A DNA stretch of 64,000 bases from an uncultured Rhodospirillales bacterium (GTDB taxonomy: Bacteria > Pseudomonadota > Alphaproteobacteria > Acetobacterales > Acetobacteraceae), in the NCBI GenBank assembly GCA_903845065.1, contig CAIMWH010000237.1, forward strand, positions 1-64,000. The letters are read 5' to 3'. Position numbers and translations under genes: made by a program. Positions within the stretch are counted from its first letter, which is position 1; the number at the start of each line of letters is the position of its first letter. The notes beneath the pieces are model-generated. The model saw only the letters and a list, made by a program, of their open reading frames with translations. It had not been told where the DNA came from and searched no databases. Shown here one piece after another: positions 1 to 64,000 of this stretch.

Positions 1-426
1 AATCCCCAGGTCGAAACCCAAAGACCCAAACGAACAGACCTGACTCGAACTATCCTAAGCCCTAAAGCCTAGAACATGTCTTTCGAAACATCTGTCAACG
101 CTATAGTAAGATACACCAACAGACATCCCTTAAGACATTCAATCATCAGGCCAATAACCTACCCAATAACTAAACGCCCCAAACACCCAGTCCCCGAAGA
201 AACCAAGCCAAGGAACGCCGCCAACGTATCCCTTCCAGACCATATGAAATTGTGAAAGAACAAGGCCGAACCGGCGGAAGAGAAGAAGTAACTCGCCGTC
301 GGGAGGCGCCTTCTAGGCCCGGGTCCTGGGGCTGTCAAACGCTTATTTCCGAATTCCGCAAGAAAATCGGAACCCTCCCACATAATGCCCGGAAAACTGC
401 CGTTCCGGACGATGACGCGCCGGCCC

Positions 427-1620
427 CTAGCCGCCCATCCGCAGCCTCAGCAGCCGGCCCAGCGCCGTCATCCCCCGCACAATCACCTCATCGGGCGGCG
501 ACGAGTAGCTGACACGGGCATGATTGGCCTCCTGCACCGTCGGAAAGAACGTCGCCCCCGGCACATAGGCCACCCTGGCCTCCGGCAGCGCGTGCTCGGA
601 CATGAACCGCGCGGTATCGAAGCCAGCGGGAAACGTCAGCCAGATGAACATCCCCCCCGCCGGGTCCGTGCAGGACACCTCCTGCGGGAAATGCCGCCGG
701 ATGGTGTCCAGCATCAGGTTCTTCTTGCGGCGATACGTCGCGCGGATGGTGGCGATATGGGCGTCCACGTCATACCGATCGAGGAAGAGCGAAACCGCCG
801 CCATGTTGAGCGTGCTGCACTGGGTGTCCGCGGCGAGCTTCAGCAACGCCAAGTGCCCGATGATTTCCGCCGGCGCCACCGCCCAGCCAACCCGCAGCCC
901 CGGCGCCAGGATCTTCGAAAAACTGCCGAGGAAAATCACCCGCCCCTCGGTATCCATGCTCTTCAGCGTCGGCAGCGTCTCCCCCTCGTAGCGCAGCTCG
1001 CGATACGGCGTGTCCTCCAGCACCATCACGTCGAACTGGTTCGCCAGTTCGATCAGCCGCCGCCGCCGCGCCAGGCTCATCGTCACCCCGGTCGGGTTCT
1101 GAAAATCCGGCACGGTATAGATCAGCCGCGCCCGCGGTTCGCGCCGCAACACGTCCTCCAGCACCGCCATGTCCATCCCCTCCGCGTCCATCGGCACCCC
1201 GGCATAGCGCGGCTCGCACGGATTGAACGCGATCAACGCGCCGAGAAACGTCGGGTTCTCGGTGATGATCACGTCATCCTTGTCCACCAGCAGCTTCGCC
1301 ACCAGGTCGAGCCCCTGCTGCCCGCCCTGCAGGATCAGCACCTCTTCGGCCCCACACGGCACCCCGTCTAGCGCCATCCGCGCCGCCACCTGCGCGCGCA
1401 GCCGCGGCAGCCCGGTCGGCACCGAATACTGCAGCGATTCCCGCCCATGCTCGGCGATCGCGGCATGAAACACCGCGTCCAACCCTTCGAGTGGAAACAG
1501 CGAGGCATCCGGATAGCCGCCGCCGAACGCCATGATGGCGGGGTCCGCCCCCAGCATCAGCAGCTCCCGGATCGCGGAGGGCTTCACATGGTTCATGCGG
1601 CTGGCGAGGCGTGTGCTCAT
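427..1620 (-). CDS. PLP-dependent aminotransferase, class I/II (2-aminoadipate transaminase-like)
   Basis: 397-aa ORF with AT-I/II motifs (FGGGYPDASLFP, SVPTGLPRLR, YTVPDFQNPTGVTMS, GSFSKILAPGLRVGW); ATG at 1618-1620. Confidence 0.9.
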   Translation of the reverse strand: MSTRLASRMNHVKPSAIRELLMLGADPAIMAFGGGYPDASLFPLEGLDAVFHAAIAEHGRESLQYSVPTGLPRLRAQVAARMALDGVPCGAEEVLILQGGQQGLDLVAKLLVDKDDVIITENPTFLGALIAFNPCEPRYAGVPMDAEGMDMAVLEDVLRREPRARLIYTVPDFQNPTGVTMSLARRRRLIELANQFDVMVLEDTPYRELRYEGETLPTLKSMDTEGRVIFLGSFSKILAPGLRVGWAVAPAEIIGHLALLKLAADTQCSTLNMAAVSLFLDRYDVDAHIATIRATYRRKKNLMLDTIRRHFPQEVSCTDPAGGMFIWLTFPAGFDTARFMSEHALPEARVAYVPGATFFPTVQEANHARVSYSSPPDEVIVRGMTALGRLLRLRMGG

Positions 1621-1882
1621 GGCTGGCTTCCCGATGTGGTCATTGCGGGAGAATCCCCCCGGTCGCGCGCCCCGATCCTACGCGACGCCACCGCCCCACG
1701 CTCGCCGGCCCAGGCCAATTTTTGCCACCAGAGGGACGGCGCCGAAAAATCCGCCGGCCGAAAATGGCCTGCTGCTGACAGCCATGGCCCGTCCACGGCA
1801 GACAGCCGCCCCGCGCCGTCCGACTCTCCCCGCCGGCACCACAACCGCGCCCCCCAATATCGCCATCGCAAGGACACTCCGC

Positions 1883-3460
1883 ATGATCCCTCGCCGCTCG
1901 CTCCTTGGCACCCTCGCGGTCTCCCTGGCCGCCCCGAGCGTCGCCGGGAGCCAGACCCCGAAAACCTTGCGCTTTGTGCCCAACTCCGACCTCGCAGTGC
2001 TCGATCCGATCTGGACCACCGCCTACGTCACCCGCAACCACGGCCTGATGGTGTTCGACACCCTCTACGGCCAGGACGCCGCCTACGTCGCCCAGCCGCA
2101 GATGGTCGAGGGCCACGAGGTCGCCGCCGACGGCCTGCGCTGGACCCTGAAGTTGCGCAGCGGCTTGAAATTCCATGACAACACGCCCGTCCTGGCGCGG
2201 GATTGCGTCGCCAGCATCCGCCGCTGGGGCGTCCGTGACGGCTTCGGCCAGCGCCTGATGGCCGCCACCGAGGAACTATCCGCGCCCGACGACCACACCA
2301 TCGTCTTCCGCCTCCGCCAGCCCTTCCCCCAACTGCCCGATGCGCTGGGCAAGGGCACCAACAACCTCTGCGCCATTATGCCCGAGCGCCTCGCCGCCAC
2401 CGACCCGTTCAAGCAGGTCTCGGAAATGGTCGGCAGCGGCCCCTACCGCTTCCTCGCCAACGAACGCGTCCCCGGCGCCAAGGCGGTCTACACTCGCTTC
2501 GCCGACTACGTGCCCCGCTCCGGCACCGCCAGCTTCATGGCCGGCCCGAAACTCGCCAAGCTCGACCGCGTCGAATGGCTAACCATGACCGACCCCACCG
2601 CCGCCTCCGGCGCCCTACGCTCCGGCGAGATCGACTGGTGGGAACTCCCCCCGCCTGACCTGCTGCCCCTGCTGCGCCGCGATCGCAACCTCACCGTCGA
2701 GGTGCAGGACCCCAACGGCTACATCGGCGTGCTGCGCATCAACCATCTCAACGCGCCCTTCAACGATCCCCGCGTCCGCCGCGCCCTGCTCGGCGTCATC
2801 AACCAGGCCGAATACATGCAAGCCGCCGTCGGCGACGATCGCAGCGCCTGGCGGGACGGCGTCGGCTTCTTCTGCCCTGACACACCGATGGCCAACACCG
2901 CCGGCATGGAAGTGCTCACCGCGCCGCGCAACCTCGACAAGGCCCGCGCCGAAATCGCCGCCGCCGGCCACGCCGGCGCCCCCGTCACCATCCTCACCGC
3001 CACCGACCTGCCCATCCTGGACGCCATCGGCCAGGTCACCGGGGACCTGATGCGCAAGCTCGGGTTCCAGGTCGAATACATCGCCACCGATTTCGGCACC
3101 CTCATCCAGCGCCGCGCCAGCAAGGAGCCGCTGGCCAAGGGCGGCTGGAGCGCGCTGAGCTACTTCACCGGCGGGCTGGACACCGCAAGCCCCGTGACCA
3201 ACACCCCGCTATGGAGCAACGCCGCCGCCGCCGCCCCGGGCTGGCCGACCAGCGAGCGGATCGAGGCGCTGCGCACCGCCTGGATCGCGGCGCCCGATCT
3301 CGCGGCCCAGAAGGCGGTGGCCGAAAAACTCCAGGTCCAGGCCCTGCAGGACGTGCCCTACTACCCGCTCGGCCAATACCTGTTCGCCACCAGCTACCGC
3401 AGCAACCTCAAGGGCGTCGGCAAGGTATTCCCCACCTTCTGGGGCATCGAAAAAGCCTGA
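1883..3460 (+). CDS. ABC transporter substrate-binding protein, peptide/nickel type (SBP family 5)
   Basis: Internal ATG at 1883 starts MIPRRSLLGTLAVSLAAPSVAGS (signal-like) then SBP_bac_5 features (LKFHDNTPVLARDCVASIRRW). Confidence 0.88.
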   Translation: MIPRRSLLGTLAVSLAAPSVAGSQTPKTLRFVPNSDLAVLDPIWTTAYVTRNHGLMVFDTLYGQDAAYVAQPQMVEGHEVAADGLRWTLKLRSGLKFHDNTPVLARDCVASIRRWGVRDGFGQRLMAATEELSAPDDHTIVFRLRQPFPQLPDALGKGTNNLCAIMPERLAATDPFKQVSEMVGSGPYRFLANERVPGAKAVYTRFADYVPRSGTASFMAGPKLAKLDRVEWLTMTDPTAASGALRSGEIDWWELPPPDLLPLLRRDRNLTVEVQDPNGYIGVLRINHLNAPFNDPRVRRALLGVINQAEYMQAAVGDDRSAWRDGVGFFCPDTPMANTAGMEVLTAPRNLDKARAEIAAAGHAGAPVTILTATDLPILDAIGQVTGDLMRKLGFQVEYIATDFGTLIQRRASKEPLAKGGWSALSYFTGGLDTASPVTNTPLWSNAAAAAPGWPTSERIEALRTAWIAAPDLAAQKAVAEKLQVQALQDVPYYPLGQYLFATSYRSNLKGVGKVFPTFWGIEKA

Positions 3461-3471
3461 TACAACAAACC

Positions 3472-3504
3472 CGTAGGCAGGGTCCGCCGAGGGCCCCGCC
3501 TACG
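3472..3504. terminator. Hairpin between convergent genes, overlapping the AraC stop codon
   Basis: CGTAGGCaGGGtCC...GGcCCcGCCTACG, 13-nt arms with two G-U-compatible positions. Confidence 0.6.
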
Positions 3505-4402
3505 CCCGGAACCGCTGCCGCCAGCGATGCGGGGTCAGCCCCGTCGCCGCGCGCAGGGCGGCGGTCAAATGGCTCTGGCTCGAAAACCCGCAGCGTTCCG
3601 CCACGTCGCAGATCGCCTCCTCGCTCCCCAGCAGCAACTCCTGCGCCCGCTCCGGCCGCCGCTCCATCAGCCAGCGATGCGGCGTCTGGCCGGTCTCGCG
3701 ATGAAAACTGCGCACGAAATGCCGCCGGCTGAGCCCGGCCGCCGCCGCCAGCGTATCCAGCCCGATCGCCTCGCCCAACCGCTCATCCACCAGTTGCCGA
3801 ACCCGCCGTAACCGCCACTCCGGCAGCGCTATCTCCGCCCCCGCCTCCAGCGGCGTGCCGGCCCGGATCAACATGCGAGACACCAGCGACGTCAGCAGCC
3901 CATCGGCGAGATACCCCTCCGCCACGTGCCGCTCCCCGAGCGCCTCCCACAAATGCCGCATCAGCGTCTCCACCAGCGGGTCCGCCCAGGTGTCCTGCGA
4001 CAGCATCTGGAACGCCTCGCCGATCCGCGGCGGACAGTCCCTGCCGAACACCTTGCGAAGAGTGTCGTTGGGTACAACAAGGATCAGAAGCTGCCGGCTG
4101 CCGTCCACCTGCCAGCGGCTCTCCACATCGGCCGGCACCACCAGCATGCGCCCGGCCTGCGCCAGTTGCCGCTGCCGATAATTGCCGATCTGCCAGCCCC
4201 AGTCGCACCGCCCGCTCACCGCCAGCGGCAACGCGAGAATGGTCTCCGGCAACAGCGGATCGGTGAAATCGTGCGGCCCCTGTTCCACCAGGATCATCCG
4301 AAACGCCAGACCCCCGCGCCCATGGCGATGCTCCTGCGGAAACGCCGCGTAGCGCGAGCCCCGATAGAAGTCTGAATAGCTGCTCCACATGGCGCCCGGC
4401 AT
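3500..4402 (-). CDS. AraC family transcriptional regulator
   Basis: C-terminal double HTH (LDTLAAAAGLSRRHFVRSFHRETGQTPHRWLMERR...ICDVAERCGFSSQSHLTAALRAATGLTPHRWRQRF); start taken at MPGAMWSS, not the upstream extension in the ORF track. Confidence 0.88.
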   Translation of the reverse strand: MPGAMWSSYSDFYRGSRYAAFPQEHRHGRGGLAFRMILVEQGPHDFTDPLLPETILALPLAVSGRCDWGWQIGNYRQRQLAQAGRMLVVPADVESRWQVDGSRQLLILVVPNDTLRKVFGRDCPPRIGEAFQMLSQDTWADPLVETLMRHLWEALGERHVAEGYLADGLLTSLVSRMLIRAGTPLEAGAEIALPEWRLRRVRQLVDERLGEAIGLDTLAAAAGLSRRHFVRSFHRETGQTPHRWLMERRPERAQELLLGSEEAICDVAERCGFSSQSHLTAALRAATGLTPHRWRQRFRA

Positions 4403-4543
4403 CACAAACCTGTCCGGTCCACGCTCACATGGCGGGCACCCGCGTTCAAGTGCGAAACCTTGCCCCCGTCGCCGCACCAGGGGGGCCTGCCCCCCGCCGA
4501 CCGACGCTGATACGCTCCCCCTGTCATCCGGAGGATATATCCC

Positions 4544-5296
4544 TTGCCGCTCACCGTTTTCATCACCGGCGCCTCGGCCGGTTTCGGCGCCGCCATCGCC
4601 CGCCGCCTCGTCGCCGACGGCCACCGCGTCATCGCCGCCGCCCGCCGCGCCGACCGCCTCGCCGCCCTCGCCGCCGAACTCGGCCCGGCCCTGCTCCCCT
4701 TCCCCCTCGATGTCACCGACAAGGACGCCGTCGCCGCCCTGCCCGGCAGCCTGCCGCCCGACTGGCAGGACGTCGATGTGCTGATCAACAACGCCGGCCT
4801 TGCGCTCGGCCTGTCCCCCGCCTGGGAAGCCAAGCGCGATGACTGGGACACCATGATCGCCACCAACGTCTCCGGCGTCATCCACGCCACCCGCGCCTTG
4901 CTGCCCGGCATGGTCGCCCGCAACCGCGGCCACATCATCAACCTCGGCAGCACCGCCGGCATCTACCCCTACCCCGGCGGCCACATCTACGGCGCCTCGA
5001 AAGCCTTCGTCACCCAGTTCAGCCTCAACCTGAAAGCCGACCTCCTCGGCACCGCGGTACGGGTGACCGATCTCGAACCAGGCCTCGTCGGCGGCAGCGA
5101 ATTCAGCACCGTCCGCTTCGGCGATCCCGCCCGCGCCGCCGCCATCTACGCCGGCACCACGCCGCTCACCCCCGAGGACATCGCCGAGGCCGTCTCCTGG
5201 GTGCTCGGCCTGCCCGCCCACGTGAACATCAACCGCCTCGAAATGATGCCCACCTGCCAGGCCCCGGCCGCCCTCGCGGTCAAGCGCCAGAGCTAG
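4544..5296 (+). CDS. SDR family NADP-dependent oxidoreductase (YdfG-like 3-hydroxy acid dehydrogenase)
   Basis: TGASAGFG, NNAG, YGASK motifs; TTG start preceded by GGAGG. Confidence 0.88.
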   Translation: MPLTVFITGASAGFGAAIARRLVADGHRVIAAARRADRLAALAAELGPALLPFPLDVTDKDAVAALPGSLPPDWQDVDVLINNAGLALGLSPAWEAKRDDWDTMIATNVSGVIHATRALLPGMVARNRGHIINLGSTAGIYPYPGGHIYGASKAFVTQFSLNLKADLLGTAVRVTDLEPGLVGGSEFSTVRFGDPARAAAIYAGTTPLTPEDIAEAVSWVLGLPAHVNINRLEMMPTCQAPAALAVKRQS

Positions 5297-5304
5297 AACC
5301 TCCC

Positions 5305-5331
5305 GAGGCGGCGGGCTCCCCCCGCCGCCTC
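5305..5331. terminator. Bidirectional hairpin between convergent SDR and Lrp genes
   Basis: GAGGCGGCGGG-CTCCC-CCCGCCGCCTC, 11-bp perfect arms. Confidence 0.6.
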
Positions 5332-5815
5332 ACCCCAGCGGCAACACGTTGGTGTACTTCACCTGCCCCAGCGCGAAACTCGACTCGATCGAGGCAATCC
5401 CCGCCAACCGGGTGAGCTTGGTTTTCACGAACCGCTCGTACGCCTCCAGGTCCGCCACCACCACCCGCAACAGATAGTCGCGCGGCCCGGTCATCAGGTA
5501 GCACTCCAGCACCTCCGGCCAGTGCGCCACACCCCGATTGAAATGCTCCAGCGCCTCCTCGCGCTGGCTCTCCAGCTTGATCGAGATGAACACGCTCACC
5601 GGCAGCCCCACCGCCCGCTGGTCCAGCACCGCCACGTAGCGCGCGATCACCCCCGCCTCCTCCAGCGCCCGCACCCGCCGCAAGCACGGCGAGGCCGACA
5701 ACCCCACCCGGACCGCCAGTTCCGCCAGGCTCAACCGCCCATCGGTCTGCAATTCGGCGAGGATCTTGCGGTCGATCCGGTCCAATGTCCGCGCGCGCAA
5801 TTTTCCCGTCCCCAT
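5330..5815 (-). CDS. Lrp/AsnC family transcriptional regulator
   Basis: LDRIDRKILAELQTDGRLSLAELAVRVGLSASPCLRRVRALEEAGVI plus RAM-type C-terminal domain. Confidence 0.93.
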   Translation of the reverse strand: MGTGKLRARTLDRIDRKILAELQTDGRLSLAELAVRVGLSASPCLRRVRALEEAGVIARYVAVLDQRAVGLPVSVFISIKLESQREEALEHFNRGVAHWPEVLECYLMTGPRDYLLRVVVADLEAYERFVKTKLTRLAGIASIESSFALGQVKYTNVLPLG

Positions 5816-5949
5816 CTCGCCATAAAGGGTGGAATCCACCCTATTTCCCTCCCACCCTGCATGAAATCGGCAAAATCCACCAGCCGGGCAATGCGATAAA
5901 TTCCCCAACCACGCCCCGCTGCCCGGGCGCGGATGGGGAACTTCCAGCC

Positions 5950-8355
5950 ATGGATGGCAACGCCTTCTCGCCCGTCACCACCCGCGCCAATGACGACATT
6001 GCCGTGCTGGCCGAACTCGAACGCAAGATCCTCTGGCTCGCCAGCTGGACCATCCACAACGCCAACCACCTGCGCGAAAACACCGACGGCCTGAAAGTCG
6101 GCGGCCACCAGGCCTCCTGCGCCTCGCTGACCACCATCATGACCGCCCTCTACCTCGCCACCCTCCGTCCGCAGGATCGCGTGGCGGTCAAGCCGCACGC
6201 CGCCCCGGTCTTCCACGCCATCCAGTACCTGCTCGGCCAACAAACCCGCGAGAAACTCCAGGCCTTCCGCGCCCTCGGCGGCGCCCAGAGCTACCCCTCC
6301 CGCACCAAGGACACCGACGACGTCGATTTCTCCACCGGCTCCGTCGGCCTCGGCGTGGCGCAAACCCTCTTCGCCTCCCTCGCACAGGACTATCTGCGCG
6401 CCCATGATTTCGCCGCCGCCCGCCCCGAGGGCCGCATGATCTCCCTCATGGGCGATGCCGAAATGGACGAGGGCAACATTTTCGAGGCCATCCTCGAAGG
6501 CTGGAAACAGGGCCTGCGCAACTGCTGGTGGGTGATCGACTACAACCGCCAAAGCCTCGATGCCGTGGTCCGCGAGGGACTATGGGCGCGCTACGAAGCC
6601 CTTTTCCGCGCCTTCGGCTGGGATGTGGTGATCGTCAAGCACGGCACCCTGCAACGCGCCGCCTTCGCCGAGCCCGGCGGCGAGCGCCTGCGCGCGTGGA
6701 TCGACACCTGCCCCAACCAGCTATACTCTGCCCTCGTCTTCCAGGGCGGCAGCGCCTGGCGCAAACGCCTCACCGCCGACTTCGCCGATGACCCCGCAGC
6801 CCTCGCTCTGCTCGCCCGCCGCGATGACAGCGCCCTCGCCGCCCTGATGAACAACCTCGGCGGGCATGACCTGCCAAGCCTCATCGACGCCTTCGCCAGC
6901 ATCGACCACGACCGCCCGGTCTGCTTCATCTGCTACACCATCAAGGGCATGGGCCTCCCCCTTGCCGGCCACAAGGACAACCACGCCGGGCTGATGAACC
7001 TCGCCCAGATGGAAACCTTCCGCACCGCCATGAAGGTGCGCCCCGGCCACGAGTGGGACCATTTCGAGGGCCTCGGCCTGCCCGAAACCATGCTGCAAAA
7101 CTTCCTCGACACCGCCGGCTTCAAGCGCGAAGGCACCCGCCGCCGCCAGGCCGCCCGCATCCCCACCCCGGACACCCTGCCGCTCACCATCGCGCCCACC
7201 ATGTCCACCCAGATGGCCTTCGGCGCCATCCTCAACGAAATCGGCAAACGCCAGGATGACTTCGCCGCCCGCGTCGTCACCACCAGCCCCGATGTCACCG
7301 TCTCCACCAATCTCGGCGGCTGGGTGAACCGCCGCGGCCTGTTCGCCCGCGAGGCGCTGCGTGACACCTTCAAGAGCGAGCGCATCCCATCCACCTTCAA
7401 CTGGGAATTCTCCCCGCGCGGCCAGCACATGGAACTCGGCATCGCCGAGATGAACCTGTTCATCCTGCTCTCCGCCCTCGGCCTGTCCCACACGCTGCAC
7501 GGCGAACGCCTGCTGCCCGTCGGCACCGTCTACGATCCGTTCATCTGCCGCGGCCTCGATGCCCTGAACTACGCCTGCTACCAGGACTCCCGCTTCATCA
7601 TCGCCGGCACCCCGTCGGGCATCACCCTCGCCCCCGAGGGCGGCGCCCACCAATCGATCTCCACCCCGCTCATCGGCATGGCCCAGCCCGGCCTCGCCAG
7701 CTTCGAGCCCGCCTTCGCCGATGAACTCGCCGCCGTCATGGCCTGGAGCTTCGCCTACATCCAGCATGACGCGAAAGCCGACGTCCCACCCGATGACCTG
7801 CTGGCCGACGCCCGCGGCGGCGCCGTCTACCTCCGCATGTCCACCCGCCCCATCGAGCAGCCCCAGCGCGCCATCACCCCCGAACTGCGGGATGACATCG
7901 TGGCCGGCGCCTACTGGATGCGCCGCCCCGGCCCCAACTGCCAGCTTGTCGTCGCCTACACCGGCACCGTCGCCCCCGAGGCGATCCAGGCCGTCGGCCT
8001 CCTCGGCGAAACCCAGCGCGACATCGGCCTCCTCGCCATCACCTCGGCCGACCGCCTGAAAGCCGGCTGGATGGCCGCCAACCGCGCCCGTGAAGCCGGC
8101 GACACCAAAGCGCGCAGCCACATCGAAACCCTGTTCGCTGCCCTGCCGCCCCATTGCGCCCTGGTCACCGTGCTCGATGGCCATCCCGCCACCCTCTCCT
8201 GGCTCGGCGGCGTGCGCGGCCAGAAACTCCGCCCCCTCGGCGTCGAGCAGTTCGGCCAGACCGGTTCCATCACCGACCTCTACCGCCTCAACGGCATCGA
8301 CACCGCCGCCATCGTCAGCGCCGCCCAGGCGGTGGCGCGCGCCCCGCTGCGCTAG
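5950..8355 (+). CDS. Homodimeric-type 2-oxoacid (pyruvate) dehydrogenase E1 / transketolase-like protein
   Basis: ATG at 5950; AceE-like motifs (FSTGSVGLGVAQTLFASLAQDY, MGDAEMDEGNIFEAI, NWEFSPRGQHMELGIAEMNLF). Confidence 0.85.
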   Translation: MDGNAFSPVTTRANDDIAVLAELERKILWLASWTIHNANHLRENTDGLKVGGHQASCASLTTIMTALYLATLRPQDRVAVKPHAAPVFHAIQYLLGQQTREKLQAFRALGGAQSYPSRTKDTDDVDFSTGSVGLGVAQTLFASLAQDYLRAHDFAAARPEGRMISLMGDAEMDEGNIFEAILEGWKQGLRNCWWVIDYNRQSLDAVVREGLWARYEALFRAFGWDVVIVKHGTLQRAAFAEPGGERLRAWIDTCPNQLYSALVFQGGSAWRKRLTADFADDPAALALLARRDDSALAALMNNLGGHDLPSLIDAFASIDHDRPVCFICYTIKGMGLPLAGHKDNHAGLMNLAQMETFRTAMKVRPGHEWDHFEGLGLPETMLQNFLDTAGFKREGTRRRQAARIPTPDTLPLTIAPTMSTQMAFGAILNEIGKRQDDFAARVVTTSPDVTVSTNLGGWVNRRGLFAREALRDTFKSERIPSTFNWEFSPRGQHMELGIAEMNLFILLSALGLSHTLHGERLLPVGTVYDPFICRGLDALNYACYQDSRFIIAGTPSGITLAPEGGAHQSISTPLIGMAQPGLASFEPAFADELAAVMAWSFAYIQHDAKADVPPDDLLADARGGAVYLRMSTRPIEQPQRAITPELRDDIVAGAYWMRRPGPNCQLVVAYTGTVAPEAIQAVGLLGETQRDIGLLAITSADRLKAGWMAANRAREAGDTKARSHIETLFAALPPHCALVTVLDGHPATLSWLGGVRGQKLRPLGVEQFGQTGSITDLYRLNGIDTAAIVSAAQAVARAPLR

Positions 8356-8369
8356 GCCACGCCGCTCCA

Positions 8370-8388
8370 AAGATACATTTTATATCTT
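8370..8388. promoter_or_regulatory. Possible second, degenerate NsrR-like site
   Basis: AAGATACATTTTATATCTT: 6-bp perfect outer arms AAGATA/TATCTT. Confidence 0.4.
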
Positions 8389-8406
8389 GCTTTCATCCCG
8401 CGTCGA

Positions 8407-8437
8407 ACCTAAGTCGTATTTGAAATACATCTTAGGT
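8407..8437. promoter_or_regulatory. NsrR-like operator palindrome upstream of NO-response operon
   Basis: ACCTAAGTCGTATTTGAAATACATCTTAGGT, 15-bp arms with 13/15 complementary; 11-1-11 core AAGTCGTATTT-G-AAATACATCTT resembles the enterobacterial NsrR consensus. Confidence 0.7.
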
Positions 8438-8443
8438 CCCGCC

Positions 8444-8590
8444 ATGAAACTCTTCTTCCTGCCCGGAAACCTCGTCGCCGACCTCCTCGGCGTCACCAAA
8501 TCCGATGACCGCGCGATGATCCGAACCATGATCGACATGCTATTCTGGAACATTGTCATCGTCGCCGGCGCGTTCATCGTCTTCGTATGA
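8444..8590 (+). CDS. 48-aa single-TM hypothetical protein
   Basis: MKLFFLPGNLVADLLGVTKSDDRAMIRTMIDMLFWNIVIVAGAFIVFV; stop overlaps next ATG (ATGA). Confidence 0.7.
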   Translation: MKLFFLPGNLVADLLGVTKSDDRAMIRTMIDMLFWNIVIVAGAFIVFV

Positions 8591-9021
8591 ACCCGCCGCT
8601 CACCGAGGTCACCGAATCCGCCATCAAGCGCCTCGTCGACCAGTTCTACGCCCGCGTCCGCCGCCACCCGGTCCTCGGCCCGGTGTTTGACGCCGCGATC
8701 CCCGAACCCGCCTGGCCGCCGCACCTGGAGAAGATGTACGCCTTCTGGTCCTCCGTCATGCTGACCAGCGGCCGCTACAAGGGCAACCCGGTCGCCGTCC
8801 ACCGCGACGTCGCCGGCATCACCCCCCCGCTGTTCGCCACCTGGCTCGAACTGTTCGAGGCCACCGCGACCGACATGTTCGCCCCCGAACCCGCCGCCCG
8901 CTTCGTGCGCGCCGCCCAGCGCATCGCCGAAAGCCTCAAGCTCGCCCTGTTCTTCCAGCCCGACCAGCCCTGGCCCGAAGACCTCCGCCGCCGCACGCCG
9001 GACGCACGCCCATGCGCCTGA
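8587..9021 (+). CDS. Group III truncated haemoglobin
   Basis: LVDQFYARVRRHPVLGPVFDAAI...HLEKMYAFWSSVMLTSGRYKGNPVAVHRDV, typical trHb3 layout. Confidence 0.88.
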   Translation: MNPPLTEVTESAIKRLVDQFYARVRRHPVLGPVFDAAIPEPAWPPHLEKMYAFWSSVMLTSGRYKGNPVAVHRDVAGITPPLFATWLELFEATATDMFAPEPAARFVRAAQRIAESLKLALFFQPDQPWPEDLRRRTPDARPCA

Positions 9022-9485
9022 CCGCCTTCAGCGACTACACCCTGCGCACCCTCATCTACCTCGCCCTGCGCCCCGCAACCCTCGCCACCATCGACGAAAT
9101 CGCCGCCGCCTACGCCATCTCCGCCAACCACCTCACCAAGGTGGTGCACCAGGCCGCCCAGGCCGGCGACGTGCAGACTGTCCGCGGCCAGGGCGGCGGC
9201 CTGCGCCTCGCACGCCCACCCGCGTCCATCAACATCGGCGCCGTGCTGCGCCGCACCGAGCCCGACATGGCCCTCGCCGCCTGCTTTGGCACCGATTCCA
9301 CCTGCCCCATCCAGCCCGCCTGCGTCCTGCAAGGCGCCCTCGCCGAAGCCCTCGCCGCCTTCCTCGCCGTGATGGACCGCTGGACCCTGGCCGACCTGGT
9401 CCAGCCCAGAACTCAGCTATGCGCCCTCCTCCACCTGGACCCCGCCACCGAACCGCCCGCCCACAGGAGCCCCCATGTCGCCTGA
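9012..9485 (+). CDS. nsrR: Rrf2 family regulator, NsrR-like
   Basis: MRLTAFSDYTLRTLIYLALRP, GGGLRLARP, three-Cys cluster motif CFGTDSTCPIQPAC. Confidence 0.85.
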   Translation: MRLTAFSDYTLRTLIYLALRPATLATIDEIAAAYAISANHLTKVVHQAAQAGDVQTVRGQGGGLRLARPPASINIGAVLRRTEPDMALAACFGTDSTCPIQPACVLQGALAEALAAFLAVMDRWTLADLVQPRTQLCALLHLDPATEPPAHRSPHVA

Positions 9486-9909
9486 TCCGGCCCGCTTCGC
9501 CGAAACCCTGGTCGCCGGCATGCCCGACGCCCTCGTCTACGCCGACGCCGCCGGCGCCATCCGGGTCTGGAACGCCGGCGCCACCCGCCTCTTCGGCTTC
9601 ACCGAGGCCGAAGCCCTCGGCCGCCCGCTCGACATAATCATCCCCGCCGGCCTGCGCGAACGCCACTGGCACGGCTATCACGCCACCATGGCCACCGGAC
9701 AATCCCGCTACGGCGACGGCCAACTCCTCTCCGTCCCCGCCATCCACAAGGACGGCCGGCGCCTCTCTGTCGAATTCACCATCGTCCCCTTCGCCGGCCC
9801 CGACGGCCGCATGGAAGGCATCGCCGCCATCCTGCGCGACGCCACCGCCCGCTTCGAGGAACTCCGCGCCCTGCGCAAGCAACTCGCCGCCCGGCCCGAC
9901 CAGGCCTAA
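9475..9909 (+). CDS. Stand-alone PAS domain protein
   Basis: AIRVWNAGATRLFGFTEAEALGRPLDIIIP...DGRMEGIAAILRDAT; overlaps nsrR end. Confidence 0.85.
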   Translation: MSPDPARFAETLVAGMPDALVYADAAGAIRVWNAGATRLFGFTEAEALGRPLDIIIPAGLRERHWHGYHATMATGQSRYGDGQLLSVPAIHKDGRRLSVEFTIVPFAGPDGRMEGIAAILRDATARFEELRALRKQLAARPDQA

Positions 9910-11006
9910 CCGCCGATACGCCGCCGCAACACCGCGCGCAACGCGTACTGCCGATGCTCGGTCAATGGCGCCAACACCAGGCACCCCGCCAACACCACCA
10001 GGATCGTCACCACCCCGCCAACCCCGCCCTCCCGCCCGAAGAACAGGCCATCGCGCAGGATGGTCACCAACGGCATGTGGAACAAGTATATCGAGAACGT
10101 GAACGAACCGATGCGTGCCGCCGCCGGCCGCACCCGGATCAGCCAGGGCTGCAACCACGTCACATGCGGCACCGCGAAAATGCTCAGGCCAAAGATCCCC
10201 GCCAGCATCAACGCCCCGAACAGCACCGTCCCATGATCCAGCCGGTAGGAGTACCCGGCGGTCAACCAGTACAGAAACACCCGGGTCAGCGCATTCATAT
10301 CGGTCAGGTAGTAGACCGCGTACAGCCCGACACTCGCCGCCAACAGCCCCGTCGCCACGCCCGCGCCCGGCACCCAGCGATCGCGGTTCCGGTAGATCCA
10401 CACCCCCACCAGCCACCCAGGCATCAGCGCCAGCACCGCCGGCCCCGCCAGCAGCGCGCAAACCGCCACCCAGGCCACCCGCCCACGCCCCTGCAACAGC
10501 GTCATCCCGCCAAAGATGAAGTAGTACCAGGCCTCATTGTTGACCGACCAATACGCCCCATCGTTTGGCGGCAGATGGCTGCCGATCGGCCCCTGGCCCA
10601 GAAACAACAGGTTGCGAACCACCGCACCCAGGTTGCGCCCGAACTCCGCCCACCCGCCACCCAGCGACGGGTCCAGGCAGAATGCCGCGAACAGCCCCAG
10701 GAACAGCGCCGGAACGCCCACCGACCACAGCCGCGCCAACCGGTTGACCAGGAACAGCCGCAGCGACGGGTCCCGGTTCGCCACCACATGGGCGATCACA
10801 AACCCCGACAGCACAAAAAACACCATCACCGCGTCGTCACCCGGAATGCGCGGCCGGTCGATCCCGAAGAAAAAGAAGAACGTGTGCGACACAAACACGC
10901 ATAGCGCCGCGCCCACCCGCATCAGGTCCAGATAGGCGGACAAGGCCGGCGAGATATCCGAGGTCCGAGGCGGGCTCAATGTCCTGTCGGGAGAGGGCAA
11001 GCTCAT
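9906..11006 (-). CDS. Acyltransferase family 3 (OafA-like) membrane protein
   Basis: YLDLMRVGAALCVFVSHTFFFFFG, VMVFFVLSGFVI, multi-TM. Confidence 0.85.
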   Translation of the reverse strand: MSLPSPDRTLSPPRTSDISPALSAYLDLMRVGAALCVFVSHTFFFFFGIDRPRIPGDDAVMVFFVLSGFVIAHVVANRDPSLRLFLVNRLARLWSVGVPALFLGLFAAFCLDPSLGGGWAEFGRNLGAVVRNLLFLGQGPIGSHLPPNDGAYWSVNNEAWYYFIFGGMTLLQGRGRVAWVAVCALLAGPAVLALMPGWLVGVWIYRNRDRWVPGAGVATGLLAASVGLYAVYYLTDMNALTRVFLYWLTAGYSYRLDHGTVLFGALMLAGIFGLSIFAVPHVTWLQPWLIRVRPAAARIGSFTFSIYLFHMPLVTILRDGLFFGREGGVGGVVTILVVLAGCLVLAPLTEHRQYALRAVLRRRIGG

Positions 11007-11055
11007 GGACGAACAGATATCACAAACCCATTCTCTACCAAAATATTCCGCCTCT

Positions 11056-11832
11056 CTAGATCAACAACATCGGCACCCGCCGCCCCTCGAACAGCCCGGC
11101 CACCTCCGCCTCCCCCGCCGCCGGCCGCGCCATCACGATCACCTGCTCCCGCATCCCGCCCAGCGCCGACAGGATATCGGCAGGCTTCCCCACCGCCACG
11201 CACCGAACCACCACCCGCCCAACCGGCACCCCCGCCGCCACCGCCCGCGCCCGGACCGAGGCCTCGTCCACCGCCCGCCCGGCCAGCACCATCAACCCAT
11301 CCCCCGCAGCCGCCGCAATCCGGCACGCCACCTCCAGCGCCGGATCGTCGTCACCGGCCATCACCGCCACCACCGCCCCCCCGCGCGGCTGGAACCCGCG
11401 CGGCAGCAGCAGGCACGAGGCCAACGGCGCCGCCCCCCGCGCCTGCGGCCCCACCCGCACCACGATATCATCCGTCCGGCACAGCCCCGCCAGACACGCC
11501 GCCGGCTCCCCGCGCAACACCTCGAAGGCGCGCGGCACCCCGTCATCCCCCAGCGTCCGGTCCAGCAACTGCCGCGCCTGCACTGCCGCATGGCGCAATT
11601 CCGCCGCCAGCGCCGAGGCGTCGATCGGGCTCCAGTCATGCGTCGGCAACCGATACTCGCGCGCGAACGGCAACCCCGCCAACGCCAGCACCGCCTCGTC
11701 CTCGATGAACACGCAATGCAGCTCCACCCCCAGCAGCCGCGCGAACGCCTCCGCCGCCCGCAACGCCGCCGCATCCGCCGCGCCATGCCCGATATCCAGC
11801 ACCAACCGCCGAAACCCGTCGCTCTCGCTCAT
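11056..11832 (-). CDS. UspA-like / universal stress-type protein
   Basis: Rossmann-like 258-aa protein (RRLVLDIGHGAADAAALRAAEAFARLLGVELHCVFIED); stop/start overlap with upstream Lon-like gene. Confidence 0.55.
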   Translation of the reverse strand: MSESDGFRRLVLDIGHGAADAAALRAAEAFARLLGVELHCVFIEDEAVLALAGLPFAREYRLPTHDWSPIDASALAAELRHAAVQARQLLDRTLGDDGVPRAFEVLRGEPAACLAGLCRTDDIVVRVGPQARGAAPLASCLLLPRGFQPRGGAVVAVMAGDDDPALEVACRIAAAAGDGLMVLAGRAVDEASVRARAVAAGVPVGRVVVRCVAVGKPADILSALGGMREQVIVMARPAAGEAEVAGLFEGRRVPMLLI

Positions 11833-14258
11833 CCCGGCTTCCCCTCGCCATGCTCGCCCTCGGCCTCCCGCCGCGCCGCCGCGAACCGCCGCAACCGATC
11901 CTCCACCCGCCGGTTCACCGAGCCCTCCGCATACGCCCCGTCCGCCCCCCGCCCCCCGGCCGGCACCCCCGCCAGCAGCGCGATCCCCTCATCGATGCTG
12001 GCCACCGGATACACCGCGAACCGCCCCGCCGCGCACGCCGCCACCACATCCGCCCGCAACATCAAATGCTGCACATTCGATGCCGGGATCATCACCCCCT
12101 GGGTCCCCGTCAGCCCCCGCGCCGCGCAGATATCAAAAAACCCCTCGATCTTCTCGTTCACCCCGCCGATCGCCTGCACCATCCCGTGCTGGTTCACCGA
12201 CCCGGTCACCGCGAGATCCTGCCGCAACGGCACCTCCGCCAGCGCCGACAACAGGCTGTAAAGCTCGGCCGAGGACGCGCTATCCCCCTCCACCCCGCCA
12301 TAGGACTGCTCGAACACCAGGCTCGCCGTCAGCGACATCGGCACCTCCAGCGCATACCGCCCGGCCAGGAAGCCCGACAGGATCAGCACCCCCTTCGAAT
12401 GGATCGGCCCGCCCAGTTTCACCTCGCGCTCGATATCGATGATCCGCCCCGCCCCCGGCCGCACCTGGCAGGTAATCCTCGAGGGCTGCCCGAACGCATA
12501 ATCCCCCAGCGACAACACGCTGAGCCCGTTCACCTGCCCCACCCGTGCCCCGCTGGTCTCGATCAACGCGATATCGCGCAGGATCATCTCCCGACCCCGC
12601 TCCTGGATGCGCGCCCCGCGATGAATGCGCCCGGCGATGGCCTGCTCGATATCCGCAGCCCCGATCACCCCCCGCCCCGCCCGCCCGGCCAGGTGATCCG
12701 CCTCCGCCACCACATCCTGCAACCGCTCCACCATCAGCGTCAGTTTGCCCGCATCATCGGCCACCCGCGCCGCATGCTCGATCGCCCGCGCCACCCCGCC
12801 CCGGTCCAGCGGCCGCAGCCCACCCTCCGCCGCCATCCCCCCGATCAGCCGCGCCAGCATCGCCTCGCTTTCGGGCGAGCGGTCCATCTCATCGTCGAAA
12901 TCCGCCAACACCTTGAAATGCTGTGCCATTTCCGGATCGAGCGATATCAGCATGTAGTACAGCATCCGATCCCCGAACAGCACCACCTTCACATCGAGCG
13001 GGATCGGGTCCGGCTCCAGCGATACCGTGGTGGCCAGCCCGATAAACCGCGCCACATCCTCGATCGTCACCTCCTGCCGCAGCAGCGCCCGCTTCAGCGC
13101 CTGCCAGCTATACGGCTCACTCAACAGGCTGCGCGCATCGAGCAGGATCATCCCGCCATTCGCCCGGTGCAGCGCCCCCGCCTTGATCAGCCGGAAATTG
13201 GTCACCAGCGCGCCCTGCACCTGCTGGTATTCGATCCGCCCGACCAGGTTCGCCAACGTCGGGTGCGGCTCCTCGATCACCGGCGCCCCCGCGCCATGGT
13301 CCGCCTGGGTGACGAACACGTTGATCTCATACCGATCGAACGGCCCCGCCAGCCGCATCGCCGCCTGCGCCGCCCCCTGTGCGGCGGCCTCCGGCGAGAC
13401 GAAATACTGCACGTTCTCCAGCAGATCAGCCCGCATCGCCTCGATATGCGCCAGCACCGCCGGCAGGTCGGCAAACGCCGCCTTCAGATGCTCGAACGGC
13501 GGCGCCACCGCCACCTCGGCGGTCTCCCGATCCAGCGCCCGCAGCGCGTCGCGCTGCGCCTTCTCGGTGCGCGGAATGGCCCGCAACGTCTGCTCCAGTT
13601 CCTTCTCTAACTCCGCGATCGCCGCCTGCGTCTCCTGCTGCGCCGCCTCCGGCCAGCCGTTGAACTCCGCCGGTGGCACCACCTTGCCGTTCTTCACCGG
13701 CGCCATGCCGAACCCCATCGGCGTGCGCAGGATCACGATGTTCTTCGCCGCCGCCCGCTCGTTCAGCGCCGCGAAGGCCTGCTCGTTCTTGGCCTGGATC
13801 GCCTGCTCGATGCTGCCCCGCCGCTTCTGGTAATCCTCGCTCTCGAACACCGCCGGCAGCGAAACCCGCAGGTCGTCGATCAGGTCATGCACCGCCTTCT
13901 GGAACCCCGGCGCCCGCCCCCCCGGCAACGCCAGCGCCACCGGCCGATGCGCCTCGGCGAAATTCGCCACATACACCCAGTCCCGCGGATACGCCCGCGC
14001 CCGCGCCGCATCGTCCAGCAGCGTCTTCGCGGCATGCTGCATGCGCGCGCCACCCGCCCCGATGGCGAATATGTTGAACCCCCGCTGCCCCATCGCCGCG
14101 CCGAAACTGATCGCCTCCTGCGCCCGCTGCTGATGCACCAGCCCCGGCAACGCCGCGAGGTCCGCCGTGGTCTCGAACGCCAACCCGCCAAGATCGGCCG
14201 CGCGATGCAATCGCTCCGGCGCTACCGCACGAATGAACTGGGTGTCCTCGCTCGACAT
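11829..14258 (-). CDS. Lon-related protease (AAA_32 / S16 peptidase)
   Basis: S16 domain with catalytic Ser (GDSASSAELYSLLSAL) and Lys (GGVNEKIEGF); HRANGGMILLDA; ATG at 14258 has AGGAGG upstream (14276 in the ORF track is a GTG). Confidence 0.87.
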   Translation of the reverse strand: MSSEDTQFIRAVAPERLHRAADLGGLAFETTADLAALPGLVHQQRAQEAISFGAAMGQRGFNIFAIGAGGARMQHAAKTLLDDAARARAYPRDWVYVANFAEAHRPVALALPGGRAPGFQKAVHDLIDDLRVSLPAVFESEDYQKRRGSIEQAIQAKNEQAFAALNERAAAKNIVILRTPMGFGMAPVKNGKVVPPAEFNGWPEAAQQETQAAIAELEKELEQTLRAIPRTEKAQRDALRALDRETAEVAVAPPFEHLKAAFADLPAVLAHIEAMRADLLENVQYFVSPEAAAQGAAQAAMRLAGPFDRYEINVFVTQADHGAGAPVIEEPHPTLANLVGRIEYQQVQGALVTNFRLIKAGALHRANGGMILLDARSLLSEPYSWQALKRALLRQEVTIEDVARFIGLATTVSLEPDPIPLDVKVVLFGDRMLYYMLISLDPEMAQHFKVLADFDDEMDRSPESEAMLARLIGGMAAEGGLRPLDRGGVARAIEHAARVADDAGKLTLMVERLQDVVAEADHLAGRAGRGVIGAADIEQAIAGRIHRGARIQERGREMILRDIALIETSGARVGQVNGLSVLSLGDYAFGQPSRITCQVRPGAGRIIDIEREVKLGGPIHSKGVLILSGFLAGRYALEVPMSLTASLVFEQSYGGVEGDSASSAELYSLLSALAEVPLRQDLAVTGSVNQHGMVQAIGGVNEKIEGFFDICAARGLTGTQGVMIPASNVQHLMLRADVVAACAAGRFAVYPVASIDEGIALLAGVPAGGRGADGAYAEGSVNRRVEDRLRRFAAARREAEGEHGEGKPG

Positions 14259-14320
14259 GTCCCGCCTCCTCGCCACGCGCTATCACGCCCATATGGGGGC
14301 GCCCGACGCATTGACCAACA

Positions 14321-14977
14321 TCAACCGCCCCCCACCAGCGGCACGAACGCCACCCGCAGCACCTCGCGCTGCATCACCGCTCCGCTGCCATGCTTGGTGA
14401 TCCGCATCAGCCGCTGCTCCGCCCACGGCGCGCCCACCGGGATCACCATCCGCCCCCCCGGCTTCAACTGCGCCAGCAACGCCGGCGGCACCTCCGCCGC
14501 CGCTGCCGTCACCATGATGGCATCGAACGGCGCCCGCTCCGGCCACCCCAGCGCCCCATCCCCGGTCCGCAGCGCGATATTGCGATACCCCACCAACGCC
14601 CCCCGCGCCGCCTCCGTCAGCGCCGCGATGATCTCCACCGAACACACCTGCCCCGCCAGTTCCGCCAGCACCGCCGCCTGGTAGCCCGAGCCCGTCCCCA
14701 CCTCCAGCACCACATCCCCGGGCGCCACATCGAGCAACTCCGTCATGATGGCGACGATGAACGGCTGCGAAATCGTCTGGTGATGCCCGATCGGCAGCGG
14801 CCGGTTCACATACGCCCGCGCCCGCTCCTCCTCCGGCACAAACGCCGCCCGCCGCACCCGGCGCAACGCCGCCAACACGCGCGGGCTCAACACCGAACGC
14901 CCGGTGAACTGCGCCGTATGCCGCGTCTCGGCCTCGATCTCCGCGATCAACCCCTCCAGCGCCGGGTCCCGCTCCAT
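14321..14977 (-). CDS. pcm: Protein-L-isoaspartate O-methyltransferase
   Basis: RRAAFVPEEERARAYVNRPLPIGHHQTISQPFIVAIMTELL...VLEVGTGSGYQAAVLA. Confidence 0.92.
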   Translation of the reverse strand: MERDPALEGLIAEIEAETRHTAQFTGRSVLSPRVLAALRRVRRAAFVPEEERARAYVNRPLPIGHHQTISQPFIVAIMTELLDVAPGDVVLEVGTGSGYQAAVLAELAGQVCSVEIIAALTEAARGALVGYRNIALRTGDGALGWPERAPFDAIMVTAAAAEVPPALLAQLKPGGRMVIPVGAPWAEQRLMRITKHGSGAVMQREVLRVAFVPLVGGG

Positions 14978-15984
14978 CACGCCGCCCCCCGCCACACCCC
15001 ATCCGGCACCAGCACCGCCGCCCCGGTCAGCCGCCCCGACCGCAACCGCTCCAGCACCGCATTGGCCTCGCTCAGCGCAAACGCCTCGGTCTGCGTCACC
15101 ACCGGCACAACAGGCGCCAACGCCAGGAACGCCTCCGCATCCGCCCGCGTCAGGTTCGCCACCGAGCGCAGCACCCGCTCCCCCCACAGCAGCGCATACG
15201 CGAAGGACGGTATGTCGCTCATATGAATGCCGCCACACACCACCACGCCCCCCGGCCGCACCGCCGCCAGCGCCGCCGGTACCAACTCCCCCGCCGGCGC
15301 GAAAATCACCGCCGCATCCAGCCCCCCAGGCACCGCCTCCTCCGACCCGCCAGCCCACACCGCACCCAGCGCCCGCGCGAACCCCTGCGCCGCCACATCC
15401 CCCGCCCGGGTGAACGCCAGCACCTCCCGCCCCTCATGGCGCGCCACCTGCGTCACGATATGCGCCGCCGCCCCGAACCCGTAGATGCCGATCCGCCGCG
15501 CCTCCCCCGCCATCCGCAGCGCCCGATGCCCGATCAGCCCCGCGCACAGCAGCGGCGCCGCATGCACATCGTCATAATCCCCGTCGATCGCAAAGCAGTA
15601 GCGCGCATCCGCCACCGTATACTCGGCATACCCGCCATCGATGTGATACCCGGTGAACCGCGCCTCCGGGCACAGATTCTCCTGCCCCGCCACACAATAC
15701 GCGCACCGCCCGCACGTCCACCCCAGCCACGGCACCCCCACGCGGTCCCCCACAGAGAACCGCGTCACCCCAGCACCCAACTCCGCCACCCGGCCAACAA
15801 TCTCATGCCCCGGCACCAGCGGCAGCTTCGGCTCGGCCAACTCCCCGTCCACCACATGCAAATCCGTCCGGCACACCGCACACGCCCGCACCGCGATCAG
15901 CACCTCCCCCACACCCGGCACCGGTCGCGGCACCTCCCGCCCCTCCAGCAACCGCCCCGCCGCGGTCAGAACCATCGCGCGCAT
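14977..15984 (-). CDS. Zinc-dependent alcohol dehydrogenase family protein
   Basis: CRTDLHVVDGEL, PGHEIVG, GCGRCAYC-type structural Zn loop, IYGFGAAAH; ATGA overlap with pcm. Confidence 0.9.
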   Translation of the reverse strand: MRAMVLTAAGRLLEGREVPRPVPGVGEVLIAVRACAVCRTDLHVVDGELAEPKLPLVPGHEIVGRVAELGAGVTRFSVGDRVGVPWLGWTCGRCAYCVAGQENLCPEARFTGYHIDGGYAEYTVADARYCFAIDGDYDDVHAAPLLCAGLIGHRALRMAGEARRIGIYGFGAAAHIVTQVARHEGREVLAFTRAGDVAAQGFARALGAVWAGGSEEAVPGGLDAAVIFAPAGELVPAALAAVRPGGVVVCGGIHMSDIPSFAYALLWGERVLRSVANLTRADAEAFLALAPVVPVVTQTEAFALSEANAVLERLRSGRLTGAAVLVPDGVWRGAA

Positions 15985-16154
15985 GGAAAACCCTCCCGGT
16001 CCGCAACGACCCCCACGACAAGGGATGCGCCCGCCCCGGAAACAACCATGCCGCACCCCTCGCCCACCGCCGTTGACCTGCGTTAATGTTCCCGGCCCGC
16101 CCCCATATTAGCGTGCCATCCGGTTAGATTGCATACCGAAACAGGACCCCGCGC

Positions 16155-17777
16155 ATGGCCCACAAGCAAGTTCTCTTCCGCTCGGCCGCCCGCGAAAAGG
16201 TCCTGCGCGGCGTCACCATGCTCGCCGATGCCGTGCGCGTCACCCTCGGCCCCAAGTCCAAATCCGTCCTCATCCAGAAAGCCTGGGGCCCGCCCATCGT
16301 CTGCAATGACGGCGTGACCATCGCCAAGGAGTTCGACCTCAAGGACCCGGAGGAAAACCTCGGCGCCCGCATGCTCCGCCAGGCCGCCGAGAAAACCGGC
16401 GACAGCGTGGGCGACGGCACCAGCACCTCCACCATCCTCGCCCACGCCATGTTCGCCGATGGCCTGCGCAACGTCGTCGCCGGCGCCAGCGCCATCGACC
16501 TCAAGCGCGGCATCGAGCGCGGCACCAGGCTCGTCATCGAAACCCTCCGCGCCCTCTCGCGAGACGTTCACGCCCGCAGCCAGATGGCCCAGGTCGCCAC
16601 CATCTCCGCCCACAATGACGCCGCCATCGGCGAACTCGTCGCCGAAGCCATGGAGAAAGTCGGCGGCGAAGGCGTCATCACCGTCGAGGAGTCGAAAACC
16701 ACCGAAACCCTCCTCGAAGTCGTCGAGGGCATGCAGTTCGACCGCGGCTACATCTCACCCTACTTCGTCACCAACTCGGAAAAAATGATCACCGAGTTGG
16801 ATGAACCCTACATCCTCATCCACGAAAAAAAGCTCTCCACCCTGCAACCTTTGCTCCCCCTCCTCGAATCCGTCGTCCACTCCACCCGCCCCCTCCTCAT
16901 CGTGGCCGAGGATGTCGACGGCGAAGCCCTCGCCACCCTCGTCGTCAACCGCCTGCGCGGCAGCCTCAAGGTCGCCGCCGTCAAGGCCCCCGGCTTCGGA
17001 GACCGCCGCCGCGCCATGCTCGAAGACCTCGCCACCCTCACCGGCGGCCAGGTCATCTGCGAGGAAGTCGGCGTCAAACTCGAAAACACCACCATCGCCA
17101 TGCTCGGCACCGCCAGCCGCGCCGTCATCACCAACGATGCCACCACCGTCGTCGGCGGCGCCGGCCGCAAACCCGATATCGAGGGCCGCTGCGCCCAGAT
17201 CCGCCGCCAGATCAAGGAAGCCTCCTCGGACTACGACCGCGAGAAACTCCAGGAACGCCTCGCCAAACTCGCCGGCGGCGTCGCCGTCATCCGCGTCGGT
17301 GCCCCCACCGAGTCCGAGATGAAAGCCCGCAAGGAAGCCCTCGAAGACGCCATCAGCGCCACCAAGGCCGCCGTCGCCGAAGGCATCGTCCCCGGCGGAG
17401 GCCTCGCCTTCCTCCGCTGCATCCCCGCCCTCGCCGCCGAGGAAACCCGCTGCGATGGTGACGAACGCACCGGCCTCCAGGTCCTCAAACGCGCCCTCGA
17501 AGCCCCCGCCCGCCAGATCGCCGAAAACTCCGCCGTCGACGGCGGCGTCGTCGTCGCGCGCATGCTCGAAGGCACCGGCGCGCACGGCTTCGACGCCGCC
17601 ACCAAAACCTACGTCGATCTCGTCGAGGCCGGCATCATCGACCCCACCAAAGTCCTGCGTATCGCCCTCGAAAACGCCGTCTCCGTCGCCAGCGTGCTGC
17701 TTCTGACCGAAGCAACCATGACGGAGATACCGGAACCTACAAAAGAGACAGATGGTGCTCAGGACATGACAATGTAA
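16155..17777 (+). CDS. groEL: Chaperonin GroEL paralogue (HSP60), divergent, no adjacent groES
   Basis: [37 protein letters not shown]-terminus ends [14 protein letters not shown] without GGM repeats. Confidence 0.93.
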
Positions 17778-17789
17778 TCGCCGAAGCAG

Positions 17790-17816
17790 GCGGTTCCTTT
17801 TTCAAAAAGAAGCCGC
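17790..17816. terminator. Bidirectional terminator between convergent groEL and rraA-like genes
   Basis: GCGGTTCCTTTTT-C-AAAAAGAAGCCGC, two G-U-compatible positions. Confidence 0.75.
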
Positions 17817-17819
17817 TCC

Positions 17820-18539
17820 CTACCGCCCCTTCGCCACCCGCCACGCCGCGAAATCCACCCGCGATTGCTCATCCGTCGGCGGATACAGCCCGAGGATCGA
17901 CCGCCCCTCCAGCACCTTCTCGCCGACGAAATCCTCGAACGCCGTCATCTCCACCGCTTCGGCGGCAATCTCGTCCGCAATCGCCGCCGGGATCACCACC
18001 ACACCCTCGCGATCCCCCACCACCACATCGCCCGGCCACACCGCCACATCCCCGCACCCGATCGGCACATTGATATCCAGCGCCTGGTGCAGCGTCAGGT
18101 TGGTCGGCGCCGACGGCCGGTTGTGATACGCCGGAAACGGCAACGTCGCGATTTCCGGACTGTCGCGGAACCCGCCATCCGTCACCACCCCCGCCACCCC
18201 CCGCATCATCAACCGCGACACCAGGATCGACCCCGCCGAAGCCGCCCGCGGGTTCTTCCGGCTATCGATCACAAACACCGAACCCGGCGGACACTCCTCC
18301 ACCGCCTTGCGCTGCGGATGGCTCCGATCCTGGAACACCGCGAGCCCATTGAGGTCCTCCCGCGCCGGAATATACCGCAGCGTGAACGCCTCCCCCACCA
18401 TGTTGGGCAGCCCCGCGTTCAACGGATGCACATCCTGGATGAACTGGTTGCGCAGCCCGCGCTTGAACAGTGCCGTGCACAAGGTGGCCGTGCTGACCCC
18501 CATCAACGCCGCCCGGGTCGCATCCGAAAGCTTGCTCAT
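17820..18539 (-). CDS. RraA-like / dimethylmenaquinone methyltransferase family protein
   Basis: GVSTATLCTALFKRGLRNQFIQDVHPL, GSILVSRLMMRGVAGVVTDGGFRD, VWPGDVVVGDREGVVVIP. Confidence 0.88.
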   Translation of the reverse strand: MSKLSDATRAALMGVSTATLCTALFKRGLRNQFIQDVHPLNAGLPNMVGEAFTLRYIPAREDLNGLAVFQDRSHPQRKAVEECPPGSVFVIDSRKNPRAASAGSILVSRLMMRGVAGVVTDGGFRDSPEIATLPFPAYHNRPSAPTNLTLHQALDINVPIGCGDVAVWPGDVVVGDREGVVVIPAAIADEIAAEAVEMTAFEDFVGEKVLEGRSILGLYPPTDEQSRVDFAAWRVAKGR

Positions 18540-18555
18540 GTCTCGCTCCACCAGG

Positions 18556-20289
18556 TCAAAAGATGTCAGGCTCGCCGACGGGAGCCCCAAAGCCGGTCTT
18601 GAGGAAGTCGAAATCGCACCCCTCATTGGCCTGCTCGATATGCCGGCTGAACATCCAGCCATACCCCCGCTCGTACCGCGGCTTCACCTCCGGCAACGCC
18701 GCCCGCCGCCGCGCCAGTTCCTCATCGGAAACTTCCAAGTGAATTCCCCGATTGGGAATATCCACCCGAATAATATCCCCCGTCTGCACCAGCCCCAACG
18801 GCCCGCCGACGTACGATTCCGGCGAAACATGCAGGATGCACGCCCCATACGAGGTCCCGCTCATCCGCGCGTCCGAAATCCGCACCATGTCCCGCACCCC
18901 CTGCTTCACCAGCTTCTTCGGGATCGGGATCATCCCCCATTCCGGCATCCCCGGCCCACCCAGCGGCCCGGCATTGCGCAGCACCAGCACCGTATCGGGC
19001 GTCACATCCAGATCATCGCGATCGATCATCGCCTTCAGCGCCGGATAATTGTCGAACACCAGCGCCGGCCCCGCATGCGTCAGCAGATGCGCCGCCGCCG
19101 CCGCCGGCTTCATCACGCAGCCATCCGGCGCCAGGTTCCCCTTCAGCACCGCCAGCGCCCCCTCCTGATAAATCGCCGTATCGAGCGTGCGGATCACATC
19201 GTCATTATAGACCTCCGCCCCCTCCAGGCTCTGCGCCCAGGTCTGCCCGGACACATTGATCTGGCTGAGATCGAGGAACGGCACCAGCCGCGTCAGCAGC
19301 CCGAGCAACCCGCCGGCATAATAGAAATCCTCCATCAGGTATTTGTCGCCGGACGGCCGGATATTCGCCACCACCGGCACCTTGCGGCTCGCCGCGTCGA
19401 AATCCTCGAGCCCAATCGCATGCCCAGCCCGCCGCGCCATCGCCAGCAGATGGATCACCGCATTGGTCGAACACCCCATCGCCATCGCCACCACGATCGC
19501 GTTGCGGAACGCCCCCTCGGTCTGCACGCGGGCCGGCACCAGGTCCTCCCACACCATCTCCACCGCCCGCCGCCCCGTCGCCGCGGCCATGCGGATATGG
19601 TTGGCATCCGCCGCCGGGATCGAAGACGCCCCCGGCAACGTCATCCCCAGCGCATCCGCCAGCGCCGTCATGGTCGAGGCCGTGCCCATCGTCATGCACA
19701 CGCCATAGGACCGCGCGATGCCCACCTCCATCTCCGACCAGTCCTTGTCGGTGATATTGCCCGCCCGCCGCTCATCCCAGTACTTGAACGCATCCGACCC
19801 CGAGCCCAGCACCTTGCCGTGCCAGTTGCCCCGCAACATCGGCCCCGCCGGCATGAAGATCGCCGGCACCCCCGCACTCGTCGCCCCCAGCAGCAGCCCC
19901 GGCGTGGTCTTGTCGCAGCCGCCCATCAGCACCACCCCATCCACTGGATGCGAACGGATCAACTCCTCCGTCTCCATCGCCAGGAAATTGCGATACAGCA
20001 TCGTCGTCGGCTTCACCTTGCTTTCCGACAGCGAAATTGCCGGCAGCTCCACCGGAAACCCGCCCGCCTGCAACACGCCGCGCTTCACATCCTCCACCCG
20101 CGTCTTGAAATGCGCGTGGCACTGGTTGAGGTCCGACCAGGTGTTGATGATGGCGATCACCGGCCGCCCGACATAATCCTCGGCCGAATACCCCATCTGG
20201 TTCATCCGCGAGCGATGCCCGAACGAGCGGAAATCATCCGGCCCGAACCAGCGGGCGGAACGCAGCGTCTCGGGGGTCTTGCGGGTCAT
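18556..20289 (-). CDS. IlvD/Edd family dehydratase (L-arabonate dehydratase-like)
   Basis: VDGVVLMGGCDKTTPG, GVCMTMGTASTMTALADALG, ISDARMSGTSYG. Confidence 0.9.
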   Translation of the reverse strand: MTRKTPETLRSARWFGPDDFRSFGHRSRMNQMGYSAEDYVGRPVIAIINTWSDLNQCHAHFKTRVEDVKRGVLQAGGFPVELPAISLSESKVKPTTMLYRNFLAMETEELIRSHPVDGVVLMGGCDKTTPGLLLGATSAGVPAIFMPAGPMLRGNWHGKVLGSGSDAFKYWDERRAGNITDKDWSEMEVGIARSYGVCMTMGTASTMTALADALGMTLPGASSIPAADANHIRMAAATGRRAVEMVWEDLVPARVQTEGAFRNAIVVAMAMGCSTNAVIHLLAMARRAGHAIGLEDFDAASRKVPVVANIRPSGDKYLMEDFYYAGGLLGLLTRLVPFLDLSQINVSGQTWAQSLEGAEVYNDDVIRTLDTAIYQEGALAVLKGNLAPDGCVMKPAAAAAHLLTHAGPALVFDNYPALKAMIDRDDLDVTPDTVLVLRNAGPLGGPGMPEWGMIPIPKKLVKQGVRDMVRISDARMSGTSYGACILHVSPESYVGGPLGLVQTGDIIRVDIPNRGIHLEVSDEELARRRAALPEVKPRYERGYGWMFSRHIEQANEGCDFDFLKTGFGAPVGEPDIF

Positions 20290-20427
20290 GGCGCTCTCTC
20301 CGGATGGGGCCCCCGTCTCCACCACAAGCCCGGCGCCTTTGTCCAGGCCCCATTCCCTGGTTTGCATAGGCCAGCGGCCATTCCCGTGCCATAAGCCCGC
20401 CGCAACTGTTCCAAGCCCCGCCCCGCC

Positions 20428-22050
20428 ATGATCCGCCTCGACAACATCAGCAAGCAGAACGGCCACCAGCTCCTCTTCATCGAGGCTTCGGCCGCCCTCC
20501 TGCGCGGCGAGAAAACCGGCCTCGTCGGCCCCAACGGCGCCGGCAAAACCACCCTCTTCCGCATGATCACCGGCCAGGAGCAGCCCGACGAAGGCCAGGT
20601 CCTGGTCGATCGCGGCATCTCCATCGGCTTCTTCAGCCAGGATGTCGGCGAAATGTCCGGCCGCAGCGCGGTCGCCGAAGTGATGGACGGCGCCGGCGAT
20701 GTCAGCACCGTCGCCGCCGAACTCCACGCCCTCGAACACGCCTTGGGCGACCCCGAGCAGGCCGACAATCTCGATGCCCTGATCGAGCGCTTCGGCGAAG
20801 TCCAGGGCCGCTTCGAGTCCCTGGGCGGCTACGCGCTCGAAGGCCGCGCCCGCGAAGTCCTCAACGGCCTCAGCTTCACCCAGGAAATGATGGACGGTGA
20901 CGTCGGGACCCTCTCCGGCGGCTGGAAAATGCGCGTGGCGCTGGCCCGCATCCTCCTCATGCGCCCCGACGTCATGCTGCTTGACGAACCATCGAACCAT
21001 CTCGACCTGGAAAGCCTGATCTGGCTCGAACAATTCCTCGCCGGCTACGACGGCGCCCTGCTGATGACCTCGCACGACCGCGAGTTCATGAACCGCGTGA
21101 TCAACAAGATCATCGAGATCGACGGCGGCACCCTCACCTCCTATTCGGGGGACTACGCGTTCTACGAACAGCAGCGCGCCTTGAACGAAAAGCAGCAGCA
21201 GGCCCAGTTCGAGCGCCAGCAGGCCATGCTGGCCAAGGAAATCAAGTTCATCGAGCGTTTCAAGGCCCGCGCCTCGCACGCGACCCAAGTGCAAAGCCGG
21301 GTGAAAAAACTCGACAAGATCGACCGCGTCGAGCCCCCCAAACGCCGCCAGACCGTCTCCTTCGAATTCATGCCCGCCCCCCGCTCCGGCGAGGACGTGG
21401 TGAACCTGAAAAACGTCCACAAAAGCTACGGCCAGCGCCCGATCTACCAGGGGCTTGACCTGCTGGTCCGCCGCAAGGAGCGCTGCTGCGTCCTCGGCGT
21501 CAACGGCGCCGGCAAATCCACCCTGCTGAAACTCGTCACCGGCACCACCGAGCCCGACGAAGGCACCGTCGCCCTCGGCGGCAGCGTCCGCATGGGCTAC
21601 TTCGCCCAGCACGCCATGGAACTGCTCGATGGCGAACGCACCGTCTTCCAGGCCCTGGAGGACGCCCACCCCCGCGCCGGCCAGGGCTCCCTGCGCACCC
21701 TCGCCGGCTGCTTCGGCTTCTCCGGCGACGAAGTGGACAAAAAGTGCCGCGTCCTCTCAGGCGGCGAAAAAGCCCGCCTGGTCATGGCCATCATGCTCTA
21801 CGACCCGCCGAACTTCCTGGTGCTGGACGAACCCACCAACCATCTCGACATGGCCACCAAGGAAATGCTGATCAACGCCCTCGCGCAGTACGAAGGCACC
21901 ATGCTGTTCGTCTCGCATGACCGCCACTTCCTCGCCGCCCTCTCCAACCGCGTGCTGGAACTCACCCCCGAGGGCATCCACCAATACGGCGGCGGCTACA
22001 CCGAATACGTCACCCGCACCGGCCACGAGGCGCCCGGACTTCACGCCTGA
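20428..22050 (+). CDS. ABC-F family ATP-binding protein
   Basis: Two ABC modules (GPNGAGKTT / GVNGAGKST), two LDEP(S/T)NHLD motifs, inter-domain linker, no TM. Confidence 0.93.
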   Translation: MIRLDNISKQNGHQLLFIEASAALLRGEKTGLVGPNGAGKTTLFRMITGQEQPDEGQVLVDRGISIGFFSQDVGEMSGRSAVAEVMDGAGDVSTVAAELHALEHALGDPEQADNLDALIERFGEVQGRFESLGGYALEGRAREVLNGLSFTQEMMDGDVGTLSGGWKMRVALARILLMRPDVMLLDEPSNHLDLESLIWLEQFLAGYDGALLMTSHDREFMNRVINKIIEIDGGTLTSYSGDYAFYEQQRALNEKQQQAQFERQQAMLAKEIKFIERFKARASHATQVQSRVKKLDKIDRVEPPKRRQTVSFEFMPAPRSGEDVVNLKNVHKSYGQRPIYQGLDLLVRRKERCCVLGVNGAGKSTLLKLVTGTTEPDEGTVALGGSVRMGYFAQHAMELLDGERTVFQALEDAHPRAGQGSLRTLAGCFGFSGDEVDKKCRVLSGGEKARLVMAIMLYDPPNFLVLDEPTNHLDMATKEMLINALAQYEGTMLFVSHDRHFLAALSNRVLELTPEGIHQYGGGYTEYVTRTGHEAPGLHA

Positions 22051-22842
22051 TCACATCCGCAACAGCGCCCCATACCCCGTAACCGGGGTATGGACGCCGG
22101 CCATCCGCAGGCAATGCCACAGGCTCACCTGGTTGGCCGACAGCACCGGCCGCCGCAAATCCACCTCCAGCGCCTCGATAATCCCGACGCAGCGAAACCC
22201 CGTCCCCGCGATCAGCACTCCATCCGCCTCGGCCGGACACGCCGCCCGGATCTGCGCATACAACGGCTCGATGTCCTGCTCGAATCCCATCCCCTGCGGA
22301 TACAACTCGCCCGGCGGCACATCCCGCCACTTCCGCCCCGGATCGTACCGCATCACCCCCGCCGGCGCGAAACCCCGCTCCCGGTAATACCGCCCCCCCG
22401 CCGCCACCGTGTCGTCATTGAACCACGGCGGCAGCACCAGAAACGGCCGCCGCACCCCGGAAGCCCGCAGCGCCGCCAGGCTATCCAACCCATTGGTGCT
22501 CACCACCGTCCCCGCCGGCAACTCCCCCGCCAGCCGCGCCACCACCGCCTCGTCCCAGCCGGCCCCGCCGAGAATACTGCTCGAACTATGCCCCACCACC
22601 ACCGCGGCAAGCCGCATCGCCGCGAACTGCCGGCACCCCCGCGCCAGGTCCTCCTCCAACTCCACCCCGCCGCGATCCTCCCGCCACCGCGCCCACGGCG
22701 CCCGCGCCGTCACCCGCGCCGCATGCACCGAGACATTCGGCGGCACCATCGCCCACCACTCCGCCTCCGGCACCGCCTCGTTGCCCACGATGAACATGCC
22801 GATCCGGGCCTGCCAGCCCCAGTTATCCCGCGCGCCCATCAC
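22051..22842 (-). CDS. Asp/Glu racemase superfamily, maleate isomerase/arylmalonate decarboxylase-like
   Basis: WQARIGMFIVGNEAVPEAEWWAMVPPNVSVHAAR; PVLSANQVSLWHCLRMAG. Confidence 0.75.
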   Translation of the reverse strand: MMGARDNWGWQARIGMFIVGNEAVPEAEWWAMVPPNVSVHAARVTARAPWARWREDRGGVELEEDLARGCRQFAAMRLAAVVVGHSSSSILGGAGWDEAVVARLAGELPAGTVVSTNGLDSLAALRASGVRRPFLVLPPWFNDDTVAAGGRYYRERGFAPAGVMRYDPGRKWRDVPPGELYPQGMGFEQDIEPLYAQIRAACPAEADGVLIAGTGFRCVGIIEALEVDLRRPVLSANQVSLWHCLRMAGVHTPVTGYGALLRM

Positions 22843-24473
22843 GCCAACCCCGGCCGCTCATCCGCCACCCCCAACGCCACCTCCAACGCCCGCCCCAGCG
22901 AAAGCGCCGCCGCCTCGCCGAACAACGGCCCGAGGATCGACATCGCATGCGGCACCCGATGCTCCACCCCGTCCTCGAACGCCACCGCCGCATTCAAATA
23001 CGCCGGCATCTGCCGCGTCCGGTGCATCGCGAACCCCACCCGCACCGCCAGCCCCGGATGCCCCGTCATATTGCCGATGATGGTCAACAGCCCGGTCTCC
23101 GGTGGCGACAGCAGCACATCCACCTCGCGGAACACCGCATCCATCGCCTGCATCGTCCGCCGCCGCAGCCGATCCAACTGGATGTGATCCACCGCCGACA
23201 GGAACCGCGCCTTGCGGAACACATTCGGCCACGCCCCGGCATCCTGCCGCGCCATCAAATCATCATCGCCGGACAGCGTGAGGTCCTCGAACGCCGCCGC
23301 CGCCTCGGCAAACAAAATATGCTGCAAGGCATCATACGGCAGGTCCGGCAGCACCACCGGCACCGGCACACCCCCCACCCGCCGCACCGCCTCCAGCACC
23401 GCCGCATCCAGCGGATTACCGAAATCCGCCGCCACATACCCCACCCGCATCCCCGCCACGCCCGCCGTCGCATCCCAGCCGAACGGTGCCGCGATGCTCC
23501 CCTCATCCGCCGTGTCGAATCGATTGATCGCCGCCAGCACCAGCGCGATATCATCCACCGCCCGGCAAATCGGCCCGATCTTGTCGAGCGACCAGCACAA
23601 CGCCATCGCCCCAGCACGCGAAACCCGCCCAAACGTCGGCCGCAGCCCCGCCACCCCGCACCGCGCGGCCGGCGCCAGGATCGAACCCAGCGTCTCCGTC
23701 CCGATCGCAAACCCCACCAGCCCCGCCGCCGTCGCACTTGATGAGCCGGCGCTCGACCCGCGTGACCCCTCCTCGGTATTCCACGGATTGCGCGTCCGCC
23801 CGCCATACCAGATATCGCCGAACGCCAGCGCCCCGACCGCCGTCTTGCCCAGCAACACCGCCCCCGCCTCGGCAAGCAACTTCACCACCGTCGCATCCGT
23901 CCCCGGCACCCGATCCCGATACGGCTCGGCCCCCCACCCGGTCACAATCCCCGCCGTGTCGATCACATCCTTCACCGCATACGGTATCCCGTGCAGCGGC
24001 CCCAGCCACCGCCCCGCCGCCAGCAGCCGATCCGCCTCCGCCGCCTGCGCCAGCGCCACCGCCTCCGTCACCATGGCGAAGCTGAACAACGCCGGATCAT
24101 GCCGCCGGATGCGCGCCAGATAGATCCCCGTCAGCCGCACGGCTGACAACTTCCCGTCCCGGATCCACCCCGCCAGCCGCCGCACCGGCGCGAACGCGAT
24201 ATCCTCATCGCGCTCCGGCAACGCCGCCACCTCCAGCGGCACGTTCATCGCCACCGCCTCGGGCATCACGAACCCGCGCAGCCGCGGATCGAACAACGTC
24301 GCCGGCGGCAGCGCATTCTCCAGCGGCACCAACCGCCGCCGCACCGCCACCTCGATCTGTGCGCCCAGATTATCCCGCATCTGCGCCCGCTCGGCGTCGG
24401 TGTATGCCACCCCCACCAACTGCTCCGCCGCCCGCATCACCCCGTCATCGATCGGTGTCGTGCTCATAACCAT
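22839..24473 (-). CDS. Amidase (amidase signature family)
   Basis: GIPYAVKDVIDTAG, GSRGSSAGSSSATAAGLVGFAIGTETLGSI. Confidence 0.92.
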   Translation of the reverse strand: MVMSTTPIDDGVMRAAEQLVGVAYTDAERAQMRDNLGAQIEVAVRRRLVPLENALPPATLFDPRLRGFVMPEAVAMNVPLEVAALPERDEDIAFAPVRRLAGWIRDGKLSAVRLTGIYLARIRRHDPALFSFAMVTEAVALAQAAEADRLLAAGRWLGPLHGIPYAVKDVIDTAGIVTGWGAEPYRDRVPGTDATVVKLLAEAGAVLLGKTAVGALAFGDIWYGGRTRNPWNTEEGSRGSSAGSSSATAAGLVGFAIGTETLGSILAPAARCGVAGLRPTFGRVSRAGAMALCWSLDKIGPICRAVDDIALVLAAINRFDTADEGSIAAPFGWDATAGVAGMRVGYVAADFGNPLDAAVLEAVRRVGGVPVPVVLPDLPYDALQHILFAEAAAAFEDLTLSGDDDLMARQDAGAWPNVFRKARFLSAVDHIQLDRLRRRTMQAMDAVFREVDVLLSPPETGLLTIIGNMTGHPGLAVRVGFAMHRTRQMPAYLNAAVAFEDGVEHRVPHAMSILGPLFGEAAALSLGRALEVALGVADERPGLA

Positions 24474-24486
24474 CCCCTCTCGCGCA

Positions 24487-25451
24487 TCACCCCGCGGGAT
24501 GATGACAATTCACCAGCCGCCCATCGTCCATCATCGTCGCCGGCGGGTCCTCCGCCCGGCACCGCCCATCCGCCCGCGGACAGCGCGGCGCGAACCGGCA
24601 CCCCGCCGGCACATTGCCCGCGCTCGGCGGCTCGCCTTCCAGCACGAAATTATCCACCACCCGCCGCCCGCCGATAATCGGCACCGCCGCCAGCAGCGAT
24701 TGCGTATAGGCATGCGCCGGCGCCGCAAACACCGCCTCCGTCGCCCCGATCTCCACCACACGCCCGAGATACATCACCGCGATCCGCTGGCTGAACAGCC
24801 GCACCACGCTCAAGTCATGGCTGATGAACACGTAGGTAAGGTCGAACTTCTCCCGCAACTCCAGCAGCAGGTTCAGCACCACCGCCTGCACCGAAACATC
24901 CAGCCCCGACGTCGGCTCATCCAAAATCACCAGGCTCGGCCGCAGCATCAAAATCCGCGCCAGCCCCACCCGCCGCTGCTGCCCGCCGCTGATCTCATGC
25001 GGATAAAGCTCCAGATGCCGCTCCGGCAAATTCACCGCCCGCAACGTCTCCAGCACCCGCGCCCGCCGCTCCGCCCCCCCCATATCGGTATGGACAATCA
25101 ACGGCTCCTCCAGCGACCGCCCGATCTTCCAGCGCGGATCAAGCGACGCCCCCGGGTCCTGGTAGCAATACTGCAAGTTCCGCCGCACCGCCCGCCCCGC
25201 GCTCGGTGACAGCGTGGCGATCTCATGCCCCTCGAAATGCACGCTGCCCGAGGTCGGCGGATGGATGCCCGCCACCGTCTTGCCCAGCGTCGATTTCCCG
25301 CACCCGCTCTCGCCGACAATCCCCAGGATTTCCCCCCGCGCGATCGACAGCGACACCCCATCGAGCGCCCGCAACCACCCGGTCCGCCGCCCCCAAACAT
25401 TGCGAATGGGGAAATGCCGGTTGAGCCCGGCGATATCCAGCAACCCCGCGC

Positions 25452-25455
<4 letters not shown>
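24487..25455 (-). CDS. Oligo/dipeptide-type ABC transporter ATP-binding protein (DppF-like)
   Basis: GESGCGKSTLGKTVAGI, SGGQQRRVGLARIL, LDEPTSGLDVSVQA, C-terminal Cys-rich oligo_HPY extension. Confidence 0.92.
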
Positions 25456-26444
<989 letters not shown>

Positions 26445-26445
26445 C

Positions 26446-27285
26446 CTAGCTGCCCCGCCGGATGCGCGGATCGAGCGTATCGCGCAGCCCATCGCCGAGC
26501 AGGTTGAACCCCATCACCACCAGCAAAATCGCAATCCCCGGCGCCGTCGCATACCACCAGGCCTGCGGCAGAAACTCCCGGCTTTCCGCGATCATCCGCC
26601 CCCATTCCGGCGTCGGCGGCGGCGCCCCCAACCCGAGGAACCCCAGCGAAGCCGCCGCCAATATCGTCCCCCCCATCCCGATCGTGGTCCGCACGATGAT
26701 GGAGGACGCGATGGACGGCAGCACATGCAGCACCATCACCCTGAGCGGCGAAGCCCCCATCGCCACCGCCGCCTCGATGAACACCTCGTTGCGCAAGGAC
26801 CGCGTCTCCGCATAAACAATCCGCGCCCAGAACGGCCAATACGTCGCCGAAAGTGCCAGGATCACATTGTGGATCGCCGGCCCCAGCGTCTGCGCAATCG
26901 CAATCGCCAGCACGATCTGCGGCACGGCCAGGAACACGTCCGAAATCCGCATCAGCGCATCGCTGAACCAGCGGTCGTAATACCCCGCCACCAGCCCCAT
27001 CGGCACCCCCACCAGCACCGCCACCGCCGTAGCCGACACCGAGATCAGGATCGTCAACCGCGCCCCGAACAACAGCCGGCTGAACAAATCGGCCCCCATC
27101 CGGTCCGTCCCCAGCCAGTACACCTCGCCCGGCGGCTTCAACCGCTGCGCCGGATTGAACCCCGTCACATCCCCCGGAAAATTCGACAGCGGCGTGGCGA
27201 AAATCGCCGCCAGCACCAGCAGCGTCACAATGGCCAACCCGGCCAGCAACGCCCGATCCCGCGCCAGGCGCCCCAACATCCTCAA
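26446..27285 (-). CDS. ABC transporter permease (DppC-like)
   Basis: LGTDRMGADLFSRLLFGARLTI and EAAVAMGASPLRVMVLHVLP (EAA loop). Confidence 0.92.
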   Translation of the reverse strand: MRMLGRLARDRALLAGLAIVTLLVLAAIFATPLSNFPGDVTGFNPAQRLKPPGEVYWLGTDRMGADLFSRLLFGARLTILISVSATAVAVLVGVPMGLVAGYYDRWFSDALMRISDVFLAVPQIVLAIAIAQTLGPAIHNVILALSATYWPFWARIVYAETRSLRNEVFIEAAVAMGASPLRVMVLHVLPSIASSIIVRTTIGMGGTILAAASLGFLGLGAPPPTPEWGRMIAESREFLPQAWWYATAPGIAILLVVMGFNLLGDGLRDTLDPRIRRGS

Positions 27286-28283
27286 CGCCCCCGCGGATCA
27301 AGCACGGATTGCGCCACATCCACCAACAGGTTCACCCCGATGAACACCGATCCGGTAAACAACGTGAACCCCATGATGGCGTTGTAATCCGACTGCAAAA
27401 TCGACTGGTACGCATACGTCCCCAGCCCAGGCCACGAAAACACCGTCTCCACCACCACCGCGCCGGCCAGCAGATTGCCGAACACCAGCCCGATCTGCGT
27501 CAACGTCCCGATCAGCGCCGCGCGCAGGATGTATTTCCAGATCACCACCCGCCGCGGCAGCCCCATCGCCGCCTGGTAGAACACGAACTGGCTCTGCATC
27601 ACGTTCAACACCCCCGCCCGGGTAAACCGCACGATGGTCGCCATCGCCGGGATCGCCAGCGTCAGCATCGGCAACGCCAGGTAGCGCAGGGCCGCGAAAA
27701 ACGTCTCGAAATCCCCGCGGATCAGCGCATCCAGCGTATAGAACCCGGTAATCGGGTCCGGCCCCCAGCCATCGATCCGCCCCTGCACCGGCGTCAGATT
27801 GAGGTGCATCGAGAACAGCAACTGCAACAATATCGCCAGCCAGAACGCCGCCATCGCCAACCCGCCGATGGTCACCAGCCGCACGATCTGATCCAGCCAC
27901 GAATTGCGCCGCAACGCCGAAACCACCCCCAGCGGCAGCCCCACCAGCACCGCCAGCGCAATCGCATACAGCGCCAGCTCGAACGTCGCCGGCAACCGCT
28001 CCACCAGGTCATCCGCCACCGGGCGCTGGGTATACAGGCTGATGCCCATGTTGCCCCGCACCACATCGCCCACGTAGCGCACGAACTGCTCCGGCAACGG
28101 CTTGTCGAGCCCGAACTTGTGCCGGATCGCCTCCACCTGCTCCATCGGCGCATTCTCGCCCGCCAGCACCCGCGCCGGATCGGCCGGAATGACATGGGAA
28201 ATCGAGAACACGATCAGCGCAAGGCCAAGCAACGTCGGCGGCATCCACAAACACCGCCGCAACGCCAACGCCAGCAAACGCAT
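27282..28283 (-). CDS. ABC transporter permease (DppB-like)
   Basis: ISHVIPADPARVLAGENA, Dpp/Opp B architecture, ATGA overlap with DppC. Confidence 0.92.
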   Translation of the reverse strand: MRLLALALRRCLWMPPTLLGLALIVFSISHVIPADPARVLAGENAPMEQVEAIRHKFGLDKPLPEQFVRYVGDVVRGNMGISLYTQRPVADDLVERLPATFELALYAIALAVLVGLPLGVVSALRRNSWLDQIVRLVTIGGLAMAAFWLAILLQLLFSMHLNLTPVQGRIDGWGPDPITGFYTLDALIRGDFETFFAALRYLALPMLTLAIPAMATIVRFTRAGVLNVMQSQFVFYQAAMGLPRRVVIWKYILRAALIGTLTQIGLVFGNLLAGAVVVETVFSWPGLGTYAYQSILQSDYNAIMGFTLFTGSVFIGVNLLVDVAQSVLDPRGR

Positions 28284-28287
28284 CGGA

Positions 28288-29862
28288 TCAGGTGTTCATC
28301 TGGATCCAGCGCAAATCCTGGGTATCCCCGATCGGGCAGAACCGCACGGATTTCACCTGCTTCGAATACGGCCCATAGAACTTGGTGTTGTTGATGAAAA
28401 TCCCCGCCGCATCCTCCACCAGGATGCGCGAGACCTCCTCATACAACGGCCGCCGCTTCTCCCGATCGGTGATCACCAGCGCCTGGTCGGTCAATTCATC
28501 CACCCGGGCATTCTTGTAGAAGCTCGAGTTGCCCGCCTTGAAGTTGCGGCTGTGGAAAATGAACCCGGTCCAGTTATGCGGATCGGCGAAATACGCGCTG
28601 CGCCACAGCGGGATCAGGTCATGCGCCCGGTCCGGATCGTCGAACTTCGGCACCAGCGTGGTGAACGGCTCCGCCACCACCTTGATCTCCAGCCCCGCCT
28701 TCGCCGCCCCCGCCTGCAACATCTGCGCCGCCTGCTCGGACTGCGGATAGCCGGACATGGCGGCGATCTGCAACGGCCGGATCTTCTCCTTCACCTGCGA
28801 CAAATACCACTTCGCCTTGTCGATATCGTAGGTGTAGCCCTTGAGATCGGCCGGCGCGCCCCACATCGGATTGGGAATGATCCCCGGATTGCGCACCACC
28901 GTGCCACCCAGGATATTGTTGTTGAACCCGTCATAATCGAACATGCAGGACAACGCGCGCCGCATATTCACATCGTTCAGCGGCGCCTTGGCGCTGTTGA
29001 TGATGAAGTAGAAGGTGCGGATGCTCTCCGCCTCCTTGAACCACACATTGCCCGAGGCCTTCATCCGCTCCACCTGCTCGGCCGGCATATATCCATCCGT
29101 GGTGGTGAACTCGCCCTTGATCATGCCGAGCACCCGCGTCGCGGTTTCCATCGACACGCGGAAATCCGCCTCGTCGATCGCCCCCGGCCCGAACGGCATG
29201 AAATGCGCCTCGTTGCGCTCGCACTGGAACCCGATCGCCGGATCGAACCGCCGCAGCTTGTAGCCGCCCGAGCCCGCCACGTTGCGGGTCATCCACTCCG
29301 AGCCCCAGTCATTCTCCTTGACGTGGGATTTCACCACCTTGGAATTCACCACCCAAAGCTCCGACAGCACCGCCATGAACACCGCGAACGGCTTGTTCAG
29401 GGTGAACTGCACATGCATCGGATCGAGCGCCTTGGTCGTCCCCGGCTTCACCACATCGGAGAACAACCCATAGGCGCCCTTCTTGAGCCCCAGGATGCGC
29501 TCCATCGAATACACCACGTCATCCGCGGTGAGCGGGCTGCCGTCATGGAACTTCAGATTGGGCCGCAGCGTGAACGTGTAGGTCTTCCCGTCGGTGGAAA
29601 TATCCACCTTCTCCGCCAGCCACATCTCCAGCTTCGGCGGATTATCCACCCACCGCACCAGCGCGTCATACATGTTCAACCGGATGGCGATACGCCCGAT
29701 ATCGAACACCTGGTGCGGATCGAGGATATCGTACGGATTATTGTTCGCCGTCACATACCGAACCCGCCCCGCCGCCTCCGCCGTCCCCGCGAAAGCCCCC
29801 AGCGCCGTCGCCCCGGCAATAGCCGCCCGCCGCCCCATAGCCGGCCCGAACACATGATCCAT
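28288..29862 (-). CDS. ABC transporter substrate-binding protein, family 5
   Basis: Signal-like N-terminus (MGRRAAIAGATALGAFAGTAEA), LKFHDGSPLTADDVVYSMERI. Confidence 0.92.
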   Translation of the reverse strand: MDHVFGPAMGRRAAIAGATALGAFAGTAEAAGRVRYVTANNNPYDILDPHQVFDIGRIAIRLNMYDALVRWVDNPPKLEMWLAEKVDISTDGKTYTFTLRPNLKFHDGSPLTADDVVYSMERILGLKKGAYGLFSDVVKPGTTKALDPMHVQFTLNKPFAVFMAVLSELWVVNSKVVKSHVKENDWGSEWMTRNVAGSGGYKLRRFDPAIGFQCERNEAHFMPFGPGAIDEADFRVSMETATRVLGMIKGEFTTTDGYMPAEQVERMKASGNVWFKEAESIRTFYFIINSAKAPLNDVNMRRALSCMFDYDGFNNNILGGTVVRNPGIIPNPMWGAPADLKGYTYDIDKAKWYLSQVKEKIRPLQIAAMSGYPQSEQAAQMLQAGAAKAGLEIKVVAEPFTTLVPKFDDPDRAHDLIPLWRSAYFADPHNWTGFIFHSRNFKAGNSSFYKNARVDELTDQALVITDREKRRPLYEEVSRILVEDAAGIFINNTKFYGPYSKQVKSVRFCPIGDTQDLRWIQMNT

Positions 29863-29963
29863 GGTAAGTCCCTCTCAGAAACCGCAAACCCCCGGCGGCC
29901 CAAACGGTCAGATGGAACCTTCACTGCCCCAGCGCCGAATTGCAAGGTCACAGCGACCGCCAA

Positions 29964-30039
29964 GCGTCACAAAGAGACAGCGAGAAGGGCAGGTGCGAAG
30001 CCCTTGCTTCTCGCCGTCTCGCTGTCTCGTTGTGAACGC
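29964..30039. repeat. 76-nt interrupted inverted repeat with alternative hairpins
   Basis: GAGACAGCGAGA pairs with TCTCGCTGTCTC (12 bp perfect); alternative pairing GCGAGAAGGGC / GCCCTTGCTTCTCGC. Confidence 0.65.
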
Positions 30040-30043
30040 TTCC

Positions 30044-30787
30044 CTAAGGACTCCCCGAAACCGAAAGCGTCTGCCCCGTAATAAACCCGGCAAACCCCGA
30101 AGCGAGAAACATCGCGGCATGCGCGATATCCGCCGGCGTCCCCGCCCGCCGCATCGCCGTCCGCTCGATCAACGCCGCCTGCTGCGCCGCCGAGTAGCCC
30201 TGCCACTGCCGCTCATAATCCGGGCTGGTGCGCTGAAACCCCGGCGCCACCGCATTCACCGTGATGCCGAACGGCCCCAACTCCTGCCCCAACTGCCGCG
30301 CCAGCCCGATCTCCCCCGCCTTGCCCGACGCATAGGCCTGGATACCGGTCAATGACGTCCGCAGCCCCGCCCCGCTGGCGATGAACACAATCCGCCCACT
30401 CCCGCGCGCCTTCATCCCCGGCACCACCGCCTGGGAGGTCAAGAACGCCCCGGTGAGATTGGCATCCAGCACCGCCCGCCACTCCGCCTCCTCCACCTCC
30501 TCCATCGGCTTGGCCTTCTGCCCCAGCACCCCGCCGGCGACATACACCAGCACATCCGGCGCCCGCCCCGCCTCCGCCTCCACCGCCGCCACCCAGCCCC
30601 GCAAATCCTCCCGATCGAGCAGATCGACCTTGCGCGGCACCGCCGGCAACCCAATCATCTCCGCCAGCAACCGGTCGGCCGCGAACACCTTCGCCCCCGC
30701 CCCGGCAAACCCCTCGACAATCCCGCGCCCGATCCCGCGCGCCGCCCCCGCCACCAGCACGCACTGCCCGGTGAAATCGATGTTCAT
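30044..30787 (-). CDS. SDR family oxidoreductase
   Basis: VLVAGAARGIGRGIVEGF, YASGKAGEIGLARQL, NAVAPGF. Confidence 0.9.
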   Translation of the reverse strand: MNIDFTGQCVLVAGAARGIGRGIVEGFAGAGAKVFAADRLLAEMIGLPAVPRKVDLLDREDLRGWVAAVEAEAGRAPDVLVYVAGGVLGQKAKPMEEVEEAEWRAVLDANLTGAFLTSQAVVPGMKARGSGRIVFIASGAGLRTSLTGIQAYASGKAGEIGLARQLGQELGPFGITVNAVAPGFQRTSPDYERQWQGYSAAQQAALIERTAMRRAGTPADIAHAAMFLASGFAGFITGQTLSVSGSP

Positions 30788-32766
30788 GCCGCCGTCCTCC
30801 CTATCGCCACCTGCGGATGCCGCGCCACCGCCACCCTGAAATTCCGCTCGATCGCCGCCACCGGATCACCGCCCGCCGCCGCATCCGCCGCCACCAGCGC
30901 AAACACCCGATGCTTCATGAAAAACCGCCACTCCACCGGCAACGCGAACAACAAATCCGCCAGCCGATCCCACGCCGCATCCGACCAGACCTCCTCGAAC
31001 GCCAGCCGCGAAGCCCCGAACGTGATCGCCTCCGCCGCCCCCCGAACCTCGCCTCGCAACGCCGCAGTCGCCGCCTCATCCACCCCACCGGCGCCAAACA
31101 CCACGCCATACGCCAACGCCCCCGCCGGGCTCACCTTGCCCTGCTCCACATCCCGCACCACCGCCGCCAACGGCCGCGCGAACGGATCGCCCCACCCCCC
31201 GGCGCCCGACGCCGAAATCCGCAGCACATCGCCAGGCGCGCACTGCACCACATCGGTATTGGCCAAATCCTCCGCCCCCGCCGTCCCCGGATTGCGCGTG
31301 AACCCGCACGTCGCCCCCGCCAGTCCGCCCATCACCCCCCACGACGAAAACCGCACCCGATCGCGATTGCGCGCCGTCACCACCGAATTGGGCGAAAACA
31401 CCTGGAACGTCATCTGCGTCCCCAGCCCACCCCGATGCAGCCCGGGTCCCCCGCTATCCGCGAGCAACCCATAGCTCAGCACCCGGATCGGCACCTCCGC
31501 CTCGGTAATCTCCACCGGCGTGTTCTTGAGGAAGCTGTTGGACCCATCCAGCCCATCCCCATCCGCTGCCCCGCCCCCGCCCCCGGTGATCGGATTAATC
31601 GAGGCCATCGCCATCCGCCCCGTCCGCGTATCCGTCGTCCGCACGTTCAAAATCCCGCCGCCACCCGAAGGCCCCGCCGGCAATCGCTCCGGCACCGCCC
31701 GCGCGAACGCCCCGATCACAATCCCCTGGATGCGCGTGCAGGTCAGGCTCCGCATCCCCGTCGCCGCCGGATACATCGGGTTCACCACCGACCCCTCCGG
31801 CAGAACGCACCGCACCGGCCGCGACAACCCGCAATTCAGCGCCACCGTCGGATCGAGCGAATAGACCACGTAATTATACCCCACCAACGGCAGGATATGC
31901 CGCGGCAACCCGCCCGTCGGCATATTCAACGCCGACTGCAACTGCGGATCGCTGCCGGTGAAATCGAACTCCGCCTCCTCGCCGCGAATACGGATCGTCA
32001 GCTTCAACCGGCACGGCACCCCGCCCGGGCTGTCCTCGTCGATATAGTCGCTGAACGCATAGTCCCCGTCCGTCATCCCCGCGAACATCCGCCGCGCCTG
32101 CCGCTCCGCCAGGTCAAGCACCCCATACATCCCGGCATGCACCACATCCGGCCCGAACCGCGCGATGGCGTGCTGGATTTTCCGCTCCGCCGTCTTCAAC
32201 GAGGCGATCTGTGCCTTCAAATCCCCCCAGTTCTGCTCCGGCATCCGCACATTGCGCAGCATCACCGCCAGCAGCTTCTGATCCATCACCCCCTTCTCCA
32301 CCAGCTTGGTGGGCGGAATGCGAATCCCCTCCTGATGCACCTCCGTCAACGCGCGCGACAGCGAGGCCGGCACCGCGCCCCCCATGTCGGTGTTGTGGAT
32401 ATGCCCCACCGCGAAACACATCAGCCGCTCGCCGGCGAATATCGGCATCCACAAATGCATGTCCGGCGCATGGGTGCACACGTAGCCGGAATACGGATCA
32501 TTGGTGATGCAGATATCGCCCGGCGCATAACTGTCGATGGCGTTGATCGCCCCGGCATAGTCCAGCCCGATGAACCACGTCGCCCCCAGATCCTTCGGGC
32601 TGGCAAACGTCTGCCCACACGGCGTGGTCAGGCCCGACGTAAAATCCTCGGTCTCCTTCACAAACGCCGAATGCGCCGTGCGCAGCAGCGTATACGCCAT
32701 GCTCTCGGCCGCCGCCTCGAAATGGCTCTTGAGGATTTGCAGCGTGACAGGATCAAGCTCGGTCAT
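30784..32766 (-). CDS. hyuB: Hydantoinase B/oxoprolinase family protein
   Basis: MTELDPVTLQILKSHFEAAAESMAYTLLRTAHSAFVKE...ICITNDPYSGYVCTHAPDMHLWMPIF. Confidence 0.93.
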   Translation of the reverse strand: MTELDPVTLQILKSHFEAAAESMAYTLLRTAHSAFVKETEDFTSGLTTPCGQTFASPKDLGATWFIGLDYAGAINAIDSYAPGDICITNDPYSGYVCTHAPDMHLWMPIFAGERLMCFAVGHIHNTDMGGAVPASLSRALTEVHQEGIRIPPTKLVEKGVMDQKLLAVMLRNVRMPEQNWGDLKAQIASLKTAERKIQHAIARFGPDVVHAGMYGVLDLAERQARRMFAGMTDGDYAFSDYIDEDSPGGVPCRLKLTIRIRGEEAEFDFTGSDPQLQSALNMPTGGLPRHILPLVGYNYVVYSLDPTVALNCGLSRPVRCVLPEGSVVNPMYPAATGMRSLTCTRIQGIVIGAFARAVPERLPAGPSGGGGILNVRTTDTRTGRMAMASINPITGGGGGAADGDGLDGSNSFLKNTPVEITEAEVPIRVLSYGLLADSGGPGLHRGGLGTQMTFQVFSPNSVVTARNRDRVRFSSWGVMGGLAGATCGFTRNPGTAGAEDLANTDVVQCAPGDVLRISASGAGGWGDPFARPLAAVVRDVEQGKVSPAGALAYGVVFGAGGVDEAATAALRGEVRGAAEAITFGASRLAFEEVWSDAAWDRLADLLFALPVEWRFFMKHRVFALVAADAAAGGDPVAAIERNFRVAVARHPQVAIGRTAA

Positions 32767-34811
32767 CACGCAGCCCCCAGCATCAGAATCAAATTCCCGA
32801 ACGCATCGACATGCCCGCCGAACCCCGGCGGCACCCAGCACGTCGTATCCTCCTGCGCCACCACCGCCGGCCCAACAAACCGGCTCCCCGGCGGCAACGC
32901 ACTCCGTGCAAACAACCCGGCCTGCACCACCGCCCCGCGATGCGTCACCGCCACCACCCCGCCCGCCGCCGGCCAACGCTCCACCACCTCGGTCGGCGGA
33001 AACTCCGGCTTCGGCGTCACCCCGGCGATCACCACCCGCAACGCCACCAGGTGCACCGGCGCCTTCTCGTCGGCATGCCCATAGATCTCCGCATGCCGCA
33101 CATGAAACGCCGCCGCGATCCGCTCCGGCATCCCCGCCGTGATCCATTCCGGCTCGATCAGCACCTCGATCTCGTAGGACTGCCCGCGATACCGCAAATC
33201 CCCCGTCACGCTCATCAGCCCCGGCCCCGCATGCCCCTGGCTCTCCCGCAGCCACGCCCGCGCCTCATCCCCCAACGCCGCCAACGCCGCCCGCATCCCG
33301 GCCAGGCTGCCCTCGTTCACATCGAGAAACACCACCCGCACGAAATCCGACCGCAAATCCGCCAGCAACCCACCCAGCGCCGCCAGCACCCCCGGCGTGC
33401 GCGGCACAATCACCGCCTGCATCCCCATTTCCTCCGCCACCAGACACCCCAGCATCGGCCCCGCCCCCCCGAACGCCAGCAGCGCATACTCGCTCGGCTC
33501 CTCCCCCACCTGGGAGAACAACCGGCTGATCTCGCGATACATATTGGCCACCGCCACCGCCGCGACCGACTCCGCCGCCGCCGCCACATCGCGCGCCAGC
33601 CGCCCGCCGATCCCCTCCATCACCCCCACCGCCGCCGCCCGGTCGATCGTCACCGCCCCATACCCAAGTTCCCCCGCCCCCAGCACCCCCAGCACCGCGA
33701 ACGCATCGGTAATCGTCGCCTGCGCCCCCCCACGCCCATAACACGCCGGCCCCGGCACCGAGCCCGCACTGTCCGGCCCCACCCGCAACACCCCCAGCCC
33801 ATCCACCGTCGCGATCGAGCCACCCCCCGCCCCGATCGAGGACACCGAAACCGTCGGCAGAAACACCGGATACTCCCCCACCAACTCCCCGCTGCGGAAA
33901 TCCGGCATCCCATCCCTCAGCAGCGCCACGTCCGCGCTCGTCCCCCCGATATCCAGGCTCATCACCCGCGCAAACCCCGCCTGCGCCGCGACAAACCCCG
34001 CCCCGATCGCCCCCGCCGCCGTGCCGGACAACAGCATCTCGATGCTGCGAACCTTCCCCGCCGCCGCCGTCATCACCCCGCCGTTGGATTTCGTCACCAT
34101 CGGCGCCACCGCCACCCCCCGCGCCGTCAACGCCGCCTCCAGCCGCGAGATGTAGTGCGCCACCCGCGGCTGCACCGAGCCATGGATACACGCCGTCACG
34201 CTGCGCTCATACTCGCGCACAATCGGCCACACCTCCGCCGAACAAAACACCGGCATCTCCGGCCGCACGGCCAAAATCATCCGCTTCACCGCCTGCTCAT
34301 GCGCCGGATTGGCGTACGAATGCAGCAACGCGATCACGATCCCCTCCGCCCCCCGCGCCTCCGCCAACCCCAGAGCCGCCAGCACGCTCGCCGCATCCGG
34401 CGCCGTCTCGGTGCTGCCATCCGGGTTCATCCGCTCCCGCACCTCCAGCACCCGGTCGCGCGGCACCAACGGCTCCGGCCGGCGCGAAAACAAGTCATAC
34501 GGATCGGGGATCTTCAGCCGCGCCAACTCCAGCACATCGCGAAACCCCTCCGTCACCAGCATGCACAGCCTAGCCCCGCGCTTCTGGATGATGGCGTTCA
34601 CCCCCACCGTCGAACCATGGGTGAAATAGCTCACCGCGCTCGGCGGAATCCCGAACCGCCGCTCGATCTCGTCCAGCCCGTGCAACACCTCCGCCCCTGG
34701 CGCATCCGGCCGCGACAACACCTTCAACGTGCGCAACGCCAGCGTATCCTCGTCGAAGACACAGAAATCCGTGAAGGTGCCGCCGATATCTACGCCGATG
34801 CGATGGGACAT
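32766..34811 (-). CDS. hyuA: Hydantoinase A/oxoprolinase family protein
   Basis: RIGVDIGGTFTDFCVFDE, THGSTVGVNAIIQKRGA, SLDIGGTSADVALL; ATG at 34811. Confidence 0.93.
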   Translation of the reverse strand: MSHRIGVDIGGTFTDFCVFDEDTLALRTLKVLSRPDAPGAEVLHGLDEIERRFGIPPSAVSYFTHGSTVGVNAIIQKRGARLCMLVTEGFRDVLELARLKIPDPYDLFSRRPEPLVPRDRVLEVRERMNPDGSTETAPDAASVLAALGLAEARGAEGIVIALLHSYANPAHEQAVKRMILAVRPEMPVFCSAEVWPIVREYERSVTACIHGSVQPRVAHYISRLEAALTARGVAVAPMVTKSNGGVMTAAAGKVRSIEMLLSGTAAGAIGAGFVAAQAGFARVMSLDIGGTSADVALLRDGMPDFRSGELVGEYPVFLPTVSVSSIGAGGGSIATVDGLGVLRVGPDSAGSVPGPACYGRGGAQATITDAFAVLGVLGAGELGYGAVTIDRAAAVGVMEGIGGRLARDVAAAAESVAAVAVANMYREISRLFSQVGEEPSEYALLAFGGAGPMLGCLVAEEMGMQAVIVPRTPGVLAALGGLLADLRSDFVRVVFLDVNEGSLAGMRAALAALGDEARAWLRESQGHAGPGLMSVTGDLRYRGQSYEIEVLIEPEWITAGMPERIAAAFHVRHAEIYGHADEKAPVHLVALRVVIAGVTPKPEFPPTEVVERWPAAGGVVAVTHRGAVVQAGLFARSALPPGSRFVGPAVVAQEDTTCWVPPGFGGHVDAFGNLILMLGAA

Positions 34812-34844
34812 AGTCAAACCTTCTCAAGTACAGAAAAGTCAGCA

Positions 34845-34868
34845 CTTCTTTTTGTGAACAAAAAGAAG
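34845..34868. terminator. A/T-rich perfect inverted repeat upstream of hyuA
   Basis: CTTCTTTTTGT-GA-ACAAAAAGAAG, 11-bp perfect arms. Confidence 0.6.
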
Positions 34869-34923
34869 CAAAAAAACTTCATCCGTTGTGTGCTCGGGGG
34901 ACGACGGGGGATAAAAGTATTTT

Positions 34924-34947
34924 GCTTCTTTTTTTCAAAAAAGAAGC
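34924..34947. terminator. A/T-rich perfect inverted repeat at 3' end of metalloprotease gene
   Basis: GCTTCTTTTTT-TC-AAAAAAGAAGC, 11-bp perfect arms, directly downstream of the stop at 34951. Confidence 0.65.
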
Positions 34948-34950
34948 GCT

Positions 34951-37338
34951 TCAAATCGGCATCCCCGGCGGCGGCTGCAGCGTCCCCGCTACCCTGAACG
35001 CCGCCGGATCACGCCCGAACGCCGCAATCGCCTCCAGCGCCGCCCGCCGATGCGCCCGGGTCACCGCGTCCCGCCCCTCCAGGTTCAACCCGCCGCGAAA
35101 CTCCTCGATCACATCGCACACAATCGCCCGCACCAGCGCCGAAGCCTCGGCACTCGCCCCCAGCGCCAGCAAATGCCGCAACGCCACATGCTCCACCCGC
35201 AGCTTCACCGCCTGCGCCAGCCCGGTCTCCGGCCCCGCATGCCAGGTCGCCGCCAGCGTCGCCTCCAGCACCTCATGCAACCCCGGCAACGACACATCGC
35301 GCTGATGAAACTCCACCAGCCGCCCCGCCCGCTGCGCATTGAACAACAATGCGAACGTATGCGTCGCCGCCCCCTCCGCCGCCCCCAGCGCATCGAACGT
35401 CAGCCCGGTATGGCCGCCGAACGAGTCCCGGATGCGCGGATACTCCGGCGGCCTCGGCGGCAACAGCGCCAGCAAATCCTCCCGCAACGTCAACGTCCTC
35501 GCCGCCACCGTCGCCAGCACCGCCTTCAACGCGCGCCGCTGGTCATCCCCGGGCACCATCTTCGTCACCAACTGCCCGTCGCCCCGCATCGCATAGCGGA
35601 ACTCCTGCCCGCCGATCAGCTTCACCGCCGCCTCGGTCTGATACCGATGCAGCAGGAACAACGGCACCAGCCGATCCGCCAACAACGCCATCGGCCGGCC
35701 CGGCTTGATCGCCTTCTCGCCGAACCGCTCCAGCGCCGCCGCCCGCACCGTCAGCATGCGCTCCAATTCCTCGGCCGCATCCTCCCCGGTATCCCAGTTG
35801 TGCCCCTTCGGATGCACCCCGGTCTCCGGCACCGCATCCTGCTGCGCGATGGTGTAGAGCCCCCGCCGCGCCGCATCCTCGATGATCCGATCCAGCCCCG
35901 CCTTCTCCTCGGCTGCCGTCGTCCCCGGCGGAAACTGCGTATACCCCCAGGTGATCGAAATCTCGTCCCACGCCCCGATATGGTCGCCATACGCCACCGC
36001 CAGGTCCACCCGCCCATTGCCATCCAGCTTCAGCAACGGCGCCGGATAATCGCACACCGACATATCCTGGCTGAACGTGCTCGCCACATGATTATGATCG
36101 AGCCCCAGCGTGTGCCCCACCTCATGCGCCGACAACTGCCGCAACCTGGCCATCATCAGCTCATGCACTTCCGGACACGGCGTATCGTCGTCATACGGTG
36201 ACAGCAGCGCCTCCGCGATGCTGCGCAGATGCCGGTCGCGCAACGCCGTCAGCGTCACCACCCCCTGCAAAATCTCCCCCGTGCGCGGGTCCCAGATCAT
36301 TTTCCCGTTGGAAAACCCCCGCGTCGCCCGCGGCACCCAGGTGATGATGTTGTAGCGGATATCGATCGGATCGGCGTCCTCCGGCAGCAAGTCCACCTGG
36401 AACGCATCACGGAACCCCGCCGCCTCGAACGCCCGGTTCCACCAGCGGGCCCCCTCCAGCAACGCCGTGCGCATCGGCTCCGGCGCCCCCCGATCCACAT
36501 AGTACACAACCGGCTTCACCGCAGCACTCACCGCCGCCGCCGGATCGCGCTTCTCCAGCCGATGCCGCAGGATGTAATGAACATCCGCCGGCAACTCCAA
36601 AGACCGCCCGAAATCATGGAAAATCACGCTGCTGAAGAATGACGACCGCGGATCGAACTCCCGCGGCCGATACCCCGCATCCGGCAACTGGATGAAGCAG
36701 TTCCGCACCCGAATGGTAACCGCCCGCGGATCAGGCGTCAGCGCCGCCATCCCCTCCACCTGCCCATTGCCGAACCAGAACGGCAACGTCGTCGCCCGCG
36801 GATTGGTGAACGTCAGGATGCTCTCAACCTGCGTGTTGCGCGGGAACGCCCCCGTCCCCTCCTCGGCGATCGCACAGCGCGAGGCATCCAGCACATACGC
36901 CCCCTCCCCCGCCTTCCCCAGATACCCAGCCACATCGAACGCATCGCGCAGCAGGAACGCCGTGCCGTCCACCAGCACATCCTCCCCGCTGTCCTCGACG
37001 ATATCGAACGACCACAGCACCGATTCCGCGAACGACTCCCGCACCGCCCGCTTCTGCGCCGCCTCCGCCGATGACGTCCGCCACGCATAATTCACCGCGA
37101 CGAGAAACAGCCGCCCCGCCCGCCGCTCGAACCGCACCACCTGCGGCCGCGCCAGGTTCCCCCGCTCCAGTCGGTAATCACTCACCCCATGCGAGAGCCG
37201 CGCCACATACAGTAGCTCCGCCCCCACATCATGCACCCGCAGCAGCAGCCGCCCCGAGCTATCCCACCGCAGAGGCACAAACCCATCGAGCGCACGGTGA
37301 AGCGAGGAAGCATCGGCAGGCTGGGGCGTATTTGTCAT
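34951..37338 (-). CDS. Zinc-dependent metalloprotease (metzincin, DUF5117/DUF4953-like)
   Basis: HEVGHTLGLDH (HExxHxxGxxH) and large conserved N-terminal region. Confidence 0.85.
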   Translation of the reverse strand: MTNTPQPADASSLHRALDGFVPLRWDSSGRLLLRVHDVGAELLYVARLSHGVSDYRLERGNLARPQVVRFERRAGRLFLVAVNYAWRTSSAEAAQKRAVRESFAESVLWSFDIVEDSGEDVLVDGTAFLLRDAFDVAGYLGKAGEGAYVLDASRCAIAEEGTGAFPRNTQVESILTFTNPRATTLPFWFGNGQVEGMAALTPDPRAVTIRVRNCFIQLPDAGYRPREFDPRSSFFSSVIFHDFGRSLELPADVHYILRHRLEKRDPAAAVSAAVKPVVYYVDRGAPEPMRTALLEGARWWNRAFEAAGFRDAFQVDLLPEDADPIDIRYNIITWVPRATRGFSNGKMIWDPRTGEILQGVVTLTALRDRHLRSIAEALLSPYDDDTPCPEVHELMMARLRQLSAHEVGHTLGLDHNHVASTFSQDMSVCDYPAPLLKLDGNGRVDLAVAYGDHIGAWDEISITWGYTQFPPGTTAAEEKAGLDRIIEDAARRGLYTIAQQDAVPETGVHPKGHNWDTGEDAAEELERMLTVRAAALERFGEKAIKPGRPMALLADRLVPLFLLHRYQTEAAVKLIGGQEFRYAMRGDGQLVTKMVPGDDQRRALKAVLATVAARTLTLREDLLALLPPRPPEYPRIRDSFGGHTGLTFDALGAAEGAATHTFALLFNAQRAGRLVEFHQRDVSLPGLHEVLEATLAATWHAGPETGLAQAVKLRVEHVALRHLLALGASAEASALVRAIVCDVIEEFRGGLNLEGRDAVTRAHRRAALEAIAAFGRDPAAFRVAGTLQPPPGMPI

Positions 37339-37472
37339 GATCGCGCGAGTTTGGCCGCTCCACCGCCGAGGTCAATGCCCCAACCCGTTTGCCGCAACCC
37401 CGCCAGGGGGCTAGGGATGACACCACACCAGCCGCCCCCACGTGGGAGGCTCAATCAATCCGGGAGAACATC

Positions 37473-38612
37473 ATGGCTTTCGACCCCACCACCACCGGCC
37501 TCCAACTCCGCTCGATCGTGCGCAATACCGGAGAACTCGAACTCTCCCTCGCCCGCGTGCCCGTCACCGCCCCCGGCCCGAAGGACGTCGTGGTCCGCAT
37601 CGAAGGCTCCCCCATCAACCCGTCCGACCTCGGCCTCCTCCTCGGCGCCGCCGACATGTCCACCGCGCGCACGGGCGGCACCCCGGACAGCCCGCTGCTC
37701 ACCGCCACCATCCCCGCCCCCTTCATGAAGGCGATGGCCGGCCGGCTCGACCAGTCCATGCCGGTCGGAAATGAAGGCGCCGGCACCGTCGTCGCCGCCG
37801 GCGCCGAGGCCCAGTCCCTGCTCGGCAAAACCGTCGCCATCCTCGGCGGCGCCATGTACGCCCAGTACCGCACCGTCGCCGCCGCCGACTGCCTCCTCCT
37901 GCCGCCCGACGCCACCGCCGCCGACGGCGCCTCCTGCTTCGTCAACCCCCTGACCGCCCTCGGCATGACCGAGACCATGCGCCGCGAAGGCCACACCGCC
38001 CTCGTGCACACCGCCGCCGCCTCCAACCTCGGCCAGATGCTCAACAAGATCTGCCTCAAGGACGGCATCGCGCTCGTCAACATCGTGCGCAGCCCCGAAC
38101 AGGCCGCCATCCTGCACGCCATCGGCGCCCCCCATGTGGTCGACAGCAGCGCCGAAGGCTTCACCGAGGCCCTCACCGAAGCCCTCGTCGCCACCGGCGC
38201 CACCCTCGCCTTCGATGCCATCGGCGGCGGCCGCCTCGCCGGCCAGATCCTCACCGCCATGGAAGCAGCGATCAACCGCAAGGCGACCACCTACAGCCGC
38301 TACGGCTCCACCGTGCACAAGCAGGTCTACATCTACGGCGGCCTCGATATCCGCCCCACCGAATTCAACCGCGGCTTCGGCATGGCCTGGGGTATCGGCG
38401 GCTGGCTGCTCACCCCGCTGCTGATGAAAGTCGGCCCCGCAGTCGCCGCCCAGATGCGCGCCCGCGTCGCCACCGAACTCAAAACCACCTTCGCCAGCCA
38501 CTACACCGCCGAAATCTCCCTCGCCGACGTGCTGAACCCCACCGCCATCGCCCAATACAACCAGCGCGCCACCGGCAAGAAGTACCTCATCAACCCCAAC
38601 AAGGGCCTCTAG
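37473..38612 (+). CDS. Zinc-binding dehydrogenase / quinone reductase-like MDR protein
   Basis: GPKDVVVRIEGSPINPSDLGLLLG, GNEGAGTVVAAG; RBS GGGAG before ATG 37473. Confidence 0.85.
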   Translation: MAFDPTTTGLQLRSIVRNTGELELSLARVPVTAPGPKDVVVRIEGSPINPSDLGLLLGAADMSTARTGGTPDSPLLTATIPAPFMKAMAGRLDQSMPVGNEGAGTVVAAGAEAQSLLGKTVAILGGAMYAQYRTVAAADCLLLPPDATAADGASCFVNPLTALGMTETMRREGHTALVHTAAASNLGQMLNKICLKDGIALVNIVRSPEQAAILHAIGAPHVVDSSAEGFTEALTEALVATGATLAFDAIGGGRLAGQILTAMEAAINRKATTYSRYGSTVHKQVYIYGGLDIRPTEFNRGFGMAWGIGGWLLTPLLMKVGPAVAAQMRARVATELKTTFASHYTAEISLADVLNPTAIAQYNQRATGKKYLINPNKGL

Positions 38613-38636
38613 AACCCACGCAACCCAACGCCACTC

Positions 38637-38670
38637 CGATGCGGCACGGCGGTACCGCCGCGCCGCATCG
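38637..38670. repeat. 34-bp near-perfect palindrome in intergenic region
   Basis: CGATGCGGCACGGCGGTACCGCCGCGCCGCATCG, 17-bp arms with one mismatch. Confidence 0.75.
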
Positions 38671-38689
38671 CCCACCCCGGGAGTCCGCC

Positions 38690-40333
38690 ATGAAGCGCCG
38701 CACCACCGCCGAAGCCGTCGTCGACACCCTCGTCGGCCACGGGATCGACACCCTCTATGCGCTCCCCGGCGTGCACAACGATTTCCTCTTCGATGCCATC
38801 GCCCAGTCGGACGGCCGGATGCGCGCGCTGCACCCGCGCCATGAGCAGACCTCCGCCTACATGGCGCTCGGCGCCGCCCTGGTCACCGGCCGCCCCCAGG
38901 TCTGCGCCATGGTGCCCGGCCCCGGCGTGCTGAACGCCTCCGCCGCGCTGCTGACCGCCTACGGCATGGGCGCCCCGGTGCTCGCCCTCGCCGGCCAGAT
39001 CCCCACCGACGCGATGGACAAGGGCTGGGGCCACCTCCACGAAATCCCCGACCAGCTCGGCCTGCTCCGCCATTTCACCAAGTACGCCGCCCGCATCCCG
39101 GCCGCCGCCGAAGCGCCAGCCATGGTGGCCGAAGCCATCCGCCAGGCCCTCGGCGGACGGATGCGCCCGGTGGCGCTGGAATGCGCCATCGACACCTGGG
39201 GACGCCCCGGCATGTCCGCCGACGCCGCCCCCCTGCCGATCAGCCGCCCCGCCGTCGATGGCGTCAGCATCGCCGCCGCCGCCGCCCTCCTCGCCGGCGC
39301 CAAACGCCCCATCATCGTCGCCGGCGGCGGCGCCATCGATGCCGCGCCCGAACTCCTGGCCCTCGCCGAACGCCTCGGCGCCCCGGTGCTCACCTACCGG
39401 CGCGGCCGCGGCGTCCTCCCCACCATCCACCCCCTCGCCGTCTCCCTCCCGGTCGGCCATCGCCTTTGGCAGCACGCGGACGTGGTGCTCGGCGTCGGCT
39501 CGCGGTTGCACTTCGCCCAGTCCAACTGGGGCACCGACGCCGGCCTAAAGATCATCCGCCTCGATATCGACGCCGAGGAGCACAACCGCTTCCGCCGGCC
39601 GGACGTGGCGATCCACGCCCACGCCCAGGACGGCGTGGCCGCCCTGCTCGCCGAACTCGGCCCCGGCACCGCCCTCTCCCGCCCCGATGTCGCCGCCGCG
39701 CAAGCCTGGTTCGTCGAACGCCTGGCCCGCCAGGAACCCCAGATGGGCTACCTGCGCGCCATCCGCGCCGCCCTGCCCGAGAACGGCGTGGTGGTGGAGG
39801 ACGTCACCCAGGTCGGCTTCGTCGGCCGCCTCGCCTTCGAGGTCGCCACCCCGCGCCGCTACATCTCGCCCGGCTACCAGGACAACCTCGGCTGGGGCTA
39901 CGGCGCCGCGCTCGGCGTCCAGGCCGCCCTCCCCGGCCGCGCCGTGGTCGCGATCAGCGGCGACGGCGGGTTCATGTACCAGGCCGGCGAACTCGCCACC
40001 GCCATGCGCCACAAGCTCCCGGTGATCGCCGTGGTGTTCGATGACGGCGCCTTCGGCAACGTCAAGCGCATCCAGGCCGAACGCTTCGGCAACCGCCAGA
40101 TCGCCGCCGACCTGCACAACCCCGACTTCCACGCCTTCGCCCGCAGCTTCGGGATGAACGCCTGGGTCGCCCATAATCCTGCCGAACTGCAATCCGCCCT
40201 GCACGCCGCCCTGGCCACCGGCGAACCCGGCCTCGTCCAGGTCAAGGTCGGCGAGATGCCCAGCCCCTGGGACATGCTGGCCCTGCCCCGCGTGCGTGGT
40301 TTCGACGAAGCCTGGCGGCCCGCCCTGCCGTAA
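38690..40333 (+). CDS. Thiamine pyrophosphate-dependent enzyme (acetolactate synthase-like large subunit)
   Basis: YALPGVHNDFLFDAI, HEQTSAYMALGAAL, ISGDGGFMYQAGELATAMRHKLPVIAVVFDDGAFGNVKRIQ. Confidence 0.9.
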   Translation: MKRRTTAEAVVDTLVGHGIDTLYALPGVHNDFLFDAIAQSDGRMRALHPRHEQTSAYMALGAALVTGRPQVCAMVPGPGVLNASAALLTAYGMGAPVLALAGQIPTDAMDKGWGHLHEIPDQLGLLRHFTKYAARIPAAAEAPAMVAEAIRQALGGRMRPVALECAIDTWGRPGMSADAAPLPISRPAVDGVSIAAAAALLAGAKRPIIVAGGGAIDAAPELLALAERLGAPVLTYRRGRGVLPTIHPLAVSLPVGHRLWQHADVVLGVGSRLHFAQSNWGTDAGLKIIRLDIDAEEHNRFRRPDVAIHAHAQDGVAALLAELGPGTALSRPDVAAAQAWFVERLARQEPQMGYLRAIRAALPENGVVVEDVTQVGFVGRLAFEVATPRRYISPGYQDNLGWGYGAALGVQAALPGRAVVAISGDGGFMYQAGELATAMRHKLPVIAVVFDDGAFGNVKRIQAERFGNRQIAADLHNPDFHAFARSFGMNAWVAHNPAELQSALHAALATGEPGLVQVKVGEMPSPWDMLALPRVRGFDEAWRPALP

Positions 40334-40451
40334 GCCGCGCGCCGCGTCGCCTCCCGCCGCCGTGCCATCGCTCCGTTCAACCCTGCCTCCCGCGCCCGGC
40401 CCCCAACGGCAGGGGCTGACCTGCCGTGCCGCAGGTGCTAAAGCCCCCGCC

Positions 40452-41390
40452 ATGCGCCACTTTCTCGATTTCGAAAAACCGATTGCCGAGCTCGAAGGCA
40501 AGATCGACGAGCTGCGGAAAATGTCCGAGGCGGACGGGATCAACATTGCCGAGGAGGTGGGCAAGCTCACCGAAAAGGCAGACCGCCAGCTCCGGCTGAC
40601 CTACGCCAAGTTGACGGCGTGGCAGAAAACCCAGGTCGCCCGCCACCCCGAGCGCCCCAAGGCCAAGCACTATGTCGCTGGCCTGATTACCGATTTCACC
40701 CCCCTCGCCGGAGACCGCGCCTTCGGGGACGATGCCGCCGTCATCGGCGGCCTCGGCCGCTTTCGCGGCCGCTCCGTCGTCGTGCTGGGAACCGAGAAGG
40801 GCACCGACACCGAAACCCGCGTGGCCCACAACTTCGGCATGGCCCGCCCCGAAGGCTACCGCAAGGCCCGCCGCCTGATCGAACTCGCCGGCCGATTCGG
40901 CCTCCCGGTGTTGACCTTCGTGGATACCTCCGGTGCGTTTCCCGGCGTCGAGGCCGAAGCCATCGCCCGCTCCATCGAGGCCTGCCTTGAAGCCCCCGTC
41001 CCGGTGATCGCCACCATCATCGGCGAAGGCGGCTCCGGCGGCGCCATCGCCCTCGCGGCCGGCGATGCGGTGCTGATGATGGAACACTCGATCTATTCGG
41101 TGATCTCCCCCGAAGGCTGCGCCGCCATCCTCTGGAAGGACGCGGCCCAGGCCCCGGTCGCCGCCGAGGCCCTCAAACTCACCGCCGAGGACCTCAAGCG
41201 CCTCAAGCTGATCGACGCCGTGATCGCCGAACCCCTCGGCGGCGCCCATCGGGACGCCGCCGCCGCGGTGGCCGCCGTCGGCGATGCCATGGCCCAGGCC
41301 CTGGCCCCGCTGCTGCTCCTCGATGCGGTCAGCCTGCGCATGAAACGGCGCGAGAAGTTCCTCGATATGGGGCGCGAGGCCATCCTGTAG
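40452..41390 (+). CDS. accA: Acetyl-CoA carboxylase carboxyltransferase subunit alpha
   Basis: FLDFEKPIAELEGKIDELR, RPEGYRKARRLIELAGRFGLPVLTFVDTSGAFPGVEAE, GEGGSGGAIAL. Confidence 0.96.
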   Translation: MRHFLDFEKPIAELEGKIDELRKMSEADGINIAEEVGKLTEKADRQLRLTYAKLTAWQKTQVARHPERPKAKHYVAGLITDFTPLAGDRAFGDDAAVIGGLGRFRGRSVVVLGTEKGTDTETRVAHNFGMARPEGYRKARRLIELAGRFGLPVLTFVDTSGAFPGVEAEAIARSIEACLEAPVPVIATIIGEGGSGGAIALAAGDAVLMMEHSIYSVISPEGCAAILWKDAAQAPVAAEALKLTAEDLKRLKLIDAVIAEPLGGAHRDAAAAVAAVGDAMAQALAPLLLLDAVSLRMKRREKFLDMGREAIL

Positions 41391-41458
41391 CGGTGCCGTT
41401 GCCGTGATTCGGGCGATTTTGCTTGCCGTTTCACGGATCGGCGCTGTCAGGTAGCGCC

Positions 41459-43825
41459 ATGCGAGCAGCCAACCCGTTCACGCCCGAAAGCCGCCCGCGC
41501 GGTGCCCGCGAAACCGTGGTGACCCGCCTGCGCGATGACCTCGGGCACGCCATGGTGTGGTGCCAGGACCGCCCGCTCTGGCAACGACTGACCGCCGCCG
41601 CCTTGCTGGTCGGCGGCACCTTCGCGCTCTGCCGGGTCGCCGGCCCCGCGGTGGCCGAATCGCCCCTCGTGCCATTCATGCCGGCGGTAATGGTCAGCGC
41701 CCTCATGCTGGGCGACGCCGCCTACGTCGCCGCCCTCGCCAGCGTGGTCCTCGCCCGGCTCTACCTCTCCCCGGCCCCCCCCGCCTGGAGCGGATCGGCC
41801 ACCAGGGGCTCGGTCGCCGCCCTCCTGCTCCTCAGCGTCGCCATCGCCATCGCGCGCGAACTGATCGCCGAAGTCCGCCGCCGCCCCGGCTGGACCGACG
41901 CCGCCACCGTCCGCGCCGCCGAGCGGGACCGCCGGGCCCGCGATTCCCAGGCCCGCTGGCTGGCCGACGCGGTGGAAAGCGCCGCCTTCGGCATCGCCAT
42001 CGCCGACCCGGTCACCGATCGCATCCGCTTCGCCAACCGCGCCTACGCCCTCCTGCGCGGGATCGCCGTGCGAGACCTCATCGGCAAGCCCGTCATCCAG
42101 GCCTACGCCGCCACCGAGGTCCCCCGCATCCCCATCATGATGGAAACCGCCGACCGCATGGGCCATGTCGAGTTCGACACCGCCTATGTCCGCCCGGACG
42201 CCAGCATCGTGCCGGTCCGCAAAGGCATCACCAGCGTGCGCAACGATGCCGGCACCGTGCGCTACCGCCTGATCTACGCAATCGACACCACCCCGCGCAA
42301 ACGCGCCGAGGAGGCCGGACGCGAAAGCGAGGCCCGCTTCCGCGCCACCTTCGAGCAGGCGGCCGTCGGCATCGCCCATCTCGATCTCGGCGGCCGCATC
42401 CTGCGCGCCAATGACCGCTTCTGCACCATCGCCGGCTACCCGCGCGAGGAACTGCTGCGCCGCCGCTCCCAGGACCTCGTCCTCCCCGGCGACCTCGATC
42501 GCGGCCGCGCCGGCTGGGACGCCCTGCTCGACGGCCGCGCCGCCCACCACAGCGTGGATCGCCGCATCATCCAGTCCGGCGGCGCCCAGGTCTGGGTGCG
42601 CGTCACCACCTCCCTGGTGCGCGACGAAGGCGGCGGCCGCGCCTACCTCATGCAGGTGCTGGTCGATATCTCGGAGCAGAAAAAAAGCGAGTCCGCCCTC
42701 CAGCACCTCAACAAGATGGACGCCATCGGCAACCTCGCCGGCGGCATCGCGCATGATTTCAACAACATGCTGGGCGTGGTCAGCGGCAACCTCGAACTCC
42801 TGGTCTCGATGCGCGAGCAGGACCCCGAGTTGCAATCCCTCGCCGGCGAAGCCATCGAGGCGGTCATGCGCGGCGCCGACCTCACCCGCCGCCTGCTGAG
42901 TTTCTCCCGCCGCCAGCCGCTCAACCCCCGCCCGGTGGACATCAACGCCCTGCTCCGCAACGTTGCCCCGCTGCTGCAACGCTCGCTGCGCGACGACATC
43001 ACCGTCAGCCTCGATCTCGAATCCGGCGTCTGGCGCGTCCTCGCCGACCCCGGCCAGATCGAGGCCGCGGTCACCAACCTGGCCGCCAACGCGCGCGACG
43101 CCATGCCCTCGGGCGGCCGCATCCGCATCGCCACCGCCAACGAGCGCATCAGCGAAGCCGAGGCCGAGGCCGCCCCCGATGGCCCCGCCGGGGACTATGT
43201 GGTGATCGAGGTCGCCGACAACGGCAGCGGCATCCCGGCCGAAATCCTCCCCCATGTCTTCGAGCCCTTCTTCACCACCAAGGCCCCCGGCGCCGGCACC
43301 GGCCTCGGCCTCGCCATGGTGTTCGGCTTCGTCCGCCAGTCCGACGGCTTCGTCCGCCTCACCACCGCCCCCGGCGAAGGCACCGCCTTCCGCCTCTTCC
43401 TCCCCCGCGCCCTCGGCGTCGACAGCCGCGCCCTCCCGGCCGAAATGGCCGACACCCCCCCGCGCGGCAGCGAGACCATCCTCGTCGCCGAAGACAACGC
43501 CCAGCTCCGCGCCATCATGAAGCAGCAGCTCATCGGCCTCGGCTACCAGGTCCTCGAAGCCGGCGAGGGCCCGGTCGCGCTCCGCCTGATCGAACGCGCC
43601 GCGGTGGACCTGCTCATCACCGACGTCACCATGCCGGGCGGCATGACCGGGTTTGACCTCGCGCGTGAGGCCCGCGCCGTGCTGCCGGCCTTGCCGATCC
43701 TGATTTCGTCCGCACATTCGGATGCATTGCCGGACGATGAAGGCCAGCAGGCCTATCCGGTATTGCACAAGCCGTTCCGCGCCCTGGAACTGGCGCGGGC
43801 AGTGCGCGAGGCGCTGGGAGGATGA
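41459..43825 (+). CDS. Hybrid sensor histidine kinase (membrane N-terminus, two PAS, HisKA/HATPase, receiver)
   Basis: IAHDFNNMLGVVSGNLELL (H-box), VEVADNGSGIPAEILPHVFEPFFTTK, LLITDVTMPGG receiver. Confidence 0.92.
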   Translation: MRAANPFTPESRPRGARETVVTRLRDDLGHAMVWCQDRPLWQRLTAAALLVGGTFALCRVAGPAVAESPLVPFMPAVMVSALMLGDAAYVAALASVVLARLYLSPAPPAWSGSATRGSVAALLLLSVAIAIARELIAEVRRRPGWTDAATVRAAERDRRARDSQARWLADAVESAAFGIAIADPVTDRIRFANRAYALLRGIAVRDLIGKPVIQAYAATEVPRIPIMMETADRMGHVEFDTAYVRPDASIVPVRKGITSVRNDAGTVRYRLIYAIDTTPRKRAEEAGRESEARFRATFEQAAVGIAHLDLGGRILRANDRFCTIAGYPREELLRRRSQDLVLPGDLDRGRAGWDALLDGRAAHHSVDRRIIQSGGAQVWVRVTTSLVRDEGGGRAYLMQVLVDISEQKKSESALQHLNKMDAIGNLAGGIAHDFNNMLGVVSGNLELLVSMREQDPELQSLAGEAIEAVMRGADLTRRLLSFSRRQPLNPRPVDINALLRNVAPLLQRSLRDDITVSLDLESGVWRVLADPGQIEAAVTNLAANARDAMPSGGRIRIATANERISEAEAEAAPDGPAGDYVVIEVADNGSGIPAEILPHVFEPFFTTKAPGAGTGLGLAMVFGFVRQSDGFVRLTTAPGEGTAFRLFLPRALGVDSRALPAEMADTPPRGSETILVAEDNAQLRAIMKQQLIGLGYQVLEAGEGPVALRLIERAAVDLLITDVTMPGGMTGFDLAREARAVLPALPILISSAHSDALPDDEGQQAYPVLHKPFRALELARAVREALGG

Positions 43826-43829
43826 GACC

Positions 43830-44444
43830 ATGCAACGCTTGATCAACGGCTACCGGAAATTCCGCGCATCCGCCTGGCAGGAGCATCGCGCCGAGTTCGA
43901 ACGCCTCGCCGCCGAAGGGCAGCGCCCCCGCGCGCTGGTCATCGCCTGCTCCGACAGCCGGGCCGACCCGGCCCTGATCTTCAACGCCGGCCCGGGCGAG
44001 CTATTCGTCATCCGCAACGTGGCCAACCTCGTCGCCCCCTTCGGCCCGGACGACAACTACCACGGCACCTCCGCCGCCATCGAGTTCGCCGTCCGCGGCC
44101 TCGAAGTGCCGGATATCATGGTGATGGGCCACGCCATGTGCGGCGGCGTGCACGCGCTGCTGCACGGCACCCCCAACCCCTCCTGGCACTTCCTCGGCAA
44201 CTGGATCCAGATCGCGCGGGAGGTCCGCGAACGCGTCCTCGCCTGCACCTCCGCCGAGGAAGGCCAGGCCATCGCCGAACAGGACTGCGTCCGCCTGTCG
44301 CTGGCCAACCTGATGACCTACCCCTGGGTCCGTGACGCGGTACGGGCCGGCACCCTGCGCCTGCACGGCGGATACTTCGATATCCGCACCGGCGTGCTGC
44401 AGGCACTGGGGCCGGATGGCGCCTTCATGGCGGTCCCCATCTGA
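43830..44444 (+). CDS. Beta-carbonic anhydrase
   Basis: CSDSRADPALIF and GHAMCGGVHALL Zn ligands; 4 nt after the kinase stop. Confidence 0.94.
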   Translation: MQRLINGYRKFRASAWQEHRAEFERLAAEGQRPRALVIACSDSRADPALIFNAGPGELFVIRNVANLVAPFGPDDNYHGTSAAIEFAVRGLEVPDIMVMGHAMCGGVHALLHGTPNPSWHFLGNWIQIAREVRERVLACTSAEEGQAIAEQDCVRLSLANLMTYPWVRDAVRAGTLRLHGGYFDIRTGVLQALGPDGAFMAVPI

Positions 44445-44479
44445 CGGCACGGCGTCAGGTCCCTCGCGCGGTTGTGCCG

Positions 44480-44499
44480 CCGTGACACCCATGTCACGG
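44480..44499. promoter_or_regulatory. Perfect inverted repeat between carbonic anhydrase and lipoprotein genes
   Basis: CCGTGACA-CCCA-TGTCACGG. Confidence 0.5.
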
Positions 44500-44527
44500 T
44501 GCATTGTAACAACCCGGGAAAGTTGCG

Positions 44528-45235
44528 ATGCGTGCTCTGCCAGGTCTGCTGCTGATGATGGGGCTCGCGGCCTGCGCCGAGCCGGTCATCCCCTACGATC
44601 GCGGCGCCGGCACGCCCGTAAACGCCGTGGGCGTGCTCACCCCCTCCTGGCCGGGCGGACCAACCGCCCTGCTCGCCACCTCCCCCGGCCAGAGTTTCGG
44701 CCTCGTCGGCGGATTGATCACCCTGGCCGTGCAGTCCGCCCGCGACAGCCGCTTCCGCGACTCCCTCGCCGGCCAACCGTTTGACGGACAGTCCGAATTC
44801 CGCACCGGCCTGCTCGCCGCCGTGGCAGCCCGCGGCTACCAGGTCATCGAGGTCGCCGCCCCGACGGAGCGCACCAAGTTCGTCGAGGGCGGCTACGCCG
44901 GCATGGCGGCCCAGGCGCGGCCCGACGCCCTGCTGGACTGCCTGGTGCCGATCTGGGGCTACATCGCCGCCGGCATCGCCGACAGCACGCCATACCGGCC
45001 CTATTTCACCCTGCGCTGCCGCATGGTGAGCGCCGCCAGCGGCGCCGTGCTGATGCGCGACACCATCATCTACAACCCCGTCAGCCCCACGGCCGGATTT
45101 GTTGGCCTCGCGCCCGATCCGGCCTACGCCTTCATCACATCGGATGACCTCATGGCCGATCCGCAAAAGGCGGTCAGCGGCATGCGGCACTCCTTCGAGC
45201 GCACCGCCGATGCCCTGGGAACGCTGCTCAAATGA
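44528..45235 (+). CDS. Hypothetical lipoprotein
   Basis: Lipobox-like LMMGLAAC. Confidence 0.75.
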   Translation: MRALPGLLLMMGLAACAEPVIPYDRGAGTPVNAVGVLTPSWPGGPTALLATSPGQSFGLVGGLITLAVQSARDSRFRDSLAGQPFDGQSEFRTGLLAAVAARGYQVIEVAAPTERTKFVEGGYAGMAAQARPDALLDCLVPIWGYIAAGIADSTPYRPYFTLRCRMVSAASGAVLMRDTIIYNPVSPTAGFVGLAPDPAYAFITSDDLMADPQKAVSGMRHSFERTADALGTLLK

Positions 45236-45852
45236 AGCTCGCGCCCTGGCTTGCCGCCCTGTGGCTGGCCGGATGCGCCCCGCCGGTGCCGGACCTGCCG
45301 CCCCTCCTCGGCCTCGGCGCCCGCACCTGCCCGCCCGCCCCGCAAACCACCGTGGCCCAGGCGGTCGAGCCCGACGGCAAGATCGTGTTCGCCGACATCG
45401 ATGCCGGATCGGCCTGCCTCGCCACCCCCGAGGGTGACAGCCTCTACACCATCTTCCGCCTGCCCGCCGGCCAGGGCCCCCTGGCCGCCGCGGTCGCCAG
45501 CATGCAGCAGGGCCGCACCATGATGGCCCCCCGTCTCTTCACGCTGGACGCCGCGGACCGCGTGGTGCGCGACGTCGCCGCCGACCGCTTCCTCTACCGC
45601 GGCGGCATGCTGTCCACCCTGGTCCGCCTGCGCCCCGAGGAGATGGCCATCATGGTCGCATCCTACCCGCCCGCCATCGGCCAGGGCATCGCCCACATCC
45701 AGAGCGCGACGCAGGCCACCACCGTGGCATCCGGTCCGGTCATCTTCACCGTCTACAGCGGCTCGGAGGCCACCGCTAACTACACCCTGGCCCATAACGG
45801 CCGCGTCCGCATCGAGGTCTACAAGCTGCCGCCCGACCAGCGAGCGCCCTGA
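45232..45852 (+). CDS. Hypothetical lipoprotein
   Basis: Lipobox-like ALWLAGC; ATGA overlap with previous gene. Confidence 0.75.
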   Translation: MKLAPWLAALWLAGCAPPVPDLPPLLGLGARTCPPAPQTTVAQAVEPDGKIVFADIDAGSACLATPEGDSLYTIFRLPAGQGPLAAAVASMQQGRTMMAPRLFTLDAADRVVRDVAADRFLYRGGMLSTLVRLRPEEMAIMVASYPPAIGQGIAHIQSATQATTVASGPVIFTVYSGSEATANYTLAHNGRVRIEVYKLPPDQRAP

Positions 45853-45857
45853 GGCAC

Positions 45858-45887
45858 GCCCCTCTCCCGCCGCGGCGGGAGAGGGGC
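45858..45887. terminator. Perfect 30-bp palindrome between convergent genes
   Basis: GCCCCTCTCCCGCCGCGGCGGGAGAGGGGC is its own reverse complement. Confidence 0.75.
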
Positions 45888-45895
45888 CGCCCCGG

Positions 45896-47476
45896 TCAGA
45901 CCCGCTTCACCCCATACATCTGCGGGAACCCGTCGCGAATATCGGTGATCGAGTTCCGGTAGATCGTCGGCCCGGCATAGTACCCCAGCGGCACATACGG
46001 CGCCTCCTCGAACAGCAGCTTCTGCATATCGAGCCCGATCGACTTCTGCGTCGCCAGGTCCGGCGCATCGAGCCACTGGTCGCGCATCGCTTCCATTTTC
46101 GGCATGTTGGGCCAGCCGAACCACGCCGCCGTGCCGCTGCGGATCGCCGAAGCCGCCGCCGGAGACACGTTGCCGTTGCCGCCGAGGTTGGTCATGAAGA
46201 TATTCCAGCCGCCCTTGTCGATCGGCTCCTTGCTGGCGCGCCGCTGCACCACGGTGCCCCATTCCAGCGCCTGATAGTCCACGTTCATCCCGATCCGCTT
46301 GAGCAGATCGGCCGCAACCTGCGAATAGGCATGCAGCACCGGGATGGACGTCGGCCCCAGCAGCACCACCTTCTCCCCATTGTAGCCGGCCGCGGCGAGG
46401 TCCTTCTTCACCTGGTCATACTTGCCGGTCAGCCGCCCCACCGCCTCGGTCCCCGCTGTGCTGGCCAGCGGCGAGCCCGGCGAGAACAGCCCGCACGGAT
46501 TATGGATGATCGAGGGTTCCGCGCCGGCAAACGCCTGGATGAACTCATCCTGGTTGCAGGCCGACATCACCGCCCGGCGCACCGCCGCCTTGTCGAACGG
46601 CGCATACAGATGGTTGAACCGCAGGCAGCCGATCGAGCCATACGGATCGATGGTCTTCACCACCATGGCCTTGTCGCGCTTGAGGCTGGGCAGCAGGTCG
46701 ATGGCCGGGTTTTCCCACCATTCGATCTCGTTGTTGGTCAGCGCGGCGGCGATCGTCGCCGGGTCGGGCAGGATGTGCCACTCCACCCGGTCGAAATAGG
46801 CGATCTTCGGCCCGGCCGAGAATGACGGCGTGCCCTCGGTGCGCGGCACATAGCCGTCGAAGCGGTCGAAAATCAGCTTGGCGCCCACAATCCGCTCGGC
46901 ATTGTTGAGCTTGAACGGCCCGCTGCCGATGAACTCGGTGATCTGGGTGTTGCCGTCCGTCTTCGCCACCCGCTCCGGCATGATGGAGGCCGGCGCGCCC
47001 GAAAGCGCATCCCGCAGCAGCGGGAACGGCTTCTTCAGCCGGATGCGAATGGTCTTGTCATCCGGCGCCGAGATTTCGTCGGACCGCTCGATCACCAGGC
47101 TGAGCAACGGGTCCCGCTGCCCGCCCCGGCGGATCGAGGCCACGCAGTCCCGCGCCAGCACCGGCGTGCCGTCATGGAACTTCAGCCCGTCCCGCAACGT
47201 CAGCGTCCACAGCTTGCCGTCGTTCTCGATCTTCTCGCCCGCCAGCATCTGCAACTTGGGGAGCAACTGCGCGTCCAGGCCATACAGCGTGTCGAACACC
47301 GCCAGCGAATAATTCCGGGTGATATCCGCCGTCGTCCAAACCGGATCGAGCGAGGCCGGGTCCGCATGGGGAACGAACTTCAAGGTCTTCGCGGCAGCCT
47401 GCCCGAACGCCAGGTTGGGCGCGGCGAGGGCCATCGGGGCGGCAATGGCGGATGTGAGCATATCCCTGCGACGCAT
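45896..47476 (-). CDS. ABC transporter substrate-binding protein, peptide type
   Basis: MRRRDMLTSAIAAPMALAAPNLAFG; LKFHDGTPVLARDCVASIRRG; paralogue of 1883-3460. Confidence 0.9.
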   Translation of the reverse strand: MRRRDMLTSAIAAPMALAAPNLAFGQAAAKTLKFVPHADPASLDPVWTTADITRNYSLAVFDTLYGLDAQLLPKLQMLAGEKIENDGKLWTLTLRDGLKFHDGTPVLARDCVASIRRGGQRDPLLSLVIERSDEISAPDDKTIRIRLKKPFPLLRDALSGAPASIMPERVAKTDGNTQITEFIGSGPFKLNNAERIVGAKLIFDRFDGYVPRTEGTPSFSAGPKIAYFDRVEWHILPDPATIAAALTNNEIEWWENPAIDLLPSLKRDKAMVVKTIDPYGSIGCLRFNHLYAPFDKAAVRRAVMSACNQDEFIQAFAGAEPSIIHNPCGLFSPGSPLASTAGTEAVGRLTGKYDQVKKDLAAAGYNGEKVVLLGPTSIPVLHAYSQVAADLLKRIGMNVDYQALEWGTVVQRRASKEPIDKGGWNIFMTNLGGNGNVSPAAASAIRSGTAAWFGWPNMPKMEAMRDQWLDAPDLATQKSIGLDMQKLLFEEAPYVPLGYYAGPTIYRNSITDIRDGFPQMYGVKRV

Positions 47477-47587
47477 TACGTTTCTCCTTCTTGCGTTCCG
47501 GCTCATTCGGCCGACGGTACGCGCATCCTGGACCGGGAGTGCCGCAACAATCAATCTGTTGTGATCACCCGCGCGCCGCCCATCGCC

Positions 47588-48430
47588 TCACCCCTCCGGC
47601 GGCAACGGCGAACAGGCCGCCGCCGCCGCCCGCGCCAGCACGATCATCCGCCGCGCCGCGATCGTCGCCCCCGCCGCATCCCCCGCCAGCGCCGCCAGCG
47701 TCGGGTTGGACAGCAGCGCCCGCAGCGCCGTATCGGTCGCCACATTGGCAATCGCCGTCATCGAGGCCGCCGCCGCCGTCCGCCGCAGCAGCGCCACCGT
47801 GCCCAGCAACCCCGGCCGCATCCCATGCAGCGCCGCCACCTGCCGGATCAGCCGCACCCCGCGCCACGCCACCACCGCCGCATCCAGCGCCGGGCTCGGC
47901 ACCGCCGCCGTCAACGCGAATACCCCCACCGCCGCGTTGGTCCCCAGCCCCTCGGCCCGCCGCCGCAGCGTCGCAACCGGCCCATCCCGCAGAAACGCCA
48001 GCACCGCATCGGGGTCGTTCAACGTGCGAACGGACGCCGGCACCGGCTCCGGCAAGGTCGCAAGCCAGTCCAGCGCCGCCTGCCGCGCTGTCGCCGGATT
48101 GCCCAGCCGCGCCCGCACCCCATCCACCGCCGCGAGCCGAAACAACGCCCGCCCCTCGCGCACCACCCCGGTGCCCAGCAGCCCCACCCCAACCCCCGCC
48201 ACCGCCACCGCCGCCCACCCCTGCACCGCCCCACGCGCAAACTGATCGGCGATGAAGTTGAGCCCGGACAACACCCCGAAGCCCCCCAGCAGCACCGCCA
48301 ACCCCGCCAGCCCCAGCGCAACAGTGCCCATCCGCGCCCGCGGTTCCGCCACCATCACCTCAACCGGCACATCCAGCCGCCCGCCATCGGGGTCCAGCAC
48401 CGCAATCCGCGGCCGCGGGGTCTCGCTCAC
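47588..48430 (-). CDS. YcjF/TIGR01620-like inner membrane protein
   Basis: GTG start; paired TMs; GTNAAVGVFALTAAVPSPALDAAVVAWRGVRLIRQVAALHGMRPG; overlaps the YcjX-like gene end. Confidence 0.8.
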   Translation of the reverse strand: MSETPRPRIAVLDPDGGRLDVPVEVMVAEPRARMGTVALGLAGLAVLLGGFGVLSGLNFIADQFARGAVQGWAAVAVAGVGVGLLGTGVVREGRALFRLAAVDGVRARLGNPATARQAALDWLATLPEPVPASVRTLNDPDAVLAFLRDGPVATLRRRAEGLGTNAAVGVFALTAAVPSPALDAAVVAWRGVRLIRQVAALHGMRPGLLGTVALLRRTAAAASMTAIANVATDTALRALLSNPTLAALAGDAAGATIAARRMIVLARAAAAACSPLPPEG

Positions 48431-49695
48431 AGCACATCCTCCAGCAGGAAGCCGATCAACCGGTCGAGATTGATGTTGGGAACCCGCTGCCCTTCCGGAA
48501 GCCGCACCGGCTCGAAATCCGGGATCTGCAGAAACGGATGAACCCAGAAATCCGCGCCCGGAATCTTGTCGGGAATTTCCCCCGGATACGAACCCACCAG
48601 CCCCTGCCCCGCCACCCGCCCACGCACCGCCGAAACCGGCCGCCCTTCCAGCGTCCAGACGAAATCCTCGGTGCACCGCATCGCCGCAATCGCCAGATGG
48701 ACCGACCGTGCCGACTGCGCCCCGGTGATCGCCCCCACCAGGGCCGCCAGATTGCCGCGCTGCCGCTCCGCCACATGGTCCGCCTTGCTCGCCACGAACG
48801 CCACCCGCCCGATCCCGCCCAGCGGCAGCAACCCGGCCAGCCATCCCGGCACAAACGCCGGCGCCCGCCGCCACCGCAACGCCGCCGCCACCGCCGAAAG
48901 TGCCGCCGCCGCATCGTCAAACGCCGCCGGCCCGGCATGCAACGCGGTCAGGATATCCGCCAGCACCACCAGCCGATCGATCCTGCCCAACCCCGGCGCC
49001 GCGAGGTCCCGCCGCACCGCCGCCACATACGCCGCATACCGCCGCGCCATCAGCGCCGCGAGCGGCCCGCTCCCCACCATCGGAAACAGCGCCAGCCACG
49101 GCGGCGCCGGCCCCGGCGGCGGCATCAGCAGCCGCCCGGGTTGCAGCAGCGTGAGCCCCCCATCCCGCAACCGCCGCAGCAGATCGGCATACAGCGCCGC
49201 CCCCGTCCCCGCGAGCGTCTCATCCGCCGTCCCCGCCGGCAGCCCATGAACGAACGCGCGAAACCCATCCGCCTCCGCCCGCCGCTCAAGCCGCTTCAAC
49301 GTGGCCGCCGACCAGCTCCCATAATCCTGCGCCAGCAGCGGCAAATCGAGCAGCCACTCGCCGGGATAGTCGAGCAGTTCCAGCCGCACCTTGCGCGGCG
49401 GCAACGGCGGGCGTGGAATGTCGAGATCGAGCGCCAGCAGGCTCACGCTATCCGTCCGCGCCGGCCAGCGCGGCGGATCGGCGGCCAGCGCGGCACGATG
49501 CGCGGCCACATCGAAGCGCGGCAGGCTGTCGGCCCCCGCCGGCGCCACCCGCACGGCAATATCCCGCCGCGCCAGCAGATTGGCCGCCAGCGACGTCAGC
49601 AGCGCCGTCTTGCCAGCCCGCGCCAACCCGGTCACACCGATGCGCAGCGTATGGCGGATCGGCAGCAGGTCACGCGGGGAGTGGATCAGGGCCAT
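48427..49695 (-). CDS. YcjX family protein (P-loop, stress-associated)
   Basis: LRIGVTGLARAGKTALLTSLAANLL, LLDYPGEWLLDLPLLAQDYGSWS. Confidence 0.9.
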   Translation of the reverse strand: MALIHSPRDLLPIRHTLRIGVTGLARAGKTALLTSLAANLLARRDIAVRVAPAGADSLPRFDVAAHRAALAADPPRWPARTDSVSLLALDLDIPRPPLPPRKVRLELLDYPGEWLLDLPLLAQDYGSWSAATLKRLERRAEADGFRAFVHGLPAGTADETLAGTGAALYADLLRRLRDGGLTLLQPGRLLMPPPGPAPPWLALFPMVGSGPLAALMARRYAAYVAAVRRDLAAPGLGRIDRLVVLADILTALHAGPAAFDDAAAALSAVAAALRWRRAPAFVPGWLAGLLPLGGIGRVAFVASKADHVAERQRGNLAALVGAITGAQSARSVHLAIAAMRCTEDFVWTLEGRPVSAVRGRVAGQGLVGSYPGEIPDKIPGADFWVHPFLQIPDFEPVRLPEGQRVPNINLDRLIGFLLEDVL

Positions 49696-49784
49696 TGCGC
49701 CCGTAGTCTACCGCGCAACCCGGCCGTCTCACAGCCAGGCCACGCCAGCGCGACAACACGGTTTGAAAAACGGAGGGATATCCG

Positions 49785-50201
49785 ATGGCGGATGCACGTT
49801 GCAGTTGCGGCAGCCTGACACTCACATTGCGGGCGCCCGCCCGAATGGTGGTCGCCTGCCATTGCGTTGACTGCCAGCGCCGCACCGGCGCCCCATTCGG
49901 CGCCGGCGCGTTCTACCCGTCGGACGCCGTCAAAATATCCGGTACCCCCAAAACCTACACCCGCCAAGCCGCCAACGGCGGTCTGGTGCACAACCACTTC
50001 TGCCCAAACTGCGGCTCCACCCTATTCTGGACCGCCGACAACCTCCCGGCGATGACCGGCGTCGCCCTCGGCGCGCTCATCGATCCGCCATCGGCCGCCC
50101 CCGCCCGCTCGATTTTCGAACGCTCCCGGCACGCCTGGGTCCGCATCGAGGGAGACGTCGCCCATTTCGAGGCCGGCAGCGCGCCCCCGCGCCCCGCCTG
50201 A
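49785..50201 (+). CDS. GFA family (glutathione-dependent formaldehyde-activating-like) protein
   Basis: CSCGS, CHCVDCQRRTGAPFG, FCPNCGSTLFW. Confidence 0.92.
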   Translation: MADARCSCGSLTLTLRAPARMVVACHCVDCQRRTGAPFGAGAFYPSDAVKISGTPKTYTRQAANGGLVHNHFCPNCGSTLFWTADNLPAMTGVALGALIDPPSAAPARSIFERSRHAWVRIEGDVAHFEAGSAPPRPA

Positions 50202-50269
50202 ACCGCCCCCCGGGGCCGGGTCTTGCCAGGACCGCCGGTGAGGGCGAGGCTGGCGGAGAGGAGTCCCGC

Positions 50270-50890
50270 ATGACCGATACCACCGAACCCGTCATCATCC
50301 CGCGCGCGGCCGCCAGCCTGCTGGTGCTCCAGGGCCATGTCGAGCGGGGCGCCCCGCCGCGGGTGCTGATGGGCATGCGCGGCGCCAGGCATCGCTTCAT
50401 GCCCAACCGCCTGGTCTTCCCCGGCGGCGCGGTTGACCCGGCCGACCATGATGCCGCCGTGGCGAGCCATCTCGCCCCCGAAGTCCTGCGCCGCCTCGAA
50501 AAATCCGCCCCCGCCTCCCTCGCCCGCGCCCTCGGCGTGGCGGCGGCGCGCGAACTGCTCGAGGAAACCGGGCTCAGCCTCGGCGAACCCCCGTCCCTGC
50601 ATGGGCTCGACTATCTCTGCCGCGCCGTCACCCCGCCGCCCTCGCCGATGCGCTTCGATGCCCGCTTCCTGGTGGTCGACGCCGCGCATGTCGCAGGCGA
50701 AATCGCCGGCTCGGGCGAACTGGAAGACCTGCGCTGGTGGGAAATCGAGGAAGCCCTCGGCACGGACCTCGCCGGCCCGCAACGCATGGTGCTCGGCCAG
50801 CTCAAGCGCTGGATGGCGATGAGCCCCGCCGAACGCCTGGCGCCCCGCCCCGTCCCGGTGCTGTATCACCGCGAATGGGAAGAGGAATAA
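50270..50890 (+). CDS. NUDIX hydrolase
   Basis: Nudix box core AAARELLEETGLSLG. Confidence 0.88.
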   Translation: MTDTTEPVIIPRAAASLLVLQGHVERGAPPRVLMGMRGARHRFMPNRLVFPGGAVDPADHDAAVASHLAPEVLRRLEKSAPASLARALGVAAARELLEETGLSLGEPPSLHGLDYLCRAVTPPPSPMRFDARFLVVDAAHVAGEIAGSGELEDLRWWEIEEALGTDLAGPQRMVLGQLKRWMAMSPAERLAPRPVPVLYHREWEEE

Positions 50891-50893
50891 CCC

Positions 50894-51535
50894 TCAGCCC
50901 ACCCGCTTGCAGTAGCTCGCCAGCCCCGCCCCGGGCTGCAGCGTGCTCAACGCCGTCAGCACGCCCGACGACAGCGGCAGGTCCGACAGCTTGGTGTTGA
51001 ACGCCCGGTCGTCCGGCGTCGCATTGCAGAACTCCAGGAAGTAGATGTAGCTCAGGTCCGGCGCGAAGGACTGGGTGAGCAACGCCAGATCCCCCACCAT
51101 GAGGTCCTCGCCGGCCAGCCTGCGCGGATGCAGCGCCGCATAGGTCGCGCTGTCGAAGTCGACGATATCCTCGTCCCCCGCCACCACCGTCTGGCGCTGG
51201 TCGATGCGCTCGGCCTCGGCACGGGCGGAGTTATTATAGATCTGGAGGGACGCCGAAGGCGGCACCCGCCTGGCATCCTTGCCCAGCAGCGCGATGCGCT
51301 TGCCCCCGGCCGGCAACACGGCATCACCCGGCAACGGCAACGCCGCCAGCGCCTGCTCGATGGCCGAAGGCTGGTCATCCTCCTCGAACAGCGTCACCGC
51401 CAGCAGCGGCAGCAGCAACGCCGGCGCCGCAATCAGCAGCCACCGCGGCGAGGCAAACTTCCGCCACCACCGCTTCCGTCGCCGGAAAGGGTAGACGCTG
51501 GTGGTATGCCGGTCGGTTGTCGCCCAATCAGACAT
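50894..51535 (-). CDS. Hypothetical protein with one N-terminal TM helix
   Basis: RRKRWWRKFASPRWLLIAAPALLLPLLAVTLF then soluble region. Confidence 0.65.
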   Translation of the reverse strand: MSDWATTDRHTTSVYPFRRRKRWWRKFASPRWLLIAAPALLLPLLAVTLFEEDDQPSAIEQALAALPLPGDAVLPAGGKRIALLGKDARRVPPSASLQIYNNSARAEAERIDQRQTVVAGDEDIVDFDSATYAALHPRRLAGEDLMVGDLALLTQSFAPDLSYIYFLEFCNATPDDRAFNTKLSDLPLSSGVLTALSTLQPGAGLASYCKRVG

Positions 51536-51606
51536 GGCCGCAAATTAGCCGATTGACGGCGAATTGTCCAAATCTTTGTTGCATACTGACATTTTCCGAC
51601 GTGCCA

Positions 51607-52581
51607 TCACCCCGCCGCCTTGGGCGGCGCGAGGGTGATGGTCGGGTCCCGGCACAAATCGATCCCAGGCTGCTCGCTCGGGTCGATATCGCCGCCATGG
51701 ATGATCCGCGCGATGAACCGGCAGGCGGTACCCCGCGCGAACGGCAGCGTCAGCCGCCCCCCCACCGGCAGCACCGCATTGCCCAGCAGGTCCGCGTCAT
51801 CCTCGGCCTTGGCGGATTCCGGCCGCAGATAAAGCTCGGTGACCGATTTCCCGGTGAGGTTGAGCACCGTCACCTCGTCGGGCGCCAGCGCCGGCGCCGG
51901 CGCCGCGGCATCCTCCGTCGTCCAGCCCGGCCGGATCAGCACGGCGGTATCGGCGCAGAAATCGATGTTGCGCCGCTCCTCCGCCGAGCGGTTGTCGAAC
52001 ACCACGCGCATGTCCGCCGTGCAGCCGCCGCGGAATGTGATCGGCCCGGACTGGCCGGGCGCGATGCCCCGGCTGGGCGCGAGATCATCCCCCCACTGGT
52101 CGGCACTCGGCGAGGAAATGAACACCTGGCGGATCGCCCGCCCCGCCCGGTTGGTCAGCGTGATCGCCCGCGCTGCCGCGAACGGATCAGGCGGCATCTT
52201 GGCGGTGCTGCCGTCGAACCCGACAATCCGGGTGCGGCACACATCGATCGCCCGCCGCTCCTCCTGCCCCACGTTGTCGTAGATCACCTGCACATCGAAC
52301 TGGCAGTCCGACGTCCGGCCCAGCGGCACCCGCAGCGAACCGCCCGGCGGAATGGTCGCCGTCTCGCCCAGCCGGTCATCCCCCCACTGGTCCGCCTCCG
52401 AGGGCGAAACCCGCAACTGGTAGATCGGCCGATGGCTGCTGTTCAGGATGGTGATGTCGCGCTGCCCCGGCTTGGCCCGGATGGGCCGCGGCGCCTCGGC
52501 AAGGGCGGTGACGGAGGCGGTGCCCATCATCGCGGTGACCATGACGGCCAAGACCAGACGATGAACCTCGTGAAACCCCAT
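51607..52581 (-). CDS. Secreted protein with three tandem copies of a ~75-aa Cys-pair domain
   Basis: Signal-like N-terminus; repeats DITILNSSHRPIYQL..., AITLTNRAGRAIRQV..., EVTVLNLTGKSVTEL..., each with Cys in mid-domain and ID(V/F/L)C. Confidence 0.78.
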   Translation of the reverse strand: MGFHEVHRLVLAVMVTAMMGTASVTALAEAPRPIRAKPGQRDITILNSSHRPIYQLRVSPSEADQWGDDRLGETATIPPGGSLRVPLGRTSDCQFDVQVIYDNVGQEERRAIDVCRTRIVGFDGSTAKMPPDPFAAARAITLTNRAGRAIRQVFISSPSADQWGDDLAPSRGIAPGQSGPITFRGGCTADMRVVFDNRSAEERRNIDFCADTAVLIRPGWTTEDAAAPAPALAPDEVTVLNLTGKSVTELYLRPESAKAEDDADLLGNAVLPVGGRLTLPFARGTACRFIARIIHGGDIDPSEQPGIDLCRDPTITLAPPKAAG

Positions 52582-52643
52582 GCGCCCTTCGCCCTCGCAC
52601 CCCGCTTGCCCAATCCGGGAGGCGCGCCGATATAGTATGTATC

Positions 52644-52814
52644 ATGAATCAGATCGCACCCAAGGGCGAAGTGCCCCCGGAGAAACCCCAAGTTCCCCCA
52701 GCCAAGCCGGAAACAACCGCCGCGACACCCCCCAAGGAGGTCGGCGGCCCCAAGGGCCCGGAGCCGACCCGCTACGGTGACTGGGAAAGCAAGGGCCGCT
52801 GCATCGACTTCTGA
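52644..52814 (+). CDS. DUF1674 / SDHAF4-like succinate dehydrogenase assembly factor, 56 aa
   Basis: Read by hand: MNQIAPKGEVPPEKPQVPPAKPETTAATPPKEVGGPKGPEPTRYGDWESKGRCIDF; family signature GPEPTRYGDWE.KGR.IDF. Confidence 0.85.
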   Translation: MNQIAPKGEVPPEKPQVPPAKPETTAATPPKEVGGPKGPEPTRYGDWESKGRCIDF

Positions 52815-52835
52815 TGCCGGGCACCCCGCGCCCGC

Positions 52836-53690
52836 CTACCCCCGGCGCGCCTTCGCCGCCGTCACCGTGTTCTCCAGCAGGCAGGCGATGGTCATCGGCC
52901 CCACCCCGCCCGGCACCGGCGTAATCGCCAAGGCGATCGCCGCCGCCTCGGCAAACGCCACATCCCCCATCAGGCTGCCATCCGCCAGCCGGTTGATCCC
53001 CACGTCGATCACCACCGCCCCCGGCGCGATCCAGTCGCCGCGCACCATTTCCGCCCGCCCCACCGCCGCCACCAGGATATCGGCCCGCCGGCACTCGGCC
53101 GCCAGGTCCCGCGTGCGCGAATGCGCGATGGTCACGGTGGCATCCGCATTGGTCAGCAACGCCGCCACCGGCCGCCCCACCAGCACCGAACGCCCCAGCA
53201 CCAGCGCCCGCGCGCCCCGCAGCGCAACCCCCGCCTCCGCCAGCAGCTTCATCGTCCCCAGCGGCGTGCAGGGCACCAGACCCGGCAGCCCATTGGCCAG
53301 CCGCCCCGCATTGATCGGATGCAACCCATCCACATCCTTGGCCGGGTCGATCGCATCGATGACCGGCTGCGCCCGCAGCGGCGCCGGCAGCGGCAACTGC
53401 ACCAGGATACCATCCACCGCGGGATCGGCATTGAGCCCGGCAATCACCGCCAGAAGCTCCGCCTCGCTCGTGGACGCCGGCAGGCGAATGGTATGGGCCT
53501 GGATACCCGCCGCCTGCGCCGCCCGATCCTTGCTGCGCACATAGACCTGGCTGGCCGGGTCCTCCCCCACCAGCACCACCGTCAGGCCGGGCCGATATGA
53601 GAGCGTCGCCACATCGGCCGCGATGCGCGCGCGCAGCGCGGCGGCAACCGCCTTGCCATCGATGATACGGGCCATGGAAGCTGTGTTCAT
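52836..53690 (-). CDS. folD: Bifunctional methylenetetrahydrofolate dehydrogenase/cyclohydrolase
   Basis: [56 protein letters not shown]. Confidence 0.97.
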
Positions 53691-53989
53691 AGCGCCTGCA
53701 GTCCAGAAACAATGGTGGCGGGATCGCCCTGCACCCGCAGGGTCTTTTCGCGGCTGGTAGCCCCCAGCGTGACGGAAACCTGCGACACCGCCACCCCAAG
53801 CGCCGCGGCAAGCGTCGCACAGGCCGCCCGATTGGCCCGCCCATCCTCCGCCGCCTCGCTCACACCGATGCGCAACCGCTCGCCATCGATCGCTGGCACC
53901 CGCCCCTGCACCCCCGGCCGGCGCGACTTCGGCTGCACCTTCACCGCAACGGTGACGCTGTCAGCCCCGGCGCGCCAGAAAGCGTTCAC
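53687..53989 (-). CDS. DUF167 (YggU) family protein
   Basis: [14 protein letters not shown]...[22 protein letters not shown] start overlapping the YggT gene end. Confidence 0.85.
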
Positions 53990-54306
53990 AACAGGGCCAT
54001 GATCTGCCGATGCACCGCGATCAGCAGGCTCTGCGCCACCTGGATGCCGATCAGCGCCACGATCGGGCTGATATCGAGCCCGCCCAGATTGGGCAGCAGA
54101 TTGCGAATAGGCCGCAGCACCGGCTCGGTCACCCGGTAAAGAAAGTCCCCGATCGTCCACACCGCCCGATTGCGCGTATCAAGCACGCCGAAAGACACCA
54201 GCGTGCTGAAAATCGCCGCGGCAATCACCGCGTACCAGAACGCCGACAGGATCCAGTCAAGGACCGAGAAGACGATATTGATGATGTCGTAATGGATCGT
54301 GATCAC
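53986..54306 (-). CDS. YggT family membrane protein
   Basis: FLYRVTEPVLRPIRNLLPNLGGLDISPIVALIGIQ. Confidence 0.9.
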   Translation of the reverse strand: MITIHYDIINIVFSVLDWILSAFWYAVIAAAIFSTLVSFGVLDTRNRAVWTIGDFLYRVTEPVLRPIRNLLPNLGGLDISPIVALIGIQVAQSLLIAVHRQIMALL

Positions 54307-54540
54307 GCATGCCCCCTGGGGTGCCAAGGCGGGGAACCTATCGTTGTGCCATGGCGTTCGCAACGGGGTGGCACGAAAGGGGCCGCTAGCGCGAACGTCA
54401 TTGCCCCCGTCATTGTCACGCGGGCGCCCGGTAGACTAAGGTGAAGTTGCTGCATCAACATGATTTAGCTGGCTCTCGGCTGCCGCTCCGCACCAAAAGC
54501 GCGGTCGGCTGCCGGGTTTGACGGGCGGAAGGGACGATAG

Positions 54541-55206
54541 ATGTCTGACAAGGAAACCGATCGAGCAAGCCTCGACGCAAAAATGAAAGTCGCGCGCGAA
54601 GGCGTCCAGGCCTTCCGCAAGAAATACAAGGAGTTCTACCCCGGCTCGTTCGATGGCGCCCGCGCGGTGCCACGCCCGCCCATGCTCACCGGCTGCACCG
54701 TGGTTTCCGAGCGCATGCAGATCATCGAGCGCCTGCCCAAGGGCGGCGTGTTCGCCGAGGTCGGCACCCTGCAGGGCAATTTCATCACCAAGGTCATCGA
54801 TATCTACCAGCCCAGCGCCCTGCACCTGTTCGACCGCAGCTTCAAGCCGGTACTCCCCGAAAACCGCGCCAAGCTCGATGCGTATGGCAAAGTGACCTAC
54901 CACGAGGGCGACTCCTCCACCCTGCTGGCCGCCCTCCCCGACGCCACGTTCGACGTGGTCTACGTCGACGGCGACCATGGCTATGACGGCGTCTGGAAGG
55001 ACCTCGTGCAGGCCATCCGCGTGATGAAGCCCGACGGCCACATCGTCTGCAACGACTATACCAACTGGGACCCGCTGCAGATGGTCCCCATCGGGGTATT
55101 CGCCGCGGTCAACCGCTTCGTCAACGAGAACAACCTGCGCTTCGAATACCTCGCCCTCAACCCGTTCGGCTTCCACGACGTGGCATTGCGCCGCGCCGGC
55201 GCGTAG
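54541..55206 (+). CDS. Class I SAM-dependent methyltransferase
   Basis: GGVFAEVGTLQGNFITKVI, FDVVYVDGDHGYDGVWKDL. Confidence 0.82.
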   Translation: MSDKETDRASLDAKMKVAREGVQAFRKKYKEFYPGSFDGARAVPRPPMLTGCTVVSERMQIIERLPKGGVFAEVGTLQGNFITKVIDIYQPSALHLFDRSFKPVLPENRAKLDAYGKVTYHEGDSSTLLAALPDATFDVVYVDGDHGYDGVWKDLVQAIRVMKPDGHIVCNDYTNWDPLQMVPIGVFAAVNRFVNENNLRFEYLALNPFGFHDVALRRAGA

Positions 55207-55227
55207 ACTAGGCGGATCATTCCACAT

Positions 55228-55253
55228 CGCGCCGGCACGGTTGTGCCGGCGCG
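55228..55253. terminator. Very stable GC hairpin
   Basis: CGCGCCGGCAC-GGTT-GTGCCGGCGCG, 11-bp perfect stem; no T-tract. Confidence 0.55.
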
Positions 55254-55292
55254 CCGCATCCGTCAGCCTGGACCCGACCAGGAGAACCATCG

Positions 55293-56690
55293 ATGGACGC
55301 CACCGCCCCCGTGATTGACCAACTGCGCGCCGCGATCGGCGCCTCCGCGCTGATGACCGGCGCCGCCATGGAGCCGCGCCACTTCTCGGACTGGGTGGTG
55401 CCCGCCGGCCCCGGCAACCTGCCCCTCGCCATCGCCCTGCCCCGCACCACCGACGAAGTCGCCGCTATCCTGCGCATCTGCAACGCCCACGGCATCGGCA
55501 TCGTCCCGCAAGGCGGCCTTACCGGCCTCACCGGCGGCGCCACCCCGGTCTCCGGCTGCGTCGCCCTCTCCCTCTCCCGGATGCGCGCCATCGAGGAAGT
55601 CGATCCCGCCGCAGCCACCATCACCGTCCAGGCCGGCGCCCCGCTACAATCCGTCCAGGACGCGGCGGACGCCGCCGGCTTCCTCTTCCCCCTCGATATC
55701 GGCAGCCGCGGCTCCTGCGCCATCGGCGGCAACGTCTCCACCAACGCCGGCGGCAACCGCGTCCTGCGCTACGGCATGACGCGAGACCTCGTGCTCGGCA
55801 TGGAGGCCGTCCTGGCCGACGGCACCGTTATCACCGCGCTCAACAAGATGCAGAAGAACAACACCGGCTACGACCTCAAGCAGTTGTTCATCGGCGCCGA
55901 AGGGACCCTCGGCGTCGTCACCCGCCTGGTCCTGCGCCTGTTCCCCAAGCCCGTCAGCGAATGCACCGCCTTCTGCGCCCTGCCGTCCTACGCCGCCGTG
56001 CTCGATCTCCTCCGCCGCGCCCGCGCCGGCCTCGGCGGCGCCCTCTCCGCGTTCGAGGTCCTGTGGCCCGAATTCTACGATCTCGCCACCACCGCCCACG
56101 GCGTCCGCCCCCCTCTGCCCCGCGGCCACACCATCTACGTCCTGATGGACGCCCTCGGCTCGGACCAGGCGCGTGACACCGAAGCCTTCGCCGCCATGAT
56201 CGAGGCCGCCCTCGAAGCCGGCGTCATCGAGGACGCGGTGATCGCCCAGTCCCACCGCGAAGGCCGCGAAATCTGGGCCCTGCGGGACAGCGTGTCCCAG
56301 TTCCAGTTCAGCTTCGATCCCCATGTCGGGTTTGACGTCTCGCTGCCGATCGGCCGCATGCAGGAGTTCGTCGATGCCTGCAAGGCCGACCTCAAGGCCC
56401 GGGACCCCGCCTCCCGCACCCTCTGGTTCGGCCACATCGCCGATTCCAACCTGCACATCCTGGTCAAGCAGGAACCCGGCGGCCCCACCAAGTACGAGGT
56501 GGACGATATCGTCTACGCCCGCGTCCGCGCCTTCGGCGGCTCGGTCTCCGCCGAACACGGCATCGGCCTGCTCAAGCGCCCCTACCTCGCCTACTCCCGC
56601 ACCCGCGAGGAGATCGCGGTGATGAAGCGGATCAAGGCCGCGCTCGATCCGCAGGGGATTATGAACCCCGGAAAGGTGTTTTCGGATTGA
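55293..56690 (+). CDS. FAD-binding oxidoreductase (glycolate oxidase GlcD / 2-hydroxyacid dehydrogenase type)
   Basis: GIVPQGGLTGLTGGATP, GNVSTNAGGNRVLRYGM, AEHGIGLLKRPYL...MNPGKVF. Confidence 0.9.
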   Translation: MDATAPVIDQLRAAIGASALMTGAAMEPRHFSDWVVPAGPGNLPLAIALPRTTDEVAAILRICNAHGIGIVPQGGLTGLTGGATPVSGCVALSLSRMRAIEEVDPAAATITVQAGAPLQSVQDAADAAGFLFPLDIGSRGSCAIGGNVSTNAGGNRVLRYGMTRDLVLGMEAVLADGTVITALNKMQKNNTGYDLKQLFIGAEGTLGVVTRLVLRLFPKPVSECTAFCALPSYAAVLDLLRRARAGLGGALSAFEVLWPEFYDLATTAHGVRPPLPRGHTIYVLMDALGSDQARDTEAFAAMIEAALEAGVIEDAVIAQSHREGREIWALRDSVSQFQFSFDPHVGFDVSLPIGRMQEFVDACKADLKARDPASRTLWFGHIADSNLHILVKQEPGGPTKYEVDDIVYARVRAFGGSVSAEHGIGLLKRPYLAYSRTREEIAVMKRIKAALDPQGIMNPGKVFSD

Positions 56691-56793
56691 TTCACATCAT
56701 GGCTTGGTGTCGAAAGGGTCTGCCTTAAGAAACGACGCGCCGACCGGGCAAACCGGGGGGGGCGGCGCGCAACACGGCTTCAGGGAGAGAGAC

Positions 56794-57516
56794 ATGAGCA
56801 GGGTAGCCCTCGTCACTGGCGGTACGCGCGGCATCGGTGCGGAAATCAGCCGCCAACTCAAGGCCGCCGGCCGCACGGTGGTGGCCAACTATGCCTCGTC
56901 GGAGGCCGCAGCCGCCGCCTTCACCGCCGAAACCGGCATCAAGACCTACAAGTTCGATGCCGGCGATTTCGCCGCCTGCAAGGCCGCCGTGGACCAGATC
57001 CACGCCGAGGTCGGCAAAATCGAGATCCTGGTCAACAACGCCGGCATCACCCGCGACAGCACCATGTCCCGCCTCACGCGGGACATGTGGGATTCCGTGA
57101 TCGATACCAATCTCGGGTCCTGCTTCAACCTCAGCAAACTGGTGTGGGAGGATATGCGGGCGGCGAAATTCGGCCGCATCGTCAACATCGGCTCCATCAA
57201 CGGCCAGGCCGGCCAGTACGGCCAGGTCAACTACGCCGCCGCCAAATCGGGCATCCACGGCTTCACCAAGGCCCTCGCCCAGGAAGGCGCCCGCTTCGGC
57301 ATCACCGTCAACGCCATCGCGCCCGGCTACGTCGATACAGAAATGGTCCGCGCCGTCCCGCCCGACGTGCTGGAAAAAATCGTCTCCCGCATCCCCATGG
57401 GCCGCCTCGGCCACGCCGAGGACATCGCCCGCGGCGTGGTCTTCCTCACCGCCGAGGAAGGCGACTTCATCACCGGGTCCACGCTGTCGATCAACGGCGG
57501 GCAGCACATGTACTGA
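56794..57516 (+). CDS. phbB: Acetoacetyl-CoA reductase (PhbB/PhaB-like SDR)
   Basis: RVALVTGGTRGIGAEIS, NNAGITRDSTMSRLTRDMWDSVIDTNLGSCFNL, INGQAGQYGQVNYAAAKSGIHGFTKALAQE. Confidence 0.9.
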   Translation: MSRVALVTGGTRGIGAEISRQLKAAGRTVVANYASSEAAAAAFTAETGIKTYKFDAGDFAACKAAVDQIHAEVGKIEILVNNAGITRDSTMSRLTRDMWDSVIDTNLGSCFNLSKLVWEDMRAAKFGRIVNIGSINGQAGQYGQVNYAAAKSGIHGFTKALAQEGARFGITVNAIAPGYVDTEMVRAVPPDVLEKIVSRIPMGRLGHAEDIARGVVFLTAEEGDFITGSTLSINGGQHMY

Positions 57517-57525
57517 AGGGCACCG

Positions 57526-57564
57526 GGCAGGGCGCCGCCGGCCAACCGCCGGCGGCACCCTGCC
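57526..57564. terminator. Hairpin downstream of phbB
   Basis: GGCAGGGcGCCGCCGGC-CAACC-GCCGGCGGCaCCCTGCC, 16 bp with one C-A mismatch. Confidence 0.7.
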
Positions 57565-57634
57565 GCCTCCTTCCAATTGACAGGCTTTCCACCGCCCCCC
57601 TACACACGAACACAAGAATCACGGGGAGCCAAAA

Positions 57635-58783
57635 ATGCTGAACGTCCGCGTCATCGCCGCCGCCATCGCGCTCGGGTTCGCCGCCCCCGCGCTCGCCGAG
57701 ACCATCCACGTCGGTGTCACCATCTCCACCACCGGCCCGGCCGCCTCCCTCGGCGTGCCCCAGCGCAACACCATCGCGCTGCTGCCCAAGGAAGTCGCCG
57801 GCCAGGCCATCGAATACACCGTCCTCGATGACGGCGCCGACAGCACCCGCGCCGTCGCCAACATGCGCAAGCTGATCGAGGAAAACCACGCCGACATCAT
57901 CCTCGGCACCTCCACCACCCCCGCCTCCCTCGCCATGCTCACGGTGGCCGCCGAAACCAAGGTGCCGATGGTCTCGATGTCTGCCTCCGCCTCCATCATC
58001 GCGCCGATGGACGCCGCCCGCCGCTGGGTCTTCAAGGTGCCGCAGAACGACAGCCTGATGGCCGACGCCATCGCCGCCCACATGGCGGCCGCCAGCGTCA
58101 AAACCGTCGGCTTCATCGGCTTCAACGATGCCTACGGCGACGGCTGGGCCAAGGAATTCACCCGCGCCGCCGGCGAGAAGAACATCACCATCACCGCCTC
58201 CGAGCGCTACGCCCGCGCCGACACCTCGGTCACCGGCCAGGTGCTGAAACTGCTCGCCTCCAAGCCCGACGCGGTGCTCATCGCCGGCTCCGGCACCCCC
58301 GCCGCCCTGCCGCAGAAAACCCTCCACGAGCGCGGCTACGCCGGCAAATACTACCAGACCCACGGCGTCGCGAATAATGACTTCCTCCGCGTCGGCGGCA
58401 AGGATGTCGAGGGCACCATCCTGCCCGCCGGCCCCATCCTGGTCGCCGCCCAACTGCCCGACAGCAATCCGATCAAGCCCAAGGCGCTCGAATACATCGC
58501 CAAGTACGAAGCCGCCAACGGCGCCGGCTCGGTCTCCACCTTCGGCGGCCACGCCTATGACGCCACCATCCTGTTCACCGCCGCCGTCCCCGAGGCGCTG
58601 AAAAAGGGCAAGCCCGGCACCGCCGAATTCCGCGCCGCCCTGCGTGACGCAATGGAAGCCCAGAAGAACCTGGTCATGACCCACGGCATCGCCAACATGA
58701 GCGAAACCGACCACAACGGCTTCGACACCCGCGCCCGCGTGATGGTCACCATCCAGAACGGCGCCTGGAAGCTGCTGCCCTGA
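57635..58783 (+). CDS. Branched-chain amino-acid-type ABC transporter substrate-binding protein
   Basis: Signal peptide; IHVGVTISTTGPAASLGVPQRNTIALLP, periplasmic binding fold. Confidence 0.92.
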   Translation: MLNVRVIAAAIALGFAAPALAETIHVGVTISTTGPAASLGVPQRNTIALLPKEVAGQAIEYTVLDDGADSTRAVANMRKLIEENHADIILGTSTTPASLAMLTVAAETKVPMVSMSASASIIAPMDAARRWVFKVPQNDSLMADAIAAHMAAASVKTVGFIGFNDAYGDGWAKEFTRAAGEKNITITASERYARADTSVTGQVLKLLASKPDAVLIAGSGTPAALPQKTLHERGYAGKYYQTHGVANNDFLRVGGKDVEGTILPAGPILVAAQLPDSNPIKPKALEYIAKYEAANGAGSVSTFGGHAYDATILFTAAVPEALKKGKPGTAEFRAALRDAMEAQKNLVMTHGIANMSETDHNGFDTRARVMVTIQNGAWKLLP

Positions 58784-58796
58784 TCCTCTTCTTCCC

Positions 58797-58818
58797 CCCT
58801 CCCGCACCCGCGGGAGGG
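58797..58818. repeat. GC-rich intergenic hairpin between SBP and permease genes
   Basis: CCCTCCCGC-ACCC-GCGGGAGGG, 9-bp perfect stem. Confidence 0.65.
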
Positions 58819-58854
58819 ATCGGGGGAGGGCCTGCGCGCCGCACGAACACCTAG

Positions 58855-59892
58855 ATGGACGCATCGATCCTCCTCATCCTGGCCCAGGACGGCATCGTCA
58901 ACGGCGCCATCTACGCCCTGCTCGCCCTTTCCCTGGTGCTGGTCTTCGCCGTCACCCGCGTCATCTACGTGGCCCAGGGCGAATTCGTCGCCTTCGGCGC
59001 CCTCACCTACGCCGCCCTCACCGAAGGCCAGACCCCCGGCGCCCTCTGGCTCCTTGGCGGCCTCGGTCTCGCCGGCCTCGCCGCCGGCCTGTGGCAAGGC
59101 CGCGGCGACCACACCCGCGCGTCCATCCTCCGCCTGCTCGCCGAAACCATCCTCCTCCCCGCCGCCATCATCGCCGCCACCCTCATCCTGGCCCCGCTGA
59201 AACCCGGCCTGATCACCGCCGCCCTCCTCAGCCTCGCCATCATCACCCCGATGTCCCCGCTGCTCTACCGCATCGCCTTCCAGCCCCTTGCCGATGCCCC
59301 CGTCCTGGTCCTGCTGATCACCGCCGTCGGCCTGCACCTCGCCCTCACCGGCCTCGGCCTGGTCTTCTTCGGCCCCGAAGGCTACCGCGCGCCCCCCTTC
59401 TCGGACGCCATGATCACCGCCGGCCCCCTCCTCCTCCCGGGCCAGGCCATCTGGATCATCGCCATCGCGCTTGCCCTCATGCTCGCCCTCTACGCCTTCT
59501 TCGAAGCCACCCTCACCGGCAAGGCCCTGCGCGCCACCGCGGTCAACCGCCTCGGCGCCCGCCTCGTCGGCATCCCCACCGAGCAGGCCGGCCTGATCGC
59601 CTTCGCCCTCGCCGGCTTCATCGGCGCCCTTTCGGGCATCCTCATCGTGCCCCTCACCACCCTCACCTATGACAGCGGCTTCACCATCGGCCTGCGCGGC
59701 TTCACCGCCGCCATCATCGGCGGCCTCGGCTCCTACCCCGGCGCCGTCCTCGCCGCCCTCCTCGTCGGCCTCACCGAAAGCTTCGCCTCCTTCTGGGCCA
59801 GCGCCTTCAAGGAAGTCATCGTCTTCACCGCCATCATCCCCGTCCTGCTCTGGCGCTCCCTCCGCCACGGCCCCACGGAGGACGACGAATGA
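58855..59892 (+). CDS. Branched-chain amino acid ABC transporter permease (LivH-like)
   Basis: [60 protein letters not shown]. Confidence 0.92.
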
Positions 59893-61657
59893 CGCGCCCC
59901 GATTTGGCAAAGCTCTGGCCCCTCCCCGCCCTCGCCATCGCCGCCCTCCTCCCCTGGCTCCCCGGCCTCCCCGCCTTCTGGGTCACCCTGGCGAACTACA
60001 CCGGCATCTCCGCCATCGTCGCCATCGGCCTCGTGGTGCTCACCGGCATCGGCGGCATGACCTCCTTTGGACAAGCCACCCTGCTCGGCCTCGGCGCCTA
60101 CACCACCGCCGTGCTGAGCAAGGACTACGGCCTCTCCCCCTGGCTCGGCCTCCCCGCCGGCCTCATCATCACCGCCGCCGGCGCCACCCTCCTCGGCGCC
60201 ATCACCGTCCGCCTCTCCGGCCACTATCTGGCCCTCGGCACCATCGCCTGGTCCGTCGGCCTCTATTACACCTTCGCCAACATGGACCTCGTCGGCCGCA
60301 ATGACGGCATCAACGGCATCCCCCCGCTCGAAATCGCCGGCCACCCCTTGCTCGACAGCCGCGCGATGGCCACCGTCATCTGGATCGGCGTCATCCTCGC
60401 CGCCCTCATCACCAACAACCTGCTCGACAGCCGCGCCGGCCGCGCCATCCGTGCCCTCAAGGGCGGCACCATCGCGGCCGCCAGCTTCGGCGTGAACACC
60501 GCCCGCACCCGCCTCCTCGCCTTCGTCTACGCCGCCGTCCTGGCAGGCTTCGCCGGCTGGCTCTACGCCCACCTCCAGCGCAGCGTGAACCCTACCCCGT
60601 TCGGCTTCTACCCCTCCATCCAATACCTGCTGATGACCGTCATCGGCGGCGCCGCCCACGTCCCCGGAGCCCTCCTCGGCGCCGCCCTCGTCACCCTGGT
60701 GAATGACCGCCTGCAGGATCTCCTGCCCCGCCTGTTCGGCGCGAGGGGCAACTACGAAACCATCGTCTTCGGCACCCTGCTCATCGCCGCCCTGCAATGG
60801 GCCCCCAACGGCCTGTGGCCCCTCATCGCCCGCCTCCGCCCCCGCCGCCACCCCATCGCCACGAACGCCGCCAAACTCCCCGCCCGCCCCATGCCCGCCC
60901 CCGGCACCCCCCTCCTCGAAGTCGTCGCCCTGCGCCGCACCTTCGGCGGCCTCGTCGCCGTCAACGACATCGCCTTCACCCTCAACGCCGGCGAAATCCT
61001 CGGCCTCATCGGCCCCAACGGCGCCGGCAAATCCACCACCTTCAACCTCATCACCGGCACCGACACCCCCACCGCCGGCCACGTCCGCTTCCAGGGCCAC
61101 CCCATCACCGCCCTGCCCGCCCGCGCCATCGCCGCCCTCGGCATCGCCCGCACCTTCCAGCACGTCAAACTCGTCCCCACCATGTCGGTGATCGAAAACG
61201 TCGCCATCGGCGCCCACCTGCGCGGCCACGCCTCCCCCCTCGCCGGCCTCCTCCGCCTCGACCGCGCCGAGGACGCCCGCCTCTACGCCGAAGCCGCACG
61301 CCAACTCGCCCGCGCCGGCCTCCTCGCCGAAGCCGACCGCCCCGCCACCAGCCTCCCCCTCGGCCAGCAACGCATCGTCGAAATCGCCCGCGCCCTCTGC
61401 CTCGACCCCGTCCTCCTCCTGCTCGACGAACCCGCCGCCGGCCTGCGCCACGCCGAAAAAGCCGAGCTCGCCACCCTCCTGCGCCGCATCCGCGCCGAAG
61501 GCGTCACCATCCTGCTCGTCGAACACGACATGGAATTCGTCATGGGCCTGGTCGACCGCCTCGTCGTGATGGACTTCGGCACCAAACTCGCCGAAGGCCC
61601 CGCCGCCACCGTCCGCCAGGACCCCCAGGTCATCGAGGCCTACCTAGGCAGCATCGA

Positions 61658-61661
<4 letters not shown>
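59889..61661 (+). CDS. Fused LivM permease / LivG ATP-binding protein
   Basis: N-terminal LivM permease through RPRRHP, linker, then full ABC domain ([26 protein letters not shown]). Confidence 0.92.
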
Positions 61662-62386
<725 letters not shown>

Positions 62387-62391
62387 CCCCC

Positions 62392-62916
62392 TCAGCGCCC
62401 CAACCGCCCCACCACAAACCGCACCGCATCCTCGAAGCACGCAAACACCCCATGCGCCCCCTTCACCATCATCAAATTATCCACCAACCCGAAATCCCGG
62501 CACAGCATCCCCTCCGCATCGCGAAACCCCTCCCCCTCCGCCACCAGCGGTGACACCAGAGCCACCTTCTCCCGCCACAAACGCCGATCCTCCGTCCACC
62601 CCACCACCAGCTTCCCCAACCCCTTCGCCAGCCCCATCTCGTAACACGTCCCCGCATCCATCGATGGCCCGCGAAACGGCGACATATTGGCAACGATCGC
62701 ATCGCACCGCGCCACCAGCGCCTCGTCCGCCGCACATATCTTCGCCGCCATCACATCGGGATCGGCATCCGCCACATCCCCCTGGTTATCCATCGGAAAC
62801 CACCCCACCGCCCCCAGCCGCGCACACACCGCCTTCATCTCCGCCGCCCGCGCCCACGGATCGGGCAGGAACACCTCCGGCCCCGCCAGATAGATCTCCG
62901 GCCGCCCGTCCATCAT
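62392..62916 (-). CDS. Nucleoside 2-deoxyribosyltransferase
   Basis: IYLAGPEVFLPDPW, MSPFRGPSMDAGTCYEMGLAKGLGK. Confidence 0.87.
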   Translation of the reverse strand: MMDGRPEIYLAGPEVFLPDPWARAAEMKAVCARLGAVGWFPMDNQGDVADADPDVMAAKICAADEALVARCDAIVANMSPFRGPSMDAGTCYEMGLAKGLGKLVVGWTEDRRLWREKVALVSPLVAEGEGFRDAEGMLCRDFGLVDNLMMVKGAHGVFACFEDAVRFVVGRLGR

Positions 62917-63650
62917 CGCTCCGTCCCCCACACCAGGATTTTCATCGCCCCCACCAGCACCGGCCCATTGTTGATCGCATGCAGCACCATCGTCCCGCGC
63001 ACGCCCCCCGAGATCTGCCGCACCACGCCGAGCAGCAGCGCCAGCGGCACCACCAGGATCGCCTTCGCGCCCCCCTCCGACACATGCGCCAGAGCGAACA
63101 TCGCCACGCTCGCCGCCACCGTCGCCACCACCCCCCAGCGCCGCCGCAGCCCGGTCCACAACCAGCCGCGAAACATCAACTCCTCCAGCACCGGCGCCAC
63201 CAACACCGCCCACAGCACCACCATCAGCAGCCCCGCCGTCCCACCCAGCGCCGCCACCTGCGCCGCGGTCAACGGCTGAAACCGCAGCGCCGCCCCCAGC
63301 CACGGCGAAACCCCGCCCAACAGCCACACCACCCCCTGCACCGCCACCAGCCCTGGCAACCCCACCATCACCACCATCCGCCACTTCACCGGCCCCAGCC
63401 CCAGCCCGGCCACCACATCCCCATTGCCCACCCGCCGCCCCTCATGGCGCAGCACCAGCCAGTACGGCCCCAGCGCCAGCAGCGGCGCCGCCCCCTTCAC
63501 CAGCGCCGGCGACAACCACAGCGCCCCGCGCGAAACCGCCAGCCCCACCCCCAGCAGCGTCCCCACCACGATCTCCACCACCACGAACCACAGCACCACC
63601 TTCACCAGCAGCCACCACGGCGAGCGCGCGTCTTCCGTCCCCACCACCAC
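62913..63650 (-). CDS. CPBP family intramembrane metalloprotease
   Basis: APVLEELMFRGWLWTGLRRR, FALAHVSEG, LHAINN; multi-TM. Confidence 0.87.
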   Translation of the reverse strand: MVVGTEDARSPWWLLVKVVLWFVVVEIVVGTLLGVGLAVSRGALWLSPALVKGAAPLLALGPYWLVLRHEGRRVGNGDVVAGLGLGPVKWRMVVMVGLPGLVAVQGVVWLLGGVSPWLGAALRFQPLTAAQVAALGGTAGLLMVVLWAVLVAPVLEELMFRGWLWTGLRRRWGVVATVAASVAMFALAHVSEGGAKAILVVPLALLLGVVRQISGGVRGTMVLHAINNGPVLVGAMKILVWGTER

Positions 63651-63653
63651 GCG

Positions 63654-64000
63654 CTATTCCACCTCGACGATCATATAAACCGAGGCCGCGAACCCCATCG
63701 GCAAGCTCGCCACCCCCGCCGACGTCCGCACATGCCGCCCCGCCTCGCCGAACACCGCCACCACGAAATCCGACGCCCCGTTCATCGCCGCCGCCTGGTC
63801 CTCGCAGTCCTGCGCACTGTTCACCAACCCATGCACCGCCACCACCTGCCGCACCCGATCGAGCGAGCCCACCACATCGCGGATCGCGGCGAGGCAATTC
63901 ACCACACATGCCCGCGTCGCCGCCTGGCCCTCCGCCACCGACAACGTCGCCCCCAGTTTCCCCTTGATCGGCCCCTCCGCCGTGGTCGAAACCTGCCCCG
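63654..64000 (-). CDS. RidA/YjgF family protein, 5' end outside window
   Basis: Open frame to the window edge reading SGQVSTTAEGPIKGKLGATLSVAEGQAATRACVVNCLAAI...DFVVAVFGEAGRHVRTSAGVASLPMG. Confidence 0.85.
   Translation of the reverse strand, partial: GQVSTTAEGPIKGKLGATLSVAEGQAATRACVVNCLAAIRDVVGSLDRVRQVVAVHGLVNSAQDCEDQAAAMNGASDFVVAVFGEAGRHVRTSAGVASLPMGFAASVYMIVEVE

Follow-up and report, generated by a model that had tools for sequence, protein, structure and literature searches.

A compact four-gene operon in a 64,000-nucleotide stretch of DNA from an uncultured member of the Acetobacteraceae (the window) is best read as an autoregulated unit for nitric oxide (NO) detoxification, in which a 48-residue microprotein would serve as the membrane anchor of a truncated haemoglobin (trHb) or of another NO protein, and to this reading we assign a probability of roughly 60%. 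Its regulation is the firm part, as autoregulation by NsrR of an operon for NO defence is well supported. The operon encodes, in order, the microprotein, a group III trHb, an NsrR-type repressor of the Rrf2 family and a stand-alone PAS protein (Table 1), and an earlier note on this DNA had described the four plus-strand genes as overlapping end to start, which was confirmed, with overlaps of 4 bp (ATGA) between microprotein and trHb, 10 bp between trHb and Rrf2, and 11 bp between Rrf2 and PAS. The span given there, 8356-9909, was right for the genes and not for their start, 8356 being the beginning of the promoter region and 8444 the first codon. The arrangement is not due to chance, since 29 of the 30 named loci have nsrR adjoining the microprotein gene, and the complete four-gene neighbourhood recurs, directly in one locus (L052) and with one extra gene before the PAS gene in three others (L074, L100 and L103). 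Scanning the window for Rfam families and tRNAs gave no matches.

Table 1. Positions of operators and genes of the operon, and of cyclo-ligase genes that lie next to PAS genes in related loci
Feature	Located in	Position	Strand	Sequence	Basis or remark
Site A, upstream NsrR-like dyad	window	8370-8392	+	AAGATACATTTTATATCTTGCTT	right end TTGCTT (8387-8392), putative -35
Site B, downstream NsrR-like dyad	window	8411-8433	+	AAGTCGTATTTGAAATACATCTT	overlaps putative -10, TAAGTC (8410-8415)
Microprotein, 48 aa	window	8444-8590	+		ORF call
Group III trHb, 144 aa	window	8587-9021	+		PDB match 2ig3, from Campylobacter
NsrR-type Rrf2 repressor, 157 aa	window	9012-9485	+		PF02082; best PDB match 5n07, Streptomyces NsrR
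Stand-alone PAS protein, 144 aa	window	9475-9909	+		PF08448/PF00989
5-Formyltetrahydrofolate (5-FTHF) cyclo-ligase	L074	6086-6691			PF01812
5-FTHF cyclo-ligase	L100	6046-6624			PF01812
5-FTHF cyclo-ligase	L143	1439-2071			PF01812
5-FTHF cyclo-ligase	L122	704-1462			PF01812
5-FTHF cyclo-ligase	L118	1926-2630			PF01812

Two NsrR-like dyads precede the first gene, with site A 41 bp upstream of site B, and these are an addition to the earlier note, in which the promoter was not mentioned. The hexamers TTGCTT and TAAGTC, separated by a 17-bp spacer, make a plausible promoter, and sites A and B therefore cover its putative -35 and -10 elements. Site B, with arms of 15 nt each (8407-8421 and 8423-8437) that are 87% complementary, agrees at 12 of 14 defined positions with the published NsrR consensus operator, gATGyAT-N5-ATrCATc (PMC1274295); nowhere else in the 5.9-Mb genome is the degenerate dyad matched with two or fewer mismatches, and the chance expectation for the window is 0.00. 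The site A element, AAGATGCATN5-6ATATTGCTTT, is found upstream of about 29 of 32 microprotein genes, as compared with a background of 0.6% for an A+T-rich 16-mer plus TTGCTT among 170-bp stretches drawn at random from the window, and site B follows 40-43 bp past it upstream of most microprotein genes, across many genera. In one genome (G018) the microprotein gene is on one contig and a trHb-nsrR pair on another, and the dyad signature is present at both. In the Neoroseomonas-type loci (L087, L098, L099, L101 and L102) a different sequence, perhaps the site of another regulator, replaces site B; in L101 the palindrome GTTGCGTGCACACGCAAC stands at this position, some 20-50 bases ahead of the microprotein gene. 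We consider it very likely that the operon is under NsrR control, and the tandem-operator signature is strong enough to help find further members of NsrR regulons.

The repressor itself matches the Rrf2 family profile at E=2e-32, begins with MRLT, and carries five residues that are invariant in 18 sequences (D8, R12, C91, C98 and C104), among them the aspartate and three cluster cysteines expected for NsrR; Asp8 is a cluster ligand of Streptomyces NsrR (ScNsrR; PMC9338935). We call the protein NsrR-type, not an NsrR equivalog, because its NCBIfam scores for RirA (126 bits, cut-off 193) and NsrR (124 bits, cut-off 182) are nearly equal and both below cut-off, so that we base the label on its ligands, operators and genomic context. 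These same scores would suit an iron or cluster regulator, similar to RirA or IscR, in an operon that answers iron or redox state rather than NO, an explanation made improbable by the invariant Asp8 with its three cysteines, by dyads that fit the NsrR consensus, and by partner genes that are themselves genes of NO detoxification. The NO response proposed in the earlier note is thus borne out by the invariant ligand set (D8/C91/C98/C104) together with the tandem dyads. The trHb has a group III trHb of Campylobacter as its best PDB match (E=1.7e-15), scores 18.9 bits against Pfam Bac_globin (gathering cut-off 21), and shares with 15 aligned sequences the invariant positions B9 F20, B10 Y21, E7 H46, F8 H72 and G8 W86. 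To our knowledge, group III truncated haemoglobins have no agreed function and no known electron donor.

The 48-residue microprotein of the window has no Pfam or NCBIfam family match, and some of its homologues have sub-threshold family matches only. It consists of a short N-terminal helix with an FxxPG motif, followed by one predicted membrane helix that bears R-x-M-x-R-x5-ML-x-WN, and AlphaFold places the short helix at residues 3-15 and the long one at 20-47 (pLDDT 88). Eight columns are invariant in an alignment of 30 sequences (F4, P7, G8, R23, M25, R27, L33 and W35), most differences between genes of close relatives fall at third codon positions, and comparison of the window with Rhodopila L074 gave a dN of 0.17 and a dS of 1.28; the microprotein is under purifying selection. 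Being the first ORF after the promoter, and overlapping trHb by ATGA in the window, L052 and L074, it has the position of a leader ORF that would only couple ribosomes into trHb and whose peptide would be functionless. We find this highly improbable in light of the eight invariant residues and the concentration of changes at third codon positions, and since the gene is also found downstream of trHb (G893, where trHb comes first and overlaps it) or away from trHb with dyads of its own (L060). Leader-ORF and chance-ORF readings of the peptide were rejected on the strength of the invariant residues, dN/dS and the independent gene positions. In all probability the microprotein is a genuine protein of the NO regulon.

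Among 150 genomes sampled from the same family, the microprotein is present in 10 other genomes, and scanning GTDB contigs with a profile yielded the 30 named loci, several of which are from the same genomes as in the family sample. The named loci belong to Rhodopila, Siccirubricoccus, Roseococcus, Falsiroseomonas, Pararoseomonas, Neoroseomonas, Acidisphaera, Limobrevibacterium, Alsobacter, Hyphomicrobiales MAGs, a Frigidibacter MAG and others. Profile searches at class and phylum level added more distant forms, including two loci (L069 and L105) in which the microprotein gene overlaps trHb with a divergent nsrR alongside. Solitary weak matches at E>0.05 were left out of the counts (one of them, G080, adjoins trHb), and a partial class-level match of 20 residues (E=7e-4) in G255, a genome without trHb, was taken as doubtful. 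A search of the available literature found no work on such a microprotein or on NsrR in Acetobacteraceae.

The association with trHb is tight at the level of genomes and looser at the level of loci. All 10 microprotein genomes of the family sample carry trHb, as compared with 33 of the 140 others (Fisher p=1.6e-6, kinship ignored), and all 10 carry an nsrR relative (p=8e-4, kinship ignored); in two class-level genomes (G831 and G405) the microprotein gene lies apart from any trHb gene, with trHb elsewhere in the genome. In a single genome, G568, trHb and microprotein form one 226-aa frame (L106:982-1662), which is weak evidence and perhaps no true fusion, because a Shine-Dalgarno-like GGAGG and an internal ATG lie between the two parts, and the genes are separate and overlapping in the sister genome G893. 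Within the named loci, trHb adjoins the microprotein gene in 15 of 30, and the other half are without an adjacent trHb. Neighbors there include NnrS (PF05940, E=1e-91; L095), DUF1971 (L084), DUF1971 followed by a flavohaemoglobin (L086) and the HPP transporter TM_HPP (L081), and the five Neoroseomonas-type loci have no trHb match beside the microprotein-nsrR pair. An apparent IS5-type transposase gene was seen right after the microprotein gene in a Roseococcus locus (L078:5208-6011), where no trHb was found. Given the constant nsrR, the varying partner and the complete co-occurrence with trHb, we conclude that the microprotein is a recurrent member of the NsrR regulon and not a subunit of trHb only.

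This pattern bears on what the microprotein does. Since it co-occurs with trHb, the best single guess is that it partners trHb at the membrane, and the main rival is a role as a subunit of another NO-exposed membrane enzyme. In that alternative the microprotein would serve as a small accessory subunit, or as a stabiliser, in a membrane enzyme of the haem or haem-copper type (a terminal oxidase, an NnrS-like protein or an NO reductase) that undergoes remodelling when NO is present, and its adjacency to trHb would reflect co-regulation only. That the microprotein stays with nsrR as the effector varies (NnrS, DUF1971/Hmp, HPP, trHb) is consistent with such a role, as are the Neoroseomonas-type loci and the conserved W and N of the membrane helix, which fit helix-helix packing; however, a microprotein that occurs in the sampled genomes exclusively together with trHb would be unexpected if only an oxidase mattered, and no oxidase gene is consistently adjacent, so we regard the enzyme-subunit role as rather unlikely. 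For the trHb partnership, the lack of any microprotein without trHb in the sampled genomes, the common NO-controlled promoter and the overlap in either gene order provide a concrete and testable candidate, and docking of trHb at the membrane by the microprotein is put forward tentatively.

The PAS protein gave a fold model with a pLDDT of 89, for which the top PDB folds are the haem-PAS domains FG214 and FixL. Its R63-H64-W65 is invariant, and H64 aligns with FixL His194 and with the histidine of 'EVH' in FG214, taken to be the proximal His156 of that protein. Since 20 of 45 unrelated PAS rows also have a histidine at the H64 position, which is hence no specific marker of haem, we rate haem binding as likely and as a prediction only, putting the odds of haem in this domain, judged from its sequence and model, at about even; the protein is probably a haem-based gas sensor whose output partner is not encoded in the operon. 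Orthologues share 52-79% identity, and 9 of the 30 named loci have one close to the microprotein gene. The PAS gene directly follows nsrR in L052 and in L142, the latter reading trHb-nsrR-PAS with no detectable microprotein, and it is found near nnrS (L095-L097); in L146 it belongs to an hmp-norB-PAS cluster that runs divergently from nsrR.

Genes of another kind also recur next to the PAS gene, namely those for 5-FTHF cyclo-ligase (by Pfam in five loci, Table 1, and by sequence similarity in L103, L094 and L075) and XdhC (L143 by Pfam; L094, L075, L118, L122 and L116 by sequence similarity). In Rhodopila and Acidisphaera the cyclo-ligase gene lies between nsrR and PAS. With these neighbors, and with three PAS loci (L116, L118 and L122) that have no NO gene nearby, it is a serious possibility, albeit one we lean against, that PAS belongs to an XdhC/5-FTHF-cyclo-ligase module and came into the NO operon through an accident of gene order. 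What tells against such an origin is that PAS stands beside trHb or nsrR free of both genes in the window, L052 and L142, that it is placed with hmp, norB and nnrS in the loci above, and that it co-occurs with trHb (p=6e-4). The earlier note had proposed that the microprotein and the PAS protein may be accessory parts of a sensor or NO-detoxification complex, and had named a lack of conservation beside trHb and nsrR as grounds for refutation. Both genes do recur as accessories in related loci, conserved beside trHb and nsrR, so that this ground falls away. That both are subunits of one trHb complex is not supported in this form, as the microprotein tracks nsrR and switches effector partners, and PAS is also found in XdhC/cyclo-ligase clusters without NO genes.

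The preferred reading, an autoregulated NO-detoxification unit with a membrane anchor, can be set out as a sequence of events. In the absence of NO, cluster-bearing NsrR would occupy both dyads over the -35 and -10 elements and keep the operon off, a step suggested by the positions of the sites and the known chemistry of NsrR. NO is predicted to destroy the Fe-S cluster, upon which NsrR would leave the DNA, the four genes would be expressed from one transcript with coupled translation, and trHb would bind NO and turn it over. The microprotein would span the inner membrane with its N-terminus on the inner side and would recruit trHb there as a small docking partner, to a place where NO would concentrate and electrons for re-reduction of the globin would be at hand; in other species it may dock a different protein of the NsrR regulon. 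The PAS protein would be a soluble gas sensor based on haem, with its signal passed to a partner encoded elsewhere. More ambitiously, the microprotein may be the founder of a family, so far undescribed, of single-pass membrane adaptors under NsrR control, whose task would be to dock single-domain trHbs, and in some lineages other NO proteins, to the respiratory membrane; we put this forward as a doubtful proposal. If it is true, group III trHb would obtain from a partner what flavohaemoglobins have within one chain, namely a supply of electrons or access to substrate. The need of single-domain globins for a separate electron donor is an idea with precedent (PMC3820574). With the microprotein, the NsrR regulon of Alphaproteobacteria gains a small protein without a database family.

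The unit appears to be accessory in its host lineage, because the sampled genus mates have no PAS gene, and two genomes (G003 and G004) have no microprotein, nsrR or trHb matches at the thresholds used. Upstream, at 5785-8355, lies a gene for a protein similar to pyruvate dehydrogenase E1 and transketolase, with two further partial matches in the genome (C296 and C133). As this gene is multi-copy here and the copies of congeners are only 58-60% identical, comparison of the insertion site with congeners is uninformative. Directly past the operon, at 11056-17777, genes for a universal-stress-type protein, a Lon-like AAA protease, an alcohol dehydrogenase-like protein and a GroEL-like protein were recognized by eye, and this region looks like a stress or low-oxygen island.

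Several known systems share parts of this design. The PAS protein has the fold and the proximal histidine position of FixL and FG214; unlike them it has no kinase or DNA-binding output, and it has a leucine at the approximate position of the distal arginine of FixL. The hmp promoter of Bacillus subtilis likewise has predicted tandem NsrR sites overlapping the promoter (PMC1274295), whereas its target is a flavohaemoglobin, and the window has a spacing of about 41 bp and an operon with a microprotein. Campylobacter Ctb belongs to the same trHb group, has the same haem-pocket residues and is also under NO-linked regulation (PMC3820574), which is exerted there by NssR, of the Crp-Fnr family, and here by NsrR-type control. 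A further system is the NsrR-controlled glbN-lpg2536 operon of Legionella pneumophila, a truncated globin with a ferredoxin reductase, in which the globin is a predicted NsrR target for NO oxidation (PMC1274295, PMC3820574). There the partner is a reductase, whereas here it is a membrane microprotein together with a PAS protein, nsrR lies inside the operon and the globin is of group III. A truncated globin under NsrR has a precedent in Legionella glbN, and what is new in the window is the microprotein/PAS variant.
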